From assembly GCA_028288595.1 (NCBI GenBank), contig JAQBNK010000070.1, positions 1 through 44,162 of the forward strand: DNA of 44,162 nucleotides, written 5' to 3'. The notes beneath the pieces are model-generated. The model searched no databases. It was not told the origin of the DNA and was given only the letters and a program-made list of their open reading frames with translations. The DNA is from Chitinophagaceae bacterium. Lineage in GTDB: Bacteria; Bacteroidota; Bacteroidia; Chitinophagales; Chitinophagaceae. The stretch's first letter is position 1. Every line of letters begins with the position of its first letter. Position numbers and translations under genes: made by a program. Positions 1 through 44,162 of the stretch are shown piece by piece.

Positions 1-2
1 TC

Positions 3-326
3 GATAGCATTGTGCAGCATTTCAGTCATTTAATTACTATTCTTTCAGCAGATGCGGCTTACCTGCCCAATGAGAAAAGTTTAAAAGTAACTACGCTGCA
101 GCAACAGCTTAGCGCACTTATGGGTGCCAATGCCGCGGTGATCAATGCCTATACAGACGTTACCAATGCCCGCATTCAGCGCAATAAGATTCTTTATGAT
201 GAGGTTACCGGACTTGTATCTGTAGCCAGTGATGTAAAAGCTTACATTAAATGACTCTATGGTGCTACCAGCCATGAGTTTAAACAGGTAAGTAAAATCC
301 CGATCCGTATGGTTGGTGTTAATTAA
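3..326 (+). pseudogene. 3' end of a small helical Bacteroidota protein, interrupted by in-frame TGA
   Basis: The frame is open from the left edge, so the 5' end lies outside the window. It reads a mostly helical, Ala/Asn-rich segment (LPNEKSLKVTTLQQQL, then NARIQRNKILYDEVTGL) and ends at a TGA at 252-254 after AYIK. The same frame continues without interruption for 23 codons to TAA at 324-326, reading LYGATSHEFKQVSKIP and on. From memory, uncharacterised Bacteroidota proteins of this type end in a tail of the form YIKSxFGATSxxYKQVS, so the TGA appears to replace the Ser codon inside a conserved C-terminus. What is seen: the frame, the stop and the open continuation. What is inferred: that the full protein should include the tail. 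Function is unknown. A sequencing error is the main alternative. Confidence 0.6.
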
Positions 327-409
327 AAGACAGACTTATTAGTCAAACATCTGTTCTTATCTGTATAGAATCTTTATACAATCCTTCCCCAATATTTTTT
401 CTTCAACAC

Positions 410-550
410 TTTTTTGCATTTCTTTCAAAAGCTTTATGCATTCTTCCTAAGTGTTTATGCATTCTTTTAACACGGTTGTGCAATCTTCCAATACGCTTGT
501 GCATTTTTTAAAAGCGCATCTGCATTTTTAGAAAATGCTTGTGCATCTAT
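410..550. repeat. Degenerate 21-bp tandem repeat, seven units around TGCAT
   Basis: TGCA cores fall at 415, 437, 458, 479, 500, 521 and 542, so the spacing is 22 once and then 21 five times. Units share a pattern like GTTTATGCATTCTT but differ from one another, so this is an old or selected repeat rather than a recent expansion. It lies in the only gene-free stretch longer than 300 bp (327-678). Read on the minus strand, 21 bp is seven codons and one frame gives basic heptads such as MHKRIGR and MHKHLGR. A 33-codon minus ORF (504 down to 403) begins at one of these ATGs, and an in-frame TAA at 508-510 interrupts the longer frame. Whether it is translated is unknown. Confidence 0.75.
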
Positions 551-593
551 TCTTTTTATAGTTGTAATCTTCTTTTGTGGTTCATGGTGAAAC

Positions 594-682
594 AATTTTC
601 GATTTTCAACTTTCAATTTTCGATTTCCTTTGGCCTTCGAGGCAAATAATTTTCGATTTCAACTTTCAATTTTCGATTTCAA
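594..682. repeat. Direct repeat of an AATTTTCGATTTCAACTTTC-type word block
   Basis: Two near-identical blocks of about 34 bp lie at 594-627 and 648-682. Each is itself built from the words TTTTCGATTT and CAACTTTCAA, and they are separated by TTTGGCCTTCGAGGC. The second block overlaps the stop codon of mqnE (679-681). It is placed between two convergent genes, like several other word-repeat elements in this window. No coding potential was found. Confidence 0.7.
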
Positions 683-1836
683 TTCCACGCCACTTCCACC
701 TCATCATTATAATTCTTCACCACGTTATATAGTGTGTCCCGTTCAACAGGTTCTCTTTTTACCTGCTTAATCAGGTTCACCAATTCAGCAGTTGATAAAG
801 CAGGTTTCTGTTCCTCGCTTCCTGCCATCGAATAAATTTTTGTTGTGTCGTCGATGGTTCCATCAAGATCATTCACGCCAAAATTTAAACTTAACTGGGC
901 ATTCTGTCTGCCGAGCATTGGCCAATAAGCTTTCAGGTGAGGGAAGTTATCCATGTACAATCGGGAAACTGCATACATCTTCATGTCTTCTACAATACTG
1001 CTTTCAGCAACATTGCTCATTTCATTATCGCCATTGCGAAATTTTAATGGAATGAAAGTATTGAAGCCATGCGTTTCATCCTGCAACTGCCTTAGTCTTT
1101 CCATGTGGTCTATACGATGCCAGTATTTTTCAAGATGGCCATATAGTAAAGTCGCATTGGTCTGCATGCCTAATTTGTGCGCCGTCTTATGAATATTCAA
1201 CCAGCCTTCGGCATTCACTTTGTCATCAGATATTTGTTGTCTTATCTCAGGATGAAAAATTTCAGCGCCGCCACCCGGCATAGAATCAAGTCCCGCATCA
1301 TGCAAAAATCTCATTCCTTCTTCAACAGTCATTTTTGCTTTCCTGAACATGTAATCCAATTCAACAGCCGTAAACCCTTTTACATGAAGATCTGGCCTAT
1401 GGAGTTTTATTTTCCTGATCAGTTCCGCAAAGAACTGCAAATTCATTTTGGGATGAACCCCGCCAACAATATGTACTTCTGTTACTGGCTGACCATCATA
1501 TTTTTTTACAATGTTCAGCATTTCATCAGATGTCAGTTCCCATCCTTCTTCCTTGTGTGCATATAAGCGGGAGTAGGAGCAGAACTTACATGCGAATACA
1601 CATACGTTGGTTGGTTCTATATGAAAATTGCGGTTGAAATAAGTTTTATCGCCGTGTAATTTTTCCCGAACATAGTTAGCGAGTGTTCCGGCAAAAGGAA
1701 GCGAGGCCTCTTCAAAAAGGATCACGCCTTCATCAAAATTGATTCGCTTTCCCTCAAGAATTTTTTCACCAATTTGTTGTAGCCGGCTATTTTTTTCCTG
1801 TTTTACAAGTTTCTGTGCTGCCCTAAGTGATTGCAT
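679..1836 (-). CDS. mqnE: Aminofutalosine synthase MqnE (radical SAM, menaquinone synthesis)
   Basis: 385 aa. A radical SAM enzyme of the futalosine route to menaquinone, which joins the enolpyruvyl-benzoate unit to S-adenosylmethionine to make aminofutalosine. The [4Fe-4S] ligands are C79, C83 and C86 in CVFACKFC (CxxxCxxC). The motifs PGGGAEIF and TNATLLYGHLE fit MqnE; the paralogue MqnC normally has an SxPGAGGE-type motif instead, so I chose MqnE. The length is normal for the family. The ATG at 1836 is supported by a TAACTTTG -7 element at 1854-1861, which leaves only a short leader. No other menaquinone gene is adjacent, so it appears to be transcribed alone. Confidence 0.92.
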   Translation of the reverse strand: MQSLRAAQKLVKQEKNSRLQQIGEKILEGKRINFDEGVILFEEASLPFAGTLANYVREKLHGDKTYFNRNFHIEPTNVCVFACKFCSYSRLYAHKEEGWELTSDEMLNIVKKYDGQPVTEVHIVGGVHPKMNLQFFAELIRKIKLHRPDLHVKGFTAVELDYMFRKAKMTVEEGMRFLHDAGLDSMPGGGAEIFHPEIRQQISDDKVNAEGWLNIHKTAHKLGMQTNATLLYGHLEKYWHRIDHMERLRQLQDETHGFNTFIPLKFRNGDNEMSNVAESSIVEDMKMYAVSRLYMDNFPHLKAYWPMLGRQNAQLSLNFGVNDLDGTIDDTTKIYSMAGSEEQKPALSTAELVNLIKQVKREPVERDTLYNVVKNYNDEVEVAWN

Positions 1837-1853
1837 AATTCTTTATTACCCGG

Positions 1854-1861
1854 CAAAGTTA
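1854..1861 (-). promoter_or_regulatory. Putative Bacteroidota -7 element for mqnE
   Basis: The minus strand reads TAACTTTG, a perfect match to TAnnTTTG, about 18 bp before the mqnE ATG. It implies a leader of roughly 10-12 nt. No clear TTTG -33 box is seen, because upstream DNA is the repeat element starting at 1864. Confidence 0.5.
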
Positions 1862-1863
1862 AG

Positions 1864-2074
1864 GAGGAATGAGTGATGAGTAATGAGTGATGAGTAGTGG
1901 ATGAGTGATGAGTAATCAGTGATGAGGGATGAGTGAGCCAAAGGACAATGAAGAAGAACGCAGAGATGAGTTTAATTCCTAATTCATAATACTCCTTTAT
2001 AATTAGCTATTATGAATTAGGAAGTTCTCATTACTGATCACTCATTACTCATCATTCATCACTCATTCCTCGTC
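1864..2074. repeat. Large nested inverted repeat made of GATGAGTGATGAGTAAT words
   Basis: The left arm (about 1864-1936) reiterates GAGTGATGAGTAATGAGTGA. The right arm (about 2025-2072) is its approximate reverse complement. Nested inside is a perfect 15-bp inverted repeat (TTCCTAATTCATAAT at 1976-1990 and its complement at 2009-2023) around an 18-bp loop. It fills the whole gap between the split metalloprotease frame and the mqnE promoter, so it could end transcription from the protease gene before mqnE. Confidence 0.8.
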
Positions 2075-2077
2075 TTT

Positions 2078-2584
2078 TTAATTAATTTTTATGATTTGCT
2101 CAGAAGTTGAGTAGTCTTTAAAAGTGATGTGAACCGTATAAATACCGGCAGCAAGGTTACCCAGGGTTATATAAGTATACTGGCTGGCATCACCATTATA
2201 CGACTTGCTCCATACCAGTTGTCCTGATGAATTATATACACTCACACCTTTAAGGTTAGCGGCGCTTTCAGATTTATATTGTTGCAGTATGAATGTGTTC
2301 CTCGATGGATTAGGATAAATAAGATATCCCTGCTGCTTAAGTCTTGCAGGCACATTCTTCGTATAGATCGTTACACTGTCAATGAATATATTATTCTCAA
2401 AATTTTCTGTGTTCCGGAATTTAACACGAATAGTATTTGCGGTGCCAAACTGCGCCGTGATGTTGATCGAATCTGTGCGCCACTGATCTTTTGATCCCGG
2501 TATAAATTCATCTGTGAAAGGATGATTGGCATCTTTTAAAGTTTGTAGTTCAGCTCCCCATTTTTTATAAACAGACTGCCATGT
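2078..2584 (-). pseudogene. C-terminal remnant of the M43 protease, with T9SS sorting domain
   Basis: This is the same reading frame as the 901-aa protease upstream, separated from it only by the TAA at 2585-2587. It begins TWQSVYKKWGAELQ, which continues the sequence VTADCG exactly as the internal homologous domain does (TTDCGQTFQEVAKLWG). It ends in a type IX secretion C-terminal sorting domain: YLIYPNPSRNTFIL, then GVSVYNSSGQLVW, LAAGIYTVHI and a final KIN. There is no good ATG at the start of the segment; only a GTG at 2351-2353 could begin a 91-aa product. It therefore looks like the cut-off tail of one original protein of about 1,070 aa. Confidence 0.8.
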
Positions 2585-5290
2585 TTATCCACAGTCTGCT
2601 GTTACTAATACTTCAAGTGTATCCATCGAAATATTGGTAGAGCCGGGATAGCTGTAAGTAGCGGCGGCCAGGTCGAACTTTACAAAAACAGAATCACCAC
2701 TATACTGAACCGGCGGAGTTAGAAGTTCATCTACTCTTCCATTAGCAGGATAATTGTAATTGTTCATGTAGGCCGAAGCAACACCATCATATGCAGCGAC
2801 GGTGGTTTGCGTCCATGTAATATTATCAACCGGTAGCTGGTGGATCGTCCATCCCGGAGGTGGGAATGCAGGCCCCTCAAAACTCTCGGCGAAGGGGGCA
2901 GTCATTGGTGCCAGCGTTGTTATGTTTATTCTTAATGTATCGTTTACTGTATTCTTATCAGGCTGGCCATTCGGGTTTGAAGTATAGAACAAAATACTGT
3001 GGGTTCCTGTTGGCAGGTTAAGAGAAGGGAAGTTATAAATGGTTGTACCGTTTCTTGGAACAACAATATTACTTACAAGCTGGCTGTTTACGGCACCACC
3101 ATCTATCCTGTAATTGGCAATGTAGGAGGTAAGTAAATTTGTTCCGAGATTTTGAATCAGTACAGAAGGTGAAACGATATTACCGCATACTTCTGTGTCT
3201 GCAAGGTTGAACTTAACGGCTGCTAAATCATATTTCAGCAGGTTTTGTATGTTCACATTATCTATAAAAAGATTGTTCCCTTTTTCATTTGTGCTTTTAA
3301 AGCCGACAGCAATTTTGGTTGATTGCTGCAAATAACTGCTCAGGTCTAATTTCAAATTTCGCCAGTCACCGCTAAGTGAAGGGATAAAATTCGCTGGCGT
3401 ACCGGAAACCGTTGCAAGGGTAGTACCCCATAATTTTGCCACTTCCTGGAATGTCTGACCGCAATCAGTTGTAACAACAACAGTTAATGTATCTGTTGTG
3501 CCATTGGCATTTAAAGCATAAGCATAATCAAATGACAATTGCAAAGAATCAGTGATAGCCGTATTCAGCGAAGGTGTTTGTAAGATATCAACCTGGTTAA
3601 GTGCCGGGTAATTATATAAATTGATTCCCACTGTTCCATTACTGCCGGCCAAACCAAAACTGCCAGCTAGCCTTTCCCATGTTCTGCTGTTATCAGGATT
3701 AATTAAGGTCCATCCCTCCGGAGGAAATGTTGATTGTTCAAAACCTTCAACAAGATTTCCATTTACTGTAGCCACATTTATTTGATAGGTGGCCGTATCG
3801 TTTGAAGTATTTTGATCAGCAAAACCATTGGGCGAACTGGTGAAGAATTTCAGTGTACTGTTTCCCAGGGGTAAACTTGTACTCGCTGGTAAGATCAATG
3901 TAACAGACTCACCCGTTTTTAAATTCAGTGCTGGATAATTACCGATTATAGGGGCACCATTATTTACTATTACACCAGCTTTAATTGATGTGAGAGTGGC
4001 AGTTCCCTTATTGGTAATAAGAATTCTGGCGGTGAGCGGACCAGGACAGGTTAAGTTTTTACTATAAGTATAAGTTTTGCAACTCAGCATTTCGGTACCA
4101 CCCGGATTTATTACTTCTGTAATAGCAACGTCATACAAAGGCGTACCTGCAGGAGCATTAGCCCTCGTAGATGTTAATAAGCTTGTCCTGAAATTTTCCA
4201 AAGCATATTCCATTCTTTCAACCTGTTTGGTTGTAAACATGGCATAGCAAGGATCATCCGTATAATCCATGTAATTCTGGTACATAATGCCGGGACTGGT
4301 AGAGTTACACGCATCTGTTTTTACAATGCCTCCCCCGGGACAACCCGAAGTTGAACCTGCCTGGTTTGGAGTGTCGCCTACATCTCCGGCTGTATTTCCC
4401 TGCCCTGCGGGGTTATATAAACCTGTTGGAAACGAATATGTACTTCCGCTTAACTGTTGAAAGTCATCACCCGCACATTGATCATCGTCTCCCCATGTGT
4501 GAAAAAGCCCGAAGTAATGTCCCATTTCATGAACAAGGGTTCTGCCCAGCGCAAAACTTGGATCTGTATAACAGCTACTGAGACCGAAGCCCTGGTAATC
4601 TATTATAATTCCTTCCTCACTTGCAGCAACAGTACCAGGTAGTGTCGCAAGGCCGAGAAATGCATTTTGTGCATCAGCAGCCCAGACATTCACATATTTT
4701 GTGGGGTCCCATGCATCCAGCCCGCCCTGGTTGGTGTGTTTCACCGGATTGCTAAGACTTAGGGGTGCTTTAGTTGCAGATGCTACTCTTTCGATACCAT
4801 TTGTAAGGTTACCTGCAGGATCTGTTTTGGCAAGAACAAACTGGATCTTGCTTTTTCCAAATACAGCTTTGAATGCCGGTGGAATGTTTATGGAATCAGC
4901 GTTTAATCCGGCAAAGTCAATATTTAATTTAGCAACCTGTGCCCTTACATCTTGGTCACTGATCATTTTTGGATCATCTAAAACAATATGAAAAACTATA
5001 GGGATAAAAACAGTGGTGTTTAGTTTTGCACTAATGCCGGTGCCAGCATTTTCTGGGGTTCCGCTGGTAATTGTTGTACCTGTAGTTCCGTTCAGTCTTC
5101 CGTTAGAAGTAATAGTCAGCGGTGGTGGCGTTGCCTTTTGTTCGGCCCGGTACCTGGTAAGTGCTTCCATCGTATAGCACCTGTATGCATTATGTGCATT
5201 AGGAGGGTTGAGCCTTAAATTTGTCTGTTGTCCGAAAGCCGTACTACACAAAATAACCGCAAGCAGGCAATAGATTGATTTTTTTTTCAA
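2585..5290 (-). CDS. Secreted M43-family (cytophagalysin/pappalysin-like) metalloprotease, truncated
   Basis: 901 aa up to a premature TAA. It starts with a signal peptide (MKKKSIYCLLAVILCSTAFG). The zinc site is HEMGHYFGLFHTWG with H254, E255, H258 and H264, the extended HExxHxxGxxH motif of M43 peptidases. A downstream MDYTDDPCYAMFT stretch supplies the Met-turn. After the catalytic domain come CARDB-like beta domains and two repeats with the pattern ESFE..FPP.GW (about residues 515 and 810), typical of choice-of-anchor/jelly-roll domains. The last domain stops mid-strand at VTADCG. The missing tail, including the T9SS sorting signal, lies in frame at 2078-2584. If the stop is real, the product could reach the periplasm but probably not be exported by T9SS. 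Confidence 0.85.
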   Translation of the reverse strand: MKKKSIYCLLAVILCSTAFGQQTNLRLNPPNAHNAYRCYTMEALTRYRAEQKATPPPLTITSNGRLNGTTGTTITSGTPENAGTGISAKLNTTVFIPIVFHIVLDDPKMISDQDVRAQVAKLNIDFAGLNADSINIPPAFKAVFGKSKIQFVLAKTDPAGNLTNGIERVASATKAPLSLSNPVKHTNQGGLDAWDPTKYVNVWAADAQNAFLGLATLPGTVAASEEGIIIDYQGFGLSSCYTDPSFALGRTLVHEMGHYFGLFHTWGDDDQCAGDDFQQLSGSTYSFPTGLYNPAGQGNTAGDVGDTPNQAGSTSGCPGGGIVKTDACNSTSPGIMYQNYMDYTDDPCYAMFTTKQVERMEYALENFRTSLLTSTRANAPAGTPLYDVAITEVINPGGTEMLSCKTYTYSKNLTCPGPLTARILITNKGTATLTSIKAGVIVNNGAPIIGNYPALNLKTGESVTLILPASTSLPLGNSTLKFFTSSPNGFADQNTSNDTATYQINVATVNGNLVEGFEQSTFPPEGWTLINPDNSRTWERLAGSFGLAGSNGTVGINLYNYPALNQVDILQTPSLNTAITDSLQLSFDYAYALNANGTTDTLTVVVTTDCGQTFQEVAKLWGTTLATVSGTPANFIPSLSGDWRNLKLDLSSYLQQSTKIAVGFKSTNEKGNNLFIDNVNIQNLLKYDLAAVKFNLADTEVCGNIVSPSVLIQNLGTNLLTSYIANYRIDGGAVNSQLVSNIVVPRNGTTIYNFPSLNLPTGTHSILFYTSNPNGQPDKNTVNDTLRINITTLAPMTAPFAESFEGPAFPPPGWTIHQLPVDNITWTQTTVAAYDGVASAYMNNYNYPANGRVDELLTPPVQYSGDSVFVKFDLAAATYSYPGSTNISMDTLEVLVTADCG

Positions 5291-5372
5291 TGTGTTTGGT
5301 TTGTTCCCTACTGATAACTTCTAAAATAGCAATTGTATTGCAGATACCCTGTAAAAAATATAAGTTGCCTGT

Positions 5373-6635
5373 CTATACAAGAATTCCCGCAATCGTTGCC
5401 GAAAGGTAAGATGCGAGTGTTCCGCAAAGGAGGGCTTTCATACCCAGTTTTGCCAGGTCTGGCCTGCGTGTGGGGGCTAAAGCTCCGATTCCGCCAATTT
5501 GCATTCCTACGCTGCTGAAATTGGCGAATCCGCAAATTGCGATACTTACAACCAGCAAGCCTTTTTCCGTAACGATAGGGACTGCTTTATTGGTCAGGTT
5601 CTGAAATGCAACAAACTCATTAATAGACAACTTTTGCCCGAGTAATGTTGCAACACTATTTACATCCTGGGATGGGACTCCCATGGCCCATGCAAAAGGA
5701 TAAAATACTTTACCGAAAATAAAATTGAGTGTGAGATCGAAATGTGGATTGAAGATATGACCAATGTGAACGAGTAAGAAATCAAGCAAAGCAATAACGG
5801 CGATAAAACCGATCAGCATAGCAATCACGTTCATCGCAATTTTAAAACCGTCACCTGCGCCATGAGAAATAGCATCGATCACATTCGTGTATTCGCTTTT
5901 TACTTCCAGCTTAACACGACCCATTGTCTGGCTTTCTTCTGTCTCTGGGTAAACAATTTTTGCAATCACCAATGCACCGGGAGCTGCCATTAAACTAGCG
6001 GTAATTAGTTTTGGGGCAAGGTCCAGCCCTGCCTGCGCACCCATGTTCGCATATACTACGAGAATACCGCCTGCAATACATGCAAGGCTTCCGCTCATGG
6101 AAGCGAGCAGTTCACTTTTTGTCATTCCCTGTAAATAAGGCCTGATCATTACCTGGGCCTCTACCTGCCCAACAAAAGCACTGGCAACATTACTAAGTGC
6201 TTCCGCACCACTAACCCGCATAATAAAATTCATAGCTTTTGCAATCACAGCAACAATTCTTTGCATGATGCCATAATGATAAAAGATCGCAACCAGTGCA
6301 CATACTAATATGATTGTAGCAGTAACATTAAAAGCGAATACAAATCCACCATTCATATAATTGCCTATGGTTCCGTTTGGCATCTGCACCCCAATGCCGC
6401 TGTAAACGAAGGCTGCACCCTGCCGTGCAAACTGTTCAATTTTGCCAATGCCGTTTCCTACTTTTTGAAAGAACCAGGAAACCGGTGCTACCTTAAAAAC
6501 CAGTAATGCAATTACTATTTGAAGTCCTATGCCCGAGAGTACGAGCCGATAGTTAATTCTGCGTTTGTTGTTCGAGCATAAAAATGCTAAACCTAAAATG
6601 AGAATGATGCCGAATATGCCCTGGAAACGACCCAT
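5373..6635 (-). CDS. CNT-family nucleoside transporter (NupC-like)
   Basis: 420 aa, hydrophobic throughout, with about 8-10 membrane segments. The family is concentrative nucleoside transporters, which import nucleosides with Na+ or H+. Family signatures seen are VGQVEAQVMIRPYL (substrate-site region), INEFVAFQNL, and CGFANFSSVGMQIGGIGAL near the C-terminus, the strongest marker. Length is normal for bacterial CNT proteins. The ATG at 6635 is followed directly by hydrophobic sequence. It is 82 bp upstream of the protease gene on the same strand but functionally unrelated. Which nucleosides or cation it uses cannot be told from sequence alone. Confidence 0.9.
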   Translation of the reverse strand: MGRFQGIFGIILILGLAFLCSNNKRRINYRLVLSGIGLQIVIALLVFKVAPVSWFFQKVGNGIGKIEQFARQGAAFVYSGIGVQMPNGTIGNYMNGGFVFAFNVTATIILVCALVAIFYHYGIMQRIVAVIAKAMNFIMRVSGAEALSNVASAFVGQVEAQVMIRPYLQGMTKSELLASMSGSLACIAGGILVVYANMGAQAGLDLAPKLITASLMAAPGALVIAKIVYPETEESQTMGRVKLEVKSEYTNVIDAISHGAGDGFKIAMNVIAMLIGFIAVIALLDFLLVHIGHIFNPHFDLTLNFIFGKVFYPFAWAMGVPSQDVNSVATLLGQKLSINEFVAFQNLTNKAVPIVTEKGLLVVSIAICGFANFSSVGMQIGGIGALAPTRRPDLAKLGMKALLCGTLASYLSATIAGILV

Positions 6636-6693
6636 ATGGTTGTGTTTTTTAAGAGGTGCTGAAGATAATGGAAAAAGCTAAAAATCAATAGGT

Positions 6694-6780
6694 GTTGAGC
6701 ATTGATAATTGATTATTGAAAATTTTTCTTCATTACCTGGCTAATGCTCAATTTTCAATGAGCAATTTTCTATATTCAAC
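6694..6780. repeat. AT-rich inverted repeat of TTGAGCATTGATAATTGA-type words
   Basis: The left arm GTTGAGCATTGATAATTGAT (6694-6713 and on) pairs imperfectly with a right arm ending TATATTCAAC at 6780. Words such as AATGCTCAATTTTCAATGAGC make internal repeats. It occupies the gap between the nucleoside transporter and the trxA terminator, and is the same style of element as the others in this window. Confidence 0.6.
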
Positions 6781-6788
6781 CATATAAA

Positions 6789-6820
6789 TAAAAAAGGCCC
6801 TCAAAAAATTGAAGGCCCTG
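6789..6820 (-). terminator. Rho-independent terminator of trxA
   Basis: On the minus strand the DNA reads GGGCCTTCAA, a T-rich loop, TTGAGGGCC and then a run of seven T. The stem is about 9-10 bp with one G-T pair. It lies 21 bp past the trxA stop codon, the classical arrangement of an intrinsic terminator. Confidence 0.85.
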
Positions 6821-6841
6821 TACTAACCCGGTTTTACAATC

Positions 6842-7159
6842 TTAAATATGAGATTGAATTTTTTTGTCGAGAACAGATTTAGGAACTGCACCGATTTGTT
6901 TATCAACCACTTTACCGCCTTTAATAAAAAGAATAGCGGGGATTGAAGTAATGCCATAATTAATACTAAGGTTAGGGTTATGGTCAACATTTACTTTGCC
7001 CACATTTACCTTACCATCATATTCTTTGGAAAGTTCTTCAATAACGGGTCCTATTGCACGGCAGGGTCCGCACCACTCAGCCCAAAAATCTATTACTGTT
7101 AATTTATCGCTGTCCAATACTGTGTTTTGGAAATTGGCGTCTGTGAATTCTAATGCCAT
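6842..7159 (-). CDS. trxA: Thioredoxin
   Basis: 105 aa thioredoxin fold, a cytoplasmic dithiol-disulfide reductant. The redox motif is WCGPC (C30, C33) after VIDFWAE. The cis-proline segment is GITSIPAILFIKGG, followed by the usual C-terminal helix. An upstream ATG at 7240 would add 27 residues, but those resemble nothing in the family. A TAAATTTG -7 element lies at 7195-7202, downstream of that ATG, so the start at 7159 is preferred. It has its own promoter and intrinsic terminator and is apparently monocistronic. Confidence 0.93.
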   Translation of the reverse strand: MALEFTDANFQNTVLDSDKLTVIDFWAEWCGPCRAIGPVIEELSKEYDGKVNVGKVNVDHNPNLSINYGITSIPAILFIKGGKVVDKQIGAVPKSVLDKKIQSHI

Positions 7160-7194
7160 AAGTCTGAATTTTTGATCTTGAAATACTAATGGGT

Positions 7195-7202
7195 CAAATT
7201 TA
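7195..7202 (-). promoter_or_regulatory. Putative -7 element for trxA
   Basis: The minus strand reads TAAATTTG (TAnnTTTG), about 36 bp before the chosen trxA ATG at 7159. It decides against the longer reading frame starting at 7240. No convincing -33 box is seen. Confidence 0.5.
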
Positions 7203-7301
7203 CATCCAAAGACTGAAACCGGTAGTTTTGACTTTTCCACTAGCTGTTATTATGTCCTTGTAGCAGTTTACTGACAATCTGCTATATAACAGCTGTATGC
7301 G

Positions 7302-7766
7302 TTAAGAGAGGAGACTTTGACGGGCAAGGAATTCAAGTTGTGTATTGGCTTCCAGGAGTTTTTGCGTGAGTTCGTAATTTTCTTTACGCAGCCTGAAGAC
7401 TTCATATGCTTTTTCAATAAAGTTTTTTACCTCATTTTCATTCCACGGCTTGGTTAGATATTTATATATCTGGCCGCGATTAATCGCATCGACCACAGCA
7501 TTGATATCTGTATAACCGGTGATGAGTATCCTAATGGGGTCAGGGTATTTTTCAAGGATCGATTCAAAAAAATCAATACCCGTCAATTTCGGCATACGGT
7601 TATCACTCAAAATTACATGTACTTCATTTTCTGCAAGTATCCTTCTGCCTTCTTCTGCAGACTCGGCCGTATAGACCTGGAAAATACGCCTGAACGATGC
7701 TTTAAAAGCGACGAGATTATTGACTTCATCGTCAATATATAGGACTTTGATATTTTCAGGATTCAT
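7302..7766 (-). CDS. Single-domain response regulator (receiver plus short helix)
   Basis: 154 aa. A receiver domain spans about residues 6-122, with the acidic pair D12/D13 (YIDDE), phospho-acceptor D55 (LSDNRMP), switch residue T84 (ITGYTD) and K106 (LTKPW). A C-terminal helix follows, rich in E, L and Q and probably coiled coil, with no DNA-binding or enzymatic output. The LTGIDFFE and TGYTD pattern is of the RpfG-like receiver subfamily. Its closest relative in the window is the receiver of the REC-kinase at 13095-14225: both begin IKVLY(I/V)DDE, have SFRR, HVI(L/I)SD, and ILITGY. It faces the four-gene unit at 7919-14225 across about 150 bp, so it is a likely partner of those kinases. 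Confidence 0.88.
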   Translation of the reverse strand: MNPENIKVLYIDDEVNNLVAFKASFRRIFQVYTAESAEEGRRILAENEVHVILSDNRMPKLTGIDFFESILEKYPDPIRILITGYTDINAVVDAINRGQIYKYLTKPWNENEVKNFIEKAYEVFRLRKENYELTQKLLEANTQLEFLARQSLLS

Positions 7767-7788
7767 GGGGAGGGACTGAAAATTTATT

Positions 7789-7796
7789 CAAACTTA
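7789..7796 (-). promoter_or_regulatory. Putative -7 element for the response regulator
   Basis: The minus strand reads TAAGTTTG, a perfect TAnnTTTG match, about 23 bp before the ATG at 7766. The purine-rich leader GTCCCTCCCC lies between. Confidence 0.5.
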
Positions 7797-7903
7797 GACA
7801 GAAAAGAAGAAAATAAAAGAGCTTCCCGGGTTTTTAATCCAGATAGTTGAATATTAATATATTTTAAATACTCTTTAAAATGCATTTCCTCGTCTGAATT
7901 TTA

Positions 7904-7913
7904 TTATAATTTG
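7904..7913 (+). promoter_or_regulatory. Possible -7-like element just before the E1/nitroreductase gene
   Basis: TATAATTTG lies immediately before CCGCG and the ATG at 7919. It is off-consensus, because the spacing between TA and TTTG is one or three rather than two bases. If used, transcription would start at or next to the start codon, giving a leaderless message. Weak evidence. Confidence 0.3.
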
Positions 7914-7918
7914 CCGCG

Positions 7919-10231
7919 ATGACCCATTCCTCAACCCCGGTTTCTGAGGTATTACAGACCCGTATTTTACATACTGAGAAGGAAAAAGATATTTATACGC
8001 CAATATTCTTCAGGCTTAATGCACCCGCTGAGCAGCAGCGTTTTTTCAATTTGCTTCAACAATTCCCCCATATCAGGGTGTATGACCAGATTCAATCACA
8101 GTTAAAAGAGTTAGTAAAATCGAGAAAGCCTTCGACCACACTTTCAGCAGCAGAAATTGAAAAAGACATAACTGAAACACTCGGTTCAAAATCTTATCAT
8201 GAATATGGTGTGTGGGTATATTATCCCTGGTGCGACAGGATAGTGCATATCCTGGATGAAGCAGAATTTATTGAATTGCGTACAGACAGGAACCGTTATA
8301 AAATTACCATCCGGGAAAGAGAGATACTCGCCACAAAAAAAATTGGTGTGATCGGTCTCTCTGTTGGCCAATCCGTTTCTCTTACAATGGCGATGGAAAG
8401 ATCTTTTGGTGAATTAAGAATAGCAGATTTTGATGAACTGGAAATAACGAACCTGAATCGTTTAAGAAGTGGTGTTTATAATATGGGAATTAAAAAAACA
8501 GTTCTCGTTGCAAGAGAAATTGCGGAGATAGATCCTTTTTTAAAAGTCACCTGCTTTCATGATGGTATCAGGGAAAATAACCTGGATGATTTTTTATTGA
8601 AGGATGATAAACTTGATTTACTGATTGATGAATGCGATAGCGTTGACATAAAAATAAATTGCAGGATCGCGGCAAAAAAATATGGCATCCCTGTAGTGAT
8701 GGAAGCCAGTGACAGAGGCACAATTGATATTGAAAGATTCGACCTTGAGAATAACCGCCCCATTTTACATGGGTTTATAGAGCACCTCGATATTTCAAAA
8801 TTAAAAGATCTAAAAACGAACGAAGAAAAGGTGCCTTATATTCTTCCGATTGCAGGTGTAGAAACTTTATCCGCAAGGATGAAGGCCTCTGCAATGGAAG
8901 TTGGACAAACCATTTCTACATGGCCGCAACTTGCCAGTGCTGTTACACTGGGTGGTGGTATAACCGCTGATGTATGCAGGAGAATTTTATTAAATCTTCT
9001 GCATCAGTCGGGCCGGTATTTTATCGATATAGAAGAACTGATATCGGACCCTGCACTTCCTCGTAAAAAATTATTTGAAACACAGCCCGAAGAATTAACG
9101 CTGGAAAAAATGAAGTCTCTCGCAGATAAAATTTCCAGTGCAAAAGAGCAAAATAAAATTGATGAAAGTGTCGTGGAAAAACTAGTTGAAGCTGCGGTAA
9201 TGGCGCCTTCAGCCGGAAATAATCAACCGTGGAAATGGTATTTTAACGGGAGCCGTTTATTTCTCTATCATGACAAATTAAGATCGCGTTCTTACGGTGA
9301 TTTTGAAAACATGGCATCTTATATGGCCCTCGGAACTGCGTTAGAGAATCTTCGTTTAAAAGCTGCAGCTGAAAAATTAGAAACAAATATCTCACTGTTT
9401 CCACTGGCACCCGGTGAAATGAATCCTGTCGCCATAATTGAATTTATTGACAATAAAAAGATACCGGTAGATGAGCTAATAAAATATATCGGAGTTCGTT
9501 GCACAAACAGGAACATTGGCAAACCTGCTCTTATCAATCCGGAAATAAAAAAAGAAATTATAGGTGCTGTTACAAACGTACACGGCTCTTCTTTACAATT
9601 AATAGATGAGCAGGGAAAACTAAAACAACTTGCAGGTATTATCAGCAGGGCAGAGAAGTTAAGAATATTTATTCCGGAGGGACATTATGATCTTTTTGAA
9701 AAAGAACTTCGGTGGAGTATTGACGCGGCAGAACAATCAAAAGATGGACTCGACCTTAGAACTTTTGATCTTAGTGCAAGTGAAGCTGTAGGGCTGAGAC
9801 TTGCAAGAGATCCAAAAGCAATTGAATTGATAAGTGAATGGAATGGGGGTGGAGGACTGGAGCGTATAACACGTAAGGCTGTTTTATCATCTTCAGCTAT
9901 TGGCTTTTTAACCATGCCAGGATTCACTCCATCGAATTGTGTAAATGCCGGTATGGCTGTAGAACGTGCATGGTTGACAGCCACAAAAAATCAGCTCGCT
10001 GTTCAACCATTATTAGCACCCTTATTTCATTGGGCGAGGATAGTGTATGGGAAAAAAGAAACAATGCCAGCAGCGATTCGTAACCAATTTCTTGAACTGT
10101 ATGAAGAATTTAAAACGATCGTTGATATGGAACAAAATCAAACCGGTTTATTTCTTTTCAGATTGGGGTACGCGAATGAACCAGCAATAAAATCATTAAG
10201 GTTAGATATTAAAGACACTTATTTTTCCTGA
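7919..10231 (+). CDS. E1-like (ThiF/MoeB) adenylyltransferase fused to nitroreductase, Rv1355c/MoeY type
   Basis: 770 aa, two enzymatic halves. Residues about 137-380 are an E1-like Rossmann domain: VIGLSVGQSVS (modified glycine-rich loop), ADFDELEITNLNR (Asp plus NLNR of the nucleotide site), GIKKT, then YGIPVVMEASDRG. The CxxC zinc pairs common in MoeB/ThiF are not seen. Residues about 415-750 are a nitroreductase-like FMN domain, with MAPSAGNNQPWKW near its start and AGMAVERAWLTATKNQLAV near its end. Residues 1-130 match nothing I know. The fusion is that of the uncharacterised Rv1355c (moeY) family. No molybdopterin genes are near. It heads a unit with a GNAT protein 12 bp downstream and two kinases, which suggests that it helps make a signal rather than a cofactor. 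The substrate is unknown. Confidence 0.82.
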   Translation: MTHSSTPVSEVLQTRILHTEKEKDIYTPIFFRLNAPAEQQRFFNLLQQFPHIRVYDQIQSQLKELVKSRKPSTTLSAAEIEKDITETLGSKSYHEYGVWVYYPWCDRIVHILDEAEFIELRTDRNRYKITIREREILATKKIGVIGLSVGQSVSLTMAMERSFGELRIADFDELEITNLNRLRSGVYNMGIKKTVLVAREIAEIDPFLKVTCFHDGIRENNLDDFLLKDDKLDLLIDECDSVDIKINCRIAAKKYGIPVVMEASDRGTIDIERFDLENNRPILHGFIEHLDISKLKDLKTNEEKVPYILPIAGVETLSARMKASAMEVGQTISTWPQLASAVTLGGGITADVCRRILLNLLHQSGRYFIDIEELISDPALPRKKLFETQPEELTLEKMKSLADKISSAKEQNKIDESVVEKLVEAAVMAPSAGNNQPWKWYFNGSRLFLYHDKLRSRSYGDFENMASYMALGTALENLRLKAAAEKLETNISLFPLAPGEMNPVAIIEFIDNKKIPVDELIKYIGVRCTNRNIGKPALINPEIKKEIIGAVTNVHGSSLQLIDEQGKLKQLAGIISRAEKLRIFIPEGHYDLFEKELRWSIDAAEQSKDGLDLRTFDLSASEAVGLRLARDPKAIELISEWNGGGGLERITRKAVLSSSAIGFLTMPGFTPSNCVNAGMAVERAWLTATKNQLAVQPLLAPLFHWARIVYGKKETMPAAIRNQFLELYEEFKTIVDMEQNQTGLFLFRLGYANEPAIKSLRLDIKDTYFS

Positions 10232-10243
10232 TCATATTTAGCA

Positions 10244-10954
10244 ATGACATCTGTTACTTTTAAAGCCTTTCGTGCAATTGACGATCCTGATGCCTGCCAT
10301 AGGTTTATCCAGGGCCACAGGAGAGTACTTGAGATATTCGACATTGCAATGATCACTTCAAACAAACCAGACTGGATCAGCCATCCGAACACATATGTTA
10401 TTCTCGTAGAATCGGTTGATGATGGAAGAGCTATGGGTGGTGCACGGGTGCAAATAGCAGATAACATAATGGCACTGCCAATTGAAGATGCTGTTGGGAA
10501 AGTAGATAAGAAAATATACGAGATAGTAAAAAATCACAGGCTGGGGCTTACCGGGGAAGCCTGCGGATTATGGAACTCAAGAGAAATTGCAGGTTATGGG
10601 ATCGGAAGTTTTTTTTTAACGAGAGCCTGTATTGCACTGGCACACCAGCTTGGTCTGAAATCATTATTTGCGCTTGCTGCACCTTCAACTGTAAAGATCG
10701 CAACCAATGCAGGATTTTCAATTGAACGCAGCCTGGGAAAAGAAGGCTTTTTTAACTATCCTAAATTAGACCTCGTAGCTACTGCTATGATAGTTCAAAA
10801 TGTATTAACCCTTGGTGCTGCCAGCGAAGAAGACAGGGAACACATATTCGATCTTATGAAGAACCCTGACCAGGTTAGAAAAGAAAGCGGACCTAAGGGA
10901 GAATTGAAAATTATTTACAATCTATCACTCAAGAACCTAAAAAAAGAAGTTTGA
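10244..10954 (+). CDS. GNAT-fold acyltransferase-like protein
   Basis: 236 aa, soluble. The layout resembles the GNAT superfamily: an N-terminal helix with HRFIQGHRRVLE, a strand TYVILVE, GGARVQI (residues 65-71), EACGLWNSREIAGYGIG (105-121), and a C-terminal LGLKSLFALAAPSTVKIATNAGF that matches the usual final helix-strand of GNATs. The order (long N-terminal region, G-G-A-R strand, Glu strand, helix) also recalls LuxI-type acyl-homoserine-lactone synthases, which share this fold, but no full LuxI signature is present. It starts 12 bp after the E1/nitroreductase gene, and its stop overlaps the start of the sensor kinase gene, so these proteins are probably made together. Substrates are unknown. 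Confidence 0.65.
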   Translation: MTSVTFKAFRAIDDPDACHRFIQGHRRVLEIFDIAMITSNKPDWISHPNTYVILVESVDDGRAMGGARVQIADNIMALPIEDAVGKVDKKIYEIVKNHRLGLTGEACGLWNSREIAGYGIGSFFLTRACIALAHQLGLKSLFALAAPSTVKIATNAGFSIERSLGKEGFFNYPKLDLVATAMIVQNVLTLGAASEEDREHIFDLMKNPDQVRKESGPKGELKIIYNLSLKNLKKEV

Positions 10955-13077
10955 AAGCAAAATATATTTTTATCGTCTTACTGCTGAATTTCGTTTCCTC
11001 TTATGGGCAGCCTTTACAATTAATGAACAAGGATAAAGTAGGATTGCGCATGTCCTACCTGGAAGATAAAAAAGGAGCCTACACTATAGAAACTGTTTTA
11101 AAACAACCTTTTATTTCATTATCTACCACTACTCCAAATTTTGGACTTACCAATTCTTTTTATTGGTTAAAGCTTGAGGTTATAAATCATTATGCCGATA
11201 GTAATCTGCTGCTAAAAATTCAAAACGCTTTTATCAATGGAGAGATATATCAAATAACAGGCGGTTCCGTTACAGGGAAACAGCATATCGAAGAAACCAG
11301 TGTAATTAATAAAAGACCTTTTAAAACGCAATATGTTTTATTCAGTTTAAAGATACCGGCAGAAGGTACAGGTACCTATTTTCTAAAAGTGTCTGGGAAT
11401 AATGTATTGGATCTGCCGTTGAACATTGCCCCGCAAACTACTATACTGAATGCGATAAGCCTGGACCAGTTATTCTTTGGAATTTATTTCGGGATCATCC
11501 TGGTCATGTTTTTCTATAATGGATTTATTTATTTAACCGTCAAGGATAACAATTACCTCTATTATGTTTTTTATATCCTGACTGTAGGTATTACTCAGGC
11601 ATGCCTTAAGGGTTATGCAGGGAAATTTGTATGGCCGTCTAATGAATGGTTACTGGTGCAGGGACCTAATTTAGCAATTGCGGCATCAGGAATATTTTCG
11701 ATCCTGTTTGTTTTTAATTTTCTGCACCTTAAACAATACCTGCCTAAGTTATACATGGCATTATCAGGTATTATTGCGGTATATGGCATAGCCATTATTC
11801 TTACGGTTATAAATAAGGATATCGAAGCGCAAAAATTAATGCAGGTGATAGCGGGCATCGGCGCAGTGCTGATTTTTATTTCTGGTATTATTGTTTACAG
11901 GAAAGGATTTAAACCCGCTTTATATTTCAATATCTCGTGGTTCTTTTTTGTAACCAGCGTTATTGTTTACATATTGAAAGATGCCGGCGTATTACCTTAC
12001 AATAATTTTACGAGTAACGTTATTCTTATCGGTTCTGCAATAGAAGTAACCTTACTTTCTTTTGCTCTCGCGGATAAAATCAATACATACAAAAAAGAAA
12101 AAGAACAATCACAGGCTGAAGCGTTAAGGGCACTCAGAGAAAATGAAAGACTAATAAAAGAGCAAAATATTTTTCTCGAAAAGAAAGTGGCAGAAAGAAC
12201 AGAAGAGCTGGAGGGGGCACTCTCAAATTTAAAAGATACACAGGCGCAATTGGTGAGTGCTGAAAAAATGGCTTCACTCGGGCAGTTAACTGCGGGCATT
12301 GCACATGAGATCAACAACCCTATCAATTTTGTAAAATCAAATATCAAACCCTTAAAACTGGATATCCAGGATTTGGTGGAGATCATTAATTCTTACGGTG
12401 AACTGCATAATTCCGATATCTCGGTAATGCCGCAAAAATTAAAAGAGATCGATCAGTTAAAGCAGCAAATAGATGTTGAATTTGTAAAACAGGAATTAAC
12501 TAACCTGATAAAAGGAATTGAAGAAGGCGCTGAAAGAACCGCCGAAATTGTAAGGGGATTACGAACCTTCAGCCGGTTAGATGAAAGCGATATTAAAGTT
12601 GCCAATTTTCATGACGGACTGGATTCAACTCTTGTTTTATTAAAGAACAACATTCCAAAATATATCGACATCAAAAAAGACTATCGATCGAAAGGAATCA
12701 TAGAATGTTTTCCTGGTAAACTTAACCAGGTATTTATGAATGTGCTGAATAATGCTATACATGCCATATCCGGAAAAACGGAAATAAAGAGTAAGGAATT
12801 TATAACAATAACCACGAGAGATATTGCCGATGAACATGCGGTTGAAATAACAATAGCAGATACTGGTACTGGAATGTCGGATGAAGTTAAAAACAAAATC
12901 TTCGAACCTTTCTTTACAACAAAGGATGTGGGAGAGGGAACGGGGCTGGGACTTGCAATTGTTTTTAAGATTGTAGAGCAGCATAATGGCAAAATAGCTG
13001 TAAATTCAGTCGAAGGAAAAGGAACCGAATTTGTATTAACTTTGCCGCTGTCTTTAGCGAGCATAGAAACCAGCTAG
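10951..13077 (+). CDS. 7TMR-DISM sensor histidine kinase
   Basis: 708 aa membrane kinase. It has a signal peptide (about 1-20), a periplasmic 7TMR-DISMED2-like beta domain (about 22-160), seven membrane helices (about 170-375), a coiled coil (380-438), and a HisKA-type motif with H452 (AGIAHEINNPINF). An ATPase domain follows, with NQVFMNVLNNAIHAI (N box), IADTGTGMSDE (G1), EPFFTTKDVGEGTGLGLAI (F and G2). The family senses small extracellular ligands. The start is TTG at 10951, sharing bases with the TGA of the GNAT gene (TTGA). It is preferred because the signal peptide follows at once and AAAAAGAAG lies upstream. This overlap implies translational coupling to the two enzymes, which supports the idea that it detects their product. 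Confidence 0.9.
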   Translation: MKAKYIFIVLLLNFVSSYGQPLQLMNKDKVGLRMSYLEDKKGAYTIETVLKQPFISLSTTTPNFGLTNSFYWLKLEVINHYADSNLLLKIQNAFINGEIYQITGGSVTGKQHIEETSVINKRPFKTQYVLFSLKIPAEGTGTYFLKVSGNNVLDLPLNIAPQTTILNAISLDQLFFGIYFGIILVMFFYNGFIYLTVKDNNYLYYVFYILTVGITQACLKGYAGKFVWPSNEWLLVQGPNLAIAASGIFSILFVFNFLHLKQYLPKLYMALSGIIAVYGIAIILTVINKDIEAQKLMQVIAGIGAVLIFISGIIVYRKGFKPALYFNISWFFFVTSVIVYILKDAGVLPYNNFTSNVILIGSAIEVTLLSFALADKINTYKKEKEQSQAEALRALRENERLIKEQNIFLEKKVAERTEELEGALSNLKDTQAQLVSAEKMASLGQLTAGIAHEINNPINFVKSNIKPLKLDIQDLVEIINSYGELHNSDISVMPQKLKEIDQLKQQIDVEFVKQELTNLIKGIEEGAERTAEIVRGLRTFSRLDESDIKVANFHDGLDSTLVLLKNNIPKYIDIKKDYRSKGIIECFPGKLNQVFMNVLNNAIHAISGKTEIKSKEFITITTRDIADEHAVEITIADTGTGMSDEVKNKIFEPFFTTKDVGEGTGLGLAIVFKIVEQHNGKIAVNSVEGKGTEFVLTLPLSLASIETS

Positions 13078-13094
13078 CCTAAAGCCCCTTACCA

Positions 13095-14225
13095 ATGAAT
13101 ACGTCAGACAAACAAATTAAGGTACTGTACGTTGATGACGAGGAAAACAATCTCCTGGCTTTCCAGGCCAGTTTCCGCAGGCGCTTTCAAATCTTTACAG
13201 CATCTTCTGCCGCGGAAAGCATGAAAATATTGAGTGAACACGAAGTGCATGTTATTATCTCTGATCAGCGCATGCCAATTACAACAGGTGTTGACTTCTT
13301 TAAAATTGTGAGAGCTGCTTTTCCTGATCCTACCCGCATTCTTATTACCGGTTACAGCGATATAGAAGTGATCATTGAAGCTATTAACAGCGGCGAAATT
13401 TTCCGGTATATTAAAAAGCCATGGGATGAATATGAATTGCAGACTGCTATTTACAATGCTTACGAAATATACCAGACAAGGAAACAATTAAAGAGCAAGG
13501 TAGTTGAACTTCAAAAAACAAATGATGAACTAAATCGCTTTGTCTACAGTACGTCTCATGATCTGCGTTCACCGCTGGCTTCGGTATTGGGTGTGTTGAA
13601 TCTTGCGAAAATGGAGAAGTCAGTTATCGATCCGAATGATTATATGGGTATGATAGAAACCTGTGTAAATAAGATGGATGCTTTTATTCTTAAGATCATA
13701 GAATATTATAAGAGTATCCGTGTGGATGAATACAATGAGGATATTGATTTTGCTGAATTGTTCCAGGATAGCATCGACCTGTGCCGTATACAAAACCCTA
13801 AAATTGAATTTGATATTTCCATAGACCAGCAGGATATTTTTAAGTGTGATGGATTTCGGTTAGCGGTGATTATGAATAACCTGATATCTAATGCCGTAAA
13901 ATACCAGCGTCCCGGCGAATCGCATCCTGTTGTGCGGTTAAGCGTAGTTTCCGACACCGACTTTGCGCTGATAAAAATAGAAGATAATGGCATCGGCATT
14001 TTGGAAGAACACCTGAACAGTATTTTTAAAATGTTCTTCAGAAGTACCAGTAATGCTACCGGTGTTGGCATCGGTCTGTACATTGTGAAAGAGGCACTGG
14101 CCCGCATTGGAGGAGATATCAGTGTTCACTCAAAGTTTGGCGAGGGCACTGTATTCGAGTTGAAGATACCTAACCAGCTAACCAGTCAAAGCCACAGTAA
14201 TTTCGAGATCGGGGTTCTCAAGTAA
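13095..14225 (+). CDS. Receiver-histidine kinase hybrid (REC-HisKA-HATPase)
   Basis: 376 aa, cytoplasmic. An N-terminal receiver has DD at 14-15, D57 (ISDQRMP), T/S near 86-88 (TGYSD) and K108 (IKKPW). A linker coiled coil (about 127-150) leads to HisKA with H155 (STSHDLRSPL). The ATPase region has VIMNNLISNAVKY, KIEDNGIGI, IFKMFFRS and GVGIGLYIVKEA. It lies 17 bp after the 7TMR kinase, whose likely role is to phosphorylate D57 and so control this kinase; the facing response regulator (7302-7766) is a plausible next acceptor. The last 48 bp overlap the 3' end of dnaE on the other strand. Confidence 0.9.
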   Translation: MNTSDKQIKVLYVDDEENNLLAFQASFRRRFQIFTASSAAESMKILSEHEVHVIISDQRMPITTGVDFFKIVRAAFPDPTRILITGYSDIEVIIEAINSGEIFRYIKKPWDEYELQTAIYNAYEIYQTRKQLKSKVVELQKTNDELNRFVYSTSHDLRSPLASVLGVLNLAKMEKSVIDPNDYMGMIETCVNKMDAFILKIIEYYKSIRVDEYNEDIDFAELFQDSIDLCRIQNPKIEFDISIDQQDIFKCDGFRLAVIMNNLISNAVKYQRPGESHPVVRLSVVSDTDFALIKIEDNGIGILEEHLNSIFKMFFRSTSNATGVGIGLYIVKEALARIGGDISVHSKFGEGTVFELKIPNQLTSQSHSNFEIGVLK

Positions 14226-17200
14226 AAAGGCTGCCATCTCATCGTTCATACTAAAACCTTTTTCCATCGTATACATACTCACCTTCATGTTTTCTGAAGG
14301 TTCTGAGATCGTAAATCTAAGTGAAGATTTGCCGGGATTGGATTTCACATTCTGATCAATGAATTCAACCATATCCTTCGATAATAAAGCCGGGTGAATA
14401 TTTATTTCGAGTTGTTTGGTAAGATTTTGTTTCACTGTTTCCAGCAGGCACATGGTTGTTACTTTAAATTCATACTGCTCGGTATTGTAGCGTTGTTTAA
14501 AATAACCATTCACCATCAGGTTCTTTCCCTTATCAAGATAATTTTGAAAACGAACATAATCATCACTCCATAACATCAGTTCTGTTTTTCCACTGAAATC
14601 CTCGATAGTAAGCGAACCAAAATTGCGACCGGTTTTTGTAATGCGATGTTGCGCATCGGTCACTAATCCTGCAATGCGGTAACTCCTGTTTGGATTAGGC
14701 TGAAGATGGACCGTTTCTTTGATCTCATTAAAATCACTCAACGGAATTATACCATAATACTGCAGCTCAAAACGATAATGATCCAGGGGGTGCCCACTCA
14801 TGAACATTCCTGTAACATCTTTTTCGTGATCCAGTTTTTCTGTTAAGGTCCAGGGTTCGCAGTTAGGAATTTTTGGAACAGCAATTTCAGGCATTGTACT
14901 TTCTCCAAAGAGGCTGTTACTGCTTTGTACTTTATTCGTTTGAAATACATTGCCGAATTGTATGATCCTTTCGAGGTTATTTCTTGTATCCCCCGGCAAA
15001 CTATAAAAAAACTGCGCCCTGTGCATAGCAGGAAAACAATCGAATGCGCCGGAATAAGCAAGGCTCTCCAGGGATTTTTTGTTAACCGCTCTTTGACTTA
15101 CACGTTTAATAAAATCGAAAATATCTTTATAAGGGCCGCTGTTTTTTCTCTCTTCAATAATACTTTCAATTGCTGCTTCGCCAACACCTTTTAATCCACC
15201 CATACCGAACCTGATCTCACCTCTCATATTTACAGCGAAACCTTTTTGCGATTCATTAATATCAGATCCAAGCACTTTTATTCCCATGCGTTTACATTCC
15301 TCCATATAGAAGGTGATCTTCTCAATGCCACCTGCATGGTTTAACACTGCGGCCATGTATTCACTTGGATAATGCGCTTTTAAAAAGGCCGTTTGATAAG
15401 CTACAAATGCATAACAGGTAGAGTGAGATTTATTAAATGCATATTGTGCGAATGCTTCCCAGTCTGTCCATATTTTTTCCAATTTTTCTTTTGCATGCCC
15501 TTTTGCTGTGGCGCCTTCAACAAATTGTGCCTTCATTTTATCCAGCACTGATTTTTGCTTTTTACCCATGGCTTTTCTCAGCACATCGGCATCACCTTTA
15601 GAAAATCCGGCAAGCTTTTGTGACAGCAGCATTACCTGCTCCTGGTAAACAGTTATACCATATGTTTCTTCGAGGAACTCCTGCATGTCGTCCAGGTCGT
15701 ATGTAACCGGTTCGCGGCCATGCTTACGTGATACGTATTGCGGAATGTATGCCATGGGCCCCGGCCTGTATAAAGCGTTCATGGCGATGAGGTCGGCGAA
15801 TTTATCTGGTTTTAATTCACGCAAATATTTTTGCATGCCCGGACTTTCAAACTGGAACGTGGCATTTGTTTCACCACGCTGGTATAGAAGATAAGTTTCC
15901 TCATCCTCCAGGGGAATTTCATCTATCTCGATTTCAATTCCATGATTTTGTTTGATGAGTTCCAAAGCAGTTTTAAGAATAGACAAAGTCTTCAATCCTA
16001 AAAAATCCATTTTAAGAACCCCGGCATCTTCAATAATACTTCCTTCAATTTGCGTAACCCACAGATCCGAATCTTTTGACGTGGCAACGGGGATCAATTC
16101 TGTAAGATCTTTTGGAGCAATGATAATTCCTGCCGCATGTATACCAGTATTTCTCACGGAGCCTTCCAGTCTTTCAGCTTCTTTTAAAACCTGGGCACGA
16201 ATGTCATTGCCTTTATATATTTCACGAAGGCGTTTTACATTTTCAATATCTTCTGCGCCCAATCCTTCTTTTTCTTCGAGTGATTTTTCTCCTTCTTTAA
16301 TTGTCAGCGGCGCTTTCAATACACGACCTAAATTAGTACCCGGCCTGTCAGGAACCATCTTGGCAAGAGCATTCGATTCTGCCAGTGGAAGATCCATTAC
16401 CCGGGCCACATCCTTGATACTCATTTTTGCGGCCATCGTACCATAAGTAATGATTTGTGCAACCTGGTTCTTACCATATTTATTTACGACATAGTCAATA
16501 ACTTTCTGGCGCCCTTCATCATCAAAATCAGTATCGATATCCGGCATTGATTTACGATCTGGATTCAGAAAACGTTCGAACAGTAAATTGTATTTAATAG
16601 GATCGATGTTAGTAATGCCGATACAATAGGCCACCACACTTCCTGCCGCAGAGCCGCGGCCCGGCCCCACAAAGACACCAAGATCCCTTCCCGCACGGAT
16701 AAAATCTGATACGATTAGAAAATATCCTGCAAAACCCATTTTCAAGATCGTCTCGAGTTCGAAATCGACCCGCTCTTTTATTTCGGGTGTTATTTCAGTA
16801 TATCTTTTTCTTGCACCTTCATAAGCAAGAAAATGAAGGAAGCGCCATTGGTTCTCATTATTATCACCAGCGGTCTGAAATTCTTTGGGTAAGGGAAATG
16901 CAGGGAGTAAAATGTCTTTCTTTAAATTCAATACCTCGATCTTATCAACTATAGCATTGGTATTATCGATCGATTGCGGAATATCATGGAAGAGTTGTTT
17001 CATCTCTTCCTGGGTTTTAAAATAAAACTGGTCGTTGGGAAATTTAAAACGGCGGTTCTTTAATTGCAGGTCATCATTTACAAAATCATCAAATCCCGGT
17101 GTCGCCTGTTTTTCGCCGGTATTGATGCAAAGCAAAATATCGTGTGCATTAAAATCTTCCTGGTCCACATAATGGCTGTCATTGGTCGCAATGACCGGCA

Positions 17201-17846
17201 CATTATATTTTTTAGAAAATTTTAATAAAGTTTGATTGATGATCTCCTGCTCTTTAATATTATGCCGCTGAATCTCGATATAATAATCTTCGCCGAACAT
17301 ATCCAGCCACCACTTAAATTCCTGTTCCGCTTTTTCTTCGCCATCATGTAAAATGGTTTGCGGAACGTATGCGCCGATGCAGCAGGTCGTTGCAATTAAT
17401 CCTTCATGATATTTTTCAATCAGTTCTTTATCAACCCTTGGATATTTACTATAATAACCTTCAATAAAACCAAGTGATGTTAGTTTGATAAGATTCTGGT
17501 AGCCCGTTGCATTCTTTGCAAGTAATACCTGGTGATAACGTTCATCTTTCTGCTCCTTCGAAAATGTTTTACGGTGACGGTCTGCAACAACATAAAATTC
17601 ACAACCGACAATAGGTTTAACAATTGGTGTTGTGATGTCTTTGCCGCTTTCTGTTTTCCCAATGATCTTTGTGTTTTTCCAAGCCTGGTTAACAAAATCA
17701 AATGCGCCAAACATGTTGCCATGATCTGTAATAGCCAATGCAGGCATATTTTCTTTCAGCGCTTTTTTATAGAGGCTGTCAATAGCGGCGGCGCCATCTA
17801 ATAAAGAGTATTGAGTATGAACATGTAAGTGGGAGAACTGGCACAT
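14178..17846 (-). CDS. dnaE: DNA polymerase III alpha subunit
   Basis: 1222 aa, the replicative polymerase catalytic subunit. The N-terminal PHP domain starts HLHVHTQYSLLDGA and contains ITDHGNMFG. The polymerase core has GPGRGSAAGSVVAYC and the catalytic aspartates in PDIDTDFDDEGR, followed by NTGIHAAGIII and AYFNKSHS-like AFAQYAFNKSHST. A helix-hairpin-helix region and an OB-fold (RIAGLVTDAQHRITKTGR) are near the C-terminus, consistent with a DnaE1-type enzyme rather than PolC. The ATG at 17846 begins MCQFSHLHVHT, right at the PHP domain. Its stop (TAG, 14178-14180) lies inside the convergent REC-kinase gene, a 48-bp tail-to-tail overlap. Confidence 0.96.
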   Translation of the reverse strand: MCQFSHLHVHTQYSLLDGAAAIDSLYKKALKENMPALAITDHGNMFGAFDFVNQAWKNTKIIGKTESGKDITTPIVKPIVGCEFYVVADRHRKTFSKEQKDERYHQVLLAKNATGYQNLIKLTSLGFIEGYYSKYPRVDKELIEKYHEGLIATTCCIGAYVPQTILHDGEEKAEQEFKWWLDMFGEDYYIEIQRHNIKEQEIINQTLLKFSKKYNVPVIATNDSHYVDQEDFNAHDILLCINTGEKQATPGFDDFVNDDLQLKNRRFKFPNDQFYFKTQEEMKQLFHDIPQSIDNTNAIVDKIEVLNLKKDILLPAFPLPKEFQTAGDNNENQWRFLHFLAYEGARKRYTEITPEIKERVDFELETILKMGFAGYFLIVSDFIRAGRDLGVFVGPGRGSAAGSVVAYCIGITNIDPIKYNLLFERFLNPDRKSMPDIDTDFDDEGRQKVIDYVVNKYGKNQVAQIITYGTMAAKMSIKDVARVMDLPLAESNALAKMVPDRPGTNLGRVLKAPLTIKEGEKSLEEKEGLGAEDIENVKRLREIYKGNDIRAQVLKEAERLEGSVRNTGIHAAGIIIAPKDLTELIPVATSKDSDLWVTQIEGSIIEDAGVLKMDFLGLKTLSILKTALELIKQNHGIEIEIDEIPLEDEETYLLYQRGETNATFQFESPGMQKYLRELKPDKFADLIAMNALYRPGPMAYIPQYVSRKHGREPVTYDLDDMQEFLEETYGITVYQEQVMLLSQKLAGFSKGDADVLRKAMGKKQKSVLDKMKAQFVEGATAKGHAKEKLEKIWTDWEAFAQYAFNKSHSTCYAFVAYQTAFLKAHYPSEYMAAVLNHAGGIEKITFYMEECKRMGIKVLGSDINESQKGFAVNMRGEIRFGMGGLKGVGEAAIESIIEERKNSGPYKDIFDFIKRVSQRAVNKKSLESLAYSGAFDCFPAMHRAQFFYSLPGDTRNNLERIIQFGNVFQTNKVQSSNSLFGESTMPEIAVPKIPNCEPWTLTEKLDHEKDVTGMFMSGHPLDHYRFELQYYGIIPLSDFNEIKETVHLQPNPNRSYRIAGLVTDAQHRITKTGRNFGSLTIEDFSGKTELMLWSDDYVRFQNYLDKGKNLMVNGYFKQRYNTEQYEFKVTTMCLLETVKQNLTKQLEINIHPALLSKDMVEFIDQNVKSNPGKSSLRFTISEPSENMKVSMYTMEKGFSMNDEMAAFLLENPDLEITVALTG

Positions 17847-17989
17847 AATCCGTAATTCGCTGCTATATGTTTAGTAAAATCGGGTGTCTGCAAACTTCGG
17901 AAATTACTGCCTTAAGTTATTGGCGATTATCCACATTAAGTTTTTCATAGCATATTTTATACAATTTTTTATGCACTTGTATTGTTTCT

Positions 17990-18011
17990 CAATATAGCAA
18001 ACTCTATATTG
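17990..18011. promoter_or_regulatory. Perfect 8-bp inverted repeat upstream of the NlpC/P60 gene
   Basis: CAATATAG at 17990-17997 and CTATATTG at 18004-18011 are exact inverted repeats with a 6-bp spacer, ending 10 bp before the ATG at 18022. Position and size fit a dimeric repressor site or a leader hairpin covering the ribosome entry region. It is not followed by a T-run, so it is not a terminator. Confidence 0.45.
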
Positions 18012-18021
18012 CAGCCGTCAC

Positions 18022-18762
18022 ATGAAAAAAATTCATATCCTTTACTCCTTATTTTCTGTTGCAATGTTTACCAGTTGTAAAGCATTGAAGACACTGCCAT
18101 CCCGTGACTCATCATCCGCTTCAACAAATTCATCTGCAAAAAAAGCTGCAAGAGAAATAAAATTTCTCGATGGGATAGCACTTAAACCAAGTGATGCACA
18201 AGGGGTTAAAAAAAACAAGCGTGCTGTTCAGGAAAAACCTGTTTTACAAAAACGAAATAATAATATTGAGCAACCCATAAGTTTTGCTTCATTTAATATT
18301 GAAAATGCAAACTGGCTGCAGCTTAAATACGCAATTATATTAGATGCCACCGTTGAAAAACTGACCAATGTATCTTTATTAAAAACAATTGACACCTGGT
18401 GGGGAACAAAATATTGTATGGGAGGAAATACCCAGGATTGTATTGATTGTTCCAGCTTTACACAAGTTCTGATGCATGATGTATATAACCTGGTTCTGCC
18501 CAGAACAGCGCAGGAACAATACGACAGGAGTGAGCGGGTTGATATGGAAAATCTGCAGGAAGGCGATCTCGTTTTCTTTCATACCGAAGGAAGAGAAGTT
18601 TCGCATGTCGGGATGTATTTACTGAATAATAAATTCGTTCACGCTTCCACAAGCGGCGGCGTATCCATAAGCGACCTGAACGATAATTACTGGAAACCGC
18701 GTTATCGCGGCGCCGGAAGAATGCCGGTGGTTTCAACTACAACTGTAAGCACCAATAAATAA
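18022..18762 (+). CDS. NlpC/P60 family cell-wall peptidase lipoprotein
   Basis: 246 aa. A lipoprotein signal peptide ends at C19 (MFTSC). A low-complexity Ser/Lys linker runs to about residue 95. The NlpC/P60 domain has TWWGTKYCMGGNTQDCIDCSSF with catalytic C143, GDLVFF, and SHVGMYL with H195, followed by FVHAS. The family cuts the D-glutamyl-diamino acid link in peptidoglycan stem peptides, from the periplasmic face of the anchored membrane. It is a single gene between divergent dnaE and convergent M1 peptidase. The extra cysteines C132 and C140 near the active site are unusual but their role is unclear. Confidence 0.9.
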   Translation: MKKIHILYSLFSVAMFTSCKALKTLPSRDSSSASTNSSAKKAAREIKFLDGIALKPSDAQGVKKNKRAVQEKPVLQKRNNNIEQPISFASFNIENANWLQLKYAIILDATVEKLTNVSLLKTIDTWWGTKYCMGGNTQDCIDCSSFTQVLMHDVYNLVLPRTAQEQYDRSERVDMENLQEGDLVFFHTEGREVSHVGMYLLNNKFVHASTSGGVSISDLNDNYWKPRYRGAGRMPVVSTTTVSTNK

Positions 18763-18783
18763 AGTCAATTTTACTTTTGACTT
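18762..18783. terminator. Small hairpin between convergent genes
   Basis: AAGTCAA (18762-18768) and TTGACTT (18777-18783) form a perfect 7-bp stem with an 8-nt loop, between the NlpC/P60 stop and the M1 peptidase stop. T-runs on either side are weak, so it is a modest bidirectional terminator candidate. Confidence 0.4.
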
Positions 18784-18788
18784 CATTT

Positions 18789-20459
18789 TCACGGATGCTC
18801 ATCCGAAGCTTTCACCTGTAAATAATACTGATTTACGATTTCATCCGGCTTAAATAATTTTAGTGCGGGCCCCTCCATTTTGTAATGATGCCACTCATCA
18901 GTTACATAGTATTTGCGGTCGTTTATCGTTAGTGGTAAATTAAAACCATCTACACAGTTTGTATACCTTAGTAAGACTGTATTTTTTTCAGTTATATATT
19001 CCAATACCGGGATCTGTGTAGTTCTTAGATACTGGTCAAAAATAGCAGCGAAATTAAAACCAGCCTCTTTTGAGATATATTGCTCTACCTGTTGTGTAGT
19101 AACAGTCTGGTGGTAGTATGTTTTGTTTAATCCGCGTAATATTTGCCTCAGCTTTTCATCATTATTAATCGAGTGCCTGATAGTTTGCAGCATATTCTCG
19201 CCCTTATAATACATATCGCCGCTACCTTCTTTATTTACTCCGTATGATCCTATAATTGTTTTATCATTCTGAATATTTTTTCTCACGCCAACACAATAAT
19301 CATTACCCGCTTTTTCTCCGAAAAGAAATTGTGTATATAGGGTCTCACTAAAACTGGTGAACCCTTCATGTACCCACATATCCGCGATGTCTTTTGTAGT
19401 GATATTATTTGCGAACCACTCATGGCCGCTTTCGTGCACAATAATAAAATCCCATTTAGTTCCCAGGCCGGTACCGCTTAGGTCACGGCCGCGATAACCA
19501 TTTTGAAAACCATTCCCATAAGCTACTGCGCTTTGATGTTCCATTCCCAGGTGCGGGGCTTCAATTAGTTTATAACCATCTTCGTAAAAAGGATAGGGAC
19601 CCATCCAGAATTCAAAACAGCGCATCATTGTTTTTGCTTGGGTGAATTGTGTTTTTCCTTTTTCAAGGTTATAATCCAACACCCAGAAATTCATATCCAG
19701 TTGCCCTTTTTCGCCCATTACGGTATCGGTCCAGTTTACATATTTGCCGATGTAGGGAATGATGTTATAATTGTTAATCGGATTTTTTACTTCCCAGGTA
19801 TAAGTCGCAAGTCCACCATTATTTGAGTGAGATTTCATTCTGCCATTTCCTACTGCCATTAAAGTATCAGGAACGATCATCGTTAATGAAGCACCATCAT
19901 CCGGCTCATCACCCTGGTAATCTTTACATGGATACCATACCGATGCGCCCAAGCCCTGGCAGGCAACTGTCATCCACGGGCGGCCCTTAGTATCTTTTCT
20001 CCATATCCATCCCCCATCCCAAGGAGGACGAATTGCCTCTTTCGGTTTTCCATGAAAATAAATAGTGAGCGATCTGTTGCCGGGTTTTATTTTATAAGTC
20101 TTCAATGAATCGCGGTACGAGACCCAAAAAACATTTCCCTCTCTCCGGTAACCTAAACTTTTTCCTTCCGAAATAATACTGTCGATTTGCATGGGTTCCT
20201 GGAAATCGATCTGCATGGTTTTACCGCCATTATCAAAAAAATGAATAGTATTACTTCCTTTAATAGTTTTGGTATCGAAATCTGGCTGAACAGTAATGTC
20301 ATATTTCAAAACATCCCACCAGGTTCTTTCGGGGCGAAGGGTTCCTCTTAAAGTATCCTGGTGTGTAAATGAAGTATCATTTTGTAATAATTGACCCTCA
20401 CTTACAACGGAAAATAATAAGATGACCGCAGGAATGAATAATTTGAGGTTTCGAATCAT
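18789..20459 (-). CDS. M1-family metallopeptidase, exported
   Basis: 556 aa from the preferred start. The signal peptide is MIRNLKLFIPAVILLFSVVS. The substrate-site motif GMEHQ (GAMEN-type, about residue 305) is followed by HESGHEWFANN (zinc ligands H342, H346) and WVHEGF with the third ligand E365, which is the M1 HExxH-18-E spacing. It has an N-terminal beta domain and catalytic domain but no long C-terminal helical domain. An upstream ATG (20606) would add a stretch that hides the signal peptide, so 20459 is chosen. Its start lies 22 bp from the start of the divergent peptide-binding protein gene, and both may act on external peptides. Confidence 0.88.
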   Translation of the reverse strand: MIRNLKLFIPAVILLFSVVSEGQLLQNDTSFTHQDTLRGTLRPERTWWDVLKYDITVQPDFDTKTIKGSNTIHFFDNGGKTMQIDFQEPMQIDSIISEGKSLGYRREGNVFWVSYRDSLKTYKIKPGNRSLTIYFHGKPKEAIRPPWDGGWIWRKDTKGRPWMTVACQGLGASVWYPCKDYQGDEPDDGASLTMIVPDTLMAVGNGRMKSHSNNGGLATYTWEVKNPINNYNIIPYIGKYVNWTDTVMGEKGQLDMNFWVLDYNLEKGKTQFTQAKTMMRCFEFWMGPYPFYEDGYKLIEAPHLGMEHQSAVAYGNGFQNGYRGRDLSGTGLGTKWDFIIVHESGHEWFANNITTKDIADMWVHEGFTSFSETLYTQFLFGEKAGNDYCVGVRKNIQNDKTIIGSYGVNKEGSGDMYYKGENMLQTIRHSINNDEKLRQILRGLNKTYYHQTVTTQQVEQYISKEAGFNFAAIFDQYLRTTQIPVLEYITEKNTVLLRYTNCVDGFNLPLTINDRKYYVTDEWHHYKMEGPALKLFKPDEIVNQYYLQVKASDEHP

Positions 20460-20481
20460 ACTTAAAAATAGCGATTCCTGC

Positions 20482-22113
20482 ATGACACTGGTTAAACAAA
20501 ATATTAAAATACTTGCGGCTTTATTGATCTTTTTTTCTTCCTGCAGGCAAAGATCGAACGGGGAAAAACGGGTATTTACGTATAATGAAACTACGGGCAT
20601 TGCCACTCTGGATCCGGCATTTGCAAAGAATCAATCCATCATGTGGGCCGTTCACCAGATATATAATACACTTGTTGAAATTGATACGAGTTTAAACATT
20701 GTTCCGTCAGTTGCAAAAAGATGGGACATCAGCCCTGATGGATTAACTTATACTTTTTATTTAAGAGATGATGTATTTTTTCATGATAACCCTGCTTTTA
20801 AAAATGGTAAAGGGAGAAAGGTCGTAGCAAGTGATGTTGTTTACAGCCTTACCCGTATAACAGATAAATCCACAGCCAGCAGCGGAGCATGGATATTTAA
20901 TAAGCGAATCGATTCAGCCAACGGATTCTCAGCCATAAACGATTCCACATTTAAAATAAAATTAGTAAGACCCTTTCATCCTATACTTGGAATTTTAAGT
21001 ATGCAGTACTGCAGTATTATACCTAAAGAAGTGGTAGAAAAGTATGGAAAGGATTTCCGAAGGAATGCCTGTGGATCCGGACCTTTTAAATTTAAATATT
21101 GGGAAGAAGGGCAGGCGATGGTGCTCGAAAAAAATGAGTATTACTGGGAGCATGATCTTGCAGGAAAAAATCTTCCTTACCTCGACGCAGTTAAAATTTC
21201 TTTCTTCAATAATAAAGCAACCGAATTTTTGCAGTTCCGGCAGGATAAGCTCAGTTTTATCAACGATATCGACCCTTCATTTAAAGATGAAATTTTATCT
21301 AAGAAAGGCGAGCTGAGAGATGAATGGAAAGGGAAAGTGGTCCTGAATAAACATCCATATCTCAACACAGAATACCTGGGGATTTTGGTTGATGAAAAAA
21401 ATAAATTATTGGCCAACTCTCCTTTGAAAATAAAGAAGATAAGACAGGCAATAAATTATGCGATTAACAGGCCCGCGTTAATGATGTATCTCAGAAATTC
21501 TATAGGCATCCCTGCACAGGCTGGTTTTGCTCCCGGGGGATTGCCTTCTCATAATGCCGATTCTGTGAAAGGATATAATTATGATCCTGCAAAAGCGAGA
21601 CAATTATTAACGGAGGCAGGTTACTTCAATAATTATTCTAATTATACCATTCGTTTAACGACCATTCCTATTTATTCTGATATTGGAAGTTTTATCGCCA
21701 AGCAACTTGAAAACATAGGCATGCGTGTACAGGTGGAGACCATCCAGAAAAGTTTATTGCTGGAACAGACTTCAAAATCAAGCGCTGCATTTTTCAGGGG
21801 AAGCTGGATTGCAGATTATCCTGACGCTGAAAACTATATGGCTGTTTTTTATGGAAAAAATCCGGCGCCTCCTAATTACACCCGGTATAATAATCCGGCG
21901 TTTGATATTTTGTATGAAAGGTCACTGATAGAAAACAATGATTCCGTTCGCTATAGTTTATACAGGCAAATGGACCAGATCGTGATCAACGATGCGCCTG
22001 TTGTTCCTGTATGGTACGATATTGCACTTCATCTTGTACATAATAATGTGAAGGGCTTTTATCCGAACGCTTTGAATTTACTGGAGTTGAGAAGAACGAG
22101 GATTGAAAAATAA
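20482..22113 (+). CDS. Oligopeptide ABC transporter substrate-binding lipoprotein (SBP_bac_5)
   Basis: 543 aa from the chosen start. The lipobox is FFSSC, with C21 as the lipidated residue, which decides the ATG at 20482 over one at 20422 that would bury it. The mature part follows the DppA/OppA pattern: GIATLDPAFAKNQS, then AKRWDISPDGLTYTFYLRDDVFFHD, GSGPFKF and INYAINRP. It binds peptides or similar solutes for import. No permease or ATPase gene lies next to it, so the transporter must be encoded elsewhere. Its upstream region is inside the divergent M1 gene. Confidence 0.9.
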   Translation: MTLVKQNIKILAALLIFFSSCRQRSNGEKRVFTYNETTGIATLDPAFAKNQSIMWAVHQIYNTLVEIDTSLNIVPSVAKRWDISPDGLTYTFYLRDDVFFHDNPAFKNGKGRKVVASDVVYSLTRITDKSTASSGAWIFNKRIDSANGFSAINDSTFKIKLVRPFHPILGILSMQYCSIIPKEVVEKYGKDFRRNACGSGPFKFKYWEEGQAMVLEKNEYYWEHDLAGKNLPYLDAVKISFFNNKATEFLQFRQDKLSFINDIDPSFKDEILSKKGELRDEWKGKVVLNKHPYLNTEYLGILVDEKNKLLANSPLKIKKIRQAINYAINRPALMMYLRNSIGIPAQAGFAPGGLPSHNADSVKGYNYDPAKARQLLTEAGYFNNYSNYTIRLTTIPIYSDIGSFIAKQLENIGMRVQVETIQKSLLLEQTSKSSAAFFRGSWIADYPDAENYMAVFYGKNPAPPNYTRYNNPAFDILYERSLIENNDSVRYSLYRQMDQIVINDAPVVPVWYDIALHLVHNNVKGFYPNALNLLELRRTRIEK

Positions 22114-22127
22114 ATTGAAAAATAAAG

Positions 22128-22230
22128 TATCTCGCGGAAGACGCTGAATACGCAGAATTTTTTCTTAAAATATTATTGTGGGAATAAATTAGTGAAAACA
22201 TTTCCGCGTATTCAGCGCCTCCGCGAGATA
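22128..22230. repeat. 30-bp-arm inverted repeat between convergent genes (family 1)
   Basis: The left arm TATCTCGCGGAAGACGCTGA and on (22128-22157) and the right arm (22201-22230) are near-perfect inverted repeats. The right arm ends 2 bp before the msrA stop codon. The core GCGGAA..CGCTGAATACGC recurs at 41955-42064. It would fold into a long hairpin on either strand, a likely bidirectional terminator. Confidence 0.8.
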
Positions 22231-22232
22231 TA

Positions 22233-22901
22233 CTACTGCTTCTTCAATTTATTATGAAACACCTTTAAAAACTTTTCAACTTTCGGTTGAATTACATACC
22301 GGCAATACATCTGCTGCGGATTAGAATTGAAATAATCCTGGTGATAACTTTCAGCCGAATAAAAATTCTTATAAGGTTCAACAGCGGTAACTACTGGTTT
22401 ATCCCAGGCGCTTGTTTTATTAAGCTCGTCTTTATAGTGTTCAGACTTTTCTTTTTGTTCTTCATTGTGATAAAATATCACACTGCGGTATTGCGGGCCA
22501 ATATCATTCCCCTGCTGATTTAGTGTGGTGGGGTCATGGGTTTTCCAAAAAACTTCGAGCAGTTCATCAAAACTTATTTTTGATGCATCATAATAAACCT
22601 GCACAACTTCTGCATGCCCAGTCGTTTTTTCGCAAACTTCTTCATAAGTAGGGTTTGCAACATGCCCGCCACTATAACCACTAACCACTTTTTCCACACC
22701 TTCCAAACGCTGAAAAATAGCTTCTGTACACCAAAAGCAGCCTGTTCCAAAAGTCGCGGTATCTAATTTTTGCTGTATGCCGGTTCTGTCTTCTCCCATA
22801 TAATGATTTGGATTTTTTTCTCCTGCACAGGAGAGTAAACTGAAAAATGATATCAGCGCACTGCTTATCCACAGGAACATAGTGTGTAATTTTGTTTTCA
22901 T
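22233..22901 (-). CDS. msrA: Peptide methionine sulfoxide reductase A, lipoprotein form
   Basis: 222 aa. It reduces the S-epimer of methionine sulfoxide. The catalytic C55 is in GTGCFWC; other family motifs are GYSGGHVANPTYEEVC, GHAEVVQV, and GPQYRSVIFYHN. The start at 22901 gives a lipoprotein signal peptide (FFSLLSC, C25), so this enzyme acts outside the cytoplasm on oxidised surface or periplasmic proteins. A longer frame to 22958 lacks such a signal at its N-terminus. It is convergent with the peptide-binding lipoprotein gene. No msrB is fused to it. Confidence 0.94.
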   Translation of the reverse strand: MKTKLHTMFLWISSALISFFSLLSCAGEKNPNHYMGEDRTGIQQKLDTATFGTGCFWCTEAIFQRLEGVEKVVSGYSGGHVANPTYEEVCEKTTGHAEVVQVYYDASKISFDELLEVFWKTHDPTTLNQQGNDIGPQYRSVIFYHNEEQKEKSEHYKDELNKTSAWDKPVVTAVEPYKNFYSAESYHQDYFNSNPQQMYCRYVIQPKVEKFLKVFHNKLKKQ

Positions 22902-23071
22902 CCGGATAACTTTGTCTTTTTTATTTGCCGGATGAAATTTCGTTAAACTCAAATTCATATACGCAAATAGCCATGCTTTGGTTGGGTAAACAAGTTAATT
23001 AACATTTTCATTTTAAACGATTGGAAAAATTCTCGTACCATTAACCAATCCGGGCCATTAAAAATAAATCT

Positions 23072-23485
23072 ATGCCTGTAAATGTTCATGCACTAAGATT
23101 GAAGCCAGGGATGGATCTGAAAAGATCTGTTGCAGACTTTGCGGAAAAGAATAATATAAAAGCCGGGTGGGTCGTTTCGTGTGTGGGAAGCCTGACAAAT
23201 TATGTCTTGCGTTTCGCAAACAAACAGGATAATAATGCTGCTGACGGATATTTTGAGATTATTAGTCTTTCCGGGACGGTATCAGCGAATGGTTGCCACC
23301 TGCACTTATCTGTTGCTGATAGCTCGGGTAAAATGACCGGTGGTCACCTGGTGGTGGGTTGCTTCGTTTATACAACCGCAGAAATAATTATCGGTGAAAC
23401 AAAACAACTGGAATTTACCAGGGAAGAAGATGGCACAACGCCATGGAAAGAATTACAGGTGAAAGAAATTGAGGGCAAAGTATAA
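23072..23485 (+). CDS. PPC/DUF296 domain protein
   Basis: 137 aa, a complete stand-alone PPC (plants and prokaryotes conserved, DUF296) domain. Marks are AGWVVSCVGSLTNYVLRF, then GCHLHLSVADSSGKMTGGHL and TTAEIIIGE. The conserved histidines in CHLHLS and GGHL are the putative metal-site residues of bacterial members. In plants the domain follows AT-hooks; bacterial forms alone have no firm function. It starts after a 170-bp spacer and its stop overlaps the MutS2 gene start by one base (TAATG), so the two are co-translated. Confidence 0.88.
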   Translation: MPVNVHALRLKPGMDLKRSVADFAEKNNIKAGWVVSCVGSLTNYVLRFANKQDNNAADGYFEIISLSGTVSANGCHLHLSVADSSGKMTGGHLVVGCFVYTTAEIIIGETKQLEFTREEDGTTPWKELQVKEIEGKV

Positions 23486-25578
23486 TGAAGATATATCCAG
23501 AATCAGCCGATTCGCAACTTGAGTTCGATAAAGTTAAAGCCTTGTTGCATGAACATGCACGCACGGAATATGGTAAACATAAAGCTGGTTTGCTTCGTAT
23601 TCATACTAAAAAAGAATACATAGATGATGCGTTGAGGCAGTCGCATGAATACAAATTGCTGCTGGAGCAGTCTATGTATTTCCCAAACGATTTCACTCTC
23701 AATATTCAAAGAGAGATAAAACTGATCGGTATTCCCGGCGGCATGCTTACCGGTGAGCAATTTATTTTTATCAGGAAGCTGGCTGAAAACACAGAAAAAA
23801 TATTTCGCTGGTTCGTTAATGAAAGAAGAACGGCTTATCCTGCGCTTACTAAAATAATTGAACATAGCTATTATGAAAAGCAAGTTGCTGAGGCTATCGA
23901 TACAGTGCTTGATGAAACAGGAGAAGTAAAAGACGCCGCTTCACCAGATCTGCAAAAAATAAGGTTGAGTCTTTTTAAAAAAAGAAATGAATTACGAAGG
24001 GCTTTTGAAAAAGTGGTTGCACGTTTAAATAAATCAGGGTATGCCACCGATATTGAAGAAAGCTTTAGCAATGGTAGGAGGGTAGTAGCGGTTTTTTCGG
24101 AATTTAAAAGACAGGTGAAAGGGATCATGCACGGTGAAAGCGACAGCCGAAGAACATCATATATCGAACCCGAAGAAACTATCGAGCTGAACAATGATGT
24201 TTATAACCTGGAAAACGATGAGAGAAAAGAACTGATACGCATCCTTAGAAATCTTACGGCGCAATTATCGCAATATAGCGGCCTGTTGTCTGAATGGTTT
24301 AACATAGCAGGCGAATTTGATTTTGCAAGCGCAAAAGGTATGCTCGCAATAGATATGCATGCGCATTTCCCAAATGTGCATGATAAAGCTTTGGTTGATT
24401 TAAAGGAAGCCTATCATCCTTTACTTTATCTCTATAATAAAAAAGCAGGCAAACCAACCATTCCTGTTTCTATTACACTGGATGAAAAAAGCAGGATACT
24501 TGTTATCAGCGGACCTAACGCCGGCGGAAAAACCGTAACAATGAAAACCATCGGGCTTAACCAGATGATGATGCAAAGTGGTTTATTGGTCCCCATGCAT
24601 CCTTCCTCGCAGATGGGAATTTTCAAACAATTATTCATTCATATCGGCGATACTCAAAGTATCGAGTTTGAGTTAAGCACCTATTCTTCTCATTTGTTGC
24701 ACATGAAGTTTTTTATTGAAAATGCAAACGGGAAAACCTTATTTTTCGTTGATGAATTAGGTAGTGGCAGCGATCCTAACCTGGGTGGTTCGTTCGCAGA
24801 AGTTATTATGGAAGAGCTGGCGCACCGAAAATCCTTTGGCATCGTTACGACCCATTACCTCAATTTAAAAGTAATGGCAAATCATACGCCGGGCATTATT
24901 AATGGCGCTATGGCCTTTGATGAAAAAACGCTGCAGCCTTTATATAAACTGGCAATTGGTAAACCGGGAAGTTCTTACACTTTCGCCATAGCAGAGCGAA
25001 TTGGTCTTCCGCAGCATTTAATAAACAGGGCGAGAAAACTTGTTGATGAGGATCATTTCAGGCTAGATAAATTATTGAACAGAACAGAACAGGATCTGCA
25101 AAAATTAAATAAGGACAAGCAGGAACTTGACAAGCTCTTAAAAGAAAATGAACAACTGAATAGGCAAATAGAAACGACGCTTAATAAAGAACGCCATCGT
25201 CAGCAGGTGGAAGTATTAAAACAGCAAAACCAGGTAACGGAAGATCGTATCGCTTACCTGAAGGATATGGAACGAAAGCTAAAACAGATTGTGCTTGAAT
25301 GGCGTAAAACTGAAAATAAAGAGGACGTGATGCGCCAGCTACAGAATCTTTTATTCCGTAAAAAAGAGCAGGCAGTAACCAATAAAATGGCTAAGAAGCT
25401 GGAATCAAGGTATAATGAAGTGGCTGAAGAAATAAGTATCGGGGCTAAAGTAAAGATGAAAAAGAACCACCAGGTAGGAGAAGTTAAAGAGATCAGGGGG
25501 AAAAGGGCAATTGTACAAATTGGAATGTTGCCGATGAATGTCGATATTAGCGAATTAGTGGTTGTTAAAGAAAAATGA
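23485..25578 (+). CDS. MutS2-like DNA-binding ATPase lacking an Smr domain
   Basis: 697 aa. It has the MutS core and ATPase: Walker A GPNAGGKT (343-350), the STYSSHLLHM loop, Walker B FFVDELGSGSDP, and FGIVTTHYLNL. A long coiled coil (about 515-630) and a KOW-like end (ISIGAKVKMKKNHQVGEVKE) follow. It lacks the N-terminal mismatch-recognition domain, which places it with MutS2 rather than MutS. Canonical MutS2 is about 780 aa and ends in an Smr nuclease domain; here the frame stops right after the KOW-like segment. It may act on recombination intermediates or stalled ribosomes, but nuclease activity is doubtful. It is coupled to the PPC gene. Confidence 0.88.
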   Translation: MKIYPESADSQLEFDKVKALLHEHARTEYGKHKAGLLRIHTKKEYIDDALRQSHEYKLLLEQSMYFPNDFTLNIQREIKLIGIPGGMLTGEQFIFIRKLAENTEKIFRWFVNERRTAYPALTKIIEHSYYEKQVAEAIDTVLDETGEVKDAASPDLQKIRLSLFKKRNELRRAFEKVVARLNKSGYATDIEESFSNGRRVVAVFSEFKRQVKGIMHGESDSRRTSYIEPEETIELNNDVYNLENDERKELIRILRNLTAQLSQYSGLLSEWFNIAGEFDFASAKGMLAIDMHAHFPNVHDKALVDLKEAYHPLLYLYNKKAGKPTIPVSITLDEKSRILVISGPNAGGKTVTMKTIGLNQMMMQSGLLVPMHPSSQMGIFKQLFIHIGDTQSIEFELSTYSSHLLHMKFFIENANGKTLFFVDELGSGSDPNLGGSFAEVIMEELAHRKSFGIVTTHYLNLKVMANHTPGIINGAMAFDEKTLQPLYKLAIGKPGSSYTFAIAERIGLPQHLINRARKLVDEDHFRLDKLLNRTEQDLQKLNKDKQELDKLLKENEQLNRQIETTLNKERHRQQVEVLKQQNQVTEDRIAYLKDMERKLKQIVLEWRKTENKEDVMRQLQNLLFRKKEQAVTNKMAKKLESRYNEVAEEISIGAKVKMKKNHQVGEVKEIRGKRAIVQIGMLPMNVDISELVVVKEK

Positions 25579-25598
25579 AATTGATATAGAGAATCAGT

Positions 25599-25606
25599 TA
25601 TTTTTG
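25599..25606 (+). promoter_or_regulatory. Putative -7 element for the response regulator at 25636
   Basis: TATTTTTG matches TAnnTTTG and lies about 30 bp before the ATG. A TTG at 25581-25583 could be a poor -33 box. It suggests that this regulator has its own promoter after the mutS2 gene. Confidence 0.5.
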
Positions 25607-25635
25607 TTTCGCACCATTATCCAAAAACCAGACGA

Positions 25636-26037
25636 ATGGCCAAATTCGAAAATGTACTGCTCATTGAAGATGATTCTATAACTATTATGGTTTGCGAAAG
25701 AATTATTACAATGACAGGATTTGCTTCAAAGGTAAAGTCCGCCTTAAACGGCAAGGAGGCAATTGACTACCTGGAAGAAATATCTGAAAGAAAAGAAACA
25801 CTTCCTGATATTATTTTTCTTGATATTAATATGCCGGTAATGAATGGCTGGCAATTTCTTGAACAACTGGAAACGGTGAAAAGTAAATTTCCCAGGCTAC
25901 CAGACATTTATATTCTTTCCTCTACGGTTGATCCTGAAGATTATAAAAAAGCAGAATCTTTTCCTACCGTCAAAAGTTTTATTTCTAAACCGCTTACGAG
26001 AGAGCATCTTGAGCAGATCAATACTACTTCGGTTTAA
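25636..26037 (+). CDS. Single-domain response regulator
   Basis: 133 aa, a receiver domain only. The acidic pair is in LIEDDS (E11-D13), the phospho-acceptor is D63 (FLDINMPVMNGW), the switch Ser is in LSST, and the conserved lysine is K118 (ISKPL). It has no output domain, as in CheY-like or phosphorelay shuttle proteins common in Bacteroidota. It belongs to a different receiver subgroup from the two at 7302 and 13095. Its final 14 bp overlap the end of the convergent cysteine-cluster gene. No kinase lies next to it, so its partner is unknown. Confidence 0.9.
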   Translation: MAKFENVLLIEDDSITIMVCERIITMTGFASKVKSALNGKEAIDYLEEISERKETLPDIIFLDINMPVMNGWQFLEQLETVKSKFPRLPDIYILSSTVDPEDYKKAESFPTVKSFISKPLTREHLEQINTTSV

Positions 26038-26530
26038 TAAATCCCAGTTCCTGTTTTAGTTCTTCAACCACATTATATATTATTGGGCATCTTCCATAAT
26101 GTGCAAGACTGGCGAAAGATCTTGTTATAAAATGTTCCAGGTGCAGACCGGGAAAACTTCTGCATTCATCAGGCCTTGCTTCATATACATTGCATTTACT
26201 GCCTGATAAAAAATGACAGGGAATCGTATTGATGATGCGCATACCGCCCGTAGATTTTTCAATAAATTCATCCTCGAATTTCTCAACCGTTAAAGATAAA
26301 TGTGCTGCCAGCCGAAGACTATCCGTTTCTTCGAGATTGATCATCAAACCGCGGCAGCAGTTGCCACACCGGGTACAATCTATTTGCGGAGATATTTTTT
26401 GGTTGAGTGAATGCACTTTTTCATCAACCAACTTGCTGTTCTGGTTATCTAAAAACTGCCTGAACTGGTAGTTTTCTTCTTCCCTTGCAAATGCGGACTC
26501 AGCAATAATATCCAGGTTTTCGGTAATCAT
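26024..26530 (-). CDS. YkgJ-type cysteine-cluster (putative metal-binding) protein
   Basis: 168 aa from MITENLD. The cysteine cluster is CTRCGNCCRG followed by TIPCHFLSGSKCNVYEARPDECRSFPG, the pattern of the YkgJ/zinc- or iron-chelating family. The N-terminal part is helical and charged. The frame also allows a start at 26557, adding MYIFLSSLF; I prefer 26530 because the conserved region begins NLDIIAESA, but this is not certain. The protein function is not established. Its 3' end overlaps the convergent response regulator by 14 bp. Confidence 0.85.
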   Translation of the reverse strand: MITENLDIIAESAFAREEENYQFRQFLDNQNSKLVDEKVHSLNQKISPQIDCTRCGNCCRGLMINLEETDSLRLAAHLSLTVEKFEDEFIEKSTGGMRIINTIPCHFLSGSKCNVYEARPDECRSFPGLHLEHFITRSFASLAHYGRCPIIYNVVEELKQELGFIKPK

Positions 26531-26584
26531 AAAAAGTGAAGATAGGAATATGTACATCGCAGATCGTACATCATAAATGAAAGC

Positions 26585-27502
26585 TTATAGATCTATAATC
26601 GAGATCACATTATTATTAAGGTAGGGTCCGCCAGGATGATGAGCCGTATAATCCAGGTTCACCCAGTATTCACCATTGTGTTCATGGTAATATAATTTGT
26701 CGATCCTGAAATTGTTGAAAAGCTGAATTACCGCTTGTTGAAAAACTTCATAGTCATCTTTCTTGCCTACATATAATTCTGGATACATGTGCCCTTCAAT
26801 AATTATGATCCGGCATTTAGCACCAATAGACATAAGACAACTGGCCATGAGGATCGAATGATCATCACAATCTCCGCCCAATCCATTCAAAATAGTTTCT
26901 TTTGCACTTGCGAAATATTCATCTCTTTGCGAATCCGGAACGTATTTAAAATTCTTATTCAGGTATTTGAAAAGAGAAAGATAGCGGGTCAGCATTTCAT
27001 ATTTGTTGATATAGGAATCAAAAAAATCAAGTGAGTGCTGTACTGAAAAATTCCTTACAGTAGAATCCGTGGTTTGAATTTTCTTCAAAACATTCCTGGT
27101 GGTTCTGTCGGTGCTTAAGAACTGGCCGGGATTTAAACTTACCAGGTCGGTTTGTTTTTCTTCTCTTACTGTCCAGTTGTGTTGTACGATCGATTTATAA
27201 TCCCTGATCACATTGGTAAAAGAATAATTTCCAATAAACTGGTTAACAACCAGCACTAAAACAATCAGGATAAAAGCGGGAAGCACCATGGGCCTGAGAA
27301 GCCATACAAGTAACCTGGTAAATACAATTGAAACCAGGACAGCAATGAAAAGATCAATATTCATGTTCCCCACCATGATAGGAGGAATAAACCTCGTAAG
27401 GAAGGGAGCAAGCGGAATCACGGTTAATATAGCCGCTATCTGGATGAGTATCTCCTGCGTGGTGTGATAGTGCCTGCTCTTTTCCGGGGTCTCGAAATCC
27501 AT
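26585..27502 (-). CDS. Membrane-anchored transglutaminase-like protein
   Basis: 305 aa. Three membrane segments (about residues 17-40, 48-70, 74-92) precede an extracytoplasmic transglutaminase-like domain. The catalytic triad is probably Cys in GLGGDCDDHSILM, His in IEGHMYPELY, and Asp in WVNLDYTAHHPGGPY. These enzymes act as peptidases or transamidases and some have only structural roles. It lies 54 bp upstream of the cysteine-cluster gene on the same strand, perhaps in one transcript. The substrate is unknown. Confidence 0.8.
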   Translation of the reverse strand: MDFETPEKSRHYHTTQEILIQIAAILTVIPLAPFLTRFIPPIMVGNMNIDLFIAVLVSIVFTRLLVWLLRPMVLPAFILIVLVLVVNQFIGNYSFTNVIRDYKSIVQHNWTVREEKQTDLVSLNPGQFLSTDRTTRNVLKKIQTTDSTVRNFSVQHSLDFFDSYINKYEMLTRYLSLFKYLNKNFKYVPDSQRDEYFASAKETILNGLGGDCDDHSILMASCLMSIGAKCRIIIIEGHMYPELYVGKKDDYEVFQQAVIQLFNNFRIDKLYYHEHNGEYWVNLDYTAHHPGGPYLNNNVISIIDL

Positions 27503-27667
27503 ATATCAAATTATAACGATAAACAGTACCGTACTGTCATTCAAAAGTTAAAAAGCTTTTTAGCGCTGTTTCGTCAACTTTTGACTTTCCTAAATAGTTA
27601 ACGTTCAACTAGATTTAATATTAACAAACGTGCAAAAAACCTGCCTTTATAAAGCAGGCGTGTTTCC

Positions 27668-27675
27668 TATATTTG
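27668..27675 (+). promoter_or_regulatory. Putative -7 element for the parE operon
   Basis: TATATTTG matches TAnnTTTG, 33 bp before the parE ATG. A GC-rich imperfect hairpin (CCTGCCTTTATAAAGCAGG) sits about 10-30 bp upstream, in the region where a -33 box would be expected. The leader would be about 27 nt. Confidence 0.5.
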
Positions 27676-27707
27676 CGCTCAGAGGATGCTAAAAATATTA
27701 GTGAGGA

Positions 27708-29624
27708 ATGGCAAAGACAGCAGAAAAAAAACAACCAAAGATGCCCCAACCTGTTCCATCAACTTCGGCTTATACGGAAGATAGTATCCGGAGCCTCGAT
27801 TGGAAGGAGCATATCAGGTTAAGGCCTGGAATGTATATCGGTAAACTGGGCGACGGCTCGGCACCGGATGACGGTATTTATGTGCTCATCAAAGAAGTGA
27901 TGGATAACTGTATTGATGAACACACCATGGGTTTTGGAAAACAGGTAGAGTTAACCATCGAAGAAAAGACAGTAACCGTTCGTGATTATGGCCGTGGAAT
28001 TCCTTTAGGAAAAGTGGTGGATGTGGTAAGCAAAATAAATACCGGTGCGAAATATGACAGCCAGGCTTTCCAGAAAAGTGTTGGATTGAATGGTGTGGGA
28101 ACAAAAGCAGTGAATGCGCTGAGCCAATATTTTAAAGTCGAAAGTTTTCGTGAAGGGAAAACCAAAAAAGCAGAGTTCGAAAGAGGAGTGCTTTTAAAAG
28201 ACCATAAAGAAACAGCCACCACTGAAACAAACGGGACACTGGTTACATTTATTCCTGATGAAACCGTTTTCCGCAATTTCCATTACATCCATGAATACCT
28301 CGATAACCAGTTATGGAACTATTGTTACCTGAATGCCGGACTGGCCATTTATTTCAATGGAAAAAAATACGTTAGCAAAAACGGGTTGCTCGATCTGTTA
28401 CAACGCAAAACGAATGAGGATGAATTGCGTTATCCGATCATCCATCTTAAGGGCGATGATATTGAATTAGCCCTTACACATAATAATGATTATGGCGAGG
28501 ATATTTTTTCTTTCGTGAACGGGCAATTCACTACGCAGGGTGGGACGCACCAGCAGGCTTTTCGCGAAGGTTTCGTAAAGACCATCCGCGATTTTTATAA
28601 GAAGGATTATGATTCGGCGGATGTTCGTCAAAGTATTGTTGCTGCTGTTTCTGTGCGGGTGCAGGAGCCTGTGTTCGAAAGTCAGACAAAAACAAAACTG
28701 GGCAGCCAGTATGTTTACGAAGGCGGTCCCAGCATGAAGAATTTTATCAGTGATTTTTTATCGAAAGAACTGGATAATTTTCTTCACCGTAATCCTGTTA
28801 CGGCGGAAGCGCTGAAAAAAAGAATTGAACAAAATGAGAAAGAAAGAAAGGAGCTAAGCGGTATCAGGAAGCTGGCTAATGAAAGAGCAAAAAAAGCAAA
28901 CCTGCACAACAAAAAATTACGTGATTGCCGTTATCATTATAATGATGAGCCAACGGGCAAGGAGAAGGATGCCATTTTAGAAAAACAGCACCAGACAACG
29001 ATTTTTATAACGGAGGGGGATAGCGCCAGCGGATCTATCACAAAAGCAAGGCGTGTAGAAACGCAGGCTGTGTTTAGTTTACGGGGTAAGCCACTGAACT
29101 GTTTTGGCCTCACCAAAAAAGTGGTTTATGAAAATGAGGAGTTTAATTTATTGCAGCATGCATTGAATATTGAAGATGGTCTCGATAATTTGCGATATAA
29201 CAATATTGTAATCGCTACAGATGCAGATGTTGATGGTATGCATATTCGGTTGTTACTGATGACTTTCTTCCTGCAGTTCTTTCCCGACCTCGTTAAACAG
29301 AATCATGTTTACATTTTGGAAACACCATTGTTCAGGGTTCGTAATAAACAAGAGACGATCTATTGTTATGATGAGGGTGAAAAACAGGCCGCTGTTAAAA
29401 AGTTAGGAAGCAAGCCCGAAATCACGAGGTTCAAAGGATTAGGCGAGATATCTCCGAATGAATTTGAAAGATTTATTGGTGAACAAATGAGATTACAACC
29501 GGTAATACTTGAACAAGGCGAACACATTCAGCAGTTGCTCGAATATTACATGGGCAAAAATACACAGGAGAGACAGGAGTTTATTATCAATAATCTTAAG
29601 ATCGAATTAGATCTGGTAGAGTAA
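27708..29624 (+). CDS. parE: DNA topoisomerase IV subunit B
   Basis: 638 aa GHKL ATPase subunit of a type IIA topoisomerase. The ATP site has E63 and N67 (EVMDNCIDE), DYGRGIP (93-99) and GLNGVGTKA (126-134). The TOPRIM domain has E436 (TEGDSASGS) and [14 protein letters not shown]. The length fits ParE and Bacteroidota GyrB alike; the partner at 31055-33562 has no recognisable GyrA box, which favours topoisomerase IV, the decatenase. The first gene of a plus-strand cluster, followed 24 bp later by a DUF1835 gene. Confidence 0.9.
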
Positions 29625-29648
29625 TTACTAATTATTAATTAAATAAAA

Positions 29649-30482
29649 ATGGTTCATATAGTTTTTCAGCAGGCAGATGTTTCGGTTTTGCAAAAAGCCA
29701 TCGATCTAGATGAGAATTTGCAAGGTGATATTCTTGAGATCAAAGATGATTTTGCAGTTGGCCCAATCAATGATATTTATGAAACGGAAGGTTACCAGGC
29801 GAGACGGGATTGGTGGAAACAAATGCTTGAATTTTCACCTTATACAGAGTCTCTTGAGATTGTTGATGATAAACTAACCGTTCATAATCTTATAAAATCA
29901 TTGCAGGAAGATGAAACGCTGCAGGTCTGGATCTGGATGGGACAAAACCAGCATGATGTATGCGGCTATTACTGGCTGATGAGCCAGCTAAAAGATTTCC
30001 AGGGGCGGCTATTTATTTTGTATTTGAATAACCTGCCTTTTATTAATGAAAAAGGAGGAATATTTTATCCATCGTCACTCCATGAAATTCAGCCCAAAGA
30101 ATTTCTAAAGGCAAAGAAACTGGCAAGATTAATTACACTAAGCGAGTTTGAAATCGATCCTGATGAATGGAAAAAATTGTGCAGCGAAAATGCAGCCGTA
30201 AGAATATTGGAAGGTGGCAAAAAGATCGTAGGAAAGGAAGCCGATTATTACGACAAAGAATTGCTGCAGGTGATAACCAATGATTTTCAAAAACTGAATA
30301 AAGTGCTGACCCAGGCCTTCGGGAAGATGAAAATAAAAACCGGGGATGTTTTTCTTGTATGGCGCTTGCGGGAAATGATTGCTGAAGGAAAACTGGAAAT
30401 ACAGGGCGACTGGAATAAGGGGTGGAAAGAAATTGAGATCAGGAAGAAAGCAGAACAAATAGAAATAGTTAATGCTGAATAA
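29649..30482 (+). CDS. DUF1835/DUF3658 domain protein
   Basis: 277 aa, soluble. The N-terminal half is DUF1835 (MVHIVFQQADVSVL, DDFAVGPIND, QVWIWMGQNQHDVCGYYWL), and the C-terminal part resembles DUF3658 (WRLREMIAEGKLEIQGDW, a small winged-helix-like segment). No activity has been firmly assigned to the family. It is placed between parE and parC, with the VOC gene overlapping its stop by one base (TAATG), so it is likely co-translated. Confidence 0.82.
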   Translation: MVHIVFQQADVSVLQKAIDLDENLQGDILEIKDDFAVGPINDIYETEGYQARRDWWKQMLEFSPYTESLEIVDDKLTVHNLIKSLQEDETLQVWIWMGQNQHDVCGYYWLMSQLKDFQGRLFILYLNNLPFINEKGGIFYPSSLHEIQPKEFLKAKKLARLITLSEFEIDPDEWKKLCSENAAVRILEGGKKIVGKEADYYDKELLQVITNDFQKLNKVLTQAFGKMKIKTGDVFLVWRLREMIAEGKLEIQGDWNKGWKEIEIRKKAEQIEIVNAE

Positions 30483-30871
30483 TGCTGAATATTTCTTCTA
30501 TACATCATGTCGCTATCATAGCAGGCGATTATGAAAAGAGTAAACAGTTTTATACAAATGTTCTCGGTTTCAGAATTATTAATGAAACATACAGGAAGGA
30601 AAGAGATTCATATAAACTGGATCTTGAAATAAATGGTAAATATCAGATTGAGCTTTTTTCTTTTCCCGGCTCTAAGGAAAGAAACTCTTTCCCTGAATCT
30701 AAAGGCTTAAGGCACCTGGCTTTTGCAGTGCATGATGTTGAAAAGTCCATTCAATTTTTGCGATCGAAAAATATTGAAGCGCAGGATGTGAGAGTGGATG
30801 AGATAACAGGAAAGAAGTTTACTTTTTTTTATGATCCGGATAAACAACCATTGGAGTTATATGAAATTTAG
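30482..30871 (+). CDS. VOC-family metalloprotein (glyoxalase-like, YaeR/SMU1112c type)
   Basis: 129 aa, one vicinal oxygen chelate domain pair. Likely metal ligands are H8 or H9 (IHHVAI), E57 (YQIELFSFP), H78 (LRHLAF) and E125 (PLELYE). It starts with MLNISSIHHVAI on an ATG that overlaps the DUF1835 stop. The YaeR group is related to glyoxalase I, but the substrate is not known. It is odd to find it inside the topoisomerase cluster. Confidence 0.87.
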   Translation: MLNISSIHHVAIIAGDYEKSKQFYTNVLGFRIINETYRKERDSYKLDLEINGKYQIELFSFPGSKERNSFPESKGLRHLAFAVHDVEKSIQFLRSKNIEAQDVRVDEITGKKFTFFYDPDKQPLELYEI

Positions 30872-30952
30872 TTTCATCACAAGGCACACAAAGGAAAGCC
30901 ACAAGGAGCACAAAAGCCCTTGTGATCTTTGTGAAAGATCCTTGTGGTGAAA
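30872..30952. repeat. Inverted repeat of CACAAGG/CCTTGTG words
   Basis: The left arm (30872-30911, TTTCATCACAAGGCACACAA and on) pairs with the right arm (30917-30952, ending CCTTGTGGTGAAA). It starts directly after the VOC stop codon. It may end transcription of the parE-DUF1835-VOC message before parC. Confidence 0.75.
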
Positions 30953-30969
30953 AAGCTCCATAATGAATA

Positions 30970-31012
30970 GAACGTTCAATTGTCCCGCGGTGGCGGGAAG
31001 AATGCTCAATCG
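30970..31012. repeat. GC-rich hairpin flanked by short direct repeats
   Basis: CCCGC (30984-30988) and GCGGG (30993-30997) form a 5-bp stem around GGTG, flanked by related words GAACGTTCAATTG and GAATGCTCAATCG. It lies in the leader region of parC. Its role is unknown. Confidence 0.4.
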
Positions 31013-31054
31013 AAAAACAAAAGCTGGTAACAAAAAATAAGTTCGAAACGAAAC

Positions 31055-33562
31055 ATGGCTAAAGAATCAATAGACTTACAAAGCGATAAAGGACTCCACG
31101 GTCAGTACAAGACCTGGTTCATGGATTATGCTTCTTATGTTATTTTAGAGAGGGCTATTCCTGCAATAGAAGATGGGCTCAAACCCGTTCAGCGCAGAAT
31201 ATTACATGCAATGAAAGAAATGGATGATGGCCGCTTTAATAAAGTAGCGAACATCATTGGGCAAAGCATGCAGTATCACCCGCATGGAGATGCATCTATA
31301 GGTGATGCACTGGTGAACCTGGGGCAAAAAGAATTATTGATCGACACACAGGGTAACTGGGGCGATGTAAGAACCGGCGATGAAGCCGCTGCTGCACGTT
31401 ATATTGAAGCGAGGCCTTCGAAGTTTGCACTGGAAGTAGCTTTCAACGCGAAGACAACAGAATGGCAGTTGAGTTATGATGGCCGCAAACAGGAGCCTGT
31501 TACGTTGCCGATGAAGTTTCCTTTATTACTTGCACAAGGTGCCGATGGGATAGCAGTTGGATTATCAACTAAAATCCTTCCCCATAATTTTATTGAGCTG
31601 TGTGAAGCATCGATCAAATATTTAAAAGGAAAAAAGATCGAGTTGTTCCCCGATTTTCAAACCGGCGGAATGATTGACGTAACGAATTATAATGAAGGAA
31701 AACGGGGTGGAAAAGTAAGGGTAAGAGCGGCGATAGAAGAACTGGATAAGAAAACAATTGTTATTCGCAATGTACCTTATGGAGTTACCACAACTTCTTT
31801 AATGGAGTCTATCGTTAAAGCGAATGACCAGGGTAAGATCAAAATAAAAAAAGTTACTGATGCAACTGCTAAAGATGTAGAAGTACAGGTAGAACTCGCT
31901 CCGGGTATTTCGCCTGATATAACGATCGATGCGCTGTATGCTTTTACTGATTGCGAAATAAGTATTTCTCCGAACGCCTGTATTATCATCGATCAGAAAC
32001 CCCATTTTGTTTCTATCCAGGAATTACTGAAAGTTTCCACAGAAAAAACAAAAGGACTTTTACAGCAGGAGCTGGAGATCAAACTTGCAGAACTGGAAGA
32101 CAAATGGCACTATACCTCGCTGGAGAAAATATTCTTCGAAGAAAAAATATATAAGGAGCTGGAGAAAAAACACGAGACCTGGGAAAAAGTACTCGACGCA
32201 ATTGAAAAAGCATTCGGCCCTTATAAAAAACAATTGAAACGTCCTGTAGCAAGAGAAGATGTTTTAAAACTCACTGATAAGCCGGTAAGAAGAATTTATA
32301 AGCTGGATATTGATGAACTGAACAACCAGATTAAAGGAATTGAAGCAGACATCAAACAGGTAAAACATGATTTAGCTAACCTAACAGATTATGCGGTTGC
32401 CTATTTCGATAGTCTTATTAAAAAATATGGCAAGGGCCGCGAACGCAGAACTGAAGTCAGGCTTTTTGATGTGATACAGGCAAAACAAGTTGCCATCGCC
32501 AACACTAAACTTTATATAAACAGGGCAGAAGGTTTTATTGGAACGGGCCTGAAAAAAGATGAATACATTTTCGATTGCTCTGACCTGGATGATATCATTG
32601 TTTTTACCAGGCGTGGAATGATGAAAGTAGTTCGTGTTTCTGATAAAGCATTTATCGGGAAAGATATTCTTCACGCCGCCGTGTTTCAGAAGAATGATGA
32701 ACGTACAACATACAATATGATCTATGTTGATGGCGCAACCGGTGTGAGCTATGGTAAACGGTTTAATGTAACTGGTATAACAAGGGATAAAGAATACGAT
32801 CTGACAAAAGGTTCGGATAAAAGCAGGGTGCATTATTTTACTGCGAATCCCAATGGAGAAGCAGAATCTGTGAAAATAATTTTAAGTCCGAACTGTACTG
32901 CCCGCAATAAAGAATTTGATTTTTATTTTGAAGAACTGGATATAAAAGGCCGCAGTAGTCTGGGTAACCAGGTAACAAAGTACCCAATCAAAACAGTAAA
33001 ACTAAAAGAGGAAGGACGTTCTACATTAGCAGGAAGAAAGTTGTGGTTCGATTCTGTATATGGCCGTTTAAATGGGGAAGAGAAAGGCGAATTTTTAGGA
33101 ACATTTGAGGATGATAAGATTCTTGTTATTTACCAGGATGGCAGTTATGAAATTACCGGAACGGAATTAACGCAGCGGTTTGAATCAGAAAAAATATTAC
33201 TGATAGAAAAATTTGATCCTGCCAAAGTGATCACTGCTATTTATCTCGACAACGAAAAATTACAATTCAACGTGAAGAGATTTAACATTGAAACGACAAC
33301 CCTCAACATTAAATTTCCCTTCATAAAGGACGGAACGGGCAACCGCATAGAAGTTGTAACTACCGATGAAGCGCCGGTTCTTTCTTTATCTACCGGAAGA
33401 GGTACAACTTTAAAGACGCAAAAAATTAAGATCGCTGATTTGGTGGATGTTATGGGATGGAAAGCAGTAGGAAACAAACTTGTTGACTTTAGTAAATCAG
33501 TTGAAATGGCATGGTATCGCAAGCCGGGGGCAGCAAGTTCTCAGCCAGAGCTTTTCAAATGA
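31055..33562 (+). CDS. parC: DNA topoisomerase IV subunit A
   Basis: 835 aa. The breakage-reunion domain includes HPHGDASIGDALV (quinolone-resistance region) and the active tyrosine Y116 in AAAARYIEARP. A long helical tower and a C-terminal beta-pinwheel (repeats such as FTRRGMMKVVRVSD, DGSYEITGTEL) follow. No QRRGGKG-type GyrA box is seen, so ParC is preferred to GyrA. It ends with SQPELFK. It is the fourth gene of the parE cluster, though a repeat element of about 80 bp separates it from the VOC gene and may make its expression separate. Confidence 0.9.
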   Translation: MAKESIDLQSDKGLHGQYKTWFMDYASYVILERAIPAIEDGLKPVQRRILHAMKEMDDGRFNKVANIIGQSMQYHPHGDASIGDALVNLGQKELLIDTQGNWGDVRTGDEAAAARYIEARPSKFALEVAFNAKTTEWQLSYDGRKQEPVTLPMKFPLLLAQGADGIAVGLSTKILPHNFIELCEASIKYLKGKKIELFPDFQTGGMIDVTNYNEGKRGGKVRVRAAIEELDKKTIVIRNVPYGVTTTSLMESIVKANDQGKIKIKKVTDATAKDVEVQVELAPGISPDITIDALYAFTDCEISISPNACIIIDQKPHFVSIQELLKVSTEKTKGLLQQELEIKLAELEDKWHYTSLEKIFFEEKIYKELEKKHETWEKVLDAIEKAFGPYKKQLKRPVAREDVLKLTDKPVRRIYKLDIDELNNQIKGIEADIKQVKHDLANLTDYAVAYFDSLIKKYGKGRERRTEVRLFDVIQAKQVAIANTKLYINRAEGFIGTGLKKDEYIFDCSDLDDIIVFTRRGMMKVVRVSDKAFIGKDILHAAVFQKNDERTTYNMIYVDGATGVSYGKRFNVTGITRDKEYDLTKGSDKSRVHYFTANPNGEAESVKIILSPNCTARNKEFDFYFEELDIKGRSSLGNQVTKYPIKTVKLKEEGRSTLAGRKLWFDSVYGRLNGEEKGEFLGTFEDDKILVIYQDGSYEITGTELTQRFESEKILLIEKFDPAKVITAIYLDNEKLQFNVKRFNIETTTLNIKFPFIKDGTGNRIEVVTTDEAPVLSLSTGRGTTLKTQKIKIADLVDVMGWKAVGNKLVDFSKSVEMAWYRKPGAASSQPELFK

Positions 33563-33657
33563 TGAATAAATTGTGAATTAAAATACTGTTAACCACTCTT
33601 TTTACGTTAATCCTTTTGATAATTTGCTAGTATAAAGTATATAAATACATACCCACC

Positions 33658-34164
33658 ATGGAATTTTTTGACAAACTACGATTGGATGAATGGTTCTATG
33701 AGGCGGATCAAAACATAAAGGACCACAGGTATGCAGACGCCATGCAGACCCTCGAAGCCATACTTGCAGAACAACCCAACTATGGTAAAGCCTACAACCA
33801 TCTCGGGTGGCTCTACGAAACAAAATACCGCGACCTTAAGAAGGCTGAATATTATTACAAAAAATGTCTTGAGATAGAACCTGAATATGCACCGGTGTAT
33901 ATGAACCTGGCTGTAGTTCTTTCTGGTAATTCTAAATGGCAGGAGCTGGATGAATTATTGAAAAAAGCTTTGGAGACAGCAGGTGTAGACAGGGCGGCCA
34001 TATTTAACGAGTATGGTATCATGTACGAAATGAAAGCGGAATATGACGAAGCTATAAGGCATTATAAACAAGCTATCCGCTATACTTTGAAAGACACTTC
34101 GATGGAGAATTATCGCAATGCTATTAAGCGCTGCAAAGGCAAACAAGAATTATTTAACGATTAG
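33658..34164 (+). CDS. Tetratricopeptide repeat protein
   Basis: 168 aa with about four TPR units, without signal peptide or membrane segment. Typical repeats are YGKAYNHLGWLYETKYRDLK, then APVYMNLAVVLSG and AAIFNEYGIMYEMKAEYDEA. A protein-protein interaction scaffold in the cytoplasm; partner unknown. It is followed 20 bp later by an intrinsic terminator, so it is the last gene of its transcript. Confidence 0.88.
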   Translation: MEFFDKLRLDEWFYEADQNIKDHRYADAMQTLEAILAEQPNYGKAYNHLGWLYETKYRDLKKAEYYYKKCLEIEPEYAPVYMNLAVVLSGNSKWQELDELLKKALETAGVDRAAIFNEYGIMYEMKAEYDEAIRHYKQAIRYTLKDTSMENYRNAIKRCKGKQELFND

Positions 34165-34183
34165 TTTTCATACTCCTTTTTTT

Positions 34184-34213
34184 AGTCCTGCTTTTTAAGC
34201 GGGACTTTTTTTT
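34184..34213 (+). terminator. Rho-independent terminator of the TPR gene
   Basis: AGTCCTGCTT, a short T loop, AAGCGGGACT and then seven T. The stem is 10 bp with one G-T pair. It is the textbook form, 20 bp past the stop codon. Confidence 0.88.
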
Positions 34214-34302
34214 GCCCATTTGGATCTCTTCGCCTTCAGTGGCAGCTTGTCCCAACCGTAGGTAGGGATCGCACTCTTGAAGTTCAGTTCTTTATTGAAC
34301 AT

Positions 34303-34360
34303 CGTGAATCGTAAAACGTCAATCGTGAATGCGGATTACATTGACGTTTCACGATTCACG
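34303..34360. repeat. 21-bp-arm inverted repeat abutting the smpB stop (family 2)
   Basis: CGTGAATCGTAAAACGTCAA at 34303 and its complement at 34340-34360 match at 20 of 21 positions. The right arm ends exactly one base before the smpB stop codon (34361). The same words CGTGAATCGTGAAACGTCAA occur at 40441-40502. Confidence 0.82.
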
Positions 34361-34801
34361 TTATTTCAGATATCGCTTCATCTCTCTCTCTGTTTCCCTC
34401 TTCTTAATCGTATCTCTCTTATCATGTATTTTCTTTCCCTTTCCTAATCCGATCTCTACTTTAGCTAAATGTTTTTCATTAAAGAAAACTTTTAAAGGAA
34501 CAATGGTATAACCCTGTTCCTTCATTTTATTTGCCAGTTTTCTCAGTTCTCTTTTGGTAAGTAAAAGTTTGCGGTCATGCACTGCGATGTGATTATTAAC
34601 AGTGCCATGCGAATACTCAGCGATGTATAAACTTCTGATCCATAATTCGCCTTTATCAAAAAAACAAAAACTGTCATTGAAGCTTACTTTTCCGTCCCGC
34701 AGCGATTTAACTTCTGTTCCAAACAAGACAAGGCCGGCAACATATTTGTCTTCTATGTTGTAGTTGAAATAGGCCTGCCTGTTGTTCATTTCTTTAGTCA
34801 T
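34361..34801 (-). CDS. smpB: SsrA-binding protein SmpB
   Basis: 146 aa. It binds tmRNA and brings it to stalled ribosomes for trans-translation. Family marks are NRQAYFNYNIEDKYVAGLVL, GTEVKSLRDGKVSFNDSFC, and HDRKLLLTKRELRKL, with the C-terminal basic tail GKGKKIHDKRDTIKKRETER that enters the mRNA channel. Length is slightly under the usual 150-160 but complete. The tmRNA gene itself was not seen in the window. Confidence 0.95.
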   Translation of the reverse strand: MTKEMNNRQAYFNYNIEDKYVAGLVLFGTEVKSLRDGKVSFNDSFCFFDKGELWIRSLYIAEYSHGTVNNHIAVHDRKLLLTKRELRKLANKMKEQGYTIVPLKVFFNEKHLAKVEIGLGKGKKIHDKRDTIKKRETEREMKRYLK

Positions 34802-34805
34802 AAAT

Positions 34806-34877
34806 TAGTTGGCAGTTGGCAGTTGATAGTTGGCAAAAACTGGAATGCACCAACTGCCATCTTTCAACTGCCAACTA
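34806..34877. repeat. Inverted repeat of TTGGCAGTTGGCAGT words
   Basis: TAGTTGGCAGTTGGCAGTTG (34806 on) reiterates TTGGCAG and pairs with the right arm ending TCAACTGCCAACTA (34877). It fills the gap between smpB and accD, two genes on the same strand. Confidence 0.8.
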
Positions 34878-34884
34878 CAATGAT

Positions 34885-35799
34885 CTAGTTATTAAATAAC
34901 GTGATCAGCTGCGATAATTTTTGTTTTAATATTTTCCTGTCAACGATAAAATCCAGGAACCCGTGATCCAGTAAAAATTCGCTTCTCTGGAAACCGGGAG
35001 GAAGATCTTTTTTAATTGTTTCTTTAATTACTCTTGGTCCCGCAAAACCAATCAGGGCGCCGGGTTCAGCAATATTTAAATCACCCAGCATACCAAAACT
35101 GGCAGAGATGCCGCCGAAAGTTGGATCCGTTAATAAGGAGATATAAGGAATTTTCGCATCACTTAACTGCGAAAGCTTACCACTTGTTTTTGCGAGTTGC
35201 ATTAAACTGAATGCGCTTTCCATCATTCTTGCACCACCACTTTTTGAAATGACAAGGAAAGGCAATTTATGTTCAATGCAGTAATCAACGGCCCGGCTGA
35301 ATTTCTCACCCATTACACTTCCGAGTGAACCGCCAATGAATTCAAAATCCATGCAAGCGATGACAAGTCCTTGTCCATTTATTTTTCCTGAAGCGATCCG
35401 CATGCTGTCTTTAAGATCGGTCTTCGAATGAATTTCTTCAAGCCTTTTGCTGTAAGGTTTCAGGTCGGTGAACCCAAGAAAATCGGTTGATACGATATTA
35501 TCGAAATGCTCTTCGTACTCATCATTATCGAACAACATTTCATAATATTCTTCACTACCGATACGATGATGATAATTACATTTCGGGCAAACGTATAGTC
35601 CTTCATTTAGTTCGGTGGTCGTGCAGATATAGTTACACTCCGGGCATTTTGCCCATAAGCCTTCCGGGGTTTCTTTTTTTTCTGAAGTAGAAGTGAGAAT
35701 TCCTTTTTTTATTCTTTTGAACCAACGGGAACGGGCAGCATCCGAATTTTCATTGCCGCTCAAATTGGCCTCGAAATCCTCATCACGTTCTTTTTTCAT
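34885..35799 (-). CDS. accD: Acetyl-CoA carboxylase carboxyltransferase subunit beta
   Basis: 304 aa from the chosen ATG (316 from 35835). It makes malonyl-CoA with AccA, the first step of fatty-acid synthesis. The zinc finger is CPECNYIC..CPKC at about residues 52-75. The carboxyltransferase core has GGSLGSVMGEKFSRA, SGGARMMES, and LLTDPTFGGISASFGMLGD. Most relatives begin near WFKRIKKGI; here at least 24 extra charged residues precede it (MKKERDEDFEANLSGNENSD) and no later start codon is available, so this extension appears genuine. The true start could be either ATG. Confidence 0.88.
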   Translation of the reverse strand: MKKERDEDFEANLSGNENSDAARSRWFKRIKKGILTSTSEKKETPEGLWAKCPECNYICTTTELNEGLYVCPKCNYHHRIGSEEYYEMLFDNDEYEEHFDNIVSTDFLGFTDLKPYSKRLEEIHSKTDLKDSMRIASGKINGQGLVIACMDFEFIGGSLGSVMGEKFSRAVDYCIEHKLPFLVISKSGGARMMESAFSLMQLAKTSGKLSQLSDAKIPYISLLTDPTFGGISASFGMLGDLNIAEPGALIGFAGPRVIKETIKKDLPPGFQRSEFLLDHGFLDFIVDRKILKQKLSQLITLFNN

Positions 35800-35949
35800 T
35801 CGTTGATAATTTATATCAATTTGATTATGAAACATTCATATTACGAATGATTTCAATTCAGGGCACCGGTTGTGATCTTGAAAATACAAAATTATAATTA
35901 GTGCCGCTAAACCGCTCTTATCTGCGGGGGCTCCTGCTGAATTTATTGT

Positions 35950-35999
35950 TGCAGCTGAAGTGAGTGACACAACTGCAGCTGATTAAAGTTATGCAGCTG
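35950..35999. repeat. Three TGCAGCTG boxes upstream of accD
   Basis: TGCAGCTG occurs at 35950-35957, 35974-35981 and 35992-35999. The inner CAGCTG is palindromic. The boxes lie in the gap between the fbaB stop and the accD start, on the upstream side of accD. They may be a regulator's sites, but a short Ala-rich frame through the same DNA could also explain them. Confidence 0.35.
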
Positions 36000-36040
36000 G
36001 TGAAATAAAATTTACCTTGATAATAAGCGGCAAAATTATT

Positions 36041-37099
36041 TTATGCAACAGTTATTGAATCGTCCAGGTACACATCCTGTGTGCTGTGCAACAGGCGAAT
36101 ACCTTCAGCAAATGGTTTTTGAAAGGCTTTACGACCAAGAATCAGTCCCATTCCGCCTGCACGCTTGTTTACAACGGCTGTTGTAACGGCTTCCTGCAAA
36201 TCAGATTCACCTTTGCTTTCTCCGCCGGAATTGATCAAACCTACACGGCCGCTGTAACAATTCAGCACCTGGTAACGGCAAAGATCGATCGGGTGATCTG
36301 TGGTAAGTTTATCATAAACCAGTTGCGATGTTTTACCATGTTTGGTGGCAAGGTAACCGCCATTATTTGTAGGGATCTTTTGTTTGATGATGTCTGCCTG
36401 CAGCGTTACGCCCAGGTGATTCGCCTGGCCGGTGAGATCAGCCGACGTGTGATAATCTACGCCATCTACTTTGAAGCCGTTGTTACGGGTATAGCACCAC
36501 AGGATCGTACACATGCCGAGCTCGTGTGCCATTTCAAAAGCGGCAGCGACTTCTTTAAGTTGTCGTGCACTTTCTGCACTACCCCAATAAATTGTTGCGC
36601 CAACAGCTACGGCACCCATGTTCCATGCGCTTTTTATTGTACCGAACATAGTTTGATCAAACTTGTTTGGCATACTCAGAAATTCGTTGTGATTGATCTT
36701 TACAATAAACGGAATTCTATGTGCATACTTGCGGCTCATAATCCCTAAAACACCATAAGTAGAGGCAACGCCATTACAGCCGCCTTCTATTGCAAGTTTC
36801 ACAATATTTTCAGGATCGAAATAAATCGGGTTGGGAGAGAACGCAGAACCACCACTATGTTCTATTCCCTGGTCTACAGGAAATATGCTGCAAAAACCCG
36901 TGTTGCAAAGACGGCCATGACTCAGCAGGTTTTGTAAACTGCGAAGCGTTTGGTTGCTGCGATTACTGTTGATCCAGCTTTCTTCCACGTGATTGGGAGA
37001 GGGCAGGTGCAACTGCGACTTATCAATGGTTTTACATTCGTGCTGTAACAGGTATTCGGCTTTATCGGCCAGCAACTCAACAATTTTTGAATTTGACAT
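36041..37099 (-). CDS. fbaB: Fructose-bisphosphate aldolase class I (FbaB/DhnA type)
   Basis: 352 aa, close to the length of E. coli FbaB. It cleaves or forms fructose-1,6-bisphosphate by a Schiff base. The probable Schiff-base lysine is K239 in [10 protein letters not shown], with K134 in FIVKINHNE as another conserved active-site lysine, and [12 protein letters not shown] and GLINSGGES as phosphate-site segments. The ATG at 37099 is preceded by a TATATTTG promoter element at 37144-37151. It is monocistronic, convergent with nothing, and has no class II aldolase partner nearby. Confidence 0.93.
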
Positions 37100-37143
37100 T
37101 ATTTCTTGGTTTTATTTCGCTAATCAGCTCCTGAAAAGTTGGG

Positions 37144-37151
37144 CAAATATA
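37144..37151 (-). promoter_or_regulatory. Putative -7 element for fbaB
   Basis: The minus strand reads TATATTTG (TAnnTTTG), about 45 bp before the ATG, giving a leader of about 38 nt. Confidence 0.5.
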
Positions 37152-37278
37152 AATCTGAACCTTGATTTGGGGGGATTTTTTTGATTTAAAGGATTATCTG
37201 AACCGGACTTGTATTGTGTAGAATTAGTGTCTATTAATATTCTTCCTCAAAATCCAAATAATCCTCTCAGATCCAGGT

Positions 37279-38376
37279 TCAGATATTCTTTCGCTGAATT
37301 AACTGTAAACTTTTTCTAAGTGAAAGTTTTAAATGCATTTTTACCAGTTGTCCCATGGTTTTGCATTTTAAATATTGGGGTTGATTAAAATAGGCTGCAA
37401 GCTCTTCTTTTAGCTGATCTAATTTCTCAGGTGTTGAAATAGTATCCTTGCACATAATATTAAAAAGATCCATGATCCTTCTTCGTTCAGCAGAAAGCCG
37501 GATCGCCATTAAGGTTCTTTCTTCTGCCTGGTATTGTTCAATCGATTCTTTGTTTAAGAGTTTCAATGTGAGCTCAACGAGCGGAAGATTTTCTTTAAAA
37601 AATTGAGGTAAGTATAAATTTTTTCTTCCTTCGTAGGATTGCTGGTCAAAATCAATTGCTCTAATCCGGTATTGATAATCTTCTATATCTGGGCTGATGT
37701 TCACCACGAAATTATAACTGCGCATATCGCCAAGTAATTTCACGAAACATCTTTCGTTAAATTTCACAAATTCTTTTGCGAGCCTGATCTTATTTGTTTC
37801 CCCCTGTTCTAAATAATTTTTAATGAACAGATCGCCGGGAATGCCGGGAATATGTTCTTCAATTAACGTCGTGTCGTTGGTGATAAATGTAATCCGGTTA
37901 GGAGAGAGAATGTGTTCCAGCTCGAGCCCGTAAATTCGTGAGGCATCTATTTGTTTTATATAATAGTGATCGTAGTTGTCATTGAATTTATTAACGATCC
38001 GTATTCTAAACGGGTTCGAATTTCCGAAACTGCAATAATCTACTCTGGCCACATCCAGATGCACAGTGTAACTATAATCACCTTCTGTTTTTAAAATCGC
38101 ATATATCTGGAGAAGACCTTCTTTTAAAAATTCCCAATCTTTTAAGTCGTACAATGCTTTTTCCCATAAAGTATCATTTCCATGTTTATCCTTTACGGGA
38201 ATTGAATAAGTAAAATTCAAAAGATCACGATAAGTAACAGGCAGATTTATTTCTCGGCCATGATGTTGTAAATACTGGCGCAGTTTTTCATTGGCAGGAT
38301 AAACCGGCTTTTTTCTGGAAGGCTGGTTCAGCTCATCTTTATTAACGATAACATTTTCTATCGGCAGGTCGCTCAT
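37279..38376 (-). CDS. Uncharacterised protein with kinase-like fold signature
   Basis: 365 aa, no signal peptide or membrane segment. I know no name for it. The residues look like an aminoglycoside-phosphotransferase or Ser/Thr kinase fold: YYIKQID (K141, VAIK-like), an acidic residue at 151-153 (ELEH) for the helix C pair, GDMRSYNFVVN with D217 and N222 (catalytic-loop-like), and IDFDQQ with D242 and D244 (DFG-like). The C-terminal third is helical and charged. It follows the binding-protein-fold gene by 16 bp, so they are probably co-transcribed. The substrate is unknown. Confidence 0.6.
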   Translation of the reverse strand: MSDLPIENVIVNKDELNQPSRKKPVYPANEKLRQYLQHHGREINLPVTYRDLLNFTYSIPVKDKHGNDTLWEKALYDLKDWEFLKEGLLQIYAILKTEGDYSYTVHLDVARVDYCSFGNSNPFRIRIVNKFNDNYDHYYIKQIDASRIYGLELEHILSPNRITFITNDTTLIEEHIPGIPGDLFIKNYLEQGETNKIRLAKEFVKFNERCFVKLLGDMRSYNFVVNISPDIEDYQYRIRAIDFDQQSYEGRKNLYLPQFFKENLPLVELTLKLLNKESIEQYQAEERTLMAIRLSAERRRIMDLFNIMCKDTISTPEKLDQLKEELAAYFNQPQYLKCKTMGQLVKMHLKLSLRKSLQLIQRKNI

Positions 38377-38392
38377 CTTTTCTAAAATACAA

Positions 38393-39181
38393 TTATAAGT
38401 CCAATTGTTTTCGTAGGTTTAAAAAATACGCCGGTGCTTTTAGCAGCCGGCTACCATACCAGCTAAACATTTCACCATCAACTAATAAAATTTTTGCTTC
38501 AGGCAATTGCTCCTGCAATTCTTCAATATGTTTTTCTTTGAAAGGATATGGTTCTGATGAAAGTAAAATGAGTTCTGTGTCATTTTCTTTTAAATCTTTT
38601 ACAGTTACTTCAGGATAACGGGTAGATGTTATGAAAACATTATGGAGTCCTGCATTTTCAAGCATGTTATGAATAAAAGTATCGCCACCCACCGTCATAT
38701 ATGGATCCTTCCAGATAAGATAGACTGTTTTATACGGATAAAATTCGTCATCATTCAATTTTGAAAATTTTTTCCTGATTGATGTTGCTATTTCTTGTGC
38801 TGCTCTTTCTTTCGCGGTAACCGCCCCGATAGAAATTATCATGTCCAGTGCATCATCTAAATTATTTACATCACTTGTCCATACAGGGAAATGTTTCTCC
38901 AGTTCTTCTATTTGTTCTTTTACATTCTCTTCTTTATTAGCGATGATAAGATCGGGGTTTAACTCTTTTATTTTTTTGGTGTTGATATTCTTTGTACCCC
39001 CAATCCTGGTTTTGTTTTTATACCATTCCGGTGGATGAATACAGAATTTGGTTATACCGGCTACTTCTTCATTCAAACCCAGGTCGAATAATAATTCTGT
39101 TTGCGAAGGAACCAGTGAAATTATTTTTTTGGGTATTCCCGGCAGTATGACCGCTTTCCCTAACTGATCTTTATAATTCAT
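38393..39181 (-). CDS. Helical-backbone metal receptor, BtuF-like fold, without signal peptide
   Basis: 262 aa, periplasmic binding protein type III fold as in BtuF and iron-siderophore receptors. Marks are KKIISLVPSQTELLFDLGL, GITKFCIHPPEW, RIGGTKNINTKKI, LNPDLIIANKEE, then YMTVGGDTFIHNMLENAGL. The start codon directly follows an in-frame TGA, so no upstream extension is possible, and MNYKDQLGKAV has no signal peptide or lipobox. It is therefore cytoplasmic unless exported otherwise. Upstream gene of a two-gene transcript with the kinase-like protein, divergent from DUF2252. Confidence 0.82.
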   Translation of the reverse strand: MNYKDQLGKAVILPGIPKKIISLVPSQTELLFDLGLNEEVAGITKFCIHPPEWYKNKTRIGGTKNINTKKIKELNPDLIIANKEENVKEQIEELEKHFPVWTSDVNNLDDALDMIISIGAVTAKERAAQEIATSIRKKFSKLNDDEFYPYKTVYLIWKDPYMTVGGDTFIHNMLENAGLHNVFITSTRYPEVTVKDLKENDTELILLSSEPYPFKEKHIEELQEQLPEAKILLVDGEMFSWYGSRLLKAPAYFLNLRKQLDL

Positions 39182-39190
39182 TCAATACTT

Positions 39191-39203
39191 ATAACAGTGT
39201 TAT
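39191..39203. promoter_or_regulatory. Perfect 13-bp palindrome in a divergent promoter gap
   Basis: ATAACA-G-TGTTAT lies between the starts of the binding-protein gene (39181) and the DUF2252 gene (39260). Its place near both starts makes it a candidate operator for a regulator of both genes. Confidence 0.35.
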
Positions 39204-39259
39204 CTTGATAATAAAATAAACTGGTATAAAGTTAGTATCCCCTAATTAAACAGAGATGA

Positions 39260-40438
39260 ATGAAAAAGCTGGTTGAAAGGATAAAATCATTTAATGAAAG
39301 CAGGGATCCTGGTTTATTAGAGATGAAGTATGAGGCATTGAAACGGAGTCCCTATCGTTTTTTCAGGGGTACCTGTCATTTGTTCTATGAAGACTTTAAA
39401 CCGCAGGTTAACTGGCAGGACGATACAAAAGCATGGATCTGCGGCGATCTGCATCTTGAAAACTTTGGCACTTTTAAAGCAGAAAATGGATTGATCTATT
39501 TTGATATGAATGATTTTGATGAGGCCATTCTTGCTCCCGTTACCTGGGAAATAGCAAGAACCCTTACAAGCATTCACCTGCTCGGGGTGAAATTAAAATT
39601 CAAAACCAACGAGATAACATCGCTGCTCAACAGCTTTATAGAAAAGTATACGGAGACATTAACCCGGGGGAAAGCTATTATGTTTGAAAGGCAGGCCGCG
39701 GAAGGAATGGTGGAAGATATTATTGATCATGCAATGGAAAGAAAGCATGATAAGTTAATCAAGCAAAGGACAGAGAAACATAAAGAAGAAAGAAGATTAA
39801 AAACCGAAAATGGTAAAGCACTTCCGCTTAACAAAGAAGACAGAGAATTTATTGCGGCCTTTGTAACCTATTGGAGCAACCTTAAATTTAACGACCGTTA
39901 TATTTTTAAAGATGCTGCTCTTCGTATTGCTGGAACTGGAAGTCTTGGTTTAAAAAGATATATTATACTATGTTGGGATAATTTAAACGAGGAGTTTGTT
40001 TTACTCGATATGAAAGAAGCAAAACCTTCATCCCTTGCCCCTTATACACCGTATGAACAACCTTACTGGAACAATGAAGCTATACGGATAGTAAGCTGCC
40101 AGGAAAAGATTCAATACCTCACGCCGGCTTTACTTACTGCAGTAGCATTTCAACAATCTTATTTTGTGATTAAAGTGTTACAGCCCAGCGAGGATCAGAT
40201 TGACTTCAGCAGTTCAGAAATTAACAGTAAAAAATTTAAAACCGTATTAGAAACGATGGCGGTTATTACAGCTTCCGGTCAGCTAAGAAGCTGCGGCAGA
40301 CAAGGTTCTTCAACTGCTGATGAACTGATGAATTTCGGGCTTCATCATAAACAATGGCAGCAGCCTTTATTGCATTTCGTGGAAACCTATGCTGAAAAAG
40401 TAAAAGAAGATTACCGGGAGTTTTGTGAGAGCATGTAA
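39260..40438 (+). CDS. DUF2252 family protein
   Basis: 392 aa. The family is kinase-like (related to aminoglycoside phosphotransferases). Key signatures are RFFRGTCHLFYED, ICGDLHLENFG with D63 and N68, and YFDMNDFDEA with D82 and D85. The mid-part has a charged helix (KHDKLIKQRTEKHKEERR). The chosen ATG at 39260 follows an out-of-frame ATG at 39256. The substrate is unknown. It is divergent from the BtuF-fold gene, whose downstream partner is also kinase-like. Confidence 0.87.
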   Translation: MKKLVERIKSFNESRDPGLLEMKYEALKRSPYRFFRGTCHLFYEDFKPQVNWQDDTKAWICGDLHLENFGTFKAENGLIYFDMNDFDEAILAPVTWEIARTLTSIHLLGVKLKFKTNEITSLLNSFIEKYTETLTRGKAIMFERQAAEGMVEDIIDHAMERKHDKLIKQRTEKHKEERRLKTENGKALPLNKEDREFIAAFVTYWSNLKFNDRYIFKDAALRIAGTGSLGLKRYIILCWDNLNEEFVLLDMKEAKPSSLAPYTPYEQPYWNNEAIRIVSCQEKIQYLTPALLTAVAFQQSYFVIKVLQPSEDQIDFSSSEINSKKFKTVLETMAVITASGQLRSCGRQGSSTADELMNFGLHHKQWQQPLLHFVETYAEKVKEDYREFCESM

Positions 40439-40440
40439 TA

Positions 40441-40502
40441 AGAAACGTGAATCGTGAAACGTCAATGGGCTTCATCATTCACGATTGACGATTCACGTTT
40501 CT
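40441..40502. repeat. Inverted repeat filling the gap between two convergent stops (family 2)
   Basis: AGAAACGTGAATCGT at 40441 pairs perfectly with its complement ending at 40502; the interior uses GAAACGTCAAT and its variants. It occupies the whole space from 2 bp after the DUF2252 stop to 1 bp before the stop at 40504. The same word set is seen at 34303-34360. Confidence 0.82.
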
Positions 40503-40503
40503 T

Positions 40504-41859
40504 CTACTTCGCCAGGCTATGTATTACATCATATTTTGTAACGATATGGTAATCGCCTTTTTCATCTTTTGCCAGTACGGCTCCATTCTCTTTCGTGATG
40601 AGGCTTCCCAGTCTTTCTACAGGAGTATCAAAACTTACAACCGGGTAGGGTGGTTCTAAAACAGCAGACACTTTTTCATCACGGATGCCGGGGTTACTGA
40701 ATACTTTTTGGAACAATCCATTTTCACTCACTGCACCAATAACATCAAAGCCTGTCATTACCGGTATATGTTCAATATCATATTTCTTCATCAGTTCAAC
40801 CGCATCAGAAACTGTATTGTCGGGTGTGATGGTCACTAATTTTTTAGTGCTTCTTGCATTCACAATGTCTTTAAATGATTTCACTTCAAGGAAGCCTCTT
40901 TCCATCATCCATTGATCATTATAAATTTTAGCAACATACCTGCTGCCGTGATCATGAAAAATACAAACGACTACATCGTCTTTTTTCAATTTATCTTTTA
41001 ACTGCATCAAGCCCTGCAAACAACTGCCTGCACTATATCCGCAAAAAAGTCCTTCTTCTTTTGCGAGCCTTCTTGCCATGATGGCGCCATCTTTATCAGT
41101 TACCTGTTCAAAATAATCGATCACGCTCATATCATAATTTTCAGGAACGAAGTCTTCACCAAATCCTTCTGAAATATAGGGGTGGACTTCATTCATATCT
41201 ATTTCACCGGTACGGAAATATTTGGTGAGAAGCGAACCGTAAACATCTATTGCCCAAACCTGTATGGCGGGATTTTTTTCTTTCAGGTACATGGCTGCGC
41301 CGGTAATGGTACCACCGGTACCTGCTGTACATACGAGATGCGTAATACGTCCTTCAGTCTGTTCCCATAGTTCGGGGCCGGTTGTCTCATAATGCGCCAG
41401 CCTGTTGGCGAGATTATCATATTGATTACAGTGAAATGAATTGGGTGTTTCTTCTTTTAATCTTTTGGCAACTGAATAATAACTTCTTGGATCCTCAGGT
41501 TCAACATTGGTGGGGCACACAACAACCTCTGCTCCCACAGCTTTCAGAATATCACTTTTTTCTTTTGATTGTTTGTCGGTGGTAGCGAAAATGCATTTGT
41601 ATCCTTTTACGATGGCCGCCAGTGCGAGTCCCATTCCTGTATTACCGCTGGTGCCTTCAATGATAGTTCCACCGGGCTTTAACTTTCCTTCTTTTTCGGC
41701 AACCTCGATCATTTTAAGGGCCATCCTGTCTTTGATAGAATTTCCGGGGTTAAAATAATCCACTTTAGCAACAACTGTACAGGGGAGTTCAGCCGTTATT
41801 TTATTCAGCCGGATCATTGGGGTATGTCCTATCGTCTCAAGGATATTATTCAGCCACAT
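40504..41859 (-). CDS. Cystathionine beta-synthase-type PLP enzyme with CBS domain pair
   Basis: 451 aa. The N-terminal part is a fold-type II PLP enzyme: K43 in NPGNSIKDRMA forms the Schiff base, GTSGNTG binds the phosphate, and CTAGTGGTITG is the second glycine loop. The C-terminal 110 residues are a pair of CBS domains (TITPDNTVSDAVELMKKYDI; SFDTPVERLGSLI). This arrangement is that of cystathionine beta-synthase, which makes cystathionine from serine and homocysteine; cysteine synthases lack the CBS pair. The heme-binding N-terminus of vertebrate CBS is absent. No cystathionine lyase gene is adjacent. Confidence 0.88.
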   Translation of the reverse strand: MWLNNILETIGHTPMIRLNKITAELPCTVVAKVDYFNPGNSIKDRMALKMIEVAEKEGKLKPGGTIIEGTSGNTGMGLALAAIVKGYKCIFATTDKQSKEKSDILKAVGAEVVVCPTNVEPEDPRSYYSVAKRLKEETPNSFHCNQYDNLANRLAHYETTGPELWEQTEGRITHLVCTAGTGGTITGAAMYLKEKNPAIQVWAIDVYGSLLTKYFRTGEIDMNEVHPYISEGFGEDFVPENYDMSVIDYFEQVTDKDGAIMARRLAKEEGLFCGYSAGSCLQGLMQLKDKLKKDDVVVCIFHDHGSRYVAKIYNDQWMMERGFLEVKSFKDIVNARSTKKLVTITPDNTVSDAVELMKKYDIEHIPVMTGFDVIGAVSENGLFQKVFSNPGIRDEKVSAVLEPPYPVVSFDTPVERLGSLITKENGAVLAKDEKGDYHIVTKYDVIHSLAK

Positions 41860-41954
41860 AAAAAGTATTTGCGCAAATGTAAAATAATTTGTCGGGGGAG
41901 TATTTAGGAAGTTAGAAACGGAAGAACTCTTGATTGAAAGGATAAGGAAATATT

Positions 41955-42064
41955 CTCGCGGAAATCGCAGAATACGCAGAAAGAAATATGTTCCTAAAAC
42001 GCAAAAAGGTTGACAAAATTAAAGCACTGTTACCTGGGGATTTCTGCGTATTCTGCGATTTCCG
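41955..42064. repeat. 24-bp perfect inverted repeat (family 1)
   Basis: CGGAAATCGCAGAATACGCA and on (41959-41982) and its exact complement at 42041-42064 are separated by 58 bp; the left arm extends to CTCGCGG at 41955. The core recurs at 22128-22230 (GCTGAATACGCAG form). It lies between two genes on the same strand, downstream of the GH16 gene. Confidence 0.82.
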
Positions 42065-42088
42065 AAAGAAAAATGCAATGTCAAAAGA

Positions 42089-42862
42089 TCACTGGTAAAC
42101 TCTTACATAATCTATCTCCATTCTTTGCGGCCATATAGATTCGTCAACACCTTTTTGCCCGCCCCAGTTACCGCCTGCTGCAATATTTAGCAGCAGGAAC
42201 ATCTTATTGTCAAATGGCCAGGCTGCATAACCGGAATGTTCATTAGCAAACCGGAAATATACTTTTCTGTCGACCGAAACTTTTACAGAGTCAGCGCTCC
42301 ATTCAACACCGTAAACATGAAATCTTTCAGAACAATCATTCAGATAGATGGTGTCTGTTTTTTGTGTGTGCTGAACATGATTATATTTTTTTGTGTGAAC
42401 CGATGCATGAACAAACCCCTGGTTAGAACCAACGTGTTCCATAATGTCGATCTCACCATCATCGGGCCATTTTAGCGGCGTGGTGGAGCCCAGCATCCAT
42501 ATGGCTGGCCAGGTGCCGCGGCCCCTCGGCAATTTTGCACGCACTTCTATTTTCCCATACTGCCATTCACCTTTGTGTTTGGTAACAAGTCTTGCAGAAG
42601 TGTATTTCCGGTTCTCATAATCTTCTTTTATGGCCTGAATAATTAATTTTCCATGTTCAACCCTTGCATTTTCCAACCTGCCCTTTGTATAATATTGTAA
42701 TTCATTATTTCCCCATCCATGTCCACCCGTCTCTGCAGTCCATTTACTTGAATCCGGAAGTCCGGAATGTTTAAACTCATCGTTCCAAACTAATTTCATT
42801 TTCTTTTGCTGAGCCGAAAGAGCAAAGGGCAGTAGAAAAAACAGGAAAGAAATTTGTTTCAT
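42089..42862 (-). CDS. GH16 family endo-beta-glucanase (laminarinase-like), secreted
   Basis: 257 aa with a signal peptide (MKQISFLFFLLPFALSA). The catalytic motif is GEIDIMEHVG, with nucleophile E137, D139 and acid/base E142, as in GH16 laminarinases and lichenases. Other conserved parts are WNDEF, GWGNNELQYYT, GTWPAIWMLG and a final MEIDYVRVYQ. It would cut beta-1,3- or mixed-linkage glucans outside the cell. It has no T9SS sorting domain or carbohydrate-binding domain. No polysaccharide utilisation locus is visible here. Confidence 0.93.
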   Translation of the reverse strand: MKQISFLFFLLPFALSAQQKKMKLVWNDEFKHSGLPDSSKWTAETGGHGWGNNELQYYTKGRLENARVEHGKLIIQAIKEDYENRKYTSARLVTKHKGEWQYGKIEVRAKLPRGRGTWPAIWMLGSTTPLKWPDDGEIDIMEHVGSNQGFVHASVHTKKYNHVQHTQKTDTIYLNDCSERFHVYGVEWSADSVKVSVDRKVYFRFANEHSGYAAWPFDNKMFLLLNIAAGGNWGGQKGVDESIWPQRMEIDYVRVYQ

Positions 42863-42965
42863 AAGTTTAGTTTGAAATAAAGAATATTAGTAAACAAAAT
42901 AAAAAATAATTCACTTCAGTTTCTCTTCAAAAATGAAGTTTAGGTTTATTAAAAATAGAAGCTGT

Positions 42966-43400
42966 ATGCAGGTAAAATTTATTGTCATCATTCTCGCATG
43001 CATGTTCTGTTCCTCCTGTTCACTTCCCTTAAAGGATAAAGCGGTTCCAGAGGAAGTAAAAAATACTTTTCATCAAAAATTTCCACAAGCAACTAAAGTT
43101 AAATGGACAAGAAGAGGACTTAATGCTTTCCAGGCAAAGATCTGGGCAGGTGATAAGATAAGCAAAGCTGTGTTTAATAAAGATGGAAAGTTTATGGAAG
43201 CTGAAACCAGTATTGACGCTTCGGCTTTACCGCAGCCAGTTATTGAATATATTAATACGAATTATAAAAATGCCCGGATAAGCGAAGCAACGAAGATTAC
43301 AAGAAGTGACGGCTCAATCTTTTATGAAACAGAATTGAACAATAAAGACATTTATCTTACCCCGGATGGTAAGCCCGCTTCTCCTGAAATTTATCAATAA
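42966..43400 (+). CDS. PepSY-like (DUF2874) lipoprotein
   Basis: 144 aa from ATG 42966, which gives a lipoprotein signal peptide (VIILACMFCSSC). The ATG at 42933 would prefix it with RFIKNRSC and is less likely. The mature part has two short repeats of the PepSY-like beta-lactamase-inhibitor type: EEVKNTFHQKFPQATKVKWT and YINTNYKNARISEATKI, each a helix followed by strands. Bacteroidota have many such periplasmic proteins of unknown function. It precedes the TonB-dependent receptor by 58 bp and may share its transcript. Confidence 0.82.
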   Translation: MQVKFIVIILACMFCSSCSLPLKDKAVPEEVKNTFHQKFPQATKVKWTRRGLNAFQAKIWAGDKISKAVFNKDGKFMEAETSIDASALPQPVIEYINTNYKNARISEATKITRSDGSIFYETELNNKDIYLTPDGKPASPEIYQ

Positions 43401-43458
43401 ATATCATTTCTTCAAACTTTCACCAGATTGCCTCTTTACTATTGCAAAAAAAATAATA

Positions 43459-44162
43459 ATGTCTGCACGGAAATTTTTCTTGTTTTTTTTATGTTTCTGT
43501 TTTTCAATCCGGTCAATTGCTCAAACGGGAGTGAGTATTACGGGGCAGGTAACTGATCAAAATAATCAACCCATAGAATTTGCGAATGTTTTGCTGATCA
43601 AAACTGCTGATAGCAGCCAGGTGAAAGCTGTTGTTACAGACAAAAAAGGAAAATTTACTATCGCTGCAGTAATGCCGGCCGCGTATGTTTTGCGTTGTAG
43701 TTATATAGGCAGCCAGCCCGAATTGAGTCAGCCATTTACTATTACAGATGGTCAGAGGGTGTATCGTGTTGAAACAATAGTTCTTGCGGCAGTAACTAAA
43801 CAACTGGATAACGTAACGGTTAGCGGAAAGAAGTCAACATTAAATACCTCTATAGATAGAAAAGTATATAATGTTGACCAGGATATTATGAGTAAATCCG
43901 GTTCGGTAAGTGATATTCTAAAAAATATTCCCTCCGTTGAGGTGGACATTGAAGGACAGGTTAGTCTTCGCGGATCGGCAGATGTTATGATCCTCATTAA
44001 TGGTAAACCTTCGCCATTAATGGGCAAAACGAGAGCGGAAGTATTACAACAGCTTCCCGCAAATTCAATAGAAAGAATTGAAGTGATTACAAATCCTTCT
44101 GCACGTTATCGTCCAGACGGAACCTCCGGCATTATTAATATTGTGCTGAAGAAAAATATAAA
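43459..44162 (+). CDS. TonB-dependent receptor, outer-membrane beta-barrel family (5' part)
   Basis: The frame from ATG 43459 is open to the right edge (234 codons), so the 3' end is missing. A signal peptide is seen (LFFLCFCFSIRSIAQ). A CarboxypepD_reg-like domain follows (VSITGQVTDQNNQPIEFANV), then a plug domain with DVMILINGKPSPLMG, SIERIEVITNPSARYRPDGT and SGIINIVLKKN. It belongs to the Bacteroidota outer-membrane beta-barrel protein group with a TonB-type plug. The ligand is unknown. It is not SusC-like in its N-terminal sequence, and no SusD gene is visible in the window. Confidence 0.9.
   Translation, partial: MSARKFFLFFLCFCFSIRSIAQTGVSITGQVTDQNNQPIEFANVLLIKTADSSQVKAVVTDKKGKFTIAAVMPAAYVLRCSYIGSQPELSQPFTITDGQRVYRVETIVLAAVTKQLDNVTVSGKKSTLNTSIDRKVYNVDQDIMSKSGSVSDILKNIPSVEVDIEGQVSLRGSADVMILINGKPSPLMGKTRAEVLQQLPANSIERIEVITNPSARYRPDGTSGIINIVLKKNI

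Follow-up and report, generated by a model that had tools for sequence, protein, structure and literature searches.

A Bacteroidota locus linking a predicted N-acyl oxazolone-type enzyme pair to a 7TMR-DISM receptor kinase: a likely small-molecule production-and-response cassette

N-acyl oxazolones, whose role has been called a major unresolved question, are made by enzyme pairs in Mycobacterium and Rhodococcus (PMC12856293). The described systems, namely TrzAS (Rv1356c-Rv1355c) in Mycobacterium and Rhodococcus, OxzAB in Pseudoalteromonas rubra and TyzACB in Mtb, share an N-acyl amino acid synthase adjoining a ThiF cyclase and a flavin oxidase (PMC12856293, PMC10404671). The trzAS pair of Mtb adjoins c-di-GMP genes (PMC12856293), and in the main text of PMC12856293 and PMC10404671 the word kinase does not occur. 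Tryptazolones are more abundant inside the cell (PMC12856293), and the C12 tyrazolone was found in Mtb cell pellets only (PMC10404671); both are unusual for a secreted signal, although the N-acyl tryptophan precursor is mostly in the supernatant (PMC12856293).

The variable part of the Bacillus ComQXPA locus ends inside comP. This locus, like the one described below, combines signal-making genes with a histidine kinase, and comQXP is highly polymorphic among related strains, giving rise to communication groups (PMC4408185, PMC4008528). In LuxM/LuxN, CqsA/CqsS and LqsA/LqsS, too, a small-molecule synthase is paired with its own multi-helix histidine kinase in the membrane (for the Lqs system, see PMC4669118). 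Our literature search found no Bacteroidota system described in which a synthase and a receptor are dedicated to each other in this way.

The window (the whole 44,162-nucleotide stretch of Chitinophagaceae DNA that was analysed) carries such a candidate at positions 7302-14225. An earlier note, made from the sequence alone, had described four closely spaced plus-strand genes facing a divergent receiver gene, and the ORF check returned exactly this layout, with a 12 bp gap between fusion and GNAT genes, a TTGA overlap between GNAT and kinase genes, and a 17 bp gap between kinase and REC-kinase genes. The start codon of the 7TMR-DISM kinase is TTG. The features are:

7302..7766, minus strand: stand-alone receiver protein, 154 aa, in divergent orientation (Response_reg PF00072, 1.5e-17)
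7767..7918, no strand: intergenic region of 152 bp separating the receiver gene from the divergently oriented enzyme operon (read from the sequence)
7919..10231, plus strand: TrzS/Rv1355c-type fusion (NF005901, ThiF and Nitroreductase matches)
10244..10954, plus strand: acyltransferase of predicted FeeM/LuxI fold, GNAT (predicted model, Foldseek, VIA)
10951..13077, plus strand: 7TMR-DISM sensor histidine kinase, 708 aa (Pfam: periplasmic DISMED2, 7TM, HisKA, HATPase)
13095..14225, plus strand: REC-HisKA-HATPase protein (REC-kinase), 376 aa, cytoplasmic relay kinase (Pfam)
7919..12079, plus strand: exchangeable block of the enzyme genes and the kinase sensor half (to about HK residue 350-376), by analogy with relatives

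The extent of the block is taken from pairs of relatives, exchange not having been observed in the window itself. The region 7767..7918 is presumed to be a promoter region, which is an inference without promoter data.

The domain readings of the earlier note held as well. The E1-like and nitroreductase domains do reside in one protein, as both PF00899 (ThiF, 2.8e-13) and PF00881 (Nitroreductase, 3.6e-10) match the first operon product, in which a ThiF-like cyclase (residues ~1-400) is followed by an Acg-type flavin nitroreductase/oxidase (~400-770). PDB matches include Acg (2ymv, 5.4e-6) and TcdA-type proteins. Over residues 18-766, the fusion scores 789.6 bits (cut-off 476) against the NCBIfam model NF005901 (Rv1355c/TrzS), which puts it in the same family as TrzS. 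By its sequence, it is a Rv1355c/TrzS-type oxazolone synthase comprising a putative ThiF cyclase and flavin oxidase; oxazolone production in this organism is inferred. Residues important in M. smegmatis TrzS are D217, R540 and Q651. The ThiF-domain aspartates D170, D172, D240 and D265 of the fusion are common to three actinobacterial relatives and to at least 99% of 142 Bacteroidota fusions, and R582 (91%) is a candidate equivalent of TrzS R540, the numbering being without exact mapping to the M. smegmatis sequence.

The protein encoded 12 bp downstream had been labelled a GNAT. Neither Pfam nor NCBIfam contains a family that it matches at E<=0.1, the FeeM family PF21926 included, and it has no significant sequence similarity to FeeM; its predicted model (pLDDT 91.6) has an acyltransferase fold, and the label is therefore right. 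The top structural match is FeeM (2g0b) both by Foldseek against PDB (E 2.7e-7, TMq 0.58) and by VIA (Z 16.8, rmsd 2.9, 177 aligned), generic GNATs (1xeb, Z 16.4; ElaA 5z6n, Z 15.9) being tied with it by VIA's rule. The similarity to AHL synthases (BjaI, Z 15.1; LasI, Z 15.6 in VIA) is one of fold only, and an identity as LuxI-family AHL synthase was rejected because no family of either database was matched at E<=0.1. Overall, the predicted fold is like that of FeeM, LuxI and BjaI, without sequence-level membership. The nearest structures of TyzA, the corresponding Mtb enzyme, are likewise FeeM and BjaI (PMC10404671). A profile of 84 GNATs, run against nine proteins, gave a tentative match to the Rhodococcus protein in the TrzA position (13.5 bits, i-E 1.4e-5, 125 residues), and a fusion protein from Nitratidesulfovibrio matches FeeM PF21926 (4.8e-44). 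Judging from the model, the GNAT is probably an N-acyl amino acid synthase, a role inferred from its fold and its position beside the fusion; substrate and activity are inferred too.

The third gene proved to encode a 7TMR-DISM kinase, as had been proposed, with PF07695 (3.5e-47), PF07696 (1.5e-18), PF00512 (HisKA) and PF02518 (HATPase_c) all exceeding the Pfam cut-offs. By the locus profile, it is the only histidine kinase of its type in the genome (986 bits; the next scores 187 bits, over the kinase part only). The domain make-up of RetS, LadS, SagS and RgsP is that of 7TMR-DISM receptors, and the present kinase resembles them in having DISMED2, 7TM and signalling domains; we know of none among these four that is encoded beside a synthase for its own ligand. 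The last gene product is a REC-kinase (Response_reg, HisKA, HATPase_c), and the resemblance of the receiver protein to its REC domain is reflected in a shared best NCBIfam model, NF053512, matched far below cut-off and by the REC part only. No output domain was detected in the receiver protein, PF00072 being its sole Pfam match at E<=0.1, and Pfam detected no DNA-binding output among the five genes of the locus. Candidate phospho-acceptors, picked by motifs that we take to be diagnostic, are D55 (receiver protein), D57 and H155 (REC-kinase) and H452 (7TM kinase).

Conserved synteny had been suggested as the check. In the first sample (392 Bacteroidota genomes, searched by fusion-protein family), the GNAT, 7TM kinase and REC-kinase adjoin the fusion in 10 out of 10 other genomes. 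Among 143 Bacteroidia loci whose flanks were long enough, a 7TMR-DISM kinase lies beside the GNAT in 142, a REC-kinase homologue occurs in 122, and a receiver-protein homologue is located within 8 kb in 128. The kinase linkage holds for 62/62 named loci in which the flank suffices and a GNAT ORF is present, and it is seen in both gene orders. The linkage of the enzymes to the kinase is far above chance. Rosetta fusions occur in two loci (ThiF+NTR+GNAT in L090, FeeM+ThiF+NTR in L107). There is no kinase beside the ThiF relative in two cases (L042, L281), and no recognised acyltransferase near two (L103, L106) of the three actinobacterial plasmid fusions examined.

These data bear on the possibility that a ThiF gene of molybdopterin, thiamine or other primary metabolism merely happens to lie next to unrelated kinases. 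Rv1355c bears the old gene name moeY and a molybdopterin annotation, and the fusion has ThiF/MoeB superfamily matches in the NCBIfam search; against this stand the 142/143 linkage in both gene orders and the equivalog match to Rv1355c, an enzyme of by now established chemistry. Already refuted by conserved linkage, this explanation can hardly be credited. Neither circumstance that would have overturned the original proposal, absent linkage or a primary metabolic pathway, obtains, given the 142/143 linkage and the match of the enzymes to the published N-acyl oxazolone pathway (PMC12856293).

The GNAT and the kinase are constant across loci, and the tailoring slot is variable (n=147 loci: ThiF+NTR 70, ThiF 41, SAM methyltransferase 13, ICMT 12, none 8, VAO-type oxidase 3). 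The VAO-type oxidase is of p-cresol/eugenol type. The fewest changes of tailoring type are required on 7TM trees (23.7, range 21-28), compared with 36.8 (32-39) on kinase trees, 33.5 (31-36) on GNAT trees and ~67 after shuffling. With the two ThiF types merged, the values are 8.9 (7TM) vs 21.4 (kinase) and 17.7 (GNAT), and for the same 126 loci the REC-kinase requires 29.4 vs 20.1 for the 7TM. The 7TM domain tracks the tailoring enzyme better than the ectodomain, the kinase domain, the REC-kinase or the GNAT.

Comparison of close relatives often shows the kinase sensor half replaced as a block together with enzyme genes (some or all of them), with the kinase half, the REC-kinase and the flanks kept. 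Among 38 pairs in which flank, kinase half and REC-kinase are all conserved, the block is alignable to <35% in 17 and to >65% in 14. Alignment resumes at HK codon 377 (L191/L220), 354 (L131/L135), 351 (L014/L015), 333 (L279/L280) or 427 (L196/L202), and kinase identity climbs in the bin starting at HK residue 361. Within kinase clusters, GNAT distance correlates with 7TM distance (a value reached by 0/500 permutations) and has no association with REC-kinase (83/500) or kinase-domain distance (325/500). The pairs in the alignability and distance comparisons are not independent. The synthase and the receptor are co-inherited in a single locus, as expected of a quorum-sensing system; their cognate relation is inferred from co-variation.

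That sensors outpace kinase domains is partly ordinary, a milder form being seen in one of two control 7TMR-DISM orthologue pairs from the same two genomes (L300/L299).

The kinase could instead sense an outside cue (stress, surface, nutrients) and switch on an N-acyl-oxazolone lipid pathway whose product is not its ligand. SagS is a kinase of the 7TMR-DISM receptor class. For it, a response to extracellular glucose-6-phosphate has been reported (PMC8544897), and oxazolones are tied to stress, being antibiotic-induced in several Proteobacteria (PMC12856293). Such regulation, however, predicts a sensor that tracks the lineage of its host and the remainder of the kinase, whereas the sensor half is in fact often co-exchanged with the enzyme genes and tracks the tailoring enzyme best of the parts tested; we regard it as unlikely. 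Both this co-exchange and the way in which 7TM domain and tailoring type go together suggest that the kinase has the product as its ligand, in the absence of binding data.

Sensing is also compatible with a product that serves as an antibiotic or lipid weapon of the N-acyl amino acid type, the kinase then tuning production or self-protection, as in lantibiotic systems. N-acyl tyrosine derivatives have antimicrobial activity (PMC12856293), and stieleriacine synthases are also flanked by methyltransferase, ThiF and nitroreductase genes (PMC12479983). In the locus architectures examined, on the other hand, the block seldom has genes besides those for the GNAT, the tailoring enzyme and the kinase (L044 has three more and L099 one), and therefore contains no conserved transporter or immunity gene (unlabelled genes outside it are unidentified). 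We consider this explanation improbable. It is not excluded, and it would likewise be a production-and-response system.

Overall, we consider it likely that the locus is a self-contained small-molecule production-and-response cassette, as the earlier note had proposed. The idea is supported by the linkage (142/143), the co-exchange and the 7TM fit; the identity of the product and its formation here, its export, its binding by the kinase, the output and an action in response to density are still inferred, so that quorum sensing in the strict sense, raised by the note as a possibility, is a conjecture. The FeeM/LuxI-fold GNAT would acylate a (probably aromatic) amino acid, and the ThiF domain, with ATP, would activate the carboxylate for oxazolone ring closure, followed by desaturation by the flavin domain; both steps have been demonstrated in print for homologues (PMC12856293) and are carried over by analogy. 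In other members, capping or desaturation may be performed by different enzymes or omitted. The neutral lipophilic product would reach the membrane or periplasm and be bound by the 7TM (and perhaps also DISMED2) sensor of the cognate kinase, which would send its signal, presumably from H452, to D57 of the REC-kinase and D55 of the receiver protein, and on to targets beyond the locus. A specificity block would consist of the synthase, the tailoring enzyme and the sensor half, inherited and swapped together wholly or partly, with the kinase half and relay kept; lineages would therefore carry different "dialects".

The cassette is unlike TrzAS, OxzAB and TyzACB in that its enzyme pair is locked to a 7TMR-DISM kinase with a relay and its ThiF/oxidase slot is exchangeable. 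It shares with ComQXPA that signal genes and sensor half are polymorphic between relatives while the kinase half is retained. ComX, however, is an isoprenylated peptide; for the present signal a small acyl amino acid is predicted, and the enzymes of modification belong to unrelated families. No isoprenyl transferase was detected among the five proteins of the locus (Pfam, NCBIfam), and the spacing of the four operon genes leaves no room for a peptide gene, ORFs <60 aa elsewhere being outside the search. The cassette is therefore ComQXPA-like in its working and not a member. LuxM/LuxN, CqsA/CqsS and LqsA/LqsS differ in having other synthase families, no tailoring slot and another sensor domain, and to our knowledge pherotype-like block exchange is not known in them.

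Soil, water and animal guts are rich in Bacteroidota. With more reserve, we lean towards a new class of chemical communication widespread in this phylum, built on a core of LuxI-fold synthase and 7TMR-DISM kinase, in which a plug-in tailoring enzyme would set the dialect and the 7TM half would be swapped along. The plug-in options in this reading are an oxazolone cyclase with or without desaturase, a carboxyl or other methyltransferase, a phenol oxidase, or none. If true, it would be the first evolutionary evidence of N-acyl oxazolones as signals, and the genetic tie of a receptor kinase to their biosynthesis would offer a direct assay for their unresolved role. The exchangeable tailoring enzyme and the co-changing 7TM domain would provide many natural enzyme-receptor pairs in which to study the reading of a small lipid by a seven-helix kinase.

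The five open reading frames (ORFs) of the earlier note were recovered in our own gene calls with the positions and spacings that it had given, the overlap being read directly in the sequence. Pfam and NCBIfam identified a receiver protein, a ThiF+nitroreductase (NTR) fusion, a 7TMR-DISM histidine kinase (HK, or locus kinase) and a REC-histidine kinase; for the GNAT, no family match at E≤0.1 was found in either library. The last 48 bp of the REC-kinase gene (14178-14225 of the window) are shared with the 3' end of a convergent ORF of 1222 aa, whose product we take to resemble DnaE. The genome to which the window contig belongs is 4.14 Mb long and 98.6% complete, and it has no second kinase of the locus type: searched with a profile built from 30 such kinases, it gives 986 bits for the locus kinase and 187 bits for the next protein, matched in the kinase part alone. 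One other 7TMR-DISM protein is present in this genome.

The proposal that the enzymes and the 7TM kinase form one conserved locus was borne out by the comparison of genomes. The NCBIfam model NF005901 was matched at E≤1e-60 in 11 of 392 Bacteroidota genomes including that of the window (six above its cut-off), and all ten other genomes carry a GNAT, 7TM kinase and REC-kinase beside the fusion-family gene. The receiver protein is found in 8/10 of them, and a ThiF gene without the nitroreductase part in 6/10. With the GNAT as query, matches were obtained in 14/392 genomes of a phylum sample, 95/294 of a family sample (37/98 genera) and 78/396 of a class sample (45/204 genera); the three samples overlap. 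The GNAT is thus common, though patchy. Sufficient flank was available for 143 genome loci. In 142 of them a 7TM kinase is encoded on the GNAT strand at a distance of at most 3.5 kb; 122 have a REC-kinase no more than 6.5 kb away, and 128 a receiver protein no more than 8 kb away. The GNAT of L281, the sole locus without the kinase, is the weakest (64 bits). The possibility that the kinases stand there by chance, or that the enzymes belong to primary metabolism, is ruled out by this synteny (10/10 genomes; 142/143 loci). Of 152 loci, 66 have an HK start that overlaps the stop of the last enzyme gene, and in 47 more the two are at most 30 bp apart (longest possible ORF starts taken). Four cassettes (L142, L222, L080 and L098) contain a tandem pair of GNATs, possibly reflecting two signals or an ongoing duplication.

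The 143 loci were drawn from 165 taken, of which 162 had a GNAT ORF. Of the remaining three, L218 is a contig-edge fragment, and L256 and L277 do contain a GNAT by tblastn. The class-sample search added 66 new genomes with the GNAT, of which 60 were taken; omitted were G1157 and G1012 (contig edge), G1248 (near an edge), and G1234, G1291 and G1220 (genus already well represented).

A ThiF-alignment scan of public genome contigs confirmed at least 592 stretches, the best 80 of which form the named set. A GNAT ORF was found in 75 of these 80, and in the 62 with enough flank the kinase is present in 62/62, the REC-kinase in 56/62 and the receiver in 60/62. Of the five without a GNAT ORF, L077 has a GNAT by tblastn, L043 and L073 only its start (contig end), and L041 stops before the GNAT position. 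The fifth, L042 (Loclat_bin-10221), has no GNAT; its ThiF and NTR are separate ORFs, and the kinase is likewise absent nearby. Two additional ThiF places in long frames were seen in the L042 genome. The closest relative by ThiF domain among the best 80 of at least 592 stretches is Deminuibacter soli (Chitinophagaceae; 72%), records of the window's own genome being possibly excluded from this comparison. Culturable carriers of the locus include Pedobacter caeni DSM 16990 (L040) and Pedobacter steynii DSM 19110 (L074). One genome with a locus (L068/G392), a metagenome-assembled genome titled Azovibrio restrictus and labelled Azovibrio at NCBI, falls among the Bacteroidota of the genome set employed here, and its public name is probably wrong. 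Outside Bacteroidota, only five plasmid stretches were considered; Pseudomonadota and Actinomycetota were otherwise outside the survey.

The fusion protein matches NF005901 ("Rv1355c family protein") with 789.6 bits against a cut-off of 476. Rv1355c is TrzS. Together with the acyltransferase TrzA it makes an N-acyl tryptazolone from L-tryptophan and acyl-CoA: the amino acid is N-acylated, the ThiF domain closes the ring in an ATP-dependent reaction, and the flavin domain carries out an O2-dependent desaturation (PMC12856293). The oxazolone ring does not withstand acid or methanol (PMC12856293). Membership of the window GNAT in the FeeM family could not be proven by sequence alone, as neither a Pfam FeeM match nor a significant match in a PDB sequence search was found, and fold comparison was used instead. 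Here generic acyltransferases tie with FeeM (1xeb, Z 16.4; ElaA, Z 15.9), acyl-homoserine-lactone synthases also rank high (BjaI, E 1.9e-6; LasI, Z 15.6), and the fold is widespread (250 chains at E≤0.001). FeeM and BjaI are likewise the nearest structures given for TyzA in the TyzACB paper (PMC10404671). A putative sequence-level tie of the GNAT to FeeM or TrzA remains weak; a protein encoded at the position of TrzA on a Rhodococcus plasmid is matched only weakly by the GNAT profile (13.5 bits).

That synthase, cyclase and oxidase act in one pathway is supported by two natural fusions: a single ORF combining ThiF, NTR and GNAT (profile labels) before a 7TM kinase (L090; JACQAK010000206.1), and a 974-aa protein of a Nitratidesulfovibrio vulgaris plasmid combining FeeM, ThiF and nitroreductase (L107:4180-7104). 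The latter has no adjacent kinase annotated, and PEP-CTERM and PilZ genes are close by. On the other hand, two of three inspected actinobacterial plasmid fusions (L103, L106) have no recognised acyltransferase nearby, and the hypothetical proteins adjoining them do not match the GNAT profile. On a Streptomyces plasmid (L104:5929-7727), a ThiF gene 45% identical to the ThiF domain of the window overlaps a GNAT gene, which has no match to the locus GNAT profile. On a Rhodococcus qingshengii plasmid (L105:2779-4689), a GGDEF-domain gene adjoins the TrzA-position gene beside an Rv1355c-type fusion, resembling the c-di-GMP genes described alongside trzAS of M. tuberculosis (PMC12856293).

GNAT and kinase form a constant core of the cassette, whereas the tailoring enzyme is exchangeable. 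In L122 and L123 the cassette is as in the window, with a 213-aa protein of the isoprenylcysteine carboxyl methyltransferase family (ICMT; PF04140, 3.5e-18 and 1.5e-19) where the fusion stands. Beyond the receiver gene, L123 retains the 420-aa and thioredoxin-like genes of the window, separated by one extra gene (a match judged by eye over the first 30 residues); given these shared neighbours, L123 and the window seem to occupy one chromosomal site and to differ in their tailoring genes. Elsewhere the tailoring position is taken by a class I SAM methyltransferase (~254 aa; PF13649 and others) or by a flavoprotein (535-538 aa) akin to eugenol oxidase and p-cresol methylhydroxylase, and further loci have GNAT and kinase without any recognised tailoring gene. 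Assigned with tblastn correction, 147 loci comprise 70 with ThiF+NTR, 41 with ThiF, 13 with SAM methyltransferase, 12 with ICMT, 3 with the oxidase and 8 with none. We infer that this set is chemically sensible on an N-acyl amino acid, with the carboxylate masked by ring closure or methylation and desaturation performed by nitroreductase or oxidase. The VAO/PCMH oxidases act on para-alkyl phenols, and this preference suggests, again by inference, that the amino acid in oxidase-type loci is tyrosine; the substrate of the window's GNAT has not been determined. In Stieleria, too, N-acyl amino acid synthases have methyltransferase, ThiF and nitroreductase genes in their vicinity (PMC12479983).

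Many pairs of closely related loci differ greatly in the sensor half of HK (ectodomain and 7TM) and in the GNAT and/or tailoring gene, but have similar REC-kinases and similar HK kinase halves. For example, p-distances between L196 and L202 are 0.07 for REC-kinase, 0.19 for kinase domain, 0.35 for GNAT, 0.62 for 7TM and 0.74 for ectodomain; between L019 and L220 they are 0.09, 0.13, 0.68, 0.60 and 0.78, respectively. Between L131 and L135 the GNAT is retained (0.18), the oxidase of L135 stands in place of ThiF+NTR, and the 7TM is divergent (0.52); L131 and L132 have similar GNATs (0.13), the same tailoring and a retained 7TM (0.27).

The limits of this divergence can be located in DNA alignments. 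L191 and L220 are 78% identical over 3.5 kb ending 30 bp upstream of the first enzyme gene of L191; beyond it only 239 bp can be aligned up to HK codon 377, after which identity is 79%, and the gene order within the block (enzyme genes and sensor half) differs. In L131/L135 the GNAT is alignable (74%), but the stretch between its end and HK codon 354 is not; in L196/L202 alignment is lost between a point inside GNAT and HK codon 427, and in L279/L280, of a single tailoring type, between a point within the ThiF gene and HK codon 333, save two patches. The ThiF+NTR gene of L014/L015 is alignable at 66%, the loss being chiefly of GNAT and sensor. The loss in L140/L159 is only partial, as the ThiF part (71%) and most of GNAT (65%) can still be aligned. 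In 38 of 56 close pairs the upstream flank, kinase half and REC-kinase are all alignable; in these the block is alignable over <35% in 17, over >65% in 14 and in between in 7. Close pairs share genomes and are not independent, and L279/L280 is outside the 38 (upstream coverage 0.35).

When loci were clustered by similarity of the kinase domain, GNAT distance inside the clusters was associated with 7TM distance (rho 0.36) and ectodomain distance (0.31), each value being reached by 0/500 within-cluster permutations; no association was found in the same clusters with REC-kinase (83/500) or kinase-domain distance (325/500). The changes of tailoring type were further counted on FastTree trees built from 16 equal-sized resamplings of alignment columns. 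The 147 loci used had kinase and GNAT found and tailoring assigned, those with none being accepted by hand; L200 (648-bp gap, no recognised gene) and L189, L204, L210 and L221 (contig edges) were excluded. With six types, 23.7 (21-28) changes were required for 7TM, 33.5 (31-36) for GNAT, 36.0 (31-42) for ectodomain and 36.8 (32-39) for kinase, and ~67 with shuffled labels. After merging of the two ThiF types, the respective values were 8.9 (7-11), 17.7 (17-19), 14.2 (11-17) and 21.4 (20-23), and 35 when shuffled. For the 126 loci with a REC-kinase, the REC-kinase required 29.4 (26-31) changes vs 20.1 (18-22) for 7TM, or 16.8 (15-18) vs 8.7 (8-10) after merging. Having the fewest changes, the 7TM domain is the best fit to the tailoring enzyme among all parts tested. 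The ectodomain fits six types no better than the kinase domain (36.0 vs 36.8) and exceeds it only upon merging (14.2 vs 21.4), the tailoring signal being located mainly in the 7TM part. The simplest reading, for which there are no binding data, is that the 7TM touches the tailored portion of the product. We relied on these counts over a comparison of same and different tailoring in kinase-distance bins, where the effect was small for ectodomain (+0.003 to +0.041), modest for 7TM (+0.014 to +0.056) and unsteady in direction for GNAT and REC-kinase.

Two orthologue pairs of other 7TMR-DISM proteins from genomes G439 and G515 served as controls. One is fairly even (57-75% per 60-residue bin over the first 420 residues, 67-90% after); the other has 32-72% in the sensor vs 72-95% in the kinase part, to be compared with 25-47% and 70-88% for the locus kinase. 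Since one of two control pairs is also less conserved in its sensor, quick sensor evolution is partly ordinary, and the special feature is the co-exchange of the sensor with the enzyme genes.

The relay itself is variable. L124 and L230 have a REC-PAS-HisKA_3 kinase in place of the REC-kinase, and some loci (e.g. L137) a lone receiver. Many relatives have an additional 130-150-aa protein after the REC-kinase, absent from the window, which is a receiver by Pfam in 3/3 tested (131-141 aa; L017:13163-13588, L026:16242-16637, L225:11873-12289). Among the top matches of the open-access full-text literature, we found no report of a histidine kinase linked, in Bacteroidota, to the synthesis of oxazolones or N-acyl amino acids. 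The arrangement of the cassette is similar to ComQXPA, whose highly polymorphic comQXP genes set communication groups (PMC4408185), whereas the chemistry of the cassette is that of oxazolone pathways. In the most likely working scheme, drawn without product, binding or phenotype data, the synthase and tailoring enzyme would make a neutral acyl amino acid derivative, which would be read by the 7TM kinase and relayed by the REC-kinase and the lone receiver to an output that would lie outside the locus.
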